Shown: one piece after another, positions 1 to 56,743 of the stretch | Numbering within the stretch: position 1 is the first letter of the stretch | Layout: every line of letters starts with the position of its first letter | The notes under the pieces: generated by a model | What the model saw: the letters and a program-made list of their open reading frames with translations, nothing else | What the model was told of the DNA's origin: nothing | Database searches by the model: none | Position numbers and translations under genes: made by a program | NCBI RefSeq assembly: GCF_030651745.1 | Contig: NZ_JAUSCC010000121.1 | Coordinates: forward strand, 1 to 56,743 | Length of the DNA stretch: 56,743 bases | Reading direction: 5' to 3' | From: Methylophaga sp. | GTDB lineage: Bacteria > Pseudomonadota > Gammaproteobacteria > Nitrosococcales > Methylophagaceae

Positions 1-1
1 T

Positions 2-562
2 GATTGGCAATGTGGCACCTTGCAAGTGGATATGAACCTGCCAGAACGTTTCAATCTGGAATATGTAGCAGATGATGGTCAGCGTAAACGTCCGGTCATG
101 TTGCATCGAGCTTTATTTGGTTCACTGGAACGCTTTATTGGCATTTTGCTTGAGCATCATGCTGGCAAATTACCGCTGTGGCTGGCACCGGTTCAGGTAA
201 AACTACTCTCCATAAGTGATGCACACGCCGCTTATGTCAATGATCTGGCCAGCTTTTTTTGTCGTTCAGGGATCCGTGCTGAAGCCGATATTCGCAATGA
301 GAAAATCGGCTATAAAATACGTGAGCATACGCTACAACGAATTCCATTCATGTGTGTTATTGGCGATCAGGAAATGGCCAATGCCAGTGTGGCTATACGT
401 AATCGTGAAGGTGAAAATCTCGGTGTCATGGATATTGAACAGGCGATGGACTTTTTCAGTTCAGCTGCAAAAGCACCGGATGCTGCCGCTGGTGAAATTG
501 AGAAGGAAAGACTTTTTAAACAGCTGCAGTCCAGACGGGTTGCGCCTTTAGCAGCTGAGTAA
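2..562 (+). CDS. thrS: Threonyl-tRNA synthetase, C-terminal part (5' end outside window)
   Basis: The frame is open from the window edge and ends at TAA 560-562, so only the last 186 residues are seen. The text WQCGTLQVD, then VMLHRALFGSLERF, covers the end of the class II catalytic core. The His of VMLHRA corresponds to the third zinc ligand of E. coli ThrRS (His511), and the Arg of SLERF is the motif 3 arginine. The rest is the anticodon-binding domain (WLAPVQV, IRAEADIRNEKIGYKIREHTL). ThrRS charges tRNA-Thr in the cytoplasm. In many gammaproteobacteria infC follows thrS; here a terminator and a convergent gene follow instead, so this may be a second, relocated copy. The zinc ligand is kept, so it is not a zinc-free version. 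Confidence 0.95.
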   Translation, partial: DWQCGTLQVDMNLPERFNLEYVADDGQRKRPVMLHRALFGSLERFIGILLEHHAGKLPLWLAPVQVKLLSISDAHAAYVNDLASFFCRSGIRAEADIRNEKIGYKIREHTLQRIPFMCVIGDQEMANASVAIRNREGENLGVMDIEQAMDFFSSAAKAPDAAAGEIEKERLFKQLQSRRVAPLAAE

Positions 563-574
563 TACCAAAACGTG

Positions 575-612
575 CAAAAAAACCACCAAGAGAGGCTTCT
601 CTTGGTGGTTTT
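575..612. terminator. Bidirectional intrinsic terminator after thrS
   Basis: A 13-bp perfect stem (581-593 with 598-610, loop 594-597) has an A tract before it and T residues after it. It sits between the convergent thrS and COG0523 GTPase genes and can end transcription from both sides. Confidence 0.9.
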
Positions 613-639
613 CATCAGTATCCTGAGTCGTTACAGCAT

Positions 640-1647
640 TTATTCAACAATACATGACTGTAATCCAGCCAGAATAACGTCCTTGGGTAAATCACGACCG
701 ATAAACACGAATTTGCTCTGGCGTGTTTCATCTTTCCTCCAGGCACTGCCTGCAGCACTGCCCACCAACATATGCACACCTTGCACGATAATGCGGTGCG
801 GCATGCCATCCACGTTTAATACCCCTTTATAACGCAGTAATTGTGTGCCGAATTTTTCCACGATAACCGCCAGCACTTCTTCAAGACGATCCGGATCCAA
901 AGCGCGCTGCTCTGAAAAGACAAAAGAGGCAATATGATCATCATGTGAATGCGCATGCGCGTCTTCATCAAGAAAATCAGGCTCGATCTCCAGAATGGCG
1001 TTGAGATTAAAGCCCTGAATATCCAGAATATGATCAATATCTGTCTCACCATGCTTGGCTTGCAAAATGCCGGCTTTTGGATTGATTTTAGTCAGTCTCG
1101 CCCGCAGGTCCTGCAGCTGCTGTTCACTGACCAAGTCAGATTTAGTCAGTAAAATACGATCAGCAAAGCCAACCTGCTCTTGCGCCTCATGATGTTGATC
1201 AAGTTGATCCGGAGCGTGTTTGGCATCGACTGTCGTCACGATGGCATCCAATATAAAGTTCTGCCGGATGTCATCATCGACAAAAAATGTCTGTGCCACT
1301 GGTGCAGGATCAGCGAGACCGGTAGTTTCAATAATGACCCGGTCAAACGTTATCCGTCCATCAGCTTTTTTGGCAGACAGCTCATTCAGAATTCGAACCA
1401 AATCGCCACGGACCGTACAGCAAATACAACCATTGTTCATTTCGATGATCTGCTCATCACGGTCCTGAACTAACAGTTCGTTATCAATGCCCTCTTCACC
1501 AAACTCGTTCTCTATGACGGCAATACGGTGTCCATGCTGAACACTGAGAATATGGTTGATCAAAGTGGTTTTGCCACTGCCCAGATAGCCAGTCAGAATG
1601 GTGACCGGGATTTGTGACGGGGTTTGGTTAGTTGCTGTTTGTGACAT
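640..1647 (-). CDS. COG0523 (CobW/YjiA-type) G3E GTPase, putative metal chaperone
   Basis: 335 residues. The N-terminus has the P-loop GYLGSGKTT, the family's metal-binding CxCC motif (GCICC), ENEFGEEG switch region and a TKSD guanine-specificity motif. A His-rich stretch (DEDAHAHSHDDH) links to the CobW C-terminal domain, which ends in LQSCIVE. Family members hydrolyse GTP and deliver or manage metals such as zinc or cobalt. It lies 24 nt downstream of hisI on the same strand, probably as one operon. COG0523 genes beside paralogues of zinc enzymes, including HisI and ThrS, are a known hallmark of Zur-type zinc-starvation responses. A zinc role here is inferred from this context. Confidence 0.9.
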   Translation of the reverse strand: MSQTATNQTPSQIPVTILTGYLGSGKTTLINHILSVQHGHRIAVIENEFGEEGIDNELLVQDRDEQIIEMNNGCICCTVRGDLVRILNELSAKKADGRITFDRVIIETTGLADPAPVAQTFFVDDDIRQNFILDAIVTTVDAKHAPDQLDQHHEAQEQVGFADRILLTKSDLVSEQQLQDLRARLTKINPKAGILQAKHGETDIDHILDIQGFNLNAILEIEPDFLDEDAHAHSHDDHIASFVFSEQRALDPDRLEEVLAVIVEKFGTQLLRYKGVLNVDGMPHRIIVQGVHMLVGSAAGSAWRKDETRQSKFVFIGRDLPKDVILAGLQSCIVE

Positions 1648-1671
1648 AAGTGTTCCTTAATTTAACTACGG

Positions 1672-2079
1672 TTATTCGGTAACCGGCTCGCTGACGACGA
1701 CCACTCGGTCTCCGACTATCTGGTTGTAAAAGCAACTTTTCCTGCCGGTATGACAAGCTCCCCCGGTTTGTTCTACAAACACCAGTACCGCATCACCATC
1801 ACAATCCAGTCGAATTTGCTTCACTTTTTGCTGATGCCCTGATGTTTCGCCTTTGCGCCAGAGACATTGTCTGGAGCGTGACCAATAACAGACTCTGCCG
1901 GTCTCAATGGTCTCCAGTAATGCCTCGCGGTTCATCCAGGCCAACATCAACACCTCACCAGTGTCATGTTGCTGGGCAATGGCATTGATTAATCCCTGGT
2001 TGTTCCAGGGAAGCGTTGCAATAACCTCTTTGAGATCCAATGAAGTTCCCATCGCCGATTTTTCAAGTGTTTCGATCAT
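1672..2079 (-). CDS. hisI: Stand-alone phosphoribosyl-AMP cyclohydrolase (HisI)
   Basis: 135 residues covering only the PRA-CH domain; no HisE domain is fused. It catalyses ring opening of phosphoribosyl-AMP in histidine synthesis. Visible motifs are WKG-like [15 protein letters not shown], and ACHTGRKSC, which carry the aspartates for Mg and the three cysteines for catalytic zinc. The gene is away from any his operon and lies first in an operon with the COG0523 GTPase, as in known zinc-responsive clusters. The start ATG at 2079 has a GAGGGA ribosome site; an internal ATG at 2055 is less likely. A palindromic operator lies 24 nt upstream. Confidence 0.92.
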
Positions 2080-2102
2080 GGCTATTTGTCCCTCAGATCA
2101 TA

Positions 2103-2119
2103 TTGATACGATATATCAA
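2103..2119. promoter_or_regulatory. Palindromic operator upstream of hisI-GTPase operon
   Basis: TTGATACGATATATCAA has 6-bp perfect inverted arms (TTGATA/TATCAA) around five bases. It lies 24-40 nt before the hisI ATG, where the promoter should be, which fits a repressor. Its core TGATACGATATATCA matches, in 14 of 15 bases, the reverse complement of the site before the methyltransferase/TonB operon at 8619-8633. The regulator is unknown; Zur is proposed from gene content, but the arms differ from the enterobacterial Zur consensus. Confidence 0.6.
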
Positions 2120-2158
2120 ATCTATCACAAATAACAGATTTGCCTAAGGCAAAGTCCC

Positions 2159-2344
2159 TTACTTTTTATCAACCTTCATTTGACTCATTCTTTTTTTAAG
2201 GGAGTTTTGCAGCAAATTTTTGGTGTACGGTTTCATCTTTTTCCATTGCTGGCATTCTTCTCGTGTTCGACCACACCCAGCGCACCACCCTTTGGGTCCG
2301 ACGAATTCACAGATATCAATACAAGGGCTGTTTGGTTTTATCAT
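2159..2344 (-). CDS. DUF1289 small Cys-rich protein
   Basis: 61 residues from ATG 2344. The N-terminal half has the DUF1289 cysteine pattern: PCIDIC, then WCAGCGR, then EECQQW, followed by a basic tail. The cysteines probably bind a metal; the family has no established function. A longer reading from TTG 2359 would overlap the upstream gene and is less likely. The stop codon of the preceding gene on this strand lies 7 nt away, so the two are probably co-transcribed. Confidence 0.85.
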   Translation of the reverse strand: MIKPNSPCIDICEFVGPKGWCAGCGRTREECQQWKKMKPYTKNLLQNSLKKRMSQMKVDKK

Positions 2345-2351
2345 GAGGCCA

Positions 2352-2792
2352 TCACGCAACTTTATTTAATGCCGCATCGATACTCGCTTCGAGCTGCCGT
2401 AGCCTGTTGAACTCTTCGAAAAGACGTTGCTCTAGATTTTTGAAATTAAGGGGCAGTGTTCGCGAACAGATGTTATATCCCTCACCGATCACGCTATAGC
2501 CCTTCCAATTTCTTATTCGGTCTGCCTCCAGCGCTAGAAATGCTTGAATAAAGCGCTGCTGTTGTAGGCAGTCTTCTTCTGCATGCATATGAACAGGGAA
2601 TTCTTTTTTTTGCAGCTGAGGTGCTTCAATATAGGTTTCAAAATGGATTCCGCCCTGGTTCTGGTTATACCAGTTCTCTTTATAGAGCTGGAGATAAGGA
2701 CCTCGGTTATAAATATCCCAGCCATCGTCAAACCAACTGGATTGCCTTAAATTTTGCTCAAGGTTACGAAATAACTTTTTTATATCTTTCAT
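2352..2792 (-). CDS. Hypothetical protein, 146 aa
   Basis: I do not recognise the family. The protein is soluble, without signal peptide or membrane segment. It is rich in aromatic residues in the first half (WFDDGWDIYNRGPYLQLYKENWYN) and ends in a predicted helical region with repeated Leu/Glu. Histidine and glutamate residues (HMHAEED) could bind metal, but this is only a possibility. It is followed after 7 nt by the DUF1289 gene. The ribosome site is weak. Codon use resembles its neighbours, so I consider it a real gene of unknown function. Confidence 0.7.
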   Translation of the reverse strand: MKDIKKLFRNLEQNLRQSSWFDDGWDIYNRGPYLQLYKENWYNQNQGGIHFETYIEAPQLQKKEFPVHMHAEEDCLQQQRFIQAFLALEADRIRNWKGYSVIGEGYNICSRTLPLNFKNLEQRLFEEFNRLRQLEASIDAALNKVA

Positions 2793-2910
2793 TACCTTTT
2801 TTTAATCCTTATAAAACGCATGGTCATGGAAATATTTTTGATTCTTCACCCTAGGACTTGTTGATCTTTCTCTTCCGTCGTCTTCAAGCGACGATGATTT
2901 ACATGGAGAG

Positions 2911-3693
2911 TTAAACCGCTTTTAAAAAAGCATTTTCCCTTGCTGGTTTTTCAGAATGAAAATGCGGGATCAATATGGTCTGCAGGTCCATCGTCAGCCG
3001 TTGAAAATACACATCAAAATGCAGATCCAGTGCCGGCGACATAATGACACTCTGTGTAGCGTCATCTAATTGGATCTCACCGTTATTCAAAACAACAATA
3101 CGATCAGCAAAACGGGTCGCAAGATTCAGATCATGCATCACCACAATCGCCGTCAGTCCTTCGGCAGTTCGATCCTTGATTCGCTTTAACAGCTGTAATT
3201 GATGAGCAACATCCAGCGCCGCAGCAGGTTCATCTGCAAGCAAAATAGCGGGATGTGAAATTAATGATGCCGCCAGCAATACTCTTGCCTGCTCCCCGCC
3301 TGAAAGTGTTTTGAATTGACGATCCAGCAGGTTTTCGATATCAAACTCCTGTAGAAAAGCAGCTGCAAAAACACTCGAATCGGCATGCAACTCAAGAATA
3401 TCGCTAACCCGATAATCCCAATAAATTTCAGAACGTTGCGGCAGATAGGAAAGCTGCTCGGCAATTTCCGCTGAAGTCATTTTTTTAAGCAAACGACCAG
3501 CCAGTTTGATGTCACCTTTTTCCGGTCTGTTTAACCCTGAAAGCAGTTTAAGCAAAGTGGATTTTCCAGCGCCATTGGGGCCAACCAACGCTACAAATTG
3601 GCCTGTGGGTATAGCGAGATTGATATTGTGCAACAGGGACTTTTGACCCACTTTCACTTTTATGCCTTCTGCTTGAATCGTAAACTCACTCAT
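2911..3693 (-). CDS. ABC transporter ATPase, FecE/BtuD/HmuV type
   Basis: 260 residues. Walker A GPNGAGKST, signature LSGGEQAR, Walker B ILLADEP and the H-loop VMHDLN are all intact. This is the energy-coupling subunit of a FecCD-family importer in the inner membrane. Its start overlaps the permease stop by 4 nt, so translation is coupled. It is the last gene of the five-gene operon starting at 8588. Substrate cannot be read from the ATPase; the family includes vitamin B12, haem and ferric-siderophore systems. Confidence 0.93.
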   Translation of the reverse strand: MSEFTIQAEGIKVKVGQKSLLHNINLAIPTGQFVALVGPNGAGKSTLLKLLSGLNRPEKGDIKLAGRLLKKMTSAEIAEQLSYLPQRSEIYWDYRVSDILELHADSSVFAAAFLQEFDIENLLDRQFKTLSGGEQARVLLAASLISHPAILLADEPAAALDVAHQLQLLKRIKDRTAEGLTAIVVMHDLNLATRFADRIVVLNNGEIQLDDATQSVIMSPALDLHFDVYFQRLTMDLQTILIPHFHSEKPARENAFLKAV

Positions 3694-4715
3694 CGACGTG
3701 CTTCCCGAATCAGGATAAATAAAAAGAATGGCGCACCTAACAACGCTGTTAGCAGACCCAGAGGGATTTCGGCTGGTGGCATTATTGAACGGGCGATGCC
3801 ATCAAATACCATCAGAGCCGCACCGGAACCCAGCGCACTGAAGATCATCAATCGATGATGACGAGGTCCCAACCACCAACGCATCATGTGCGGAATAACC
3901 AAACCGATAAAACCAATCAGGCCGCCCCAGACGACGGCCAATGCAGTTACTGCAGCCGCCACCAATACCGCTCGATGCATAAATTTTGAGACATCAAGCC
4001 CCATGCTTTTTGCGGCATCTGAGCCCAAACCAAGAATATCCAAGCCTCTGGCCAGCCGCAGACAGCAGATAAATCCAGCCACCGTCAGCAACATAAATAC
4101 AAAGAATTCCCGCCAGGTTGGTGTTTGAATAGCGCCCAATGTCCAGCTCAGAATCACTTGTAAACTGACGGCATCGTCTGACAATGTCAGCATGATCAAA
4201 CCACGAATCGCCGTTAGTAATGCTGCAATTGCCACGCCCGCCAATATCAAACCAAAACCACTTTCAACTCTCGCTAATCGGGCCAGACTTACCACCAGCA
4301 GCGTGGTTAACCATGCTCCGGCAAAGGCTAATAAAGGTAATAAAAACGGACCCGGTAATAACATCGGTAACATCAGAGCAATGGCGGCGCCAACCGAAGC
4401 ACCACTGGCACTGCCTAACAGATGTGGTTCGGCAAGCGGATTACGAAACACACCCTGAAAGATCCCCCCCGCCATTCCCAGACAGGCGCCAACACAGAAT
4501 GCTGTTAAAACACGTGGGATACGCCATTCCAAAATCAGTGTTCGCATTACTGAATCGCGATTACTAAGTGTTTGCCAAAGTTCCATCGGGCTCAATAATT
4601 CAGAACCTAACCAGGCAGAAAAAACAAAACACAAAACAACGCCGATACTGATGGTCACTGCAGGAAAATGGGTGCTGAATCGTGACACAGGTTGTAAAAC
4701 TTGCACGTCCATCAA
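3690..4715 (-). CDS. FecCD-family ABC transporter permease
   Basis: 341 residues with about ten hydrophobic segments. Typical FecCD motifs are present: WRIPRVLTAFCVGACLGMAG near residue 65, GxxxQxxFRNPLAEPHLLG, and the C-terminal GFIGLVIPHMMR with the conserved Gly before the coupling helix. It forms the inner-membrane channel for a metal-chelate or cobalamin-like ligand. It overlaps both neighbours by 4 nt. No accessory second permease gene is present, consistent with a BtuC-like homodimer. Confidence 0.93.
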   Translation of the reverse strand: MMDVQVLQPVSRFSTHFPAVTISIGVVLCFVFSAWLGSELLSPMELWQTLSNRDSVMRTLILEWRIPRVLTAFCVGACLGMAGGIFQGVFRNPLAEPHLLGSASGASVGAAIALMLPMLLPGPFLLPLLAFAGAWLTTLLVVSLARLARVESGFGLILAGVAIAALLTAIRGLIMLTLSDDAVSLQVILSWTLGAIQTPTWREFFVFMLLTVAGFICCLRLARGLDILGLGSDAAKSMGLDVSKFMHRAVLVAAAVTALAVVWGGLIGFIGLVIPHMMRWWLGPRHHRLMIFSALGSGAALMVFDGIARSIMPPAEIPLGLLTALLGAPFFLFILIREARR

Positions 4716-5683
4716 ACGTTTGCCCTGTCGGAAAATATTTGAGGGTGCAGTAATGGCGCCAGATACTCCACACCATCAATGATTCGAGGACCCGGAATTA
4801 AAAATAACTCACGGGGCACCATAAAAACCCGATCATCACGAATCGCTTGGATATTCTGCCAGCCGGGACGTTTCTTAATAGTTTCTACACTGCCCTCATT
4901 ACGGGCAACCAAAATAACATCAGGGTTGGCGGCAATAATGGCTTCGCCGCTGACCTGATTGATATGATCAAGATCAGCAAATATCGATTCTGCCCCTGCC
5001 TGTAATAACGCGTCGAAGGTGTAATGGCCTTTGCGGATCGTCGTAAAATTACCGCGATCATTCTGGCCGGTTTCAAAATACACTCTCGGACGTTGAACAC
5101 CATCTAATTGCCTGTCGATCATGCTTAACCGACGCTGTAATTGTGCAACGACCTGATCCGCATGTTTTTCATTGCCCAGCACCTGGCCGAGCAAATTCAG
5201 GTTGCTGAAGATTTCTTGCAAATCACGATGTAACAACACCACAACCGGCACACCAATAGTTTCCATGGGTTTTAGCAAGGTATTAACCGCTTGCCGTGCC
5301 GGTGTCATCACTATTAAATCCGGCTCTAACCGGGCGATGGCTTCAACTGAAAAACCAAGGCGTCCACCGATAATGGTTCGTCCCTCTCGAATATCCGGTG
5401 GAAAACGGGTGAAATCTTCAATGCCAACAATTCGGTCGGTGGCTCCCAAAGCATGCAGTAATTCGGTATTACTGGCAAAAATCGACACAATACGCTGAGG
5501 TGGTTGAGCAATGTGAATTTGCCGCCCCAGTGCATCCGTGACCGTTATCCCGGATGAAGCAGAATCACCAGCACTTTTAGCCATCATCGGCATCAATGTC
5601 AGCGCCAGCATTGCCGCTTTGAGGCAATGCCGGCGGGAGACATCAAAAGAACTCGTTGCGTGATGGTTGGGCAACTTGAGCAC
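4712..5683 (-). CDS. Periplasmic substrate-binding protein, BtuF/FepB type, Tat-like signal
   Basis: 323 residues. The N-terminus has a twin-arginine-like motif (SRRHCLKAA) followed by a hydrophobic stretch and AKSA, suggesting Tat export of a folded, possibly cofactor-loaded protein. The body is a type III binding protein: VTDALGRQIHIAQPPQRIVS, then LGATDRIVG, LEPDLIV and a C-terminal lobe with NPDVILVAR. It would deliver the ligand to the FecCD permease with which it overlaps by 4 nt. The substrate is not determinable; the TonB receptor upstream implies a bulky chelate. Confidence 0.9.
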   Translation of the reverse strand: MLKLPNHHATSSFDVSRRHCLKAAMLALTLMPMMAKSAGDSASSGITVTDALGRQIHIAQPPQRIVSIFASNTELLHALGATDRIVGIEDFTRFPPDIREGRTIIGGRLGFSVEAIARLEPDLIVMTPARQAVNTLLKPMETIGVPVVVLLHRDLQEIFSNLNLLGQVLGNEKHADQVVAQLQRRLSMIDRQLDGVQRPRVYFETGQNDRGNFTTIRKGHYTFDALLQAGAESIFADLDHINQVSGEAIIAANPDVILVARNEGSVETIKKRPGWQNIQAIRDDRVFMVPRELFLIPGPRIIDGVEYLAPLLHPQIFSDRANV

Positions 5684-5684
5684 C

Positions 5685-7799
5685 TTAAAAATCCAGCTTT
5701 AACCCGGCGTACAATTCCCGTCCTGGCATGCTGTTACCGCGTCCGCCACTGGAAAAAGCAGGATCCGAAATATAAGGCGTTTTATTCAAGGCAATAAATA
5801 ATGGGTGCTCGTTTTTATCGAACAGATTATTTATGCCGGCGAATAATTGCAGGTTTGAAGTGGCCTGATAACTGCCGCGAAGATTAAACACCCAGAATGC
5901 TGATTTTTTATGCACGTAGTCACGTGAGGATTCCGCCAGAGGAGTTAGCAAGCGTTCTTCCGTGTCATACCAGACTGGGCCTCTTAATATACCGGTCAGG
6001 TTCAGCTCCCAGCGGTTCTGACTCAATACGGTACCAATACCGGCCTGATACTTGTAAATACGCTGGATCCGATCGGTGTTGAGCGTGTCAGGCGCGCCCT
6101 TGTCACGCATATGAAAATGGTAACTGCCATTGGCAAACACCCGCCAGTTCACATCCGTCTGCAACAAAGAAGACAAGTTGGCTTCTAATTGCAGATCAAC
6201 ACCTTTCAGCTCAATATCATCGTCATTATTTTCATAGATACTGCGTCCATCCGCATTGGGACGGGTGGTAATACGGTCACTGATACGATTATCAAAAACG
6301 GCAATATCGCTGAACAACCACTCGTTGGAAAATGACATGCCGACTTCAATCTGATGATTGGTTTCATTGTCCAGATTTGGATTACCGATAATTTGCGAAC
6401 CACCAAAGGTTTCAAAATCAGCAGCGAGTTCGGTGGCGGTTGGTGCTCTGAAACCAGTGGCATATCCGGTTCTGAGTTTTATCTGATCGGTGAGCCGATA
6501 AGCGGCCCCCAAACTATGGGTAAATTCATCATAGTTTTCTGATCGCTTGATGAGCTCAAGTCCTTTGGTTGGCTGCAAAGTGGTTTTACCATCGGTATAA
6601 CGTCCTCCGGCTCGTAATGTCAGCCGATCATTGAGCACCGTCTGGATAACTTCACCCCAAACGGCCCCCACGCGTTCATCTTGATCGTTATCATATGGTG
6701 CTGCTCTGACCTTCTCACCTGTATTTCTTGATGTATTAAACCGATCATTTCTCAGTTCACTGTATTCAAGATCGGCACCGATCCTCAGTTCAGTTGATTG
6801 TGTGGCATTCCATTCCGTCAGCAAGCGTAAACCATAAATATCCAGCACCCGTTCGTTATCCAGTTTAAGAAACGTCCGGTTTTCCCAGTTAAAATGATCG
6901 ACATCCCTGACAAGATAGGCATGCGCATTCCAGGCCAAATCACCCGTTGGGTTTTGTCCGTCGTAGCTGAAATCTATCGAATGATTCTTCCGATCTTCAT
7001 CGCCCTCTGGTGCCCAGCTTGAACCACGAAATCCAGCGTTGTAGATGCCGTCAGTTCGCATTGTTAAATCAAACCGGTGAAAATCATTCAAATCCAATCC
7101 ACCGGCCACTAAGGCACTGCGTCTTTCCCATGCTGTGTTATGCATGGATTCTCTGCTTCCTCTACCGGAGTCATAATCATCACGCTCACTGGCACCAATA
7201 CCAAAATAGAAATCGGCGTTTTCACCCTGATATGCTGTATGCGCATGGCCTTGTTTTAATGACCAGGAACCACCGGAAAGGTTAATGCTGCTGCCTGAAG
7301 TATTACTGCCATTACGGGTAATAATATTGATTACTCCGCCCATTGCCTGACTGCCATAGGCGACTGATGCCGGTCCTCTTATAATTTCAATGCGTGATAC
7401 ATCACTTAAACTGAGTTTGGATATATTTGCCGTCCCTGCTCGTCTGCCGTTCACTAATACCAGCGTTTGGCTGCGAAAATCACGACCCTGGCCATCGGTT
7501 GCCCCGCCACGGATATTGATGGAGGTTTGAGCAGGTGTCCATTCACTGAAAAATCCCACTGCATTTTCGGCCAGTAAGTCGGTTATCGAACGGGCTGAGG
7601 AACGTCTTATCTTCTCTTCCGAAATGACTTGAATGGTAGTAGCTACCTTATCAAGTGTTTCACTGCGTCCTGATGTTGTTACGATCATTTCATCCAGAGT
7701 CATCACAGCAGCATCTCGCTGAGCCATCAGTAATGGACTGTGCAATGTCATGATTCCAACGGACAGATAAAAAACAGGTGCTAAACGGCCTGGTTTCAT
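5685..7799 (-). CDS. TonB-dependent outer-membrane receptor, BtuB/CirA-like
   Basis: 704 residues. A signal peptide (residues 1-26, ending LLMAQ) is followed by a TonB-box-like region (LDEMIVTT), the plug domain (residues about 45-160, with NIRGG, VLVNGRRAG, IEIIRGPASVAYGSQAMGG) and a 22-strand-type barrel ending in aromatic LDF. The barrel is rich in acidic residues (DNDQDERVG, NNDDDIEL). It would import a chelated metal or similar compound using TonB-ExbBD, which are not in the window. It is 9 nt from the methyltransferase gene and 1 nt from the binding-protein gene. Confidence 0.92.
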   Translation of the reverse strand: MKPGRLAPVFYLSVGIMTLHSPLLMAQRDAAVMTLDEMIVTTSGRSETLDKVATTIQVISEEKIRRSSARSITDLLAENAVGFFSEWTPAQTSINIRGGATDGQGRDFRSQTLVLVNGRRAGTANISKLSLSDVSRIEIIRGPASVAYGSQAMGGVINIITRNGSNTSGSSINLSGGSWSLKQGHAHTAYQGENADFYFGIGASERDDYDSGRGSRESMHNTAWERRSALVAGGLDLNDFHRFDLTMRTDGIYNAGFRGSSWAPEGDEDRKNHSIDFSYDGQNPTGDLAWNAHAYLVRDVDHFNWENRTFLKLDNERVLDIYGLRLLTEWNATQSTELRIGADLEYSELRNDRFNTSRNTGEKVRAAPYDNDQDERVGAVWGEVIQTVLNDRLTLRAGGRYTDGKTTLQPTKGLELIKRSENYDEFTHSLGAAYRLTDQIKLRTGYATGFRAPTATELAADFETFGGSQIIGNPNLDNETNHQIEVGMSFSNEWLFSDIAVFDNRISDRITTRPNADGRSIYENNDDDIELKGVDLQLEANLSSLLQTDVNWRVFANGSYHFHMRDKGAPDTLNTDRIQRIYKYQAGIGTVLSQNRWELNLTGILRGPVWYDTEERLLTPLAESSRDYVHKKSAFWVFNLRGSYQATSNLQLFAGINNLFDKNEHPLFIALNKTPYISDPAFSSGGRGNSMPGRELYAGLKLDF

Positions 7800-7808
7800 T
7801 GTTACTCC

Positions 7809-8588
7809 CTAATTAAATTGCCAGATGAGAACAGCACTTTTTTTCGCAGCCGTTGCGTAAAAAGCATTGCCATCAGATTGAAGAAATTCGTCTAAATATT
7901 TTGAAAGCGCTTCCGCGAGCCGAGGCTCGGCAGATGGATTGAATGTATTCTGAAAATAGTCATTAGCCTGATGGTAATCGGCAAAACTCTGCCGGAAAGT
8001 CCAATCCATCATGGTGATGGTATCTGGCTGCATGGCAGGGCCAAGATGTTCCAGAATGGTATCCAGAGACGACCCAATTGTTTCACCATGTAAATGCTCC
8101 GGTAAAAAACCACTTAAACATTTGCCATGTGGGCCATTCTGCGCCGGTACTATCCATATCATCAGCCGCCCGGTCAAGCTGCGTTGCCATCGCCAAAAGG
8201 TTTTAGTGTCATACACCGGACCGCTGGTATTGGCTGCCAGACTGACGTCATGTATTTCAAGCTCATGCTTATTCAACTGCTGCCAGCAATAAGGCAATAC
8301 ACTAAGTTGGTAAGGCAATGACGTGGCATGCATTTTCAGCTGGTCAACGAGAAAAGCATTGGGTTCTATGGCGGTCCAGCTTGCATTTTCAGCGAGTATC
8401 TCCCGGCTTATAGTGCCAACTCCGGCGCCTATATCGAGTAATTGTGTCTGCGGACCAATTAACTCAAGCAGTCGTGCTCCAACATTATTTGCATAATCTG
8501 ACTGCTCAATACCTTTAAGATATAACGCGGCTTGCTGGTCATTCCATATTGAAGCTAATGGTGATTGAACTGTTTTTTGTGCTGTCAT
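7809..8588 (-). CDS. Class I SAM-dependent methyltransferase, first gene of the uptake operon
   Basis: 259 residues. Motif I LLDIGAGVGTIS (residues about 50-61) and an acidic residue after the second strand (AIEPN) mark a Rossmann-fold SAM methyltransferase. The C-terminal half has no motif that I can assign to a substrate class. It is soluble with no signal peptide. Being the first gene before a TonB receptor and FecCD importer, it may modify the imported ligand or help make or release a metallophore, but this is inference. The start ATG 8588 has a weak ribosome site; the operator lies 31-45 nt upstream. Confidence 0.82.
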   Translation of the reverse strand: MTAQKTVQSPLASIWNDQQAALYLKGIEQSDYANNVGARLLELIGPQTQLLDIGAGVGTISREILAENASWTAIEPNAFLVDQLKMHATSLPYQLSVLPYCWQQLNKHELEIHDVSLAANTSGPVYDTKTFWRWQRSLTGRLMIWIVPAQNGPHGKCLSGFLPEHLHGETIGSSLDTILEHLGPAMQPDTITMMDWTFRQSFADYHQANDYFQNTFNPSAEPRLAEALSKYLDEFLQSDGNAFYATAAKKSAVLIWQFN

Positions 8589-8618
8589 GGAATTCTTCAG
8601 ATCTGGATAATTTAGACA

Positions 8619-8633
8619 TGATATATCATATCA
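8619..8633. promoter_or_regulatory. Palindromic operator upstream of methyltransferase/TonB/ABC operon
   Basis: TGATATATCATATCA has perfect TGATA/TATCA arms around five bases. Its reverse complement differs in one base from the hisI-promoter site at 2104-2118. The distance to the start codon (31 nt) is similar to that for hisI (about 24 nt). Two near-identical palindromes at matching promoter positions argue for one shared regulator. Confidence 0.6.
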
Positions 8634-8687
8634 TTTATTTATCAACAACCACTTACTCGCAATGATTGTCGCAGTTGCGGTAGTGCG

Positions 8688-9020
8688 TTAAGTAGCACTC
8701 TCCAGTAATAAATTCATTGTCAGTAACACAAAAACCAGTGCTGTAAGACGACTTAGATAAACATAGGCGTTGGTTTTTTGCCTCAGCCACTGCCCCAGCT
8801 GTCCCGCTATAACGGCAACACTGCTGAAAATAATGAACGAAATAACACCGAAAGTAGCTCTCAATAAGATAATTTGCGGGGTGATCGCGCCATATTCCGG
8901 ATCGGCAAATTGCGGCAGAAACGCCAGGAAGAAAATACTAACTTTTGGATTGCTGATATTCATAATAATGCCGCGCAGATATAACGCTTTATCACTTACC
9001 ACCACACCTTCTTCTGACAT
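8688..9020 (-). pseudogene. LysE/RhtB amino-acid exporter, 5'-truncated remnant
   Basis: 110 residues matching only the second half of the LysE/RhtB family: the conserved block GIIMNISNPKVSIFFLAFLPQF followed by three hydrophobic segments. Intact family members have about 200 residues; the first three membrane segments are missing here. A stop codon (TAA) lies in frame 15 nt upstream of the first ATG, and the trkA gene ends 60 nt further on, so no room remains for the missing part. Probably a decaying gene; a functional short exporter is unlikely. Confidence 0.75.
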
Positions 9021-9080
9021 GGTTGATGGTTGCCCTTAAAAATCTGCCGCGTCAGAAAGAGCAAATTAGAAAAACCTGAT

Positions 9081-10454
9081 TTACAGAAACTCAAATCCAA
9101 CTTGAAACAGTTTTTCTACCTCGTCGACATCGTGTTGCTCAGTTAGAAAGATGACAAGATGATCGCCACTTTCAATCTCGATATTTTTTTCGGCAAATAA
9201 AATCTGTTCTTTACGTAATATTGCCCCGACAGTAGCGCTTTTAGGCAATTTCAATTCTGCCAGGGTTCTGCCGACCACCTTAGATGTTTGTTTATCGCCG
9301 TGGGCCACAATCTCAATGGCTTCTGCAGCTCCTTGTCTTAACGAATGCACAGTGATTACATCGCCACGGCGGATATGAGTTAATAAGGTACCAATGGTGA
9401 TTTGTGCTGGTGATACGGCTATATCAATACTGGTGCCTTCTACCAGCTCAACATGACTGGCTTTGCTGATAATCGAAAAGGTTTTACGCGCCCCCAAACG
9501 CTTGGCGAGCATCGCTGAAAGAATGTTGGCTTCATCATCATTGGTGACTGCACAAAACACATCGGTTTTATGAATATTTTCTTCTTTAAGCAAATTGGCA
9601 TCGCCGACATCACCGTGCAATACAAGAGTTTTATGCAGATCTTCAGCAATAATCCGTGCACGAGTTTCATTATGTTCAATAATTTTAACGTTATGTGATT
9701 TTTCCAACCGTTGTGCCAGTTGCTTACCTATCTGCCCACCTCCGGCAATAAAAATACGTTGATAAGGTTGATAATCTTTTTTGAATACTTTTACCAGCTC
9801 ACTGATTTGATGTTTTTCGGCCAGAAAAAACACTTCATCATCTGCTTGAAGGGTAATTTTTCCTCCCGGTGGAATCGCACTCTCATCACGAAAGATAGCA
9901 GCGATACGCATTTGTACTTTGGGCAATATGTCCAACAGATCATGAATGGCTTTACCATCCATAATGCTTTCAGCATCCACTTTGACAGCGACCAAGCGCG
10001 CGCGATCACCGAAAAATGTCAAAACCTGCAAAACTTCAGGTTGTTCAATCAGGTGGGTAATGTAATCAGTCACTAATTGTTCTGGGCTGATAATGACATC
10101 AATTGGCACGGCATCTAGGGCAAATAACGCCGGATATTCCAGATAATCTGTGGCTCGAATACGTGCCAGTTTTTTGGGTGTATTAAATAATGAGCTGGCA
10201 ATCTGGCAGGCAATCATGTTGATCTCATCATTATGCGTCACCGCTATCAGCATATCGGTATCTTTAATACCAGCCCTTAGCAATGTGCTCGGATGAGCGG
10301 CATGCCCCACCACTGTGCGAATATCCAGATGCTCTTGAAGACGTTCCAGCAACGCAGGATTTTGATCAATTACTGTTACATCATTGCCTTCATTGGCCAA
10401 ACTTTCAGCTGTGGAACCGCCTACTTGTCCAGCTCCCAGAATAATTATTTTCAT
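9081..10454 (-). CDS. trkA: Trk potassium uptake regulatory subunit TrkA
   Basis: 457 residues with two tandem RCK modules. The first Rossmann motif is GAGQVGG at residue 7, the second GGGQIGK near residue 238; each is followed by a TrkA-C domain. It is a peripheral cytoplasmic protein that binds NAD(H)/ATP and gates the TrkH channel. It lies 16 nt downstream of trkH on the same strand, an obvious operon. Length and domain order are normal for TrkA. Confidence 0.97.
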   Translation of the reverse strand: MKIIILGAGQVGGSTAESLANEGNDVTVIDQNPALLERLQEHLDIRTVVGHAAHPSTLLRAGIKDTDMLIAVTHNDEINMIACQIASSLFNTPKKLARIRATDYLEYPALFALDAVPIDVIISPEQLVTDYITHLIEQPEVLQVLTFFGDRARLVAVKVDAESIMDGKAIHDLLDILPKVQMRIAAIFRDESAIPPGGKITLQADDEVFFLAEKHQISELVKVFKKDYQPYQRIFIAGGGQIGKQLAQRLEKSHNVKIIEHNETRARIIAEDLHKTLVLHGDVGDANLLKEENIHKTDVFCAVTNDDEANILSAMLAKRLGARKTFSIISKASHVELVEGTSIDIAVSPAQITIGTLLTHIRRGDVITVHSLRQGAAEAIEIVAHGDKQTSKVVGRTLAELKLPKSATVGAILRKEQILFAEKNIEIESGDHLVIFLTEQHDVDEVEKLFQVGFEFL

Positions 10455-10470
10455 CTGCTAAACCTCTTTG

Positions 10471-11916
10471 TTAGTTACGCCAATAGGCTGGCAGAAATAA
10501 GATCAATAAGGTGAATACTTCCAGGCGGCCGACCAGCATGGCAAATATCCCCAGCCATTTCACCGTAGCATCAACAGTAGCAAAATTCGATGCCACCTCC
10601 CCTAAACCCGGTCCCAATAAATTAATCGTTGCGACCACTGCCCCAAACGCTGAAACCAAATCCAAACCCGCAGCCATCATCGCTACGGTAAGCAGTAGTG
10701 CTGTGACAATATAAAGTACGTAAAAACCCCAAATCGCAAACAATACTGTCTCAGATACCGGGCGCTTGCCCAACTTGACCACCGAAACCGCTCGGGGATG
10801 GACCAACAACTCAAGTTGCCGTAAACCAAGTTTCGCTAACAACATCACTCGCATAACTTTGATGCCACCAGATGTGGATCCGGCGCAGCCACCGATAAAT
10901 GACAAAATGACCAAAATTAACGGGATATGTAATGGCCACTCGGCAAAAACAGCGGTACCAAAGCCGGTACTGGTCATAATGGAAGCTACCTGGAATGCAG
11001 CATAACGAAAAGCTTCCCATCCCCCCGCATAAGCACCGGAAAAATACAGGCTGATCGCGATAAATACACTGGCGAAAACAAATAACAAACCAAAGGTTTT
11101 CACTTCAGGATCTTCTGCGTAAGGTGTCATTAATCGATGTCTCAACACCAGAAAATGCACAGCAAAATTGACCCCTCCGGCCAACATAAATACGATGGCA
11201 ATCGCCTCAATCAAAGGGCTGTTAAAATAAGCGATGCTATCATCATGAGTAGAAAAGCCACCTGTTGCCACGGTGGTAAAGGCGTGACCAATCGCATCAA
11301 ACAGACTCATACCTGCGAACCAGTAAGCTAATGCACAACTTACCGTGAGCAACACATAAATTAGCCATAGAGATCGTGCAGTTTCGGCAATACGTGGGGT
11401 TAATTTTTCATTTTTAGCCACACCTGAGGTTTCCGCGCGATACAGCTGCATCCCACCTACTCCCAATAAAGGCAGAATCGCAACAGCCAAAACGATAATA
11501 CCCATCCCGCCCAACCATTGGATTTGCTGACGATGATAGAGAATGGATTGAGGTAATTGATCCAAACCAACGATGACAGTCGCACCTGTAGTGGTAAAGC
11601 CGGAAATGGATTCAAACACAGCATCCGTGAAATCAAGGTGCAAACTAAGATAAAACGGTAACGCGCCCACCAACCCAAGTAAAAACCAGAATAACGTAAC
11701 CACCAAAAAACCATCTCGAACTGACAGCTCTTGCCGTTGATGGTAATTACCTAACCACAAAATCAATCCAACCAAAAACACAATCAGACTGGAACCGATA
11801 AAGGTCATCCACTGTGCATCGTTATAGATCCAAGAGACGACTAAAGATGGCAGAAAACTGAGACTGTAAAACATTAGCAACAAACCAAACAGTCGAATAA
11901 TGGCGCGCCAATGCAT
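10471..11916 (-). CDS. trkH: Trk potassium channel subunit TrkH
   Basis: 481 residues, strongly hydrophobic, with four pore-loop repeats. Filter-like sequences are visible: SGFTTTGATVI, TVATGGFST, MTSTGFGTA and, in the last repeat, TINLLGPGLGE. SIGGCAGSTSGGIKV-type glycine-rich text supports the assignment. It imports potassium through the inner membrane with TrkA, its immediate downstream partner. The gene is transcribed divergently from the KdpD-like/KdpE pair across 244 bp, so this two-component system may control it. Confidence 0.96.
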   Translation of the reverse strand: MHWRAIIRLFGLLLMFYSLSFLPSLVVSWIYNDAQWMTFIGSSLIVFLVGLILWLGNYHQRQELSVRDGFLVVTLFWFLLGLVGALPFYLSLHLDFTDAVFESISGFTTTGATVIVGLDQLPQSILYHRQQIQWLGGMGIIVLAVAILPLLGVGGMQLYRAETSGVAKNEKLTPRIAETARSLWLIYVLLTVSCALAYWFAGMSLFDAIGHAFTTVATGGFSTHDDSIAYFNSPLIEAIAIVFMLAGGVNFAVHFLVLRHRLMTPYAEDPEVKTFGLLFVFASVFIAISLYFSGAYAGGWEAFRYAAFQVASIMTSTGFGTAVFAEWPLHIPLILVILSFIGGCAGSTSGGIKVMRVMLLAKLGLRQLELLVHPRAVSVVKLGKRPVSETVLFAIWGFYVLYIVTALLLTVAMMAAGLDLVSAFGAVVATINLLGPGLGEVASNFATVDATVKWLGIFAMLVGRLEVFTLLILFLPAYWRN

Positions 11917-12160
11917 TAGAAATTGGCCTCAAGAGAACATATCTGCTGATAGCGCCAAGGTGTAATATGTTTTTCGAACACACAATCAAAACACGGCATC
12001 AAACTTTCCATCCAAAACATTTATCGTGGAAGGATTATTCGTGTCATGTAGTTCAAAGTCAGCTAAAAAAAAGATAAAAATTTTATATAAATTTTACTTT
12101 TTTAATGGCGAATTATTGTTAACACTGGTATCAGATATAACACCTTAGAGCGAAGTCGCT

Positions 12161-13657
12161 ATGCGTTATTTATCAACTAACATTTCTATCAAACAGTATC
12201 TGCTGGCCATTGGGTTGATTATAGTCATCGTGCTGTTTGCTCAAGTGCTAAATCGTTATCTGCCCTATACCAGTCTTTTGTTACTGTTTCTGGCAGGTGT
12301 TTTATTGGTATCGGCTAAAACCAGTATTGGTCCTGCATTATTAAGCAGCATATTAAGCTTTCTAAGTTTCAATTATTTTTTCACCGAGCCTTATCACAGC
12401 TTTAATATGCTGCATAAAGTTGATGTTGCCACGTTAGTTATCTTTCTGATGGTTGCACTGATGACGGCGCATTTAGCTACGCAAATGCGTGAAGCAATTG
12501 CAAAACAAGAAGCCGCGTTAAACCGTCTATCTCATTTCTATGACTTCAGCCAAACCCTATCGTCGGCGACTAATACGGAATCTTCTATCGAAATTCTAAA
12601 GCAGGCTTTACACCGTGTTTTATCTAACGATGGTCAGGTAGAAATTGCCACCCTGCATGATTCGCAATTGATTATGCACTCACAACAATTTACCACCGGT
12701 CATCCTGGTGAAGAGATGTTTAAACATATGTTTTCCAAACAGTTAAAAACAGAGTTTTGGCATAAAGGCTGGTTATTTTTCCCCTTGAGTTCGGATGACA
12801 AGCAGCTTGGTCTGGTAGCAATTAATGAACGGATCAATGAAAAACAAATGGCTGCAATTCAAACTTTCTGCCAACTTACCGCGGTAGCTTTACAACGAAC
12901 TAATCTGGTAGATGAATTAGCAAAGACCAAATTAATCGCAGAGACCGAACAATTAAGAGCCACATTACTATCTTCGGTCTCGCACGATTTACGTACACCA
13001 CTCTCCTCTATTATTGGTGCAAGCTCATCTTTACGCGAATACTCCCAGCAATTATCAATCGATGATCATCAATTATTGCTACAGACCATTGAAGATGAAG
13101 CACATCGCCTTGACCGTCACATTCAAAATCTACTGGATATGACGCGTTTGAGTCAGGGAAAGCTTAACCTGAACAAGGAGTGGATAGATATTGATGATCT
13201 GGTTAACGGCGCGATAAATCGCTTGGGACATTTGTTGGATGATGTCGAGCTGGAGCTCAATTTAACCGAAGATACTCCAATGCTATATGTGCAGGGGCTC
13301 TTTATCGAACAAGCTATTTTTAATCTGCTGGATAATGCTATTCAACATCATTCTGCAGAGCTGAAAATAAGTATAAACGTATATCATGATAACGAATGGA
13401 TCTCGCTGGATATTATCGATAACGGCCCTGGTATTCCTCTGTCTGAAAAAGAGAAAATATTTAATATGTTTTACAGTCTCACACAGGGGGATCGTCATAA
13501 ATCCGATAGCAAGGGAACAGGCATGGGACTAGCAATATGTCGGGGCATGGTTGAAGCTCACGGAGGTCAGGTTATGGCATTAGACAACCCCTCTGGCCGG
13601 GGCACAATGATGCAGATCAAACTGCCAATTACAGCTTTGAACAGTGTTACGAATTAA
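12161..13657 (+). CDS. KdpD-like sensor histidine kinase lacking the N-terminal KdpD/USP domains
   Basis: 498 residues, compared with about 890 for E. coli KdpD. It starts directly with the four-helix DUF4118 membrane domain (residues about 13-105), continues with a GAF-like region, then HisKA with the H box SVSHDLRTPLSS (His near residue 275), and HATPase with NLLDNAIQHH, DNGPGIP and GTGMGLAI. The cytoplasmic KdpD and universal-stress-like domains, which sense potassium or c-di-AMP in other bacteria, are absent. kdpE follows after 10 nt. kdpFABC is not present; trkHA lies divergently upstream, suggesting a different target or signal. Confidence 0.93.
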   Translation: MRYLSTNISIKQYLLAIGLIIVIVLFAQVLNRYLPYTSLLLLFLAGVLLVSAKTSIGPALLSSILSFLSFNYFFTEPYHSFNMLHKVDVATLVIFLMVALMTAHLATQMREAIAKQEAALNRLSHFYDFSQTLSSATNTESSIEILKQALHRVLSNDGQVEIATLHDSQLIMHSQQFTTGHPGEEMFKHMFSKQLKTEFWHKGWLFFPLSSDDKQLGLVAINERINEKQMAAIQTFCQLTAVALQRTNLVDELAKTKLIAETEQLRATLLSSVSHDLRTPLSSIIGASSSLREYSQQLSIDDHQLLLQTIEDEAHRLDRHIQNLLDMTRLSQGKLNLNKEWIDIDDLVNGAINRLGHLLDDVELELNLTEDTPMLYVQGLFIEQAIFNLLDNAIQHHSAELKISINVYHDNEWISLDIIDNGPGIPLSEKEKIFNMFYSLTQGDRHKSDSKGTGMGLAICRGMVEAHGGQVMALDNPSGRGTMMQIKLPITALNSVTN

Positions 13658-13667
13658 GCACTCCTCA

Positions 13668-14345
13668 ATGGCAACCATATTAGTCATCGAAGACGAAGCC
13701 CAGATTAAGAAGTTTTTAAGAATCAGTCTTGAAGCACATGATTATCAGGTGCTTGAAACCAGATTGGGTGAACAAGGTTTAGCCATGTTAGTTGAGCAGC
13801 AGATTGATTTACTTATTCTCGATCTAGGGTTGCCGGATATGGATGGCCAAGATGTCATTAAAGCCCTACGGAAGTGGTCTCAGATCCCAATTATTGTTCT
13901 ATCGGTTCGATCTAGCGAAGAAGAAAAGGTTCAGGCATTAGATGCTGGTGCCAATGATTATGTCACTAAACCTTTTGGCATCAGTGAGCTGATGGCTCGT
14001 GTGAGAGCATTACTGAGGATCAATGACAACACTATAACTTCAAGCAGTAAGCGCGAGCTAAATGGACTGTTTATCGATCTCGCCGAATATCAGGTTAAAC
14101 TGGATAATCACCTGATCCATTTATCGCGCAAGGAATTTGAGCTACTTCGTTTACTTACAGAGCAGCCCGGTCATATTCTGACGCATCGTTATCTAACTCA
14201 AGCCATCTGGGGCGAAAGTTTTGTTGATGAAACGCATTATCTTCGGGTTTTAGTACGTCAACTTCGTCATAAACTAGGTGAAAAAACCATTCAACCAAGA
14301 TTTATTGAAACCGTTCAAGGTGTGGGTTACCGCTTTAAAGTTTGA
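13668..14345 (+). CDS. kdpE: KdpE-type OmpR-family response regulator
   Basis: 225 residues from ATG 13668; an upstream in-frame ATG at 13644 overlaps the kinase gene and would add an unlikely extension. The receiver domain shows VIEDEAQ, the phospho-acceptor in LLILDLGLPDMDG and the lysine in YVTKPF. The C-terminal winged helix contains LSRKEFELLRLL and VDETHYLRVLVRQLRHKLG, ending in ETVQGVGYRF. It is a DNA-binding regulator phosphorylated by the kinase encoded 10 nt upstream. Potential targets include the divergent trkHA genes. Confidence 0.93.
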   Translation: MATILVIEDEAQIKKFLRISLEAHDYQVLETRLGEQGLAMLVEQQIDLLILDLGLPDMDGQDVIKALRKWSQIPIIVLSVRSSEEEKVQALDAGANDYVTKPFGISELMARVRALLRINDNTITSSSKRELNGLFIDLAEYQVKLDNHLIHLSRKEFELLRLLTEQPGHILTHRYLTQAIWGESFVDETHYLRVLVRQLRHKLGEKTIQPRFIETVQGVGYRFKV

Positions 14346-14376
14346 CGTTATCAATCCAATAAACATTGAATATCCC

Positions 14377-14411
14377 CCCCAGCGGTATGAAAGAAGATCA
14401 TATCGCTGGGG
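14377..14411. terminator. Hairpin between convergent kdpE and gnd
   Basis: CCCCAGCG-GTATGA pairs with TCATAT-CGCTGGGG around a 7-nt loop, giving a 14-bp stem with one G-T pair. There is no strong T tract on either strand, so termination is likely but not certain. Confidence 0.55.
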
Positions 14412-14423
14412 TATCAGAAAAAT

Positions 14424-15884
14424 TTAAACGTCGTAGTTACTGGCGGATACATCCCCACCCCGCCCCGTCCAGTTGGTGTGAAAAAACTCACCTCTGGGTT
14501 TGTCCAGACGCTCATAGGTGTGTGCACCGAAATAATCGCGTTGTGCCTGTAACAGGTTTGCTGGCAGACGTTTACTTCGATAGCCATCGTAAAATGATAA
14601 GGCGCTGCTGAACGTGGGTACCGGTACACCGATTTCAATGGCTTTAACCACGGCTTTTCGCCAGCCGGGCAATGCTTCGGTGATGGCTTCTATAAAGAAT
14701 TCATCCAGTAACAAATTCTGCAATGTTGGATTACGTTCAAACGCATCACGGATTTTGGATAAAAACTGACTGCGAATAATACAGCCTCCGCGCCACATCA
14801 TCGCAATGCCACCATAGTTCAATTCCCAGCCATAGGTTGCCGCGGCTTCACGCATCAACATATAACCTTGTGCATAGGAGATGATTTTGGAGGCATAAAG
14901 CGCATCCCGGATTGCATCAATCATTTCCCGTTTATCCCCGTTAAAAGGAATAGCCTGTGATGGTAATACCTGGGATGCCGATACCCGCTCATCTTTCAGA
15001 GCCGACAAACAACGAGCAAAGACAGCTTCACCAATCAAGGTCAGTGGTGTTCCCAGATCAAGGGCATTCATGCCTGTCCATTTACCCGTGCCCTTTTGGC
15101 CTGCTGTATCCAGAATATGGTCGATCAATAAACTGCCATCAGGCTCTTTGACTTTCAGTATGTCACGGGTAATTTCAATCAGGTACGAGTCCAACACCCC
15201 TTCATTCCATTCAGCAAACACTTGTTGAATTTCATCGCCAGTCAGGCCCATACCTTCACGCATCATTTGATAGGCTTCACAGATAAGCTGCATATCCCCG
15301 TATTCAATACCGTTGTGCACCATCTTTACATAATGGCCTGCACCATCATTACCTACCCAGTCACAACATGGTTCACCATCAACCTGTGCAGAGATGGATT
15401 GGAAAATATCTTTAATTGCTGGCCAGGCAGCCTTGTTACCACCGGGCATCAAAGATGGTCCCTGGCGTGCCCCCTCTTCGCCGCCAGAGACACCACTGCC
15501 AATAAACAGGATGCCTTTCTGATGAAGCTGCTGAGTCCGTCGGTCACTGTCGTTAAATAATGAGTTACCGCCATCTATGATGATGTCGCCTTTCTCAAGA
15601 TACGGTAACAGTTGCTCGATAAAACTATCGACCACCTCACCCGCCTTTACCATCAACATAACTCGGCGAGGTTTGATCAACGTTTCGGTAAATGTTTTTA
15701 AATCATGGCAAGCGATAATCTGACTGTCTTTAGCCGGGCCGTCCATAAACTCATCCACTTTCGCGGTGGTACGGTTGTAAACGGCGACTTTGAAGCCTTT
15801 ATCATGGATGTTTAAGGCGAGATTCTGGCCCATAACGGCCAGTCCAACAATACCAATGTCAGCCATTTGAGTGACGATTTTCAT
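14424..15884 (-). CDS. gnd: 6-phosphogluconate dehydrogenase, decarboxylating
   Basis: 486 residues, the usual long form. The N-terminal Rossmann domain shows [12 protein letters not shown] and [11 protein letters not shown], typical for NADP use; then [21 protein letters not shown] and [12 protein letters not shown], and the C-terminal helical domain with GGCIIRS. It converts 6-phosphogluconate to ribulose 5-phosphate and CO2. In methylotrophs of the ribulose-monophosphate type it also serves the cyclic oxidation of formaldehyde. ATG 15884 has AAGG upstream; the internal ATG at 15866 has no ribosome site. It is a single gene with its own promoter region. Confidence 0.97.
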
Positions 15885-16395
15885 ACGATTAAAACCTTAA
15901 TTAATGGGAAGTTTTTGTCTTTATGACTGCCACAATACTTAACAAGGGTTAATCTGTAAAACAGGTAATTTATGTAAATATAATCGTATAAAGCGATTTG
16001 ACATAATCATTTGCTGCTGTCATTCAGAATTCAGCACTAAACGCATCCATATCTGCTCTGATTTTTATGTGACGCAGTTAACATTAATTGGAATATTTGC
16101 CATGTTTTGTCGCAAATTTTGTGAAGCAGTTAACATTTTTAGACTTAACAGCTTTGTTTATTCGACTTATTTCGATACAAAGCAGCCAAATTCGTCGCTA
16201 CAAATCATTGTAAATAAAAGACTTTCGACTTTTTCTTAGGGATTATGGGGAAGATTTTCCAGCTAAAACAGGAATTATTCATTTACAGTAACTCACGTAA
16301 CCGTAGTAATAATAAGCATGCAACTTACCCGTTAATCTAATCATATTGGCTTAACGGAAATACTAATACGTTGTTAAAATCAGGGAGATATCATT
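15885..16395. other. AT-rich 511-bp intergenic region between divergent genes
   Basis: No coding sequence or RNA gene is evident. The region should hold promoters for gnd (leftward) and for the small gene at 16396 (rightward). Its most notable content is the 17-bp direct repeat at 16069 and 16121. Confidence 0.6.
16069..16137. repeat. Two 17-bp direct repeats, possible regulator sites
   Basis: GTGACGCAGTTAACATT at 16069-16085 and GTGAAGCAGTTAACATT at 16121-16137 match in 16 of 17 bases. Their starts are 52 bp apart, close to five helical turns, so they would lie on one face of the DNA. The GTTAAC core is itself palindromic. The cognate protein is unknown. Confidence 0.5.
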
Positions 16396-16623
16396 ATGGC
16401 GAGTTACTATTTAGATTCAAATCCTAATCTACCCAATAATGGGTGTGATATTCATCATGTCTGCCCGGAAACCTGTCCCAATTTACCGCCAATGATTGAG
16501 CGGATTGAACTGGGAGATCTACCAGATTGCAAAACGGCAATTCATGTAGCCAGAAGAAAATTTTATAACCATGCCCACCTCATCAGTGAATGTTCTCATT
16601 GCTCAGACTCCACGCCACACTAA
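16396..16623 (+). CDS. Small Cys/His-rich hypothetical protein, 75 aa
   Basis: The ATG has a clear GGGAG ribosome site. The protein has seven cysteines and several histidines: GCDIHHVCPETCPNLPP, then DCKTAIHVARRKFYNHAH, and SECSHCSD at the end. This arrangement suggests metal binding or a disulphide-rich fold. There is no signal peptide or membrane segment. I do not recognise the family. It stands alone between gnd and the membrane protein at 16743, with a long AT-rich upstream region. Confidence 0.7.
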   Translation: MASYYLDSNPNLPNNGCDIHHVCPETCPNLPPMIERIELGDLPDCKTAIHVARRKFYNHAHLISECSHCSDSTPH

Positions 16624-16742
16624 AATCAATCGCAGTGGACCGCTCTCGTTAAATTAATTCCTTTTTTATTTCCTGAGATGAAATTTTAGTATCTGCCCGG
16701 ATGGCATTATGCTATTCGGGCGACATTATCAAAGGATTTAAT

Positions 16743-17114
16743 ATGTCAGATCCACGTTTTATTACAAATCCGCAGCAGCACACCAGCGACAAGCTGCACC
16801 AGACAAGAACGCTGACAATCATCATATATGCTTTACAGGCGATGTCATTTCTTGTTGGTTTGACGTTTTTAGTAGCTGTAATTATTAACTACATTAAACG
16901 TGATGATGTTCGTGGTAGCTGGCTAGAATCCCATTTCCGCTGGCAGATCCGCACCTTCTGGTTTTGCCTTTTGTGGGGTTTGCTTGGTGCCTTTTTAAGT
17001 GCGGTGGTGATTGGCTATTTTATTCTGCTGGCAAATGCCATCTGGGTCATCTATCGAATCGCAAAAGGCTGGATAAATGTTGTGGACAACAAACCCATGT
17101 ATAAACATCGGTAA
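16743..17114 (+). CDS. Small inner-membrane protein, DUF4870-like
   Basis: 123 residues from ATG 16743, which has AAGGA upstream; a longer reading from 16701 is less likely. Three membrane segments are visible (residues about 25-47, 68-90, 92-110) with the linking text YIKRDDVRGSWLESHFRWQIRTFW. That pattern (short basic N-terminus, SHFRWQIRTFW, then helices) matches the DUF4870-type family of putative membrane proteins. Function is unknown. Confidence 0.8.
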   Translation: MSDPRFITNPQQHTSDKLHQTRTLTIIIYALQAMSFLVGLTFLVAVIINYIKRDDVRGSWLESHFRWQIRTFWFCLLWGLLGAFLSAVVIGYFILLANAIWVIYRIAKGWINVVDNKPMYKHR

Positions 17115-17237
17115 TCGCTAAATTCAGTAGCGTTGAGGGATGGGTTAAAACAAGGACACTTTGTTTTAAATAAAACGTCGTTTTTCATGTTAGGCTTTGC
17201 AGTCCTTTTACCTTAACCTTATGTACTACTGGATTGT

Positions 17238-18644
17238 ATGACCAAATATCTTGCTCTCTCGCTACTGCTTTTTACTAGTGTTCCAAGCTTTGCTACACAA
17301 GTTTTCACCAACCCCGGTCTGAATGGTAATCCGACACCTGAAGGTGCCGATATTGCGTTGTATGTGTTGGATGCATCCAACGGCAAAGAATTATATTCAG
17401 AGCGCGCAGAGCAATTCCAGCAACCTGCCAGCCTGCAAAAAATCATTACCGGTCTGGCGGCTCGATTAGTCCTTGATAAAGATTTTCGCTTTGAAACCAC
17501 GGTTGAAACAACTGATAGAGATGTCATCATCAATTTCACTGGTGATCCTACCTTTACCCGTACTCACTTGCGTACGCTGGTTGAAAAACTCAAACTCAAA
17601 CAAACCACGATTCAGGGAAATCTCTATTTGAATGGCGGCGCTTTTGATACCTCAGAACGTGCTGTCGGCGTGCCATGGGATATTATGGGTGTGTGTTATA
17701 GCGCCCCTTCCAGCAGCATTACTATGAATGGTAACTGCATCTACGGAAAAATCGAGGGAACCACTGAAGCCCCCGTCAAAGCGCTTAAAGCCAGTGGCTC
17801 TCCTTATATAAACATCAGTGCCGGTGACATCATTATTCGACAAGGTCTGGAAAACCAGAATATCGATTGTGATCTGAAACTCACTGCCGATAACAACAAT
17901 CGTTATTCGCTGGATGGTTGCGTGGCTTCCAATCGCTTACCCGTCAATTTTCATCTGGCTGTACAAAATACCACGCTGTATTTAAGTAAAATTCTGCAGG
18001 AAGAGTTGGACCGCGCCGGAATACAGTTAAACGGCAAAATCATGCGTAATGATAAAGCGACCGGTACCGTTATAGCATTGCATCAATCTGAACCATTGAT
18101 GAAACTGATCGATATCATGATGAAACGCTCTGATAACCTGATTGCCGATAACCTGCTTAAAACCGTCGGCCGGGTTTATTACAAACAACCAGGCAGTTAT
18201 GAAAATGGTGCCGCCGCAGCCAAAGCGGTATTAAAGGAAAAAGCCAATATCGATTTATCACGCGCCATTATCATGGATGGTTCAGGTTTATCACGTAATA
18301 ACCGTGTGACAGCAAAACAGTTAATTCAGGTTGTACAGTATATTTTTGGTCATAAAGAACTGGGATTGATTGAAACCATGCCGGTATCAGGCCAATCAGG
18401 AACACTGCAATATCGCAGCAGCCTGGTCAACGCACCGTTGATCGGACAAGTTTCAGCTAAAACCGGCTCGATTTACGGTGTCTATAATCTGGCCGGTAAA
18501 ATCAATACCAAATCAGGTAAAACACTTTATTTTGTCCAGTTACTCTCCAACTATCATCCTGAAAGTGATAACCGGAATATTGCTCGTAAACCGCTCAGAG
18601 ATTTTGAACGCAGTTTCTACGAAAAGTTATACAACAACCATTGA
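17238..18644 (+). CDS. dacB: D-alanyl-D-alanine carboxypeptidase/endopeptidase, PBP4 type
   Basis: 468 residues. A signal peptide (MTKYLALSLLLFTSVPSFA) directs export. The penicillin-binding motifs are in order: SLQK (catalytic Ser in PASLQKI, residue about 64), SDN (KRSDNLIAD) and KTG (SAKTGSIYG). The long insertion between the first two motifs is typical of the S13 peptidase family. It trims and cuts peptide cross-links of murein in the periplasm. It appears to be a single gene, followed by two hairpins. Confidence 0.95.
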   Translation: MTKYLALSLLLFTSVPSFATQVFTNPGLNGNPTPEGADIALYVLDASNGKELYSERAEQFQQPASLQKIITGLAARLVLDKDFRFETTVETTDRDVIINFTGDPTFTRTHLRTLVEKLKLKQTTIQGNLYLNGGAFDTSERAVGVPWDIMGVCYSAPSSSITMNGNCIYGKIEGTTEAPVKALKASGSPYINISAGDIIIRQGLENQNIDCDLKLTADNNNRYSLDGCVASNRLPVNFHLAVQNTTLYLSKILQEELDRAGIQLNGKIMRNDKATGTVIALHQSEPLMKLIDIMMKRSDNLIADNLLKTVGRVYYKQPGSYENGAAAAKAVLKEKANIDLSRAIIMDGSGLSRNNRVTAKQLIQVVQYIFGHKELGLIETMPVSGQSGTLQYRSSLVNAPLIGQVSAKTGSIYGVYNLAGKINTKSGKTLYFVQLLSNYHPESDNRNIARKPLRDFERSFYEKLYNNH

Positions 18645-18661
18645 TACCCAACGGCGACTAA

Positions 18662-18740
18662 AGCAAATCTCGTAGGAGATTTGCTATCACTAGGGTTAAG
18701 CTGATGATCAGCAGTTTTAAACCGCTGCTGATCTATTGTT
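18662..18740 (+). terminator. Tandem hairpins after dacB
   Basis: The first hairpin is a perfect 10-bp stem (AGCAAATCTC, loop GTAG, GAGATTTGCT; 18662-18685) without a T tract. The second is a perfect 9-bp stem (GATCAGCAG at 18706-18714 with CTGCTGATC at 18725-18733) followed by TATTGTTT. The second is the more likely terminator. Confidence 0.6.
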
Positions 18741-18786
18741 TACCTGGCAGCTCCATCCAGTTCTAGAAATAATAACTCTGGTGTTG

Positions 18787-19566
18787 ATGATGAAAAACAC
18801 AACTCTTACAAAGTTAATCTCCCAACAAATTCAGCAAAATGATGAGCGTGTTTTTGATGTCAATTGGCAAGGCTCCCGATTTTGGATAAAGCAGGCAGAA
18901 GCCAGCAGCTCTACAATTTGGCATTTGTTTAGTGCTCTTATCGCCAAATTGACTGATAACCCATTATTCACACCAACTGTAACCAGAGATGGATACTCCG
19001 CATTAACAGGCGAAATTCAACGAATTAATCAGTTGAATGATCAAGGTGCATCGGTCCCCCAAATTATTGCTTCCGGCGATAATTGGTTTGCCACAGCCGA
19101 TCATGGCACGACTCTGCAGAAATTATTTAAACGCTCTGAACTGAACGAACAACAACTGCAACATATTCTGCAACAGGCCGCTATCGCATTAGCGAATCTG
19201 CATAACATCAATGCATGGCATGGCCGTCCTGCGTTAAAAGATATGCTGTGGGATGGTGAAAAAGTCACGTTAATTGATTTTGAAGAAAACCCGATAAACC
19301 ACCTTACGCCTGTCCAATGTATGAGCAGGGATATCTTTCTGTTTATGCACAGTGTTGTACGTTTTTATGAAGTAGATAACCCGGTGGTTTTGGCGGTATG
19401 GCATAGTTATTGTGAAAACGCTGCTGAAGAGATCAGTCAGTCTGCAATACAGTTGGCGAAAAGCATGACCTGGTTATTCTGGCTGAGTAACATCAGTCGA
19501 CACTTTGCTGGCAATGATGTACGTCAAACCTATAAAGCCCTGTATTTCTTTAGAAAAATCGTTTGA
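18787..19566 (+). CDS. Kinase-fold protein with altered catalytic loop (Kdo/LPS-kinase or Bud32-like)
   Basis: 259 residues from the tandem ATGs at 18787/18790. The C-terminal part has AWHGRPALKDMLWDGEKVTLIDFEEN, the layout of a protein-kinase-like catalytic loop and metal-binding DFE segment. The usual HGD becomes HGR, and the next Asp follows five residues later (KD). The N-lobe has no clear Gly-rich loop but shows WIKQAE, which may hold the ATP lysine. Relatives include lipopolysaccharide kinases and Bud32-like proteins. It ends 15 nt before the next gene, so the two are probably co-transcribed. The substrate is unknown. Confidence 0.75.
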   Translation: MMKNTTLTKLISQQIQQNDERVFDVNWQGSRFWIKQAEASSSTIWHLFSALIAKLTDNPLFTPTVTRDGYSALTGEIQRINQLNDQGASVPQIIASGDNWFATADHGTTLQKLFKRSELNEQQLQHILQQAAIALANLHNINAWHGRPALKDMLWDGEKVTLIDFEENPINHLTPVQCMSRDIFLFMHSVVRFYEVDNPVVLAVWHSYCENAAEEISQSAIQLAKSMTWLFWLSNISRHFAGNDVRQTYKALYFFRKIV

Positions 19567-19581
19567 TAAGGTTAAGTCCTC

Positions 19582-20439
19582 ATGAGTAAATCCAGACGTC
19601 AGAAAAAACGTTTGATATGGCTGTTTTTAGCGTTGGTTTTATTATTAAGCTGGGTTTCCTGGCACTTTCCGGATAACTCTCCATTAAGTGGTATTGAAAC
19701 CGAATGGGATTTAACACAATACCGTCCTGTTGGAAAAACCACTCGTATTGAGGGAATTGAAGATAACCTCTCGGGGTTAACCTACCACCCGCCTTCCGGA
19801 CATTTATATGCTGTGACCAATAAACCCCGGCAGATCCACATTCTGACAAAAACCGGCGAATTGGTCAGAAGCATTAAGCTGGAAGGTTTCCGCGATACCG
19901 AATCCATTGCTTACGCCTACGATAATTATTTTTTCATTGCTGAAGAGCAACGTCAGAATCTGGTTAAAATCGAAGTGCCAGACAATGTCGATACGGTAAA
20001 TTATGCCGATGCCACTATTTATCATATTGATATCGGACACAATGATAATCATGGGCTGGAAGGTGTTGGCTGGTCACAACAATTTGGTTTATTTGCCGTT
20101 CAGGAAAAACCACCACTGATTATTTATCAGCCAACGGAAACCCACGATTTCTCGAATACGCTAAAAGCATTGAGTCAGGTTCGCTTGAACGTGCGGGATT
20201 TTGCTGGAATGGAAGTATTGCCGGGCAAAGTCGATAAATTGCTTATCTTAAGCGAATCATCAGATAGCCTGCATGTGGTAGATATGCAAGGCAATGAATT
20301 ATCACGCTTAAGTTTACGTAGCGACCCATTTGGTTTGATTGGCTGGTTTTGGCAGCCTGAAGGCGTTGCAGTAGATGATGAGGGAGTTATTTATATTGTC
20401 GGAGAGGCGAATCAGTTTCTCGCTCTTAAGCGGCAGTAA
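19582..20439 (+). CDS. YjiK/SdiA-regulated family protein, membrane-anchored beta-propeller
   Basis: 285 residues. A basic N-terminus (KSRRQKKRL) and one hydrophobic segment (residues 11-27) anchor the protein, with the rest in the periplasm. The body shows the YjiK pattern: NLSGLTYHPPSGHLYAVTN, RDTESIAYAYDN, NHGLEGVGWS, DFAGMEVL and WQPEGVAVDDEGVIYIVGE, which are propeller blades with acidic metal-binding turns. The family's function is not established. It lies 15 nt after the kinase-fold gene and is followed by a strong terminator. Confidence 0.88.
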   Translation: MSKSRRQKKRLIWLFLALVLLLSWVSWHFPDNSPLSGIETEWDLTQYRPVGKTTRIEGIEDNLSGLTYHPPSGHLYAVTNKPRQIHILTKTGELVRSIKLEGFRDTESIAYAYDNYFFIAEEQRQNLVKIEVPDNVDTVNYADATIYHIDIGHNDNHGLEGVGWSQQFGLFAVQEKPPLIIYQPTETHDFSNTLKALSQVRLNVRDFAGMEVLPGKVDKLLILSESSDSLHVVDMQGNELSRLSLRSDPFGLIGWFWQPEGVAVDDEGVIYIVGEANQFLALKRQ

Positions 20440-20444
20440 ACCAC

Positions 20445-20477
20445 TCCCCGGCTTTGAAAAAATTTCAAAGCCGGGGA
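20445..20477. terminator. Intrinsic terminator between yjiK-like gene and fae homologue
   Basis: TCCCCGGCTTTGAAA pairs with TTTCAAAGCCGGGGA, a 15-bp perfect stem with a 3-nt loop, in the gap between two convergent genes. A short T run follows (TGTTT) on the plus strand. Confidence 0.85.
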
Positions 20478-20490
20478 TGTTTAAAATAAC

Positions 20491-21042
20491 TTACCAGGCA
20501 GATTCGCCAGTTTCTGGATCATACATTTCATGATGGATCTTATTGCGGTTAGCAATCAATTCATCAATGGTCGGTGAACCTGACATCGCGCGTTTAATGG
20601 CCAATTTCATCGCTTCATAGTTAGTACGGTATAAATCTTTGCGATCTACATCCGGATTAGCTGCCGCATCTGGTGAGATCCAGATCATGGCGACAATACA
20701 TAAGTCATCGGCATGTTCTTTTGGTATCACACCTTCAATAACGCTATCCAACACAGCATCTGCTATTGCAGATTGGACTGGGCCACCAAACAATGCAACA
20801 TAACTGCCTGATTTAATGGTGACTTTTGGCACAATCATGGTGGCAGGTTTAACTTGTTGGTTGGTGGCACGGATAGCAAACATGCGTGTATGACCTTCCG
20901 TTTGGCCCATCAAATTGGCAAATGCCTGGCCAGCTGGCCCTTTAGTGCTGCCGATTAAAATTTCCGGCATTGCATCGGTACCTTGATCTTCACTGGCAAA
21001 GACAGTGGCTTCAGCGGTTCTAAACCAAACTGGTTCTGACAT
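20491..21042 (-). CDS. Formaldehyde-activating enzyme (Fae) homologue without the conserved histidine
   Basis: 183 residues from ATG 21042 (GGAG ribosome site); a longer reading to 21156 has no support. Fae features are clear: IGSTKGPAGQAFANL, KPATMIVPKVTI, FGGPVQSAIADAV, EGVIPKEHADDL and RTNYEAMKLAIKRAM. True Fae condenses formaldehyde with tetrahydromethanopterin. In the segment that reads VAHIDLI in classical Fae, this protein reads DAMPEILI, so the conserved catalytic histidine is replaced (Met by simplest alignment). The C-terminal extension ends HHEMYDPETGESAW. It may be a paralogue with another ligand or a formaldehyde-binding role. No pathway genes adjoin it. Confidence 0.9.
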   Translation of the reverse strand: MSEPVWFRTAEATVFASEDQGTDAMPEILIGSTKGPAGQAFANLMGQTEGHTRMFAIRATNQQVKPATMIVPKVTIKSGSYVALFGGPVQSAIADAVLDSVIEGVIPKEHADDLCIVAMIWISPDAAANPDVDRKDLYRTNYEAMKLAIKRAMSGSPTIDELIANRNKIHHEMYDPETGESAW

Positions 21043-21187
21043 AGTTAAACTCCAAATAATTACAAGAAAAAAACGCGCCATTCTATGTTGATGGTAACTC
21101 AGCCCGCAAGCAATAATCCTTAAGGCGTAATCCCCATCGTGAATATGAGCAGGCACGTTGATAAATTAAACCAATACACAGCAACTT

Positions 21188-22096
21188 TTAATTCGCTGCA
21201 AAGGTATTACAACTTGTTATATCCCCTGTCTCAAAACCCGTGGTAAACCATTGCATACGCTGTTGTGAACTGCCATGGGTAAATGAATCCGGGCTGACAT
21301 AACCTTGGGATTGCTTTTGCAAAGTGTCATCACCTATTGCACTGGCAGCCTGAAGTCCCTCTTCGATGTCGCCAATTTCCAATAATTGTCGTTTATCGTT
21401 GGCATGGTTAGCCCAAATCCCAGCAAAGCAATCTGCTTGAAGCTCTTGTTTTACCGAAAGTTTATTGGCTTCAACTGTGCTTAATTTGCTTCGTGCAGCG
21501 TGAACTTCAGCCGATATTCCCATCAAGGTTTGAATATGATGCCCCACTTCATGGGCGATAACATAAGCTTGAGCAAAATCTCCCGGTGCTGCAAACCGAT
21601 TGGCAAGTTCATCAAAAAAATTCAAATCCAGATAAATCTGTTGATCGCCAGGACAATAAAACGGACCAACCGCCGATTGTGCGGTACCACAGGCTGACCG
21701 AACGACACCACGATAAAACACTAAGCGAGGTTCTTGATATCGCTGACCGTTCTCTTCAAATATCGTGCTCCAAGTCTGCTCCGTATCGGCCAATACGACA
21801 GACACAAACTCAACTAATTGCTTTTCTTCCGGTGATTCATTTAACGCGGTTGTTGTCACCGTGGTGGGAGGATTGCCCCCTAATCCAAGCGCATACAACA
21901 TGCTGCCAAGGCTTCCGGTAAACAGGCCATAGGCCAAAACGGCGGCGATTAACAGTAATGTCCCTTTAAAGCCTAGAAACCGAAACAAGAGAGGTAATAA
22001 TCTTAAACCACCACCACCAACCCCTCCCGCAGCTGAATGACGCATTGACCGTCTATCCTCAATATTGCTGCTTTTGGGTCTACCTTTCCAGCGCAT
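21188..22096 (-). CDS. ypfJ: YpfJ-type neutral zinc metallopeptidase family protein
   Basis: 302 residues. The N-terminus MRWKGRPKSSNIEDRR is characteristic, followed by a Gly-rich stretch, a membrane segment (residues about 45-67), and a catalytic region with FYCPGDQQIYLDLNFF, then HEVGHHIQ (HExxH zinc motif) and QADCFAGIWA. These match the putative neutral zinc metallopeptidase family (YpfJ). It is anchored in the inner membrane with the catalytic domain probably outside. Substrate is unknown. It appears to be a single gene. Confidence 0.92.
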   Translation of the reverse strand: MRWKGRPKSSNIEDRRSMRHSAAGGVGGGGLRLLPLLFRFLGFKGTLLLIAAVLAYGLFTGSLGSMLYALGLGGNPPTTVTTTALNESPEEKQLVEFVSVVLADTEQTWSTIFEENGQRYQEPRLVFYRGVVRSACGTAQSAVGPFYCPGDQQIYLDLNFFDELANRFAAPGDFAQAYVIAHEVGHHIQTLMGISAEVHAARSKLSTVEANKLSVKQELQADCFAGIWANHANDKRQLLEIGDIEEGLQAASAIGDDTLQKQSQGYVSPDSFTHGSSQQRMQWFTTGFETGDITSCNTFAAN

Positions 22097-22292
22097 AGAT
22101 CATTCCTTTAAAAACCCACTGAAAACTCATTGGATAATGATGTTTTTTCAATTATTTATGCTGGATAGCATAAGCTTATTTCGCGATATTAAACGACTAA
22201 AAATGCTTACTGAGTAAACACAGTGAGACTTTTCACACGGCGTTCACTCGAAGAATCGTAATCTCACCATATTACATTGGAGAGATGACGTA

Positions 22293-22448
22293 ATGAGTGA
22301 CGATAAACCTGAGCAAACCGACAACAACGTCAAAAAACAACGTTTACCCTGCCGGGGCTGCACGACTCACTGCAAAAACTATGCATTCTGTGAAGGTAAG
22401 CCCTGGCGACAACAGCCTACGGCACCAACTGGCGTGAAACTTCATTAA
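22293..22448 (+). CDS. Small Cys-rich protein, 51 aa
   Basis: ATG 22293 has a GGAGAG ribosome site 9 nt upstream and the frame runs to TAA 22446-22448, directly before a strong terminator. The sequence has an acidic head (MSDDKPEQTDNN) and four cysteines in LPCRGCTTHCKNYAFCEGK, a likely metal-binding knuckle. The good ribosome site plus immediate terminator make a real gene likely. No family recognised. Confidence 0.7.
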   Translation: MSDDKPEQTDNNVKKQRLPCRGCTTHCKNYAFCEGKPWRQQPTAPTGVKLH

Positions 22449-22451
22449 AAA

Positions 22452-22482
22452 AACCCAATAAACCCTGTTGGTTTATTGGGTT
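22452..22482. terminator. Strong hairpin terminator
   Basis: AACCCAATAAACC (22452-22464) pairs perfectly with GGTTTATTGGGTT (22470-22482), loop of five, with an A tract before it. It serves the small Cys-rich gene and possibly the convergent lipoprotein gene. Confidence 0.85.
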
Positions 22483-22525
22483 AGTCTTAATAGCATTATC
22501 GATAAATCGGTTTAGATAAATCAGA

Positions 22526-22804
22526 TCAATACTGTTGACCAATACCCTGGTCAGTCGCCTCATCTAAACCCATTTCATCACTGTCAGTATTGTTTTCATC
22601 AAGTCCATCTCCCTCAGGGTTACGATTTATTTCATCGGTGGGCTCAGGGTTTTCCACACCACGCCCTTCATCGTCACCATAGGGGTTTTCACTCCATTCG
22701 GGATTAACCTGTTGTCCTACTTGATTATCTTGTTCATCGGAACATCCTGACAACATCACGGATGTGAAAGCAAGTGACACGGTAAACACTATTGTTTTGA
22801 ACAT
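22526..22804 (-). CDS. Small acidic lipoprotein, 92 aa
   Basis: The N-terminus is a lipoprotein signal (MFKTIVFTVSLAFTSVML) with lipobox LSGC, acylated Cys at residue 21. The mature part is strongly acidic and low complexity, rich in Asp, Glu, Asn and Gly (PYGDDEGRGVENPEPTDE, NTDSDEMGLDE), so probably unstructured and outside the cytoplasm. GGAGT precedes the ATG. Function unknown. Confidence 0.8.
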   Translation of the reverse strand: MFKTIVFTVSLAFTSVMLSGCSDEQDNQVGQQVNPEWSENPYGDDEGRGVENPEPTDEINRNPEGDGLDENNTDSDEMGLDEATDQGIGQQY

Positions 22805-22885
22805 GGTTACTCCTTACAAATTACTTACAAACAAGCTGCAAAATGTCGTTAAATCAACATTCGTGAACCTTATTGAAGATTTATA

Positions 22886-23173
22886 TCAATGAGATAACTG
22901 CTCATAGCACGCTTCTGCCGAACCATTAAGTGAAATTGATTTAATAAAAATGGCTAAAACTCCTTCAGCAACCATTATGCCATTCAGCCTAATAGCGCCC
23001 TGCAAGCTGCTATCAGCAAGCTTAAGCATCATCAAATCACCCCAAGTAATAGCCATCTCCCTATAAATATTTCTATCACTGCAGTAATTTTTACCGATAT
23101 TGCTGGTCCAAAAATTAACCTTATCAACTTTAAGAAATTCCCGTGTTGAGGCTTGCAAAGACTTTTCCCGCAA
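22886..23173 (-). CDS. Doubtful small reading frame, 95 aa
   Basis: The only available start is TTG 23173, without a clear ribosome site; the first ATG (23056) also lacks proper spacing. The translation has no recognised motif. It may be noise or a remnant. It is the only open frame in the 440 bp between the lipoprotein and the hemerythrin genes. Confidence 0.2.
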   Translation of the reverse strand: MREKSLQASTREFLKVDKVNFWTSNIGKNYCSDRNIYREMAITWGDLMMLKLADSSLQGAIRLNGIMVAEGVLAIFIKSISLNGSAEACYEQLSH

Positions 23174-23246
23174 TTTGGCTCGCTAGGTACAGTAATTGCT
23201 ACTAAAGAAAATAGAAAAACAGAACCAAATTAATAGGGATAACAAT

Positions 23247-23585
23247 ATGACGGACTCAAAAATGAAACATACCGATGCCATAACATTGTTGAAAAAGGAA
23301 CATCGCAATGTTGAAGCAGCATTTGCCCAATATGAAGAGTTGGGTCTATACGCTCACGTCGGTAAACAGAAGTCGGCGGATAAGATTTGTGCCGAGCTGA
23401 TCTTGCACTCGCAGTTAGTGGAAAAACTCTTTGATGCCAAAGTCAAAGTACTGCCCGAATATATCGAGCAGCATGTAAATGAAGAAGAAATAGAAATGTT
23501 TCCATTAATGAAAAAAAGTAAACTCGACTTGTTATTGCTCGGTGAAAAGCTCATTGAGCGTAAACTGCAACTGAGTCGTTGTTAA
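23247..23585 (+). CDS. Hemerythrin HHE-type protein with internal deletion
   Basis: 112 residues. The start AITLLKKEHRNVEAAFAQYEELG and the end DAKVKVLPEYIEQHVNEEEIEMFPLMKK are the first and last parts of a typical HHE protein. Between them, after LILHSQLVEK, the text jumps directly to LFDAKVKVL. Normal relatives have about 45 residues here, carrying the second E-box and the middle His ligands. The deletion keeps the frame. Without these ligands a di-iron site cannot form in the usual way, so the protein is probably non-functional or changed. ATG 23247 is used; the longer reading from 23196 has no ribosome site. Confidence 0.8.
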   Translation: MTDSKMKHTDAITLLKKEHRNVEAAFAQYEELGLYAHVGKQKSADKICAELILHSQLVEKLFDAKVKVLPEYIEQHVNEEEIEMFPLMKKSKLDLLLLGEKLIERKLQLSRC

Positions 23586-23621
23586 CACGACAACAGTTGC
23601 ATTATTGAAGAGTGGTGATTT

Positions 23622-23978
23622 ATGGATACCAATCATGCCAATAAAGCCTCAGCGGAATGGGCTTCACTCAAAAAAGAGGCTACTTTTTTTCCGATTTATT
23701 CCATGCGCAAAGCATGGGATGTTTTGGAAAAAGAAATCTTCAGCTTGTCCACAACGACCAATAAAGTTAATGCCGTATCGATTATGCGTGGCAAAATCAA
23801 AATGGGCAAAATCACTGTTCTGGATCCCCGGCTGGGCAATCTGATCCACAGCTTGGAATACACCAGACTCAGTATTGAAACCATTCAATCCCCTCCTCTT
23901 TCAATGATCCTTGAATATATTCAAGCCTGCGAGAGAGTCCACTGGATAATTGATAACTATCGAAAACTCGCCAGCTGA
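23622..23978 (+). CDS. Hypothetical protein, 118 aa
   Basis: Soluble, without signal or membrane segment. It begins MDTNHANKASAEWASLKKE and has a helical C-terminus (ILEYIQACERVHWIIDNYRKL). No domain recognised. It lies 36 nt after the shortened hemerythrin gene and 34 nt before the zinc-ribbon gene, on the same strand, so the three may be one operon. Codon use appears like its neighbours. Confidence 0.6.
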   Translation: MDTNHANKASAEWASLKKEATFFPIYSMRKAWDVLEKEIFSLSTTTNKVNAVSIMRGKIKMGKITVLDPRLGNLIHSLEYTRLSIETIQSPPLSMILEYIQACERVHWIIDNYRKLAS

Positions 23979-24012
23979 TTCTCAACATCGTATATAAAAA
24001 GGGAATTTTTTT

Positions 24013-24471
24013 ATGGCTAAACTGGTTAAATGCAAAGCCTGTGAATATCAAGTGGCTCGTACGGCCAAAACCTGCCTGCAATGTTATACCAAAAATCCTG
24101 GTTTAACCGTTACCGATAATCTTCTCCATTGCATCAGTGTTGTCATTTTTCTGGTGGCCATGATATTGCTCTATCGGATTAACACCAATGAACATTTGCT
24201 TCAAATAGCCGATGTGGAAGCTGCAGGTTTTGAAAAACATTATCCACGGCAAACATTGATACATAATGCTCAAGATGGCTGGGTTGGACGTTGGAACAGC
24301 GAACACATTGAGTTATATCAATTTGCCAATACCAGAACTGTTGATCTGGAGTTTTTCTCTAAACATGCCGCTCCTGATAATGTGTTCGGTTGGACGGATG
24401 CCTGTATTCATAAAAACATTATTTTATTAAGCGATGGGCGAAATGCCTGTCAGATTCTTAAACAGTTATAG
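24013..24471 (+). CDS. Membrane protein with N-terminal zinc ribbon, 152 aa
   Basis: The first 24 residues carry two Cys pairs (CKAC, CLQC), a zinc-ribbon pattern in KCKACEYQVARTAKTCLQC. One membrane segment follows (residues about 36-56, ISVVIFLVAMILLY). The remaining part is a small domain with aromatic residues and no known motif. The topology is probably ribbon in the cytoplasm and domain outside. Function unknown. Confidence 0.75.
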   Translation: MAKLVKCKACEYQVARTAKTCLQCYTKNPGLTVTDNLLHCISVVIFLVAMILLYRINTNEHLLQIADVEAAGFEKHYPRQTLIHNAQDGWVGRWNSEHIELYQFANTRTVDLEFFSKHAAPDNVFGWTDACIHKNIILLSDGRNACQILKQL

Positions 24472-24776
24472 CCAGCTTTAAATAAAACGGTGTTGAGTAT
24501 TATTCGGAGTCAGTCGAAGTTGAATCAGCATCATTCTCAGTGGTTCTGCATAAATGCTTAAGCATAATATTCTCCCGAGATTGGGGCTTGCCTAAAGCCT
24601 TATTGGGATGAGCAGGTAGTCAGAATTCATCGTTAGGAACTGCAGAAAAATGAAAACGTAGCGTTACTTTCCCTAAGTAATTATTCAAATCGACACTGAG
24701 AAATCGACCTGAGAATTCTTACTCCGTTAAAAACGCTACGCTTCCATTAACCCTGGAATCTTTAAAGCTGAGTTAG
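24472..24776. other. Non-coding gap with a 9-bp inverted repeat
   Basis: No convincing gene on either strand. CGTAGCGTT at 24657-24665 is the reverse complement of AACGCTACG at 24732-24740. Separated by 66 nt, the pair lies just downstream of the leftward exported-protein gene and could be the base of an RNA structure in its 3' region. Confidence 0.4.
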
Positions 24777-25025
24777 CTATTGGCCTTGTTCTCTTGCTGG
24801 ATCACCTTCGCCCATTTTATGTGCTGGGTGTTCCGCGTTGCGATCTTTGGATTTATCTTTGTCATATGCTTTTTTATCTGGCGTCACTTTTTTTCCATCT
24901 CTATCGACTTTGTCATAGGTTTGGGTGTCGCCTTGTGCATCATGCTTGTCATGATCACCTGCTAATACAGGTGTTGCAATAAATGCTGTAGCCAGTGCAG
25001 TTGAAAGAAATAGTTGTTTAAACAT
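24777..25025 (-). CDS. Small exported hydrophilic protein, 82 aa
   Basis: A signal peptide (MFKQLFLSTALATAFIATPVLA) is followed by a 60-residue, highly charged, Asp/Lys-rich chain (DKHDAQGDTQ, DKKAYDKDKSKDRNAEHP) with several histidines. Low complexity suggests disorder in the periplasm. GAGGAG upstream of the ATG supports the start. Function unknown; metal binding or osmotic roles would be guesses. Confidence 0.75.
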   Translation of the reverse strand: MFKQLFLSTALATAFIATPVLAGDHDKHDAQGDTQTYDKVDRDGKKVTPDKKAYDKDKSKDRNAEHPAHKMGEGDPAREQGQ

Positions 25026-25403
25026 TTCATTCTCCTCGTTTGATTTTCGGCATTATGGTTATAGCTAAATCTAGAAGCTAAACGTTTTCAAAGAAAGTGC
25101 CGAAGATGCTTCCCTTGTAATGGAGTTATCGCAATCCTTGTGCCACATCACGTACTTAACGATTACCCCAAGAGAAAAGACAGAAATAACCGTTAAATAA
25201 CAACAGGATAAAGGCAAACAATCTTAAACCTCTTAAGTGTTTGCAAACGCATAAGCAATGCAGTATTCACATTATTGATAGGAATAAATCATGTAATTTT
25301 TACAAGTTGGACGGAAAACTTTCAGGCACTGAAGTTCAGGTTTTAGATAACAGACAGAATGAGCTATTTGCATTTTTCAAAACCGTAATTGACTTGAATT
25401 TGT

Positions 25404-25432
25404 TTGAAAAACACCTATTTGTCCTGTGTTAT
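25404..25432 (+). promoter_or_regulatory. Probable sigma70 promoter of psiE-like gene
   Basis: TTGAAA (25404-25409) and TGTTAT (25427-25432) are spaced by 17 bases, 25 bases before the ATG at 25458. An AGGAGGTG ribosome site follows at 25445. Before it, 25026-25403 holds no gene that I can support. Confidence 0.5.
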
Positions 25433-25457
25433 TCGGGTACAGCTAGGAGGTGACCAT

Positions 25458-25937
25458 ATGCCTTTAGATCAACCAACAAAGCAGTTGAATCAATTTAAAA
25501 AGCATTGGGCTGTAATGAATTACTATGAGCGGTTCGAGCAGATTATTGCCGTTATTTTATCGGTGGTCATTTCGGTGATAATTCTTATTTCGTTATATCA
25601 GCTGATACGTACTGTGTTTGATTTATTATTAGTTAATGCTTTCAACCCGCTTGAACACCACGTCTTCCAGACCGTGTTTGGAATGATTATGACCTTGCTC
25701 ATTGCGATGGAATTCAAACACTCTATCGTCAAAGTCGCCTTGCGACAGGACAGTATTATTCAAGTTAAAACCGTTGTGTTAATTGCCCTGATAGCCTTAT
25801 CACGCAAATTCGTGATTTTGGATCCAGATGAAACTGGTCCCGCTAAAATTGCTGCACTTGCAGGTGCCGCTGTGGCAATGGGAATTGTCTATTGGTTGCT
25901 CAGAGAACGGGATGACCGGCTAGGAGAATCGTCATAG
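25458..25937 (+). CDS. PsiE-family membrane protein
   Basis: 159 residues from ATG 25458, preceded by a near-perfect AGGAGG ribosome site; a longer frame from 25404 overlaps the promoter and is not used. Four membrane segments are visible (residues about 29-51, 67-85, 103-121, 133-152), with FERFEQIIAVILS and MEFKHSIVKVALRQDSIIQVKTVVLIALIALSRKFVI resembling phosphate-starvation-inducible PsiE proteins. Family function is uncertain. I see no clear Pho box. Confidence 0.82.
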   Translation: MPLDQPTKQLNQFKKHWAVMNYYERFEQIIAVILSVVISVIILISLYQLIRTVFDLLLVNAFNPLEHHVFQTVFGMIMTLLIAMEFKHSIVKVALRQDSIIQVKTVVLIALIALSRKFVILDPDETGPAKIAALAGAAVAMGIVYWLLRERDDRLGESS

Positions 25938-25954
25938 CGCAGAACGTCTAATCA

Positions 25955-28243
25955 CTACTTGCTACTCAATGCCAATCTGACTTTATTTGCCAACTCTTCG
26001 CGATTGTAGGGTTTTGATAACAGCAGTACACCAGGATCAAGACGGCCATGGTGAACAATAGAATTTTCCGTATAACCCGAGGTATATAACACCCGGAGCG
26101 TGGGCCGTAATTTGATCGCCTGCTCTGCAATCTGTCGGCCATTTAATCCTTCTGGCAACACCACATCGGTTAACAATAAATCGACGTGTTGATCAGATTC
26201 CAGTATTTGCATTGCCTGTTTGCCATCGGCAGCAGAGATAATCTGATAGCCGAAATGGGTAAGTTGTGAAACAACATACTCACGGACCAGAGGATCATCT
26301 TCGACGACAAGAATATGCTCATGTCCAGAATGCAAGTCTTTTGTTTTGGCTTCCAATTTACTGGCTGCCGGATCTATGTTGTTCGCAACGGGTAAATACA
26401 GTCTGACGGTGGTGCCCTGTTCCGGCTCTGAATAAATATTCACATGGCCATTACTTTGTTTAATAAAGCCATAAACCATGGCCAATCCCAACCCCGTTCC
26501 TTTATCTTTAGGTTTGGTGGTGTAAAACGGTTCAAATACCCTGTGGAGTTTATCGGCTGAAATGCCACAGCCCGAATCAGAAATGGCAAGAACAACATAT
26601 TCACCAGCATCAATTTGATGATTCTCAGCATACTTATCCGGTAAATGCGTGTTCTGTGCTTCAATCACAATACGTCCGCCTTTCGGCATAGCATCTTTAG
26701 CATTCAACACAAGATTGAGTAATGCATTTTCAAACTGCCCCGGATCAACCATCACCAGTTGCAAATTATCATCGACTACTAATTGAATGGAAATGTCTGC
26801 ACCCAATGCACGTTCCAATAAGGGCCAAATGTGCTGGATCAGTGCTTTAATGTTTATCGGTTTTGGCTCAAGCGGTTGTTTACGGGCAAACGCTAATAAG
26901 CTGCGGGTTAACTCCGCTCCACGATAACCAGCCTGCAAAATCATCTCGGCTAAAGGTTTAAGTTTGTTTGACTCATCAAGCGTTTCGTTAATGATCTGTG
27001 AGTTACCGATAACCACCGTTAGCAGATTATTAAAATCATGTGCTACCCCACCAGTTAATTGGCCGACCGCTTCCAGTTTTTGCGATTGACGCAGCCGGTT
27101 TTCCAGCTCAATACGCTCGGATATATCCTGAAAAGCCCCGTGGACCCCGATAATTTTTCCTTCGTTGTTACGAACTGCTTCGGCCGATGTACAAATCCAA
27201 ACTGGCTCTCCCGCTGAGTTAATAATTTGTAATTCAGCATCATAAGGGGTGCCGTGTTCGTAACAAGCATTAAAGAGTTCTCTAATCCGATCCTGATGCT
27301 CGGGAGTGTAAAAAGAAAATGCCTCTTCAAGTGTCGGAGAGAAACCTACCGGTTTACCGTGAATTTTTGCCACCATGTCAGACCATTTGACTTGCTTGGT
27401 CTGCATATCAGCATACCAACCGCCAAAGCGCGTAATTCTGCCGGCAATCTCCAATAAACTGGCTTGCTGACTCAACTCGGCCTGCTGTTGAAGAATGTGT
27501 TGATTGGAACGGTCTTTTTGATCGAGAAGGGCATTAAATGCATAGGCAAGCTCGGCCATTTCATCTTTACCAATTACTTCAGCTCTGGCCGTTTCATCGT
27601 TGGCAGAAATTCTGTTGATTGTATTGATAAGATTGCGGGTCGGCACAGCAATACGCTGGTACATCATGCTGAATGCCGTCACACACAACAGACCGAACAC
27701 CAGTGTGGAGAGCATAAAGACAAACAAAATACGGTTGATATGACTTTCAGTAATTTGTTGGTTTTCTTCCATTAACTGGTCAATAGCACTTTCGATGGCA
27801 ATGCCATGATCAGCAACCTGATTGATAAGCAACCGGGATCTTAACGGTAAGGCTAGCGGATTCAGCCGTAAATCGTTATTGATCAGCTCACTTTGTTCAG
27901 GAGGGGTTTGGTAAGCATCTTCCATTGATTTAATTAACTGGTCGATATGACGAATCGCCCGTTGAGCATTGAACTTACCCTTTTCCAATGTGGCAAGTTG
28001 CGACTTTATCGTCTGCGCATCACTCAAAAAAACCTGCCACAATCTGTCATCAGCACGAAAAATTAATAAATTATCACTGCCAACAGAGAGTGCATCGATT
28101 TTATGTTTAATACTGCCTAGATCACTCAGCTCTTCGCGTTTTAATTCAACCTGTTTGTAGCTCCACGCAGCTAAAACGATCAAAAACAGCAGTCCCAACA
28201 CACATGTGGTGATAAATACAATAGAGGTCCGAACCAGCTTCAT
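25955..28243 (-). CDS. Hybrid sensor histidine kinase (periplasmic sensor-HAMP-PAS-HisKA-HATPase-REC)
   Basis: 762 residues. A membrane segment at 8-27, a periplasmic region to about 170, a second segment at about 172-192, then HAMP, a coiled coil, a PAS domain (GGWYADMQTKQVKW to VHGAFQDISERIEL), H box VAHDFNNLLTVVIG, HATPase (NLVLNAKDAMPKGG, DSGCGIS, KGTGLGLAMVYGF) and a C-terminal receiver with LLLTDVVLP and SKPYN. The VAHDFNNLL type belongs to the HisKA class with flexible partners. No separate response regulator is near. Its ATG overlaps the stop of the binding-lipoprotein gene, so the two are made together. Confidence 0.94.
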   Translation of the reverse strand: MKLVRTSIVFITTCVLGLLFLIVLAAWSYKQVELKREELSDLGSIKHKIDALSVGSDNLLIFRADDRLWQVFLSDAQTIKSQLATLEKGKFNAQRAIRHIDQLIKSMEDAYQTPPEQSELINNDLRLNPLALPLRSRLLINQVADHGIAIESAIDQLMEENQQITESHINRILFVFMLSTLVFGLLCVTAFSMMYQRIAVPTRNLINTINRISANDETARAEVIGKDEMAELAYAFNALLDQKDRSNQHILQQQAELSQQASLLEIAGRITRFGGWYADMQTKQVKWSDMVAKIHGKPVGFSPTLEEAFSFYTPEHQDRIRELFNACYEHGTPYDAELQIINSAGEPVWICTSAEAVRNNEGKIIGVHGAFQDISERIELENRLRQSQKLEAVGQLTGGVAHDFNNLLTVVIGNSQIINETLDESNKLKPLAEMILQAGYRGAELTRSLLAFARKQPLEPKPINIKALIQHIWPLLERALGADISIQLVVDDNLQLVMVDPGQFENALLNLVLNAKDAMPKGGRIVIEAQNTHLPDKYAENHQIDAGEYVVLAISDSGCGISADKLHRVFEPFYTTKPKDKGTGLGLAMVYGFIKQSNGHVNIYSEPEQGTTVRLYLPVANNIDPAASKLEAKTKDLHSGHEHILVVEDDPLVREYVVSQLTHFGYQIISAADGKQAMQILESDQHVDLLLTDVVLPEGLNGRQIAEQAIKLRPTLRVLYTSGYTENSIVHHGRLDPGVLLLSKPYNREELANKVRLALSSK

Positions 28244-29256
28244 GGCAGATTCTCTGCAGAATTTGCCTGAGGAATTTTAACTAGAAACGGCTTTATTGCT
28301 TGTAACGGCTCTGGTGCAAACCAGGAGATTACATCGGTTGGTTTATCTGAGCCTGGAATTTGTTGAAGCTTGGCCCATTGAATGCCTTGATGCAGCTCAG
28401 CAATTAATGCCCAATTAAGATTAAGCTGATGTAAACCCGGTTGGTAATCGTTTACAACAATATGGCCTTTATTGGCGGTATCAGTATAAGTCTGCATCAC
28501 TTTTTCAGTGTCAGACTGAATCAGGGTGATTGCTTCTGCATAGGCTTTTAAAACCTGCTGACAATAATGCGGATTTTCCCGCACCATTTTCCTGGTGGTA
28601 ACCAGTAACCATTTAGCACTGTATACATGACTGCCTTCAACCTGTTCCAACTGTCCGTCATACTGCGTAATAAATCGGTCGGTCCACGGCTGCCAGACAA
28701 CAATGGCATCAACTTTGCCATTTATCAAAGCCTCTCCTAACTCAGCCACTGGGAGATCAATGATCTCTACACTGCCTGACGGCACTTGATAAAAGACAGA
28801 ATACAGCCACCACAGGTATTCAGCGTTAGTACCTTTAGTTAATCCAATCTTGCCGCCTTTCAAATCAGTTACTGTCTGGATGTTTCTACCTTGTGTCGTC
28901 AATATCTGATTCAATCGGGTTGAGTGCAGCAGATTAGCCAGAATAACCGGCTCATCGCCCTGCGCCTCGTTAGCAGCATTGGCTAATTTGTCCATGATAA
29001 ACGGAGTGGAAGACATTAAAGCAAAATCAACTTTACCAGCACGCAAATCTTCCAGATTTTGCTTACCGGAATCGCTGAAAGAAACATCAATTGTTAAATG
29101 ATGTTTTTCAAAAAGATTATTTTTGCTGGCAACGAAGGTAGGTAAATCACCGAGATAATTTACCCCGGCGAGTTTTAAGGCTTTTTCTTCAGCATTTTCA
29201 GACGTACACGCTGTAATGAAAAAAATGAGAAGTATCGATAATGTTTTCAGGCCCAT
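28240..29256 (-). CDS. NMT1/SsuA-type substrate-binding lipoprotein coupled to hybrid kinase
   Basis: About 338 residues. Lipoprotein signal GLKTLSILLIFFITAC with Cys acylation; starts at 29256 or the nearby ATGs up to 29271 are possible, and GGAAG favours 29256. The mature part resembles nitrate/sulfonate/thiamine-precursor binding proteins: LAGVNYLGDLPTFVASKNNLF, VDFALMSSTPFIMDKL, LKGGKIGLTKGTNAEYLWWL, KVDAIVVWQPWTDRF. No ABC permease or ATPase is nearby; instead its stop overlaps the kinase start (ATGA). This suggests ligand capture for signalling, not transport. The ligand is unknown. Confidence 0.9.
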   Translation of the reverse strand: MGLKTLSILLIFFITACTSENAEEKALKLAGVNYLGDLPTFVASKNNLFEKHHLTIDVSFSDSGKQNLEDLRAGKVDFALMSSTPFIMDKLANAANEAQGDEPVILANLLHSTRLNQILTTQGRNIQTVTDLKGGKIGLTKGTNAEYLWWLYSVFYQVPSGSVEIIDLPVAELGEALINGKVDAIVVWQPWTDRFITQYDGQLEQVEGSHVYSAKWLLVTTRKMVRENPHYCQQVLKAYAEAITLIQSDTEKVMQTYTDTANKGHIVVNDYQPGLHQLNLNWALIAELHQGIQWAKLQQIPGSDKPTDVISWFAPEPLQAIKPFLVKIPQANSAENLP

Positions 29257-29374
29257 CATTTCTTCCATCATTGGTTGGAATGAATATAGTCTTTATGGCG
29301 TACCAAAACATCGATACTTTAATTATTCCACAAACACATTCCAGACATTAATCCGAAAGACACCATTCTTATAC

Positions 29375-30676
29375 CTATAACAATGATGAAACGGTTCGAG
29401 AAACATCTTCTGCCCCTTGTAATATTTCATTCATTACCGACGATACCGCATTTAGTTGATCGTTACTGGCCAAAGCACGATCTTTAACACTGTCCATTTT
29501 TTGTGTCACATCATGGGTCAACTTACGGTTTTTTCTGACGACTTCTTTAATCTCATCAGTTGAGGTACTGGTTCTTGAGGCCAGTTTCCTAACCTCATCA
29601 GCCACTACCGCAAAACCACGTCCCTGATCACCTGCACGAGCAGCTTCTATAGCTGCATTTAAAGCCAACAAATTGGTTTGCTCGGCTATATCATTGATTG
29701 TTGAGACAATGTTTTCGATATTTTTCGATTCAGCATTTAATTGTTCAATATTTCCTGAAGTCTCCGACACATGCTGCAAAATGATATTGGACATCTCTAC
29801 CGAGGTTGTTAGTAACTCAGCACCATTTTTGGCAATTTGTGCCGTTTCTTCAGCGGTAGAAAATGACATTTCCGCCGCACGCATTACTTTATGGTTTAAC
29901 TCAATTTTGCTGGTAATATCGCTGGCAAACTTGATCACTTTTACCACCTTACCTGTATCGTCTAATACCGGATTGTAAGACGCCTCTAACCATATGGTCT
30001 GACCTGAGGCATGTTTTCGCTCATATTGACCGGTAAAGAAATGTCCCGAACTGATTTGTGACCAGAAGTTGGGGTTTTCCTCATAAAATTGATCAAAACA
30101 GAACATGCGGTGATGTTTGCCCACTATATCATTTAGAGAATAGCCAACTGTCGACAGAAAGTTTTCATTAGCATTTAAAATATGACCATCTGGCGTGAAC
30201 TCAATGATGGCCATGGAACGGTTTAATGCACTGAAAGCAGCTTCAAGATCACGTATTTTGTTATCCATATTGGTAACGTCAGAAGCTATTTTAAAAACAG
30301 CAGTTACTTTGTTGTCTTTATTAATAACTGGAAAATACGTTGCTTCTAACCAAAGTGTTTTATGAGTTTTAGTAAGACGTTTAAAAGTGCCAGCTTTTTT
30401 CTTGCCCTGACGAAGATCTTCCCAGAATCCTTTATATTCTGAAGATTTGACATACTCGGCATCACAGAAAAGTTTATGATGCTGACCGATCACTTCTGAT
30501 TTTTCATAGCCTATAACCGCTAGAAAATTGTCGTTGACAGCCTCAACAATGCCGTCGGGACTAAATCGTATGGTGGCAACCGAAGCGTCAATTGAATGAA
30601 TCAGACTTTCAACTTCGTCATATTGATACCGAAGTTCAGCTAACTCTGCTTTGAGTGACTTGTTAAACATAGACAT
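29375..30676 (-). CDS. Soluble PAS-PAS chemoreceptor, BdlA-like
   Basis: 433 residues without membrane segments. Two PAS domains (residues about 25-140 and 145-265; each with NENFL or [10 protein letters not shown], HHxxFC and GxYxRxxxxG) are followed by a methyl-accepting signalling domain with the conserved hairpin tip ([18 protein letters not shown] near residue 325). This order and length match BdlA of Pseudomonas, which controls biofilm dispersion, and related Aer-like sensors. The FC cysteines in the PAS domains may matter for haem or redox sensing. The signalling domain is shorter than in classical receptors. GGAGAGG precedes the ATG. Confidence 0.9.
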
Positions 30677-30889
30677 TCCCTCTCCAGAACGTTTTTATTT
30701 TTTATTTTGCTTAATTAATACGCGTTTTTATGAATAAATCAATAATAATTATTAGGATATTAGAAAAGAGGTTATGTGAATTTTTTGTCAATCTTCTCAA
30801 ACCATTAGGCTTTTTTAAAACTTCAATTACAAACAAAAAATCTTCTCATTTATTAATAAAAACTATTAACATTAAAAAGATACGAATTA

Positions 30890-31276
30890 ATGGCGTTTGA
30901 GGTAATTAAAAAATTTGCTAAAACGATGACGCTACAGCTGTCGGCTTTATATATCGCCAGTAAAGATCCCATGCTACCCAAGCAAGTGAAGTGGCTGATT
31001 GTAGGAGTAGTTGCCTATGCATTAAGTCCGATTGATTTAATTCCAGACTTTATTCCAATTATTGGCTATTTAGATGAATTGCTTATCTTGCCACTAGGGA
31101 TTTATATTGCGGTGAAACTGATACCTGATGAACTGTGGAGCAAAAGCCTGGCACAGGCAAAAACCCAGCAAATTCATTTACCTGAAAACCGTTACGCAGC
31201 AATTGTAATAATTATCTGCTGGATTATTCTGGCAGCGGCCTGCGGTTATGCCTTTTGGTATTGGGCTATAAAATAA
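30890..31276 (+). CDS. YkvA/DUF1232 membrane protein
   Basis: 128 residues. The DUF1232 core is clear: LPKQVKWLIVGVVAYALSPIDLIPDFIPIIGYLDELLILPLGIYIAV, with the acidic PIDLIPDFIP motif. A C-terminal membrane segment lies at about 103-124. Family function is unknown. It is a single gene. The upstream 213 bp before it are very AT-rich and hold its promoter as well as that of the divergent chemoreceptor. Confidence 0.9.
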   Translation: MAFEVIKKFAKTMTLQLSALYIASKDPMLPKQVKWLIVGVVAYALSPIDLIPDFIPIIGYLDELLILPLGIYIAVKLIPDELWSKSLAQAKTQQIHLPENRYAAIVIIICWIILAAACGYAFWYWAIK

Positions 31277-31285
31277 ACTGAAAAG

Positions 31286-31516
31286 TTATTGTCGCAACTG
31301 GACGTTTAATTGATCCACCACTTCAGCCCAGTCTGAATCTAACGCCAGACATTCTTTTATAAACGCAGCTTGTGCTGGCGACCAAAAATAGGCATTTTCT
31401 AATTTGACGTTTTCAGCCAGCTCATGCTGTTTGATAAACTGCTCTATGGCTTGTTCACTGTTATCCAGTCCAAGCTGGAGAAACAAATTTTCCATTGTGT
31501 GCTGTGACATATCCAT
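31286..31516 (-). CDS. DUF2789 protein
   Basis: 76 residues from ATG 31516 (GAGGAAA upstream); the TTG 31531 reading adds five residues. The sequence MENLFLQLGLDNSEQAIEQFIKQH and FWSPAQAAFIKECLALDSDWAEVVDQLN fit the DUF2789 family. It is soluble and of unknown function. It converges with the ykvA gene, whose stop is 10 nt away. Confidence 0.85.
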   Translation of the reverse strand: MDMSQHTMENLFLQLGLDNSEQAIEQFIKQHELAENVKLENAYFWSPAQAAFIKECLALDSDWAEVVDQLNVQLRQ

Positions 31517-31686
31517 AACTGTTTTCCTCAATTTCTGTATTTATTGATAGACCGTACAAATCTTTAAACTACTCTTGTCGGTTATGGATTCATAAGGAAT
31601 AACTAAAACAAGCTTGAAAATGATTATCGAAATCTGAAGCTCAATTACAAATACATGGCATTAAGTTTATAACATTCTGAGATTCT

Positions 31687-31860
31687 TTAAGATTTAGAGG
31701 CAAGCCATTCACAGTAATCAGGTTTGGCTTGGGTGTGCAATCCAGCAGAGCAAAATGCTTTTTCACTATCAATAATTTCACCATTGTGTTCGAAAACATT
31801 TTCATCTGCGTAATGACGAACCCATGTTTCAAGATCCAAAGCTATTCGATTCATTCTCAT
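31687..31860 (-). CDS. Small hypothetical protein, 57 aa
   Basis: ATG 31860 has AGGA eight bases upstream and the frame runs to TAA at 31687. The translation begins MRMNRIALDLETWVRHYADE and ends YCEWLASKS, with two Cys and balanced composition. This reads more like a protein than the overlapping frame on the same strand (31641-31832). No family recognised. Confidence 0.5.
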   Translation of the reverse strand: MRMNRIALDLETWVRHYADENVFEHNGEIIDSEKAFCSAGLHTQAKPDYCEWLASKS

Positions 31861-32018
31861 CCTGTTAGTCCTTCTATTATGGAAAATCGGTCAATAGATT
31901 TAATTAATAACTGATGAGCCTATTCTAGGAAGGAGGTGTCTATTTAATGTGAAGAATCAATGCCCTATAGTAGATATGTGAAACGGCTCACATTAATACT
32001 AGGTAAATGCAACCGATA

Positions 32019-32792
32019 TTATTCATCATCTAAAGGTGCCAACCACCGTACACCGCCAAGTCTACGTTGTTGCTGCAAATTCCATTCAGCACGTTTCCGA
32101 AGATGTTCTGCAGGTCTGGCGGGATTGTAATTTAAAGGGCTGGGTAATGCTGATGCCAGTAATGCTGCCTGCATCGGTGTGAGATTGGCAGCTGATCGAG
32201 AAAAATGATGTTGACTGGCGGCTTCCAAACCAAACACGCCAGGTCCCCACTCGGCGATATTCAGATATACCTCTAGAATCCGCTGTTTACTCCAGCTCAA
32301 TTCAATCAATAAGGTAAACCAGACTTCCAGGCCCTTTCTGAACCAGCTGCGGCCAGTCCATAGATACATATTCTTCGCCACTTGCTGACTAATGGTGCTG
32401 GCACCACGCAATCCACCGCGACGTTCACGTTCTTTTAATGCCTGCTGTATCGCATCAACATCAAAGCCTTTATGCAAAGGGAATTTCTGATCTTCAGAAG
32501 CGACAACGGCTAAAGCCGCATGTTTTGGGATCTCATCCCAACTTAGCCAGCTCTTTTTCAATTGAAAATCTGCAGAAGACTGTATCCATCTATCCGCCAT
32601 AACCATGGTAATGGGAGGATTCACCCAACGAAATGGGACTACCAGCAACAAACTCAACAGCACAAAAGCCAATATTGTCAGCAGCAAAACGCGGAAAATA
32701 AAACGAAACAATCGGCGCACAGCAAGGATCTCACTAAAATACTTAAATTCGGACTTCTCAAAGCTTTTAAGGCTTATGATAACAAGCGCCAC
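32019..32792 (-). CDS. mtgA: Monofunctional biosynthetic peptidoglycan transglycosylase
   Basis: Up to 257 residues. An N-terminal membrane anchor (residues about 33-55) precedes the GT51 domain: AVVASEDQKFPLHKGFD (catalytic Glu in EDQ), GASTISQQVAKNMYLW, RKGLEVWFTLLIE and ILEVYLNIAEWGPGVFG. It polymerises lipid II into glycan strands. The annotated start is GTG 32792, which has no good ribosome site; GTG 32720 with GAG upstream is an alternative and would give 233 residues, closer to the usual length. Confidence 0.95.
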   Translation of the reverse strand: MALVIISLKSFEKSEFKYFSEILAVRRLFRFIFRVLLLTILAFVLLSLLLVVPFRWVNPPITMVMADRWIQSSADFQLKKSWLSWDEIPKHAALAVVASEDQKFPLHKGFDVDAIQQALKERERRGGLRGASTISQQVAKNMYLWTGRSWFRKGLEVWFTLLIELSWSKQRILEVYLNIAEWGPGVFGLEAASQHHFSRSAANLTPMQAALLASALPSPLNYNPARPAEHLRKRAEWNLQQQRRLGGVRWLAPLDDE

Positions 32793-32908
32793 ATAATCAG
32801 TTGTTTAATCTTAGCTTGCAAGCTAAAACGAAAACCAAGTTCGAGGTTGTTGATTGATAAATACAGCTTTGACTCTCTTATTTCTGCTCGATAACAAGGA
32901 GAACAGGT

Positions 32909-34570
32909 TTGGGTGCTCTATTTAATGCCTATCGAGCAGGTTTGTTGGGGCGAAATCACTGGCTTTCCAATATTATCTCGGGTGTCATTGTCGGCGTAGT
33001 CGCATTACCATTGGCCATGGCATTTGCTATTGCCTCAGGTGCCAAGCCGGAACAAGGTATCTATACCGCGATTGTTGCAGGTTTATTAGTATCGGTGTTT
33101 GGCGGCACCCGGCAACAGATTGCCGGTCCCACAGGGGCATTTATCGTCATTCTGGCGGGGATCACAGCTGAATACGGCTATGTCGGTTTGCAAATTGCTA
33201 CCATGATGGCGGGAGTGATTTTATTGCTTCTAGGGCTCGCTCGAATGGGCTCTATTATCAAATATATTCCTGCCCCCGTTATCGTTGGCTTTACCAGTGG
33301 TATTGCAGTCATCATTTGGGTCAGTCAATGGAAAGATTTTTTTGGTTTACCAGCTGTTGAGGCCGTGCATTTTCATGAAAAAGTCTGGGCCTTAATTCAC
33401 TTATTACCACAATTTCACCTGACCACAACGTTGATAGCCTTGCTTTCATTAGCCATATTGCTCTATTCGATCCGCATCCCCGGTTTAAAAAAGATCCCAG
33501 CCCCTCTAACAGCATTATTTGTTGCCACTATTTTACAAACGGTTTTTGAGTTTGATGGTGTCAAAACCATTGGCAATACTTTTGGCGGGATCCCTTTGGG
33601 TTTACCGAGTTTTGAGGTGCCCGCGATTACGATAACCCAGGTCATTACACTGATTGGTCCTGCGTTTACTATCGCGATGCTGGGTGCCATCGAATCCTTA
33701 TTGTCTGCCGTGGTTGCTGACAGCATGTCTGGTAACCGCCATGACTCGAATCAGGAATTAATCGGCCAGGGTATTGCCAACATTGCCACACCGTTATTTG
33801 GTGGCTTTGCTGCAACTGGAGCCATCGCAAGAACCGCCACAAATATCCGCAATGGCGGAACCAGTCCTCTAGCCGGCATTATTCATTCAGTTACGTTGAT
33901 TCTTATTATCCTGCTGCTCGCCCCTCTGGCGGTGAATGTACCTTTAGCAGTTATGGCTGCCATCTTGTTTGTCGTGGCTTGGAATATGGGTGAAATAAAG
34001 CATTTCAGCCGTATTATTAAAAATGCACCACGGGCAGATGTAGCAATTTTATTAGTGACTTTTACACTGACAATATTTGTTGATCTGGTGGTTGCCGTGA
34101 ATATCGGCGTGATATTGGCAACCTTGCACTTTTTGCGTCGTATGGCAGGCAGTGTTGAAGTCCGTCAAACCACCGACCAAGAATTATCCAAAGAACTCTC
34201 ACAACAAGATCAAGCTATTCTACCTGCTGAAATACGGGTTTATTCGGTGGAAGGTCCATTCTTTTTTGGCGCTGTTGAAAATTTTGAACGTGCTTTAGCC
34301 GGTTCCGTGACAACTCCAAAAATACTGATTATTAGACTGGGCTGGGTACCGTTTATTGATTTCACGGGCTTACAAACGTTAGAGCAAATGATTAAAGAGC
34401 TGCACAAACGTCAGGTTCGAGTCGTTATCACCGGTGCTAACGCTAAAGTCACAGGCAAGCTGAAAAAAGCAGGCATCATCGCATTGATTGGTGAGCACAA
34501 CTTTTTCAGCAACTTCAGTGAGGCCTATCAACAGTGCCGGAATGACTTAGCCAAAATGAACCCATCCTAA
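32909..34570 (+). CDS. SulP-family anion transporter with STAS domain
   Basis: 553 residues starting at TTG 32909, which has AAGGAGAACAGG directly upstream. Ten or more membrane segments with SulP motifs: ISGVIVGVVALPLAMAFAIA, GGTRQQIAGPTGAF, TSGIAVIIWVSQ and FGGFAATGAIARTATN. A C-terminal STAS domain (residues about 440-545: VEGPFFFGAVENF, FIDFTGLQTLE) is typical. It moves sulfate, bicarbonate or other anions; the substrate cannot be chosen from sequence alone. It is divergent from mtgA and ends 12 nt before the convergent ybbP gene. Confidence 0.93.
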   Translation: MGALFNAYRAGLLGRNHWLSNIISGVIVGVVALPLAMAFAIASGAKPEQGIYTAIVAGLLVSVFGGTRQQIAGPTGAFIVILAGITAEYGYVGLQIATMMAGVILLLLGLARMGSIIKYIPAPVIVGFTSGIAVIIWVSQWKDFFGLPAVEAVHFHEKVWALIHLLPQFHLTTTLIALLSLAILLYSIRIPGLKKIPAPLTALFVATILQTVFEFDGVKTIGNTFGGIPLGLPSFEVPAITITQVITLIGPAFTIAMLGAIESLLSAVVADSMSGNRHDSNQELIGQGIANIATPLFGGFAATGAIARTATNIRNGGTSPLAGIIHSVTLILIILLLAPLAVNVPLAVMAAILFVVAWNMGEIKHFSRIIKNAPRADVAILLVTFTLTIFVDLVVAVNIGVILATLHFLRRMAGSVEVRQTTDQELSKELSQQDQAILPAEIRVYSVEGPFFFGAVENFERALAGSVTTPKILIIRLGWVPFIDFTGLQTLEQMIKELHKRQVRVVITGANAKVTGKLKKAGIIALIGEHNFFSNFSEAYQQCRNDLAKMNPS

Positions 34571-34581
34571 AAACGATTGTT

Positions 34582-37065
34582 TTATTCCAACCTTCGAAGC
34601 AACAACATCGGAGAAACGGTTAACACCGGCGTTAATTGCCAGCGTCCTAATATGGCCAGAATAACGGCGCTGATAAAAGGCATGCTTAATATTACAGGCC
34701 AATGCCAGCGGAATTCGCCGTCAAACATACGATATTGCAAAGCCCATACTGCCATTTCGGCGGCTAACACACCCAGAATTCCTGCTAAAAAGCCAATCAA
34801 GGCAAATTCCCACATTGTTGCGCTAACCAGTAATCGTTGCTGGCCTCCCAGAGTTCGTAATAATGCACCCTCACGTTGACGCTCTGACATCGTGGCACTG
34901 ACAACTGCCACCATTACCGCAATCGCCGCCAATAAAATCATCAACAATATTGCTTCAACAGCCTGAGTTACCTGGCGGATAATTTGCTGAATACGTTCGA
35001 TAATATGATCGATTTCCAGCACGGAAATGGTGGGGAACTGCCGTACAAAATCATTGAGTAACGGTTTATCCTGCTCAGCAAGATAAAAGCTGGTTAGTGA
35101 AGTACTGGGAAGCCCATCTATCGCGCCATTAGGTGGAAAGATAAGGAAAAAGTTGGGTCGCATACTGTCCCATTGCACACTGCGAATACTGGTGATGGTG
35201 GCGGTGACTTTTTCAGCCCCTACCGTAAAGCCCAGTTCATCTCCCACTCCAACACCCAAAGACTCGGCTAATGACTGCTCAATCGAGAGGCCTTTTGTCT
35301 CTCCCGTTTCAAACCATTGACCGGCAACAATTTGATTGTCCTCTGGATAGGAATCGGAAATCGTCAGGTTCAATTCGCGGCGCAGTTCATCATCATCTTT
35401 GTTTAAAGCCACTTCGACTGCTGGCTGGCTATTTATCTCGGTTAGCCTGCCTCGGATAATCGGATATAACGGACTACGGTTTATCTGATGTTGGTCAAAA
35501 AATGCCTCAACCTCATCCACCGATTCGGGTGCGATATTTAATAGAAAATGGTTTGGTGCATCTTCAGGCAGTTGATCCTGCCAGTCAGCTAACAAGGACG
35601 AGCGCACCAAAATTAATGTGGCGGCCAACATAATGGTCATGGCAAAAACGGACATCTGCGATAAAGTGGCATTGCGATGTCGGTACAAGGCAATTACCGC
35701 CAATCGCCAACTGCCCCTGCCTGCCGGAAATCTGCGTAATAACCAGATAAGCCCGGCCCCTGCAATCGCTAATGAAACAACCAGTACGATAACTGCTGCA
35801 AGCAATGCCAGCACCAGTTTGATATCGCTGACGTATACCCATAACAAACCAAAAATCACCAACACTGCCAACAGCAAATCCTTAACTAAAGCTGAGGTAT
35901 CGTTGGTTGGCAGACTGCGGAAAACCCGCATTGCTGGGGTATTGCGTAAACGATTGATGGGCGGATAGGCAAAAGCAAATAAGGCGACTAATGCGGTTAA
36001 AATGGCAGGCCAAAGTTGCCAGAAATCCACTTCAAACTGCAGCGGCTGGTCCATCAATTGTGCAGTCATAGAGGCCAATAAAAAAGCTGCTGGTATAGCA
36101 AGCATTAAGCCTATCAACGTAGAAATCAGCCCCCAAACAACCAGTCGCGATATATAGAGTTTGCGAATGCATTTACCGGTTAATCCCATGGTTTTCAATA
36201 AGGCCACACGATCTCGCTGACTGAGGGCATATTGTCTGCTGGCAACCGCAATCGCCACTACGGCCAGTAATACGGCAAGACTGCCTCCAAGTAACAGGAA
36301 ACCTTCGGCTTTATCCAGCGACTCACCCAGGGTTTCCCCTTGCCGGACATTTATCCAACGATAATTTTCGGTTAACTGCGGTTCTAACCAGGCTTCAAAA
36401 TCTGCTATTGCAGAGGAATTTCCGGCAAACAGTCCGCGATGGCGAACCCGACTACCCGGCTGGATAACTTCAGTTGCTGCAACATCATCAACATGCATCA
36501 TCACCCTGGGCGCGAGATCAGACAGCCGGAAGCCACCATCAGGTTCGCGCACAATAACACCCGCGACAGTAAGTGTGGTTGCCCCCACTTCCAGTGGGTC
36601 ACCGGGATGCAGATCCAATAAACGCATTAAGCGTGGATTTAGCCAGACTTCTCCTGGTTTTGGACCGGAGGTGATGGTTTGTCGGGGTTTATCCAAATCG
36701 GCCTGCCATTCAAGCTCACCACGTAATGGATAGGTATTATCAACCGCTTTAATTGCCACCAGCTGAAACTGTGTTTCATTAGAGACCATGGTGCCGAATT
36801 CCACCATTCGCCCCACTTCCAGGCCCTGATTAATGGCTTCTGCATACCAGGCTTCCGGAATAGCTTCGTTAGTTCGGCTGTTTAACTGGCGATCCGCCGC
36901 CAAAAAGCCACTGGCCGATGTCGTTAATGTGCGCTGCAAATGATCGGCAAAAGCATTAATCGTTGCTACTGTAGCAACAGCAATAATCATCGCCACCAAC
37001 ATCACTTTAACGTTTCGCTCGCGTAAATCCTGGCTGAACGAAATCACTTTGCTGGTCACACTCAT
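34582..37065 (-). CDS. ybbP: FtsX-family ABC permease, YbbP type
   Basis: 827 residues. Ten membrane segments in the layout of the MacB/FtsX superfamily: one near the N-terminus (MVAMIIAVATVATINAF), large periplasmic domains, and two four-helix FtsX cores (about 260-440 and 700-820). Sequences such as VALLKTMGLTGKCIRKLYISR and GALLRTLGGQQRLLV match the FtsX pattern before the last helices. It pairs with the ATPase YbbA, which it overlaps by 4 nt. The transported or mechanically driven substrate is not established. Confidence 0.93.
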   Translation of the reverse strand: MSVTSKVISFSQDLRERNVKVMLVAMIIAVATVATINAFADHLQRTLTTSASGFLAADRQLNSRTNEAIPEAWYAEAINQGLEVGRMVEFGTMVSNETQFQLVAIKAVDNTYPLRGELEWQADLDKPRQTITSGPKPGEVWLNPRLMRLLDLHPGDPLEVGATTLTVAGVIVREPDGGFRLSDLAPRVMMHVDDVAATEVIQPGSRVRHRGLFAGNSSAIADFEAWLEPQLTENYRWINVRQGETLGESLDKAEGFLLLGGSLAVLLAVVAIAVASRQYALSQRDRVALLKTMGLTGKCIRKLYISRLVVWGLISTLIGLMLAIPAAFLLASMTAQLMDQPLQFEVDFWQLWPAILTALVALFAFAYPPINRLRNTPAMRVFRSLPTNDTSALVKDLLLAVLVIFGLLWVYVSDIKLVLALLAAVIVLVVSLAIAGAGLIWLLRRFPAGRGSWRLAVIALYRHRNATLSQMSVFAMTIMLAATLILVRSSLLADWQDQLPEDAPNHFLLNIAPESVDEVEAFFDQHQINRSPLYPIIRGRLTEINSQPAVEVALNKDDDELRRELNLTISDSYPEDNQIVAGQWFETGETKGLSIEQSLAESLGVGVGDELGFTVGAEKVTATITSIRSVQWDSMRPNFFLIFPPNGAIDGLPSTSLTSFYLAEQDKPLLNDFVRQFPTISVLEIDHIIERIQQIIRQVTQAVEAILLMILLAAIAVMVAVVSATMSERQREGALLRTLGGQQRLLVSATMWEFALIGFLAGILGVLAAEMAVWALQYRMFDGEFRWHWPVILSMPFISAVILAILGRWQLTPVLTVSPMLLLRRLE

Positions 37066-37793
37066 ACAGATGTCACCGTTAAATTGTCAGATTGTTTCTC
37101 CTGTAATACGCCAGCTTCGATAATAAAATGACGCTGACAACGATCTGCAAGTTGTTGATCATGTGTAACCATCACCAGTGTTGTGCCCTGCTCACGATTC
37201 AACGTCATTAATAACTCGGTGATAGCCTCGCCGGTGCGGGTATCCAGATTTCCGGTAGGTTCATCGGCAAATAACACCTGTGGATCCACCGCAAAAGCTC
37301 TGGCAATGGCGACACGTTGCTGTTCGCCTCCTGATAATTGCCGCGGTGTATGGTGCATCCGCTCTCCCAGGCCAACTCGCTCAAGCAAGCTTTCAGCTTT
37401 AGTTTTTGCATCAGGTAAGCCTGCTAACTCTATGGGGAGCATGACATTTTCAATCGCTGACAATGTCGGTAATAACTGAAAAGATTGAAACACAAAACCA
37501 ACCCGCTGTGATCGCAAACTGGCACGTTCATCTTCCGATAACGCACTGATAAGATGTCCATCAAGATGCACACTGCCACTGGTGGGTAAATCCAGTCCGG
37601 CCAGCAAACCCAGTAAAGTCGTTTTACCGGAACCGGAACGACCAACGATGGCTGCTGACTCTCCTTTAACAATATTGAGATTGACCTGCTGTAGAATCGA
37701 CAGAGAATCAGTGCCCAAATCAACAGAATGCGACAGATTTTGTACCTGAATCATGAAGTCGTTTGATGGATTTGGTTGTCTATCAGTGGGCAT
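37062..37793 (-). CDS. ybbA: ABC ATPase, YbbA/LolD type
   Basis: 243 residues. Walker A GRSGSGKTT, Q-loop VFQSFQLL, signature LSGGEQQR, Walker B VLFADEP and H-loop VTHD are intact. It drives the YbbP permease. GAGGGA stands before ATG 37793. The pair ybbA-ybbP beside a divergent tesA-type esterase is a conserved gammaproteobacterial arrangement. It overlaps ybbP by 4 nt. Confidence 0.95.
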   Translation of the reverse strand: MPTDRQPNPSNDFMIQVQNLSHSVDLGTDSLSILQQVNLNIVKGESAAIVGRSGSGKTTLLGLLAGLDLPTSGSVHLDGHLISALSEDERASLRSQRVGFVFQSFQLLPTLSAIENVMLPIELAGLPDAKTKAESLLERVGLGERMHHTPRQLSGGEQQRVAIARAFAVDPQVLFADEPTGNLDTRTGEAITELLMTLNREQGTTLVMVTHDQQLADRCQRHFIIEAGVLQEKQSDNLTVTSV

Positions 37794-37821
37794 GTTTCCC
37801 TCACAAAATTAATTGGCGGTT

Positions 37822-38463
37822 ATGAAAACCTTATTAGCTACAAAGACATTATTCATTTATTTGTTGTTTGTTCTGTTCAGCTTTCAGCTGCAAGCGGCCG
37901 AACCACAACGGAAAAACCTGTTAATTGTCGGCGACAGCCTCAGTGCTGCCTATGGCATCGACAGTGATGCCGCCTGGGTTGAATTACTAAAAGATCGTCT
38001 TGAACAGGAAACACCCGGAACCTGGAATGTTGCCAATGCCAGTATCAGTGGTGAAACAACCGACGGTGGTTTACGCAGATTACCCGAGTTACTGGAAAAA
38101 CATGATCCTGCCATTGTCGTCATTGAATTAGGCGGTAATGATGGTTTACGTGGTTTTCCACCCGATGTTATTCGCAACAATTTAGCCAGAATGATTGAAT
38201 TATCACAACAGCATAAGGCAGAAGTATTACTGGTTGGCATTGAAATTCCACCCAACTATGGTCCACGTTATACCACTGCGTTTGCTAATGTTTATTCAAG
38301 TCTGGCCGAACAATATAATCTCGCATTCCTGCCTTTTTTCCTTGCCGAAGTTTATGATGGCGAGGCAATGATGCAGGCAGATGGAATTCACCCGACAGCA
38401 AAGGCCCAACCTCAATTACTAGACAATATCTGGTCGGAGTTATTAACGCTGCTCGAACAGTAA
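37822..38463 (+). CDS. tesA: GDSL arylesterase / thioesterase I, TesA type
   Basis: 213 residues from ATG 37822. The signal peptide is residues 1-23 (LLFVLFSFQLQAA). SGNH blocks are present: IVGDSLSAAYG (nucleophile Ser), GETTDGGLRRLP, ELGGNDGLRGFP (Asn) and DGIHPTAKAQP (Asp-x-x-His). It is a periplasmic lysophospholipase/thioesterase-like hydrolase. It is divergent from ybbAP, the classic context. Confidence 0.95.
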   Translation: MKTLLATKTLFIYLLFVLFSFQLQAAEPQRKNLLIVGDSLSAAYGIDSDAAWVELLKDRLEQETPGTWNVANASISGETTDGGLRRLPELLEKHDPAIVVIELGGNDGLRGFPPDVIRNNLARMIELSQQHKAEVLLVGIEIPPNYGPRYTTAFANVYSSLAEQYNLAFLPFFLAEVYDGEAMMQADGIHPTAKAQPQLLDNIWSELLTLLEQ

Positions 38464-38557
38464 CGCAATGCTCTGCTACCAAACGTTTATCTGACTCTTT
38501 TATTGTTAAAATGTTGCCTGATGACTGATTTAAATATGTCTCTTCTCCTTTTTAAAA

Positions 38558-39238
38558 ATGTTGATTGCCAAGCCCATGATTAAAGCTGTGATTTTTGATA
38601 TGGACGGTGTGATTGTCGATTCCGAGCAAATCTGGGATGACGCAGAAAAACATGTTTTTTCCAGTTACGGTATTGATATTACCGAAGCGGATCAACTGAA
38701 TACACGTAATATGAACATGCGGCAGGTATCAGAGTACTGGTCACTGAAAGCTCAAAACCCTTTCTCCCTTGAAGCAGCTGAACAGCAAGTTATTCAGCAA
38801 GTTTGCCAACAGATTCAAAAACGCCCTCTAGCCATGCAAGGTGCTCTGAATCTTCTCCAGCAGATCCATGGCATGGATTTTCCTATTGGTCTTGCCACCA
38901 ATGCACCCAAACCAGTTTGTCATACTGTGTTGCAATGCCTGGAAATCGAAGCTTATTTCACCTCAATTCAAACTGCCGATGACGTAACAAACACCAAACC
39001 ACATCCGGAAATTTATTTAAAAAGTGCTGATAATTTACAGGTAGCACCAGAGCACTGTCTGGTGTTTGAAGACTCACCAACTGGCGTTAGAGCGGCGCAT
39101 GCTGCAGGTATGCACGTTATTTACGTTAATCCGATCCGGGCTGCTGATTATGTAATCAACACTATGACAAGAACCACTTTTCAATCGCTCATGCAATTTA
39201 ATATTGATGAAATTGAGTCTTTATCATTGTGCCAGTAA
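38558..39238 (+). CDS. HAD-family sugar-phosphatase, YniC-like
   Basis: 226 residues (220 if ATG 38576 is used). Motif I FDMDGVIVDSE, motif II GLATNAP, motif III KPHPEIYLKS, motif IV VFEDSPTGVRAAHAAG, all of HAD subfamily IA with a C1 cap. Relatives dephosphorylate hexose phosphates such as 2-deoxyglucose 6-phosphate; the true substrate is uncertain. It is a single gene, 32 nt before the convergent yhhJ-type gene. Confidence 0.9.
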   Translation: MLIAKPMIKAVIFDMDGVIVDSEQIWDDAEKHVFSSYGIDITEADQLNTRNMNMRQVSEYWSLKAQNPFSLEAAEQQVIQQVCQQIQKRPLAMQGALNLLQQIHGMDFPIGLATNAPKPVCHTVLQCLEIEAYFTSIQTADDVTNTKPHPEIYLKSADNLQVAPEHCLVFEDSPTGVRAAHAAGMHVIYVNPIRAADYVINTMTRTTFQSLMQFNIDEIESLSLCQ

Positions 39239-39270
39239 ATACGATTTATCAGCCTGGTGATCAACAAACC

Positions 39271-40392
39271 CTAGGCCATGGAAGCAATAGTTTTTCGGAA
39301 GCGACTTAACGATAAACCGAACAACACAGCACCCAGCAGAATTAAACTGAGAAATTGTGGCCAAACTTCACTTATCCCGGCACCACGATAAAGAATCGAT
39401 TGGGCCAGCATCACAAAGTGGGTATTGGGAGCCAATAACATAATGTGCTGAATAATATCCGGCATGCTTTCGCGGGGTGTGGTGCCGCCGGATAACACTT
39501 GCAAAGGCAACAGAATCAGTACCATTAACAAACCGAATTGTGGCATTGATCGGGCGATGGTACCGAGAAAAATACCTAAGGACGTTGTGGCAAACAAATG
39601 CAGCAATGTCCCAAACAAAAACAGCCATACTGAACCATGCAGCGGCACCGCCAACCAGACTTGCACCACCAACCATAACGATAATGCCGTAGCGACCAAG
39701 ACCACTAATGCCATCGACCAGACTTTGCTGGCCATAATTTCAAACGGTGTGACCGGCATAACCAGCAAATGTTCAACGGTGCCATGTTCACGCTCTCTGA
39801 TAAGCGCTGCACCGGTCAAAATAATCGACAACATGGTGATGTTATTGATGACCTGCATAACAGCCCCGAACCACTGACTATTCAGTTCAGTATTAAATTT
39901 AGCCCGTAATACCAAATCCACCGGGGTTACGCTGGCTTGGCGATGACGTTCAACAAACGCCGTGATTTCACCACTGACTATTGATTGTACATAGCTGTTA
40001 CCGGTAAAAGCCTGCCCCATCCGGGTGGCATCGATATTCAATTGAATAACGGGTTGATGTCCGGCCAGTAGATCTCGCTGGAAATTGGACGGAATATGCA
40101 AAGCAAAGGTATCAATGCCCATATCCATGCGTGCATCAACTTCATGTTGATCAATCAGCTCCGGTGGTTTGAAATACGGCGGATAAAAAGCATCCACGAT
40201 GCGCATCGATAACGGCGATCGATCATCATCAACAATCGCTATCGGTGCATTATTCAACGAATCAATCATCGCTGTCGCAGCGGTATAAACCGACAAACTG
40301 AATGCATAAACAATAAAAATCATTAACACCGGATCACGCCACAGACTGCGCAGCTCTTTAATCCCCAGATGCAGAATATTGGTGATGGCCAT
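39271..40392 (-). CDS. yhhJ: ABC-2 permease, YhhJ type
   Basis: 373 residues. One N-terminal membrane segment, a long periplasmic domain (residues about 50-170) and five more segments; the text REREHGTVEHLLVMPVTPFEIMASKVW is the ABC-2 hallmark. It is probably part of an exporter for xenobiotics or envelope components with the fused RbbA-type protein and the adaptor upstream. It is 1 nt from the rbbA stop. Confidence 0.92.
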   Translation of the reverse strand: MAITNILHLGIKELRSLWRDPVLMIFIVYAFSLSVYTAATAMIDSLNNAPIAIVDDDRSPLSMRIVDAFYPPYFKPPELIDQHEVDARMDMGIDTFALHIPSNFQRDLLAGHQPVIQLNIDATRMGQAFTGNSYVQSIVSGEITAFVERHRQASVTPVDLVLRAKFNTELNSQWFGAVMQVINNITMLSIILTGAALIREREHGTVEHLLVMPVTPFEIMASKVWSMALVVLVATALSLWLVVQVWLAVPLHGSVWLFLFGTLLHLFATTSLGIFLGTIARSMPQFGLLMVLILLPLQVLSGGTTPRESMPDIIQHIMLLAPNTHFVMLAQSILYRGAGISEVWPQFLSLILLGAVLFGLSLSRFRKTIASMA

Positions 40393-40393
40393 C

Positions 40394-43174
40394 TCAGCTA
40401 TCCTGCTTTTTTAACAGCATCACACCGATAACCAGTAACACTGGGGCAGCAATAAACAACGCATTAAAGGCCGGCTGTAATTCAGCATAAGACAACCCTT
40501 TGGAAAAAACCCCACGCGAAATCGTCAAAAAATGCGTAGCGGGATAAACCTCACCGATCCATCTTCCTACGCCTTGCATTGAAGACACCGGATCAATCAT
40601 GCCAGAAAACTGCACCGCCGGGACCAGTGTTAAAAGTGCTGTGCCAAATAAAGCCGCAATCTGACTGCGGGTAAACGCTGAAATCAATAAACCCAGTGAA
40701 GTCGCACAAAAAACATACAGCAATGCAGCAAACGCTAGAGTGAGAAAACTGCCGGTAAACGGTACCTGAAATATCAACACCGCGAACAGCACCAGCAACA
40801 CAAAATTTAACATTCCCAGTGCAATATACGGGAGTTGTTTACCCAGCAGAAATTCCAACCGACTGACTGGCGTGACATACAGATTCACAATCGAACCCAG
40901 CTCTTTTTCACGTACCACTGAAAGCGCCGTCAACATTGATAAAATCAGCATCAGTAATAATGGAATCATCGCCGGTACGATTGCCACCAGACTTTTTACA
41001 TCCGGGTTATAACGGAAGCGTGTTTCTATGGTGGCAGGTTGGGCAATAACAGCTGAGCCAAGTATTTCTCTCGATTTGGTGGTAAGCCAATGACTGTGCA
41101 TTCCCTGCACATAGCCGCGAATATTCTCACCACGAGTCGGCATCGAACCATCAATCCAGGCACCAATCTCAACCGTTTGTCCCCGCGCCAGATCCCGAGC
41201 AAAACCATAAGGGATTTCAATTGCCAGACTTATTTCACCCGACAGCATTCGCTGCTCTATTTCAGCATGACTGTACAATTCAGCTTGTTCGATAAAATAA
41301 CGGGATCCGGATAAATTTAATCTGTAATCTCGGCTGGTGGCAGATTGATCGGCATCCAATACCGCAAATTTCAGATCTTCCACGTCCATATTGATGCCAT
41401 AACCCACCACAAACATCAGCAATAATGTGCCGATCATTGCTAAGGTCAGGCGTATTGGATCCCTCAGTAATTCAAGCGTTTCACGTCGACTGTAACTGTA
41501 TAGACGACGCAGGCTGAAGCCATTGATTTGACTGGCTGATTTATGGCTATTGACGGAGTCACTCACCGCCGTTTCAACCACATCGTCGGTAATGGGTTGC
41601 TGAATCTCGTGACGTAAAACTTCTTCCTGCAGATATTCGACAAACGCGTCTTCCAGAGAAGCCGTCTGTTTGGAATTTTTTAAATTATCCGGGGTATCGG
41701 TCACCAATACCCGACCCGCATGCATCAATGAAATCCGGTCACAACGCTCTGCTTCATTCATAAAATGAGTTGATATGAAAATGGTCACGCCATCCTGTCG
41801 CGCTAAATCCACCATGATCTGCCAGAACGCATCGCGGGCAATCGGATCAACTCCTGAAGTCGGTTCATCAAGAATAAGCATTTCCGGCCCATGAATCATC
41901 GCCACAGCAAGGGATAAGCGCTGTCTTTGTCCTAACGGTAACGCATCCGGCAAACTATCCAGCACAGTTTCAAGTTCAAAGCGTTTAGCCATTTCCAGGA
42001 TTCGGGCAGCAATTTTCTCTGCCGGTAGTTTGAATAAGCGTGCATGCAGATCCAGATTCTGTCTGACCGTGAGTTCGCCATACAACGAGAACGATTGCGT
42101 CATATAACCAACCCGTTGCCGAATACTCAGATCATGCGGATCAATAGCCTTACCAAATAACTTAGCCTGACCTTCCGTGGCGGCTAACAATCCGGTCAGC
42201 ATTTTCATCGTCGTGGTTTTACCGCAACCGTTGGAACCCAGAAAGCCAAAAATCTCGCCCCGTGGAATACGAAAACTCACTTTATCTACAGCAGTGAAAT
42301 GACCAAAGCGCATTGTCAGCCCATCGGCCTCAATGGCAAATTCATCTTGCGTCGTTACATTACGTGGTGGGATCACTACGGGTTTATGGCGATCTCGCTG
42401 TTCTTCCGGCAATAAGGCAATAAACGCTGATTCCAGAGAATTGGTTGATGTCTGTTGAAGAATCTGTTCTGGCGTGCCGGTGGCTAATACGTGTCCCTGA
42501 TTGATGGCGACCAACCAGTCAAAATCCGCCGCTTCTTCCATATAAGCTGTGGCAACTAAAACGCTCATGGTGGGATTTTCACTGCGAATGCGATTAATTA
42601 AAGTCCAGAATTGACGTCTCGATAACGGGTCCACCCCGGTAGTTGGTTCATCCAGAATCAACAAATCCGGATCATGAATTAATGCACAGCATAACCCCAG
42701 TTTTTGCTTCATCCCGCCGGATAATTTACCTGCTGGCCGGTCTGCAAAATCTGTCAAACCAGTAGCATCGAGTAACTGGCTGATACGTTGTTCACGCTCC
42801 ACACGATCCTGACCAAATAAGCGCCCGAAAAAATCGACATTTTCAAAAACAGAAAGTGTGTGATAAAGATTTTTGCCCAGTCCTTGTGGCATATAGGCAA
42901 TCCGTGGACAAACCGTCTGACGATGCTGCTTATTACGCATATCACCGCCCAGCACTTCAACATCGCCATGTTGAATGGCATGAGCACCAGATATCAGTGA
43001 AAACAAACTGGATTTGCCGACCCCATCGGGGCCGATGATGCCAACCATCACACCGGCAGGAACTGTCAGGGTCAGATTATTTAACGCAACGGTTTTGCCA
43101 TAACGAAGACTGACATTGTTTAGCATCGCGACCGGGTGCTGCATGCTAATCTCCGGCAATGGTGCCACAGACAT
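40394..43174 (-). CDS. rbbA: RbbA/YhiH-type fusion: two ABC ATPases plus ABC-2 permease
   Basis: 926 residues from ATG 43174, which overlaps the stop of the adaptor gene (TGATG); a GTG-less extension to 43207 would overlap more. First ATPase: [31 protein letters not shown]. Second: GSNGCGKTT, degenerate signature [22 protein letters not shown]. The C-terminal third is an ABC-2 membrane part with [23 protein letters not shown]. The E. coli homologue is a ribosome-associated ATPase, but the operon context indicates export. Domain order and length are normal for this family. Confidence 0.93.
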
Positions 43175-44247
43175 CAAGGGATCCTCACCGCCAGATGTTC
43201 TGGCCAATCTCCTTGTACATCTTCAAGAATAAAGGCCATGCCGGGTAAGCCAGTTTTTACTCTGAGAATATTCGCATCCAGCAGATCTTTGGGAATTTGA
43301 GCCCGCACTCGAAACATCAGTTTTTCCCGTTCACTGGCTGTTTCAACGGTCTTTGGAGTGAACTGAGCGACATCTGCAACAAATGATACGTTAGCTGGAA
43401 AAACATAATTGGGCGCTGCATCGAGAATAATTCTAACCTCAGTACCTAACGCTAAACGACCGGCTTTGCTTGTGGGCAGGAAAAAGGTCATATACACATC
43501 GCGCAAATCAACCAGATTCAAAACTCGCCCACCAGCAGCAATCACTTCGCCTGGTTGAGCAATACGATATTGAACTCTGCCATCCCTAACGGCTTTAAGT
43601 TCGCTGTCAGTGATATCAGCCTGAATACGATCAATGCTCGCCTGTGCGCCTAATAAAGCCGATTCGGCTCCCGCCATTTGAGCTCTGGCAGTCACAATTG
43701 CTGCATCCGCTGCTGCAACTTGTGCTTTTGAGGCACTGACAGCAGCAATGGCGCTTTGCTGCCTGGCAAAATCATCATCCGATTCCTGCTGTGAGGTTGC
43801 CCCGCGTCCCGCTAATGAAGATGATCGTTCATAGCGCTTGCGAGCAACATTGAGTTCCGCTTCACGTTGGGCCACCAGGGCTAAAGCGGCTTGCCTTTCA
43901 GCCTCTCGTTGTACTAATTGACTGTTGGCAATGGCAACAGAACTTTCTGCCTGATGAAATAATGCCTGTGCTTCCCGCAATTGAGCCATCAGGTTTTCTG
44001 TATCCATCCTGGCGACTACCTGACCTGCGGTTACAAACTCACCTTCATCAACCAGAATATCCTGGATACGGCCAGCTGTTTTGGCAGCCACATCAAGCTC
44101 CGTGGCTTCAATCCGGCCATTACCGTAAACCAAACCTGCATAGGGATCCGGAGCCAGATATAAACGCCACAGTAAGAATACCGACAGAGCAATAATTACC
44201 AGAACAATTGCGGCACGAAGCCAATGAGTATTTCGGGTGGTTGGCAT
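43174..44247 (-). CDS. yhiI: HlyD-family membrane fusion protein, YhiI type
   Basis: 357 residues. One N-terminal membrane segment (residues 10-27), a biotinyl-lipoyl-like domain ([22 protein letters not shown] and [17 protein letters not shown]), a long Ala/Gln-rich coiled coil (about 90-215) and the beta-barrel half. It bridges the inner-membrane exporter to the outer membrane or periplasm. It is first in the yhiI-rbbA-yhhJ operon. A possible TetR-type operator lies 146 nt upstream. Confidence 0.94.
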
Positions 44248-44392
44248 CCGTATAAATCCTTATAAAATCAGACCAGCTAAACAGCTTAAAACCAATGATT
44301 AACACACGGGATTAATGGACGTTTCTCTCGATGAGCCAGACATGTGAAGAGCTATCAGTAAAATATTAATTCCACGTATTAAGCTTTATATA

Positions 44393-44409
44393 TACACACG
44401 TGCAGTGTA
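44393..44409. promoter_or_regulatory. Inverted repeat TACAC-N7-GTGTA, possible operator of the exporter operon
   Basis: TACAC and GTGTA form 5-bp inverted arms around seven bases that contain ACGTGC. The site is in the 250-bp gap upstream of yhiI. TetR-family regulators often control YbhFSR/YhiI-type exporters and use such palindromes. Weak evidence; no regulator gene is adjacent. Confidence 0.35.
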
Positions 44410-44497
44410 CGGTATAAACGCGGGAATAAACGAGTAGAATTCGTTTTATCGTGTCGCTTTTGATTCAGATCAAATGGCAACGTTGAAACGGGATCAC

Positions 44498-44806
44498 TCA
44501 GGGTTGATGTTGCTCACAGCCTTCGAAAACCTGTTGTTCAACAAGTTCTTCTGGTAAATCATCTGGAAAGGTATAGGCGAGATTAATCGCCAGATCGACC
44601 ACCCGTAAAAACTCTGCATTAGCAAATTCAGGACGTAATGTCTGCTCGACTTCCTGTTTGGACTTTCCGGATTGTTTGTGATGATAATAATCACCAGTGA
44701 GATTGGCGATAAGCTCACACTGTTTATTGTTTTCCATCTCCTCTGCACTAACAGGCAGACTCAATGAGGCTAATACGGCTAATATCAAAATCATCTGTGT
44801 TTTCAT
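44498..44806 (-). CDS. Small periplasmic protein, 102 aa
   Basis: From ATG 44806 the protein starts MKTQMILILAVLASLSLPVSAEE, a signal peptide with AxA-like cleavage. The mature part of about 80 residues has two cysteines (QCELIANL near the start and EGCEQHQP at the end), which can form a disulphide, and a helical middle. Family not recognised. No partner gene is evident. Confidence 0.75.
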   Translation of the reverse strand: MKTQMILILAVLASLSLPVSAEEMENNKQCELIANLTGDYYHHKQSGKSKQEVEQTLRPEFANAEFLRVVDLAINLAYTFPDDLPEELVEQQVFEGCEQHQP

Positions 44807-44898
44807 CAGCATCTCTGGCATTTATGTATGTGCAAGCAAACATACGACTATTAATTAAACCGTAAAAATCCGCCATTAATGCAGATATCCAAACAAAA

Positions 44899-44925
44899 AA
44901 ACGGCCTGTAAAGACCGTTTATTTT
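44899..44925 (-). terminator. Terminator of the DUF2845-like gene
   Basis: AAACGG and CCGTTT pair around a 10-nt loop; on the minus strand the stem is followed by a T-rich run (44891-44898). It lies just after the stop at 44942. Confidence 0.7.
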
Positions 44926-44941
44926 TATTTGTTGGTAACGC

Positions 44942-45283
44942 TTATGGCTGTGGTGTATTAAATATTTTTACAATTTTGTCATTCTTGATGATGACGTGGG
45001 TTTCCTGTTTTTCGACAATACGATAAAGCCATTTTTCAAACTGATCATTTTCCTGCTCTGAATCAGCGACTTTACGCAGCACGGGGCGAGTATGCACACT
45101 GATAAATGCCGGTTCCCAGTATTGTCCACAAATAGCTTTAATATCATCAGTACTCATGCCAATGGTAATGCTATTGGCACCGCAGGCCATGCTGCTCTCG
45201 TGCGAAGAAGAATTTCCGGCAAAAGCCGATGCAGAAACTAGCAATGTCGCCATTGACACTGAAATAAGAGATGTTAAAGACAT
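44942..45283 (-). CDS. Small exported protein, DUF2845-like
   Basis: 113 residues from ATG 45283 (GAGGAAA upstream); the frame continues to 45358 but without a good start. Signal peptide: residues 1-22, ending ASAFA. The mature protein begins GNSSSHESSMACGANSITIG and has a second Cys in IKAICGQY, the spacing seen in DUF2845 proteins (C..G.....GM....V...CG.P). Function unknown; periplasmic. Confidence 0.75.
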   Translation of the reverse strand: MSLTSLISVSMATLLVSASAFAGNSSSHESSMACGANSITIGMSTDDIKAICGQYWEPAFISVHTRPVLRKVADSEQENDQFEKWLYRIVEKQETHVIIKNDKIVKIFNTPQP

Positions 45284-45517
45284 GATTTTCCTCGCAAAGT
45301 TGACGCTGGTCTCAGTTAAATTCGTGACAATATGCGACTTAAACAGGCTGTTCGTCAACAGCTAAGTATTTAAATTGGCAAATTTTTTTGATTTATTAGT
45401 AAATTTCGATCTGCGTATAAGCCAATACGTCTGCTTATAGGCCAATAACATTTGAATTTAGATGCTGAGTGATGTTTATACTGGTCATCACTTTTCATAA
45501 TTCGGAATGTTATTGAA

Positions 45518-47200
45518 ATGTCGTCCAGACCTATATATATCCCTTATGCTGGCCCCGCACTGTTAGCAACTTCGTTACTCAATAAAGGAACAGCATTCAG
45601 TGAGTCCGAGCGACAGCAATTTAATCTGAAAGGATTGATACCTCAACGTTTTGAGACCATTGAACAACAAGCAGAACGTGCCTATCAGCAATATTCCAGT
45701 TTTATTGAACCGATTAACAAGCACATCTATCTGCGGACTATCCAGGACAACAACGAAACCTTGTTTTATTACCTGCTCGAGCATCATCTGCAGGAAATGA
45801 TGCCGATCATTTACACCCCCACAGTAGGCGATGCCTGCGAACGTTTTTCACAAATCTATCGTCGTGCCAGAGGCTTGTTTATTTCTTATCCCGATAGGCA
45901 CCATATTGATGAAATTCTGCTCAATGCCACCAAACGCAATGTCAAAGTCATTGTAATAACGGATGGCAGTCGAATCCTTGGTTTGGGTGATCAAGGCGTC
46001 GGTGGTATGGGTATACCGATTGGTAAATTATCTTTATATACCGTTTGTGGTGGCATCAGTCCGGCTTATACCCTGCCCATCATGCTGGATGTCGGCACAG
46101 ACAATGCCGAGCTACTGAACAATCCTCAATATATTGGTTGGCAACATCCTCGAATTGATGCTCAGCAATACGATGAATTTATGGACTTGTTTATTAGCGC
46201 CATCAAAAAACGCTGGCCCAATGCGCTAGTGCAATTTGAAGATTTTGAACAACGCAAAGCACTGCCGTTACTCAACCGTTATCGCGATGAACTCTGTTGT
46301 TTTAATGATGATATTCAGGGAACGGCGGCGGTTACTGTCGGCTCATTATTGGCTGCCTGTCGTGCCAAACAGCAAACGCTTTCCGAGCAAACCATTGTAT
46401 TTGTCGGGGCCGGATCTGCGGGTTGTGGTATTGCTGAACAAATCGTTGCCCAGATGATAACAGAAGGCACCAGTGAAGTCGCTGCCCGGCAACGGATTTT
46501 TATGATTGATCGACCAGGTCTACTGACGCAATCATTACCGGGATTACCTGAGTTTCAGCAAAAGCTAGCCCAACTGGATCTGGTTTGTGCTGACTGGAAG
46601 GTTTCCGGTATTAATGCCAATCTCGCGGAAGTGATTGAAAATGCTCGTCCAACGGTATTAATTGGTGTTTCCGGCCAGGCAGGTATCTTTACCGAAGCAA
46701 TAATCAAATCGATGTATTCACACTGTCCGAAACCCATCATTTTTCCGTTGAGCAATCCATCTAAACAAATAGAAGCTCATCCTCAACAGCTCATTGAATG
46801 GACAGACGGAAATGCTCTTATCGCTACCGGCAGTCCATTTATGCCTGTTGTATACAATCAAAAGCTTTATCCCATCGCGCAATGCAATAACAGTTATATC
46901 TTCCCCGGGTTAGGCCTGGCAGTTGTAGCCGCCAAGATAGAACGAATCACCGATGATATGCTGATGGCAGCAAGTGAAATACTGGCAAGCGCCTCACCAA
47001 TGGCTACAGTTGGTCACCAGGAACTTCTCCCGGCTCTGACAGAAACTGCCGAACTCAGCAAAAAAATTGCCTTTGCCGTTGCCAGACTTGCTCAGCAAAA
47101 CCAATTAGCACCGGAAATGACCGAAGCAGCACTTGTTCAGGCTATTGAAGATAACTTCTGGAAACCACGCTACCGTGATTACCAACGGGTGAATGTTTAA
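45518..47200 (+). CDS. maeA: NAD-dependent malic enzyme
   Basis: 560 residues, normal for the large bacterial/eukaryotic type. Malic enzyme blocks are clear: [90 protein letters not shown], the nucleotide fold [15 protein letters not shown] and [15 protein letters not shown]. It decarboxylates malate to pyruvate with NAD. It is a single gene with a strong terminator. Confidence 0.96.
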
Positions 47201-47215
47201 TTAACACGCATAAAA

Positions 47216-47249
47216 AAACGGCTGGCAGTGAGAAACTGCCAGCCGTTTC
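47216..47249. terminator. Terminator between maeA and TonB receptor gene
   Basis: AAACGGCTGGCAG pairs perfectly with CTGCCAGCCGTTT around a 7-nt loop. An A run precedes it and TCT follows, so it can end transcription from both convergent genes. Confidence 0.9.
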
Positions 47250-47268
47250 TACGAATTGGTATTTAAAT

Positions 47269-49488
47269 TTAGAAATCCATTGTCGCGGTTAATGTGACCG
47301 TTCTTGGTCCTCCGGCCACCAGATATCCCGAACCTTCAAACCCGCCCACTGAAGCCCAATAATCTCTATCAAATACGTTGTTTATTCTGGCTCGCAATGT
47401 CAGATCTTTACCATTTACCTGCATCAGATAGCGTGTTCCAATATCAAGACGCGTCCAACTTGGGACTTTCAACTCATTTGCAGCATCGGCATAGCTTGAA
47501 CCTGTGTAGACCACACGACCATCAATAGCTAAACCATCAACATATGGCAGCTCCCATTCTGCACCAATATTCGCCTGAAACTCAGGAACACCAATAACCC
47601 TATTACCATCAATAGCGCTATTACCGGTTTTTTTCTGTTCAGTGTCCAGCCAGGTTAAACCACCGATTAATTTAATATCATCTGTTGCTAAACCAAATAC
47701 TGTCAGTTCAATACCTTGATGTTCATCTTCACCTGATGTGGTGAAACGAGGAGCTGAGGGATCTGAAAGATCAGTATATGAACGAGGTTTATCCGTAGTG
47801 AAATAAGCCAAACCATAGCCCAGGTAATCAGAGTCATATTTCAAACCAATTTCTTTTTGCACGGCAACATATGGGCTTTGTTGCTGACCACCGTTTGTTA
47901 TATCAACGGTTGCACCATCAATATTGACGGTTAATGGAGCAGTATCACCCTGGCGCAGATTTTCAACGTAGTTGCCATAGATAGACCAATTATCTGTGAG
48001 TCTGTAAACCAAACCTAAAACCGGCGTATTTTCACTTTTATCGTAGCCAGTTCTGACTCCTGTATTGTATGCAATATCTGTCACTTCAATTGATTGACGT
48101 CGAATTCCAAGCGTTAACAAAAGCTGTTCATTAAATAGCGATAGCGTATCGCCAATTGCAAAACTGGTTAATTCAGTCCGGCCATTTAAAGAAGGCGACG
48201 ATAAATCATTACCCACAAATGCGCTGCCACTAATGGCTGGTCGGCTGTATGAAACAGGGTGATACAGATTAGTATTAAAGCTATTAAAGAAATCCATCAC
48301 GTAGGCATTTTTCTTTTCCGCTTCAAAATAAGAAGCCGAAACAACCCATTCGTGGCCAACACTACCTGTATTTAAAAATCCGCGTAAACCGACTTCACCG
48401 GTATTAACTCTGTCTTCACGAGTATTATCAAAACGATAAGCTGTGCCAGAACCTGTGTCGGCATTATTCACTGTGAGGTTTGCCAGCGAGTTTTTTTCCT
48501 CACTACGGCGAATACCATAGGCAGCCCAGACAGTAGTCGTCTCGGTCAGGTCGTATTCTCCTCGCAAAGTTCCAAACAAATCTTCTTCATTAGAATAAGA
48601 CCACGGTTGTGCCCAGTTACTTGAGGAATCAGGGGCTGATGGAATCTTATTCACACCAGACAAACTGACATTAGTACGCGTTTCATCCAACTGGTTATTC
48701 TGATAACCAATATCCGCTGACAGGCGCGCTCTTTCTCCGCGCCAGTCAAGACCAACTGAGAATAAACCAAGTTTTGCCTGTTCATCATCGATGGCAGTGC
48801 CACCATCGCGATAAGCTGCATTCATCCTAACCCCGAATTGCTTATCTTCACCGAAACGTCTGGCAATATCTGCAGAAACAAGTCCTTGCTGGCCGTGTTC
48901 TGTTCCCACAGTAATTCGATTTAGCGGTTCATTAGGCGCACGTTTTGGCAATAAATTAATATTGCCACCAATACCACCACCACTTGGCGCAGCACCGTTA
49001 AGAAATGCTGAAGCACCACGTAAAACTTCGACGCGCTCAAACAGTTCTGTTGCAATATATTGTCGGGGCAAAAGCGAATATAACCCGTTATAAGCCACAT
49101 CGTCAGAGCTCAGAATAAAGCCGCGAATAAAGTAGGATTCCTGAAAGTTTCCAAATCCTCTTGCCACCCTCACTGAAGGATCATTCTGTAAAACATCCCC
49201 TACACTTCGTGCCTGACGATCCTGAATAAACTCATTGGTATAAGCCGTGATACTGAAAGGGCTATCTAAATGCTCAAGTGTGCCCAGAATACCAGCCCTG
49301 CCCCCCACTGCGACTTGACCACCACTGTGTGCTGGAGATAAACCTTCGGCAGAAGCATCTGCACTGGCTGTGACCGTAATTGATTCAAGTTCTGCCGAAT
49401 CATTTTCCATTTCAGCGGCACTAACCGAATGTATTGCCAGTAACGCTAAACTTATTGATATCGCTAATGGTGATAATTTTGTTCGCAT
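47269..49488 (-). CDS. TonB-dependent siderophore receptor, FhuA/FpvA type
   Basis: 739 residues from ATG 49488 with GGAGA upstream; a TTG at 49506 opens the frame but is not needed. Signal peptide: 1-24 (LLAIHSVSAAE). TonB box region (SAELESITVTA), a plug with GGRAGILG, PSVRVARGFGNFQESYFIRGF, VEVLRGASAFLNGAAPSGGGIGG, then a barrel ending DLTLRARINNVFDRDYWAS and terminal aromatic F. It imports ferric siderophores through the outer membrane. A possible Fur box lies 60 nt upstream. No siderophore biosynthesis genes are seen. Confidence 0.94.
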   Translation of the reverse strand: MRTKLSPLAISISLALLAIHSVSAAEMENDSAELESITVTASADASAEGLSPAHSGGQVAVGGRAGILGTLEHLDSPFSITAYTNEFIQDRQARSVGDVLQNDPSVRVARGFGNFQESYFIRGFILSSDDVAYNGLYSLLPRQYIATELFERVEVLRGASAFLNGAAPSGGGIGGNINLLPKRAPNEPLNRITVGTEHGQQGLVSADIARRFGEDKQFGVRMNAAYRDGGTAIDDEQAKLGLFSVGLDWRGERARLSADIGYQNNQLDETRTNVSLSGVNKIPSAPDSSSNWAQPWSYSNEEDLFGTLRGEYDLTETTTVWAAYGIRRSEEKNSLANLTVNNADTGSGTAYRFDNTREDRVNTGEVGLRGFLNTGSVGHEWVVSASYFEAEKKNAYVMDFFNSFNTNLYHPVSYSRPAISGSAFVGNDLSSPSLNGRTELTSFAIGDTLSLFNEQLLLTLGIRRQSIEVTDIAYNTGVRTGYDKSENTPVLGLVYRLTDNWSIYGNYVENLRQGDTAPLTVNIDGATVDITNGGQQQSPYVAVQKEIGLKYDSDYLGYGLAYFTTDKPRSYTDLSDPSAPRFTTSGEDEHQGIELTVFGLATDDIKLIGGLTWLDTEQKKTGNSAIDGNRVIGVPEFQANIGAEWELPYVDGLAIDGRVVYTGSSYADAANELKVPSWTRLDIGTRYLMQVNGKDLTLRARINNVFDRDYWASVGGFEGSGYLVAGGPRTVTLTATMDF

Positions 49489-49548
49489 GAATTTTCTCCA
49501 GCCCAAAATAAATAAAATGATATGTTACGCCGAGGAAATACAACAGTA

Positions 49549-49570
49549 AATACAAATCGTTTTCATTTAG
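49549..49570. promoter_or_regulatory. Possible Fur box before the siderophore receptor gene
   Basis: Read on the minus strand, AAATGAAAACGATTTGTATT resembles the GATAAT-based Fur pattern (AATGATAATGATTATCATT) at most positions. It is 60-80 nt upstream of the ATG, as expected for iron control. Sequence similarity alone. Confidence 0.45.
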
Positions 49571-49751
49571 ATGATTAAGCACGCATCACAAAAAAGCAAA
49601 CCAATACAATCAAGATTTAACTGTTAAGGTTTGTTATTATTTGCCGGTCAAATACTGACATGTCGCTGTGTTATTGGGCATGGTCGACGAGAAAAGCAAT
49701 CGGTTTGTCGCATGACAACCATGATCCATACTTTTAAACATCAGGATTTTT

Positions 49752-50027
49752 ATGCCAGAGATTATTATTGAAAAAAACCCGAGCCAAGCACGTTTGCAAG
49801 AATTAGGCGTGTCTGGTTGGGAAATTTGGGATTGCCCAGTCACCGAATTCCGTCTGGATTTTGATGAAACTGAAAAAGCCTACATTCTGGAAGGCGAAAT
49901 TGTTGTCACCCCAGATGGCGGTCAACCAGTCACTATCGTTCCTGGTGATTATGTGATTTTCCCAACAGGCTTAAAAAGCATGTGGCAAGTCACTAAACAG
50001 CTGAAAAAACACTACAGCTACGATTAG
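49752..50027 (+). CDS. Small single-domain cupin
   Basis: 91 residues. EFRLDFDETEKAYILEGEIVVTPDGGQPVTIVPGDYVIFPTGLKSMWQVTKQLKKHYSY is a DUF861/(S)-ureidoglycine-type cupin fold. The usual metal-binding histidines of the first motif are mostly absent (YILEGE with E, no HxH). AGGA precedes the ATG. It is divergent from the receptor gene, with the possible Fur box between them. Substrate unknown. Confidence 0.85.
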   Translation: MPEIIIEKNPSQARLQELGVSGWEIWDCPVTEFRLDFDETEKAYILEGEIVVTPDGGQPVTIVPGDYVIFPTGLKSMWQVTKQLKKHYSYD

Positions 50028-50037
50028 TAAGCATATT

Positions 50038-50068
50038 AAAAGGCATCCTCGGATGCCTTTTTTTTTCA
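50038..50068 (+). terminator. Terminator after cupin gene
   Basis: AAAAGGCATCC and GGATGCCTTTT form an 11-bp stem with loop TC, followed by a run of T. Confidence 0.92.
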
Positions 50069-50144
50069 CTTTTTTTCAGTATGCTCAACTTTATAACAAT
50101 AGTTCATGTCTCTCACTACAGTGCACACTAATAATGGAGTCCAT

Positions 50145-50675
50145 ATGAAAGTAATTGCCTTTGCAGCCAGCAGCAGTAAAGAATCTATCAACAAACAACT
50201 TGTTACCTACGCGGCAAGTCTGATCGACGATGCTGATGTAGAAGTGTTGGATTTAAATGATTACGAATTGCCATTATTCAGTGTTGATATTGAAAAAGAT
50301 CTCGGCCAGCCCGCTCTGGCTCAAGCTTTTCTGGCTAAATTGGGTAGTGCGGATGCATTGGTTATCTCTTTTGCTGAGCATAATGGAAATTATTCCGCTG
50401 CTTGGAAGAATCTGTTTGACTGGTGTACGCGGATCGAACAAAAAATCTTCCAGAAAAAACCGACCATTTTGCTTTCGACCTCGCCAGGTGAACGCGGCGG
50501 AGCAACTGTTATGGATATAGCAGTCAATTCTCTGCCACGCTTTGCAGCAGAAATAAAAGGTAGTATGTCGCTTCCCTCTTTTTATGATAATTTTGATGTT
50601 GATAGCGGGCGTATTGTCCACACTGAGTTTGACAAGCAACTGCGTCAAACGATGGTTCAATTGACTTCAGCTTGA
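50145..50675 (+). CDS. NADPH-dependent FMN reductase family protein
   Basis: 176 residues from ATG 50145 with GGAG upstream. Flavodoxin-like fold: VIAFAASSSKESINKQL (phosphate-binding loop), LDLNDYELPLFSVD, LVISFAEHNGNYSAAWKNLFDW and LLSTSPGERGGATVMD. It reduces flavin or quinone-type substrates with NAD(P)H in the cytoplasm. EHNGNYSAAWKN replaces the more common PEYNGS of this family. Isolated gene. Confidence 0.9.
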   Translation: MKVIAFAASSSKESINKQLVTYAASLIDDADVEVLDLNDYELPLFSVDIEKDLGQPALAQAFLAKLGSADALVISFAEHNGNYSAAWKNLFDWCTRIEQKIFQKKPTILLSTSPGERGGATVMDIAVNSLPRFAAEIKGSMSLPSFYDNFDVDSGRIVHTEFDKQLRQTMVQLTSA

Positions 50676-50759
50676 GTTGTCACAATTTAGAAATATAGTT
50701 GCAGTATTGTTGAAATATTTATCGATAAGATAATTGCTAATCTATTCTGAGGATCTCGC

Positions 50760-51161
50760 ATGAACGACTCGGCAGCAGTGTTGGAATTAAAGAAAAAAGA
50801 CCAAAAACAGCTTCGTAAAATCAGCGAACAAACCTCGGTGAATAGTCCACGAGCCAAGGCCCTGTTGCTTTTATCTGAAGGTACAACTCCGGATGAAGCG
50901 GCTGAACAGTCGACATTGAGTTTAGGGCAGGTTCGATACTGGTTAGGTCGTTATCGGGCAACAGGTATCGATTGTTTCCCTGATGAAATTGATGCTGAAT
51001 CTAAACCTAATACCAAGCTCAAAAAATCCGAGTCAAAAAAAGCCAAAAAGGCCGATAAAAAAGACAAAGCTAAAAAGGCCGATAAAAAAGACAAAGCTAA
51101 AAAGATCGATAAAAAGAAAGATAAGGCCAAAAAACTAAAAAAATCCAAATCAAAAAAATGA
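50760..51161 (+). CDS. HTH protein with histone H1-like Lys-rich tail
   Basis: 133 residues. Residues about 25-80 form a homeodomain-like helix-turn-helix (SPRAKALLLLSEGTTPDEAAEQS then LGQVRYWLGRYRATG), similar to the HTH of IS630-type transposases. From residue 84 the chain is almost only Lys, Ala, Asp and Ser, with three units of AKKADKKDK-type. Such tails occur in bacterial H1-like and AlgP-like proteins that bind DNA by charge. It is probably a nucleoid-associated or DNA-binding protein; target unknown. A long A-rich 3' end makes slippage possible. Confidence 0.8.
   Translation: MNDSAAVLELKKKDQKQLRKISEQTSVNSPRAKALLLLSEGTTPDEAAEQSTLSLGQVRYWLGRYRATGIDCFPDEIDAESKPNTKLKKSESKKAKKADKKDKAKKADKKDKAKKIDKKKDKAKKLKKSKSKK
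51042..51125 (+). repeat. Tandem 27-bp coding repeats
   Basis: Units at 51042-51068 and 51069-51095 are identical except for the third base (GCC/GCT); a third diverged unit of 30 bp covers 51096-51125. They encode the AKKADKKDK-like repeats of the Lys-rich tail. Copy number may vary between strains. Confidence 0.85.
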
Positions 51162-51504
51162 GCTTTTAATATAAGTCCCACTTAGTTTTTGGGTACTTGC
51201 AAATTCATTCGATATTATTTTGCTAAGTGGTGAATTCACCAAGAACATTTAAAAACTTGCATTTCCTATATTGCCAGGAATGGCACGCTTTACTCTCCCC
51301 GATCAGTTAAGTTTTCTTTAACCTCAATCATTTTAGATATTCAAAATATGTCTATTTGTTTGCGTTTTAATTTCTAAAGCATAAATTTCCGGCTAAAGAT
51401 TTTTTATATTCAGTCGACAACCATGCTGTACAACAGTAAAGATGATTTTGTTATTAACAAAAGCAGCTAAAACTTGAACTTTGCTACATTGGGATGATTT
51501 AAAG
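51162..51504. other. Intergenic region with palindromes
   Basis: No gene seen. CCACTTAG (51178-51185) and CTAAGTGG (51223-51230) form an inverted repeat with a 37-nt loop; the right arm overlaps the perfect 12-bp palindrome GGTGAATTCACC (51229-51240). The rest, up to the chemoreceptor start at 51505, is AT-rich and must hold its promoter. Confidence 0.45.
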
Positions 51505-53118
51505 ATGAATATACATAGCATTCGCACGAAAAGCTCTTTACCGGTATTGGTCATGGGGTTGACCATTATCATTGTCATCTCAATGTTTTGGTGGATGATG
51601 TCGTTACAGGATCGTCTTATCGAGGTTCAGGCACGAAATTTTATGCCGGCCAGTGAAGTTATTCTCAATGCTGATCGTGATCTTTACCAGGCAAAATTAG
51701 CTCAGCTCAATATTATTTCTGAACGCTCTGATAGTGCAAAACAAGAAGCAGATCGTCTGGAAAATATCCAGCAAGTTGCTGATCGTTATGCTGAGTATCG
51801 AGAGTATTTGAAAGCCTATCCAGAAATAATTGGCGATTCTGCTATATTCGATAAGGCTTATCAAGAATGGGTAACATCTTCTAATGCCTTAGTTGATGCT
51901 TTCCATAAGAATCAATCATTGAGCAGCCTTGAATCCATAGAAGACCAGGAGTTCGCTGAATTACGGGATATTTTGGATAAGTCTGGTGAAGCAGTTATTA
52001 CAGGCTTTGAAGTAATTGAAGAACAACTAGCTGCTGAAATTCGTACCAAGATGACGATTACATTTATTGCTGTTGGTATTGTGTTGCTAATAGCCATTGC
52101 GTTCAGTTATCTCATCCCCAAAAAACTCACAGATGATATTAATTATTTAGTAAAACGGATAAACGAAATTGCCTCCGGTGATGGCGACTTAACCGCCAGA
52201 ATTGATGTTTCATCAAAAGATGAATTCGGTAACCTAGCAATGGCATTTAATGTGTTTGTCACCAATTTGCAGGATCTGATTAAAAATATTCTCGCCCAGG
52301 TTGCGAACCTAGGTAATCTCACTGCCAGCTTGTCTGATGCTTCAGTTCACACCAAAAGCATCAATCAAAATCTAAATTTATCCACTGAGTCGATTGTCAG
52401 TGCTGTTCATGAAATGACACTGGCTAATAAAGAAATGGCTCAGGTAGCAACCAACTCTGCTTCCGAGGCTGATAAAACAGCAGGTTTGGCTGATCGTGGT
52501 ATGGCAGTTGTCAGAAGTTCTAATGAAAAAATTTCTGCTTTAATACGCAATATGGATTTGGTATTGAATTCATCTCAAGAACTGGAAGCCAACTCAAACA
52601 ACATCGTTTCAGTGCTGGAAGTTATTCGTGGTGTGGCGGAGCAAACCAATTTGCTAGCCTTAAATGCCGCTATTGAAGCAGCACGTGCCGGTGAACATGG
52701 TCGTGGTTTTGCTGTGGTTGCCGATGAAGTCAGAACCTTGGCGACTCGAACTCAACAAAGCACCAATGACATAGATAAGATCATCCAAAAATTACAGTTA
52801 TCGGTCACCTCTTCTTCCAAAGCTATTTCAGAAGGAAAAGTAAATGCCGATGAAACCGCCAATACATTTGTTGAGGCGGATGCCGTATTTAATGAAATTC
52901 AACAGTCTTCAACTCGCGTAAATGATATGGCGACACAAACGGCGCAAGCCACAGAAGAGCAAACCTGTGTTGCCGAAGAAATCAGTAAAAACCTGCATGG
53001 TTTAAATCAACAGACAGAATCCGCCAGTGAAGTTGCTGAAACCGGTGAAGAGTTAGCGCAGGAAATCAGACACTTTTCTGACAACATGAAACAAATGATG
53101 GGCCGCTTTAAAGTTTAG
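51505..53118 (+). CDS. Membrane methyl-accepting chemotaxis protein
   Basis: 537 residues from ATG 51505. Membrane segments at about 11-33 and 183-205 flank a helical periplasmic sensor domain of about 150 residues, rich in charged residues. HAMP (about 206-258), then the signalling domain with tip [20 protein letters not shown] and ending in MMGRFKV. The absence of a CheR-tethering pentapeptide is usual in this type. It senses an unknown ligand for motility. Confidence 0.95.
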
Positions 53119-53168
53119 GGTCTATTTATCTTTCATAGCCGCCTTTGTTATGACTGAAATCACTTCAA

Positions 53169-54221
53169 TCAAGCAGCGGGTCGCAGACCACATTGTTCGA
53201 GCAAATCTTGCCAGGCCTCTGTGTGTTCTTTGACCCGCTGTTGATACATGCCCCAGAGACTCGTCTCGCTAGTGGTTTGAAGACTTTGTGAATAATAGGG
53301 CTGAAATGATTCCGGCATAACTTGCTGCTGAATTTGCGCCAATTCAGATAACGGTTCAAATAACTGCCCGCTGGCACGATTGACTTGAGCTATATACGGC
53401 TGAACTTTTCCAATATAAACACTAAAGAACATCGACTCGACAATCCTCGCCTGGTTATTGGGTTTGCCTTGTGAACATAAAGGTTGCTGCTGAATCCGCT
53501 GCAGCAAGATCTGTGTGGCATCATCAAGACGGGTGACCAGCAACCTTGCGCTATTATGTAATTGACCTGCCCGACTTCCATATTGCCAGCGTTGCTGAAT
53601 CTCTCCGAGATAGGACAGATCTGCAGAATAATCACCGGTTAATATTTTTCCAATAACATCGTTCAAGTAGTCAATATCAGTACTGTATTTTGATATTTCG
53701 TGTTGGCTTTGTTCGGGCTGATAAAGCCCGTTTGAAAGGCTCATAAGCTGGGCTATTTCATCTGTTCCCCAGGTGGCATTCCAGATAACCCTTGGTAAAT
53801 TTTGCTGTTTTTCTTCAATGGCTTTGGCAACTTTTTGTCGTAATGAGTCATTATCAATTTCAGGTAAACATTCCCGGGCAGCTTCGATAAAACGTACCTC
53901 ATATCGCAAGCTGTTTAATGGCTGCATAACTCGCCCTAAAATTGCATTTTTTTCGCCCACCACAAATTGCAGTTCACAGCCATACAGTTTTAAAAAATCG
54001 AGCATATTTATATCAGATTCGGGGATGGATAAGCTGCGCTCACGCGCTCTTGGTATTCTCTCTATGGCAACCAAGCCAGAATAATTTGCTTCAACATCAA
54101 GTACATTGGCTAAACGTTTCACATATTCATCCATTAACGTTTCCGGTTTAGCCAATGGGTCGCAAGCGCTCAGCAAAAACACGAAATGTATTAGAAAAAT
54201 AATTCGATAACGTATTAGCAT
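53169..54221 (-). CDS. DUF3080 lipoprotein
   Basis: 350 residues. Lipoprotein signal MLIRYRIIFLIHFVFLLSAC with lipobox LSAC, Cys at 20. The mature part, mostly helical, has VANxxD-like YVKRLANVLDV, RARERSLSIPESDINMLDFLKLYGCELQFVVGEKNAILGRVM and LLRIQQQPLCSQG, consistent with DUF3080. Family function unknown. It converges with the chemoreceptor gene and is divergent from the diguanylate cyclase gene. Confidence 0.85.
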   Translation of the reverse strand: MLIRYRIIFLIHFVFLLSACDPLAKPETLMDEYVKRLANVLDVEANYSGLVAIERIPRARERSLSIPESDINMLDFLKLYGCELQFVVGEKNAILGRVMQPLNSLRYEVRFIEAARECLPEIDNDSLRQKVAKAIEEKQQNLPRVIWNATWGTDEIAQLMSLSNGLYQPEQSQHEISKYSTDIDYLNDVIGKILTGDYSADLSYLGEIQQRWQYGSRAGQLHNSARLLVTRLDDATQILLQRIQQQPLCSQGKPNNQARIVESMFFSVYIGKVQPYIAQVNRASGQLFEPLSELAQIQQQVMPESFQPYYSQSLQTTSETSLWGMYQQRVKEHTEAWQDLLEQCGLRPAA

Positions 54222-54358
54222 TTTGTGTGGATTGATAACCTTTAATATGTCACATGGGCTTGAGACACTATAAATAGGTTGAGGACTCGTTTTAAATTTA
54301 TTGTATGCTCGTAGGCAGTTTCACAATAAGGATCAACTCCTTGAAAAATAGAGCGGAT

Positions 54359-55348
54359 ATGTCCCATCCAATCGTCAGCAATGATTACTTTCAGCAATGG
54401 CAGGATCTGATTGATCTGTTTGCTGAATTTATGGAAGTGCCTGTCGTGTTGCTGACGCATGTGAATGAAAGTGACGAACTCGCAGTAATGGTTAAAAACC
54501 GTTCAACAGAAAATCCTTATCAAATTAATCAACAATTTCAACTTACGGATTCAGATACCTATTGCGAATATGTTATTCGTCAGCAACAAACGCTGTTTGT
54601 CGCCAATGCAAATGAAAATCCACAATGGAAAGATAAATACGATCACAGTTTAGGTATGGTCAATTATCTCGGTGTACCTGTTATCTGGCCGAATGGAGAC
54701 CCATTTGGAACATTATGCGTGCTGGATACCAAAACCCATTATTACAGTGAACTGCAAATTAAGATGATGGTGCAGCTACGCAATATCTTTGAAGCCAACC
54801 TGGATATTCTGGAAAAGAATTTCGAATTGGAAGAAGTAGCAAAAACACTGGAATATTTAGCCAATACCGATGACTTAACCGGTCTGTGGAATCGCCGGGC
54901 ATTTATTGCCCAGGCAGAAACCGAGCTACAACGCACATCACGTCATAATCGAACCTTGTGTCTGCTGATGTTTGATATTGATGACTTTAAACGGATAAAT
55001 GACTTACATGGTCATAATACAGGCGATGAAGCTATCAAATTATTCAGCGAATGCATTATGCAGTCTAAGCGCTCTTACGATATTTTTGGTCGAATCGGTG
55101 GTGAAGAATTCGCCATGATTTTACCGGAAACTGAATTGGCTTCTGCCTTGACCTTAGCGGAGCGTATGCGTGAGTGTGTTGAAACACTATCACTGCCGCT
55201 GGTCAGTGGTGAGAACGTTAAATTTACTGTCAGCATCGGGCTGACGGAATATTGTGAACAAGATGATGGTATTTTTGCTCTGCTCAGTCGCGCCGATAGA
55301 AATCTTTACATTGCCAAACATAAAGGCAAAAACTGTGTTGTTGCCTAA
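54359..55348 (+). CDS. GAF-GGEEF diguanylate cyclase
   Basis: 329 residues from ATG 54359 (start of MSHPIVSND). A GAF domain (residues about 15-155; FVANANENPQWKDKYDHSLG, YLGVPVIWPNGDPFGTLCVLD) is followed by the cyclase domain with LTGLWNRRAF, DIDDFKRINDLHGHNTGDEAI and the signature GGEEF. RSYD precedes GGEEF by five residues, so the inhibitory product-binding site (RxxD) is kept. It should make cyclic di-GMP and be feedback inhibited. No membrane segment. Confidence 0.94.
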   Translation: MSHPIVSNDYFQQWQDLIDLFAEFMEVPVVLLTHVNESDELAVMVKNRSTENPYQINQQFQLTDSDTYCEYVIRQQQTLFVANANENPQWKDKYDHSLGMVNYLGVPVIWPNGDPFGTLCVLDTKTHYYSELQIKMMVQLRNIFEANLDILEKNFELEEVAKTLEYLANTDDLTGLWNRRAFIAQAETELQRTSRHNRTLCLLMFDIDDFKRINDLHGHNTGDEAIKLFSECIMQSKRSYDIFGRIGGEEFAMILPETELASALTLAERMRECVETLSLPLVSGENVKFTVSIGLTEYCEQDDGIFALLSRADRNLYIAKHKGKNCVVA

Positions 55349-55450
55349 TTTTTCTCAAACAATACTAATTCCTGTTTTTATAGCCTATGTTAAGACTGAG
55401 TTAATTATCAGGCGTTATACTCGTTAGCACTTTTACAGCAGGAGCGATGT

Positions 55451-56479
55451 ATGACACCGGCCACAAACCGGCTTCAAGCACTTGATGCATTAAGAGGCAT
55501 AGCAGCTTTAGGCGTAGTTCTTTTTCATTATCTACCTTATTACAACGAACTATACGGTCATGGCTTTACCCCGCCAGGTTTTCTCGAATTTGGTCGTTAC
55601 GGGGTACATCTATTCTTTATGCTAAGTGGTTTTGTTATTTTCATGACATTGGAACGTACTGAAAATGCAGCCAAGTTCGCATTAGCACGTGCGTTTCGTC
55701 TATTACCCGCGTTGTGGGTTGGCATTATTCTTACCTTCCTCTCTGTGCAGGCACTGGGCCCAGATGACCGAGCCGTGCCTTTAAGTTCGGCATTATTAAA
55801 CTTTACCTTGTTACATAGTTACCTTAATCATGCGCATGTTGATGGTGCTTATTGGAGTTTGGTGATTGAGGTGACGTTTTACGCCTGGATGGCTATCCTG
55901 TTTTATACATTAAAAAACTGGCAACAATTACGCACAGTGTTATTTGGCTGGATAATCTTGAGTTATATAGGTGTGATTAATCTGGAAAGTTTATCCCCTG
56001 CACTTTCGTTTATTGCCACGGACTTATTATTTACCAGTTATGCTCCATTATTTATCAGCGGAATATTGTTATATCGCTGGCATAAGATTGGTAGTTTGGC
56101 TGCAGTCGAAGTTTTCTTCCTTGCGTTATCGATGAGTCACGCGATTATCGCCTACCCGGCTCCTTTTAATATCTTTGTTTTAAGCTGTTATGCCGTATTT
56201 GGGTTGGCAATAAGCGGCTACCTGAACTTTATCGTCAACAAAGCCACTTTGTGGCTGGGCAGCCTGTCGTATTCCTTGTATCTGGTACATCAAAATATCG
56301 GTTACGGCATCATAGACCACAGTTATGCTTATGGTTTATCTGGTTTGACCGGGGTTGTTATTGCGCTTGCAGCGTCTTTTATATTGGCAACATTGATGCA
56401 TTATTATGTCGAAAAACCGGCATTACGATGGTTTCGTGAAAGACGTCAAAAATCACCACCATTGCCTGCTACAAATTAA
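55451..56479 (+). CDS. Acyltransferase family 3 membrane protein
   Basis: 342 residues with about ten membrane segments. Opens with LQALDALRGIAALGVVLFHYLPYY (catalytic His in FHY), then GVHLFFMLSGFVIF, LARAFRLLPALW, GAYWSLVIEVTFYAW and SLSYSLYLVHQNIG, the acyltransferase-3 pattern. It acylates cell-surface or exported glycans or related compounds; partner not evident. GGAGC precedes the ATG. Confidence 0.93.
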   Translation: MTPATNRLQALDALRGIAALGVVLFHYLPYYNELYGHGFTPPGFLEFGRYGVHLFFMLSGFVIFMTLERTENAAKFALARAFRLLPALWVGIILTFLSVQALGPDDRAVPLSSALLNFTLLHSYLNHAHVDGAYWSLVIEVTFYAWMAILFYTLKNWQQLRTVLFGWIILSYIGVINLESLSPALSFIATDLLFTSYAPLFISGILLYRWHKIGSLAAVEVFFLALSMSHAIIAYPAPFNIFVLSCYAVFGLAISGYLNFIVNKATLWLGSLSYSLYLVHQNIGYGIIDHSYAYGLSGLTGVVIALAASFILATLMHYYVEKPALRWFRERRQKSPPLPATN

Positions 56480-56571
56480 GCAGATCGTTTTGAAAATGCT
56501 TGTTAATGCTTAATTTAAGCCTGATAGCTTTGCTATTGAGGGTAATATTGTGATTATTACTAAAATAAGCT

Positions 56572-56600
56572 TTGACGTTTACAAATAATCTCTATATAGT
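56572..56600 (+). promoter_or_regulatory. Strong sigma70-type promoter near the window end
   Basis: TTGACG and TATAGT are spaced by exactly 17 bases. No gene starts within the next 143 bases of the window, so it serves a gene beyond the edge or a small RNA. The rest of the 264 bases after 56479 holds no coding sequence that I can support; a weak GCCC/GGGC hairpin followed by ATTTTTA lies near the end. Confidence 0.55.
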
Positions 56601-56743
56601 CGATTGTGCTTGCAAGTACGACAGATATTTGTTTTCAAGTTCGATGTTTCCGCTTTAATGTTAGATCCAAAGAGTACTCGTCCTGTTTTCAAAATACCCG
56701 CTCCACTTACAGCATACCCGCCCGATTTAGGGCATTTTTAGAT

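Follow-up and report, generated by a model that had tools for sequence, protein, structure and literature searches.

Zur boxes are well known. In Escherichia coli, the operator that holds two Zur dimers has been defined on structural grounds by a 20-bp motif, TGWNAYRWTATAWYRTNWCA, and an 18-bp skeleton, RNNNYRNNRYNNYRNNNY, and a central TATA is said to tell Zur boxes from Fur boxes; the same work assigns roles in base contact and dimer linking to Tyr45, Asp49, Arg52 and Arg65 of E. coli Zur (PMC4219657). For a gene to count as part of a Zur regulon, Zur is asked to bind its promoter in a zinc-dependent manner and its expression to depend on zinc in vivo (PMC6103462). Paralogues of HisI, PyrC, gamma-carbonic anhydrase, ThrRS and DksA are listed with COG0523 proteins by Haas et al. 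2009 (PMC2770081). In Pseudomonas aeruginosa, PA2911-PA2914 form a zinc-repressed TonB/ABC importer for which chelated zinc was suggested as the cargo (Pederick et al., PMC4542158) and pyochelin-cobalt, not pyochelin-zinc, has been reported (PMC11481552, PMC13083405). A further arrangement, PA1921 methyltransferase-PA1922 TonB-PA1923 CobN, has a TonB gene adjoining a methyltransferase gene that carries a Zur site (PMC4542158).

Results

Two operons preceded by one palindrome

The window is a 56,743-nt stretch of DNA from Methylophaga sp. (contig NZ_JAUSCC010000121.1). A sequence-only reading of it had proposed that one palindrome, TGATA-N5-TATCA, precedes both an operon pairing a COG0523 GTPase with a stand-alone HisI and a TonB/FecCD uptake operon that includes a methyltransferase (Table 1). 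Pfam upholds the first gene pairing, and Pfam together with a predicted methyltransferase fold upholds the second gene set. The methyltransferase itself has no Pfam match and belongs to a rare family, with 31 homologous proteins at E<=0.001 (28 of which were aligned with the window protein). Its AF2 model matches class I methyltransferases in Foldseek, and the PDB fold matches are generic to that class, with histamine methyltransferase first at a TM of ~0.6. The thrS part converges on the COG0523 gene. In M. muralis (L069, L002), the full thrS closes a same-strand row of sufE, flavoprotein, membrane protein, hexapeptide protein and thrS that starts behind a Zur-type site, and we read the hexapeptide protein as gamma-carbonic-anhydrase-like.

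Table 1. Genes and candidate regulatory elements of the two operons and their neighbour
Feature	Position	Strand	Evidence
Threonyl-tRNA synthetase gene, 3' part	1..562	+	TIGR00418, PF03129
COG0523 (CobW-family) GTPase	640..1647	-	PF02492, PF07683
hisI2, stand-alone phosphoribosyl-AMP cyclohydrolase (PRA-CH)	1672..2079	-	PF01502; NCBIfam PRK00051 above cut-off
Candidate Zur operator, hisI2-COG0523 operon	2104..2123	-	18/20 to TGWNAYRWTATAWYRTNWCA, 18/18 to RNNNYRNNRYNNYRNNNY
Importer ABC ATPase	2911..3693	-	PF00005
FecCD/BtuC-type permease	3690..4715	-	PF01032
Periplasmic binding protein, BtuF/FecB type	4712..5683	-	PF01497 (Peripla_BP_2)
TonB-dependent receptor	5685..7799	-	PF00593, PF07715
Class I SAM methyltransferase (predicted), rare family	7809..8588	-	AF2 pLDDT 89.9, Foldseek
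Candidate Zur operator, methyltransferase/TonB/FecCD operon	8614..8633	-	19/20 to TGWNAYRWTATAWYRTNWCA, 18/18 to RNNNYRNNRYNNYRNNNY
Promoter-like TTGATA-16-TATCAT	8618..8645	-	10/12, joint best of 9 in 1600-9100

The palindrome occurs exactly at 2104-2118 (TGATACGATATATCA) and 8619-8633 (TGATATATCATATCA) and nowhere else in the window; as proposed, the two copies share 14 of 15 bases once one is reverse-complemented. Dinucleotide shuffles of the window (n=200) contain a mean of 0.065 exact copies, with one of the 200 reaching two, and at up to two mismatches the window holds 63 copies against 35 expected. The spacing to the start codons, given earlier as 24-45 nt, is 24 nt for the hisI ATG (2079) and 30 nt for the methyltransferase ATG (8588); the figure of 45 fits a count made from the outer end of the second site. 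By itself the 10-base palindrome lacks specificity, with 19 copies in M. muralis (~2.8 Mb) against two for a reversed control pattern, and only five of the 19 pass all seven testable positions of the Zur skeleton.

The sites in the register of the E. coli operator

The two best places in the window for the 20-bp E. coli motif are the candidate operators of Table 1, which retain the central TATA, agree with the skeleton at every position and lie 24-25 nt upstream of the two operon starts. The two matches of at least 18/20 compare with an expectation of 0.38, and as many turn up in 20 of 300 shuffles; within the window by itself, this evidence is only suggestive. At three mismatches the motif is at chance level in the window (4 seen, 4.09 expected).

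The half-sites had been thought to differ from the enterobacterial Zur consensus. This is not borne out, since the two-dimer register gives agreement of 18-19/20; the apparent departure arises because the 15-mer centres on one dimer's element, each 15-mer consisting of that single element and one base on either side. A divergent Zur box was rejected as a candidate, the 15-mer centres lying 2.5 bp off the dyad of greatest symmetry. Among 43 sites (36 hand-picked intergenic sites of the genus and seven from the window, L001 and L002), mirrored positions pair in 78% of cases at the 18-mer centre versus 59% and 56% at the flanking 15-mer centres, a count that favours the 18-mer centre because an 18-bp pattern had been used to collect the genus sites. 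In a pattern-free motif search of 25 upstream stretches chosen by gene, symmetry was 0.653 at the 18-mer centre (11 pairs) versus 0.665 at one 15-mer centre (nine pairs), near-equal values that fit two overlapping dimers without deciding the matter. On these comparisons, both sites are very probably Zur operators of the double-dimer type. The second hexamer of the promoter-like element falls within the operator of the uptake operon; this element is weak alone, the scan of 1600-9100 yielding 9 matches against 12.5 expected from shuffles.

Distribution of the motif in Methylophaga

Across 24 genomes of the genus, with both strands counted, the 18-bp form of the motif has 104 matches versus 7 for the reversed pattern. 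It lies upstream of the zur-encoding operon, of dksA2, sufE and COG0523 genes, of a YffB gene and of the methyltransferase/B12-type importer. In M. muralis it precedes MerC-DksA2-COG0523-DUF1826-ZrgA-Zur, and in two genomes (L056, L091) it stands between divergent sufE and a gene read as zur. The operator of the hisI2-COG0523 operon is kept in M. muralis (L002, 16430-16447), and a site of at least 18/20 lies upstream of the methyltransferase in all five methyltransferase/uptake operons seen (the window and four genomes).

Paralogues served as a control. The motif is found upstream of dksA2 in 19 of 19 cases and of housekeeping dksA in 0 of 11, the latter count omitting 11 further housekeeping-type matches (one partial), three weak ones and a fragment repeated 12-fold in one genome, all of which lacked a locus. 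The dksA2 figure is not independent because the 18-mer pattern was partly drawn from dksA2 sites; the E. coli motif is independent. Window-type COG0523 genes carry the motif in 4 of 4 cases and other hisI genes in 0 of 22, and two of the four window-type hisI2 genes (G006, G007) show no site within 650 nt. Where a genome search scored at most five or six candidates per genome, its tallies are lower bounds. In M. muralis, 6 of the 12 places that match the E. coli motif with at most two mismatches precede zinc-linked or plausible operons, the orthologues of both window sites included. The other six show no connection to zinc, and six is also the yield of the reversed control pattern; random hits away from metal genes, which in large number would by the sequence-only reading speak against its proposal, thus do exist, at about the control rate, beside the linked or plausible half.

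The Zur protein of M. muralis (not the window's) retains, by alignment, the four E. coli residues named above. Motif match, conservation in the genus and the paralogue control support a regulator shared by the two operons, as proposed earlier, and together with the motif before the M. muralis zur operon they support its being Zur. A search of open-licence PMC papers, judged by title and abstract opening, brought up nothing on how Methylophaga Zur binds or on expression under it.

The importer and its relatives

The uptake operon has the gene set of a cobalamin importer, with TonB receptor, PF01497 binding protein, FecCD permease and ABC ATPase in one operon. Outside the genus, a cobalamin riboswitch (RF00174) lies upstream of related importers in five of six operons scanned (Bartonella sp. 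HY328, Variovorax paradoxus and three further genomes); the sixth, L261, has no riboswitch and lists no TonB gene before its binding protein. The scan took in three of the eight matching plasmid records, leaving aside L262, H2, H5, H7 and H8. No such riboswitch occurs in the window or at the other Methylophaga importer copies, and all 24 genus genomes carry one elsewhere. Downstream of one riboswitch-type importer (L220) lie a COG0523 gene and a large gene read as cobN. Two motifs of the binding protein, GGRLGFS and TPARQA, do not vary among the Methylophaga and the riboswitch-type members, which fits one ligand but is not proof of it.

The NCBIfam scores fall well below the B12 cut-offs (BtuF 71/234, BtuC 199/334, BtuD 148/281 and TonB-B12 132/600 bits), and the receptor and the ATPase match heme models best, also below cut-off (206/317 and 219/261 bits); therefore the cargo could be something else, heme or a zinc chelate among the alternatives. 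The operon has no ZnuA-type binding protein of the kind found in ZnuABC zinc importers: Pfam gives its binding protein a single match, PF01497, and ZnuA belongs to another family. Because the importer's relatives sit behind cobalamin riboswitches, the cargo is more likely to be a corrinoid or another chelate of cobalt, and zinc, which the earlier reading had predicted along with a similar metal, is a doubtful one. One record, L214, has a three-mismatch match to the E. coli motif at 6611-6630, ~1.6 kb before its methyltransferase; this exceeds chance (one such match arises in 5 of 200 shuffles, and in 0 of 20 in a second set) and could indicate that Zur is involved there as well. L219, L220, L259, L260 and L261 gave no Zur-like site beyond the chance level. 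A search of open-licence PMC papers for Zur together with a cobalamin riboswitch and zinc, judged by title and abstract opening, brought up nothing on this arrangement.

Discussion

Comparison shows that the sites match the operator, that this match is conserved and also stands before zur in M. muralis, and that the importer's relatives have the riboswitch. We infer Zur binding, the zinc response, the cargo, the direction of the swap and the job of the methyltransferase. We consider it probable that Zur governs both operons, that the importer brings in a cobalt chelate or corrinoid, and that a riboswitch has been exchanged for Zur. With ample zinc, zinc-loaded Zur, encoded elsewhere in the genome, would occupy both operators and shut both promoters; with scarce zinc it would leave, and both operons would be on. 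The hisI2-COG0523 operon would then supply two proteins of zinc economy, HisI2 and a metal chaperone of the COG0523 family, and the other operon the methyltransferase together with a TonB/FecCD importer that resembles those for vitamin B12. Its likeliest cargo would be a cobalt-bearing chelate, ancestrally a corrinoid, such that cobalt or B12 supply might ease zinc shortage, and the methyltransferase perhaps modifies the imported corrinoid. Control of the importer in Methylophaga would have been handed from a B12 riboswitch to Zur. That a B12-type importer moved with its own methyltransferase from riboswitch to Zur, which would make lack of zinc rather than of B12 the trigger for importing corrinoid or cobalt, is put forward more tentatively, as a real possibility that falls somewhat short of probable.

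In a rival account, Zur controls both operons and the importer brings in zinc itself as a zincophore-like chelate, zinc or a similar metal being what the sequence-only reading had predicted. Zur control, the zinc-economy genes as neighbours and the proposal of Pederick et al. for PA2911-PA2914 (PMC4542158) speak for such a cargo, yet the cobalamin riboswitches of related importers, the COG0523 gene and putative cobN of L220, the binding-protein motifs common to both groups and the later reports of cobalt-pyochelin rather than zinc-pyochelin for PA2911-PA2914 (PMC11481552, PMC13083405) point the other way, and we regard zinc-chelate import as rather unlikely.

The regulator could also be questioned. 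TonB/FecCD importers are often Fur targets, and were the sites Fur boxes the shared signal would be iron; the 15-mers score 11/15 against the Fur 7-1-7 consensus, which has no central TATA, whereas both sites contain that TATA within a Zur motif matched at 18-19/20, and across the genus dksA2, hisI2, COG0523 and the zur operon are among the targets. Fur boxes are accordingly very improbable. Chance palindromes in AT-rich upstream DNA would be in keeping with the looseness of the bare palindrome in M. muralis and with the shuffles that reach two motif matches, but both 20-bp sites lie 24-25 nt ahead of the operon starts and recur in M. muralis and beyond; given this conservation, a chance origin of both is disfavoured and seems hardly credible.

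As Zur boxes, these sites would be new members of a familiar class; their target is less usual, since an importer with B12-governed relatives seems here to be governed by zinc. The shared sites would tie genes that save zinc to an uptake system with relatives, in other bacteria, that resemble vitamin B12 importers. With the recent Pseudomonas reports of cobalt easing zinc starvation, it may represent a second lineage for zinc-to-cobalt compensation, and it places an uncharacterised methyltransferase family in a zinc/cobalt setting. If the model is true, it describes a natural regulator swap by which the supply of cobalt is linked to zinc economy in a lineage other than Pseudomonas, and it would make the methyltransferase a new enzyme that handles corrinoids or metallophores.

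The E. coli Zur operators (znuABC and others) share with the Methylophaga sites the 18-bp skeleton and the 20-bp motif with its central TATA, and the base-contact and dimer-linking residues of E. coli Zur are likewise present in the M. muralis protein; the free positions differ, position seven of the 18-mer being A in 36 of 43 sites and T in seven. The Zur regulons of Haas et al. 2009 (PMC2770081) hold the same gene kinds, some named here by reading, and relative to them Methylophaga also has a SufE paralogue, YffB and the methyltransferase/B12-type importer behind the motif. BtuB-BtuF-BtuC-BtuD cobalamin importers have the gene set of the window operon; unlike those under a riboswitch, the Methylophaga copies have a Zur-type operator, lack the riboswitch and fall well short of the B12 cut-offs. 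The 120 matches listed, of 304, name no protein from P. aeruginosa, and the likeness to PA2911-PA2914 and PA1921 is one of gene content. PA2911-PA2914 likewise joins a TonB receptor to a B12-like ABC importer, Zur-repressed there, whereas the methyltransferase gene of Methylophaga lies inside the FecCD operon.

Zur-type sites in the window

Two palindromes of the form TGATA-N5-TATCA lie in opposite orientation at 2104-2118 and 8619-8633 and share 14 of 15 bases, as the sequence-only reading had described; the first lies 24 nt upstream of hisI2, which encodes a stand-alone phosphoribosyl-AMP cyclohydrolase, and the second 30 nt upstream of the methyltransferase gene. These two exact occurrences compare with 0.065 in shuffles of the window, one of 200 of which contains two. 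The E. coli Zur box, derived from a crystal structure, is given as RNNNYxxxRNNNY for a single Zur dimer, as RNNNYRNNRYNNYRNNNY for two overlapping dimers, and as TGWNAYRWTATAWYRTNWCA in its 20-bp form (Gilston et al., 2014; PMC4219657). In this register, 8614-8633 scores 19/20 and 2104-2123 scores 18/20, the top two scores on both strands of the window, and the skeleton of the box is fully matched at both. Two matches of at least 18/20 compare with 0.38 in shuffles (20 of 300 contain two), and 19/20 is attained in 6 of 300; at three mismatches, the motif shows no excess over chance in the window. Taken by itself, the window is suggestive of Zur sites, and the main weight lies with conservation.

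The same reading had held that the half-sites differ from the enterobacterial Zur consensus, a view that the scores in the E. coli register do not support. The 15-mer represents the RNNNYxxxRNNNY element of one dimer plus one base on either side, which explains both its symmetry and its apparent departure from the usual consensus. The site is real and, judged from sequence, very probably a Zur box of ordinary form.

Conservation in M. muralis and across the genus

The window comes from a relative of Methylophaga; Methylophaga muralis, the closest named locus among those compared, is syntenic with it across both operons and carries both sites. In its genome (~2.8 Mb), the E. coli motif with up to two mismatches yields 14 matches at 12 places, compared with 6 matches for the reversed pattern; six of these places are listed in the table, and the remaining 6 of 12 show no zinc link. 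One precedes a row that ends in zur, and zur therefore belongs to an operon behind the same operator. Aligned with E. coli Zur (4mtd), M. muralis Zur retains Tyr45, Asp49, Arg52, and Arg65, described as base-reading and dimer-linking residues (PMC4219657), from which double-dimer binding is predicted. The sufE row continues with genes for a flavoprotein, a membrane protein, and a hexapeptide protein, followed by thrS, whose 3′ end forms the opening of the window.

An 18-bp version of the motif (up to two mismatches) is present in 23 of 24 genus genomes, with 104 matches on both strands versus 7 for the reversed pattern. In 53 stretches surrounding these matches, sites precede MerC-dksA2 operons, dksA2, sufE, a gene read as zur, hisI2, COG0523 genes, TonB receptors, and an M23 endopeptidase gene; others are intragenic or precede genes without an apparent connection to zinc. 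A paralogue control sought the site within 650 nt at up to three mismatches, using a pattern partly derived from the same genomes. Sites were found at 19/19 dksA2 genes versus 0/11 housekeeping dksA genes examined, at 4/4 window-type COG0523 genes, and at 2/4 window-type hisI2 versus 0/22 other hisI genes, against a background of 0.1-0.5% in shuffles. All methyltransferase operons seen (window, M. muralis, and genomes G001, G003, and G013) have an upstream site matching the E. coli motif at 18/20 or better.

In eight genus genomes, the gene that comes first after a Zur-type site encodes a SufE paralogue, which is not known from published Zur regulons. An ArsC-family yffB gene occupies this position in four, followed in the one locus checked by an M20 (DapE-like) gene, presumably encoding a zinc enzyme. 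The M23 endopeptidase gene resembles Zur-controlled ShyB of Vibrio (PMC6381278).

Coordinates of sites, genes, and operons (L numbers denote DNA stretches compared)
Feature	Locus	Position	Observation
MerC-DksA2-COG0523-DUF1826-ZrgA-Zur row	M. muralis		Behind motif
hisI2	M. muralis		Behind motif; orthologue of window site
Methyltransferase operon	M. muralis		Behind motif; orthologue of window site
sufE paralogue	M. muralis		Behind motif
ABC/DUF3299 divergent pair	M. muralis		Behind motif; zinc role plausible, not proven
Motif before yffB with M20 gene	M. muralis, L204	1501-1520	Zinc role plausible, not proven
His-rich ZrgA-family gene	M. muralis, L070	1882-2484	Directly 5′ of zur
hisI2	M. muralis, L002	16470-16900	Matches in two pieces (residues 1-82, 80-135); real break or assembly error
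146-aa protein	Window	2352-2792	No Pfam or NCBIfam match; kept in M. muralis between uptake operon and hisI2
LysE-family exporter	Window	8688-9020	C-terminal half only; just 5′ of methyltransferase operon
SufE paralogue	L069	2537-3007	Only locus checked by Pfam
SufE paralogue	L001	3565-4011	
SufE paralogue	L056, L059, L067, L079, L091, L104		
yffB	L060, L083, L093		Behind Zur-type site
Site before M23 endopeptidase gene	L095	2805	One mismatch
Site before M23 endopeptidase gene	L099	2495	One mismatch; gene checked by Pfam
Site before M23 endopeptidase gene	L102	2499	One mismatch
Zur-type site before amidohydrolase gene (PF07969)	L078	2535-2552	One genome; gene read as formylmethanofuran-dehydrogenase-like subunit
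Importer operon with methyltransferase	L214 (G541)		Cobalamin riboswitch
Methyltransferase operon near gene read as methanol dehydrogenase xoxF	L214 (G541)	4453-6327, 7317-7755	C-terminal COG0523 fragment between them
Importer operon	L219		Cobalamin riboswitch
Importer operon	L220		Cobalamin riboswitch
Importer operon with methyltransferase	L259, Bartonella sp. HY328 plasmid		Cobalamin riboswitch
Importer operon	L260, Variovorax paradoxus plasmid		Cobalamin riboswitch
Importer operon, no TonB gene listed beside it	L261, Moellerella plasmid		No cobalamin riboswitch

Control of the uptake operon

The uptake operon encodes, in order, a methyltransferase, a TonB receptor, a PF01497 binding protein, a FecCD permease, and an ATPase. 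The methyltransferase family is rare, comprising 31 proteins in the protein collection and occurring in 4 of 24 genus genomes, at least 1 of 369 class genomes (M. muralis itself), and at least 2 of 398 phylum genomes (M. muralis and G541). Across 13 aligned binding proteins, of which five come from Methylophaga and three are encoded behind riboswitches, the motifs GGRLGFS and TPARQA do not vary.

Five of the six related importer operons scanned outside the genus carry, immediately ahead of the operon or gene row, a cobalamin riboswitch that matches the Rfam model at 73-128 bits (gathering threshold 31.5). The Bartonella riboswitch heads a longer same-strand row starting with DUF1852 and methionine synthase genes, and the L220 importer is followed by an oxidoreductase gene, a COG0523 gene, and a large gene read as cobN. 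No cobalamin riboswitch was detected at the Methylophaga copies scanned (window, L001, L002, L003, L025-L027, and L029). At least one RF00174 element is nonetheless present in every one of the 24 genus genomes, on contigs other than that of the operon in the four genomes that have it. M. muralis has one pair flanked by genes read as cobalamin synthesis genes on one side and a BtuB-like receptor gene on the other, and another pair before a large gene read as CobN-like. Comparison of the six outside and five genus operons suggests that control of the importer has likely been swapped from riboswitch to Zur. It is this link between a Zur site and a B12-type importer that is of interest, the site itself being ordinary.

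Proposed function and cargo

We propose that Zn-Zur represses both operons and that zinc shortage would release them. HisI2 and the COG0523 GTPase would in that case serve as back-up for zinc enzymes or supply them, a role proposed for such genes in other Zur regulons (PMC2770081), while the importer would take up a cobalt-bearing chelate, its likely cargo. All four importer proteins score under the NCBIfam B12 cut-offs, and the receptor and ATPase score best to NCBIfam heme models; both observations count against a B12 label. Heme or a zinc chelate is a possible cargo as well. For the cobalt-bearing chelate, there is a parallel in P. aeruginosa, whose Zur-repressed TonB/ABC system PA2911-PA2914 is reported to import pyochelin-cobalt and not pyochelin-zinc, and in which cobalt eases zinc starvation (PMC11481552, PMC13083405). 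An earlier account likened this system to a B12 permease, and describes a cobalt increase in a znuA mutant, a LysE gene (PA2916) adjoining PA2911-PA2914, and a methyltransferase gene, PA1921, which has a Zur site and is located next to TonB and cobN genes (PMC4542158). The likeness of the Methylophaga operon to PA2911-PA2914 and PA1921 is one of kind of system, not of established orthology.
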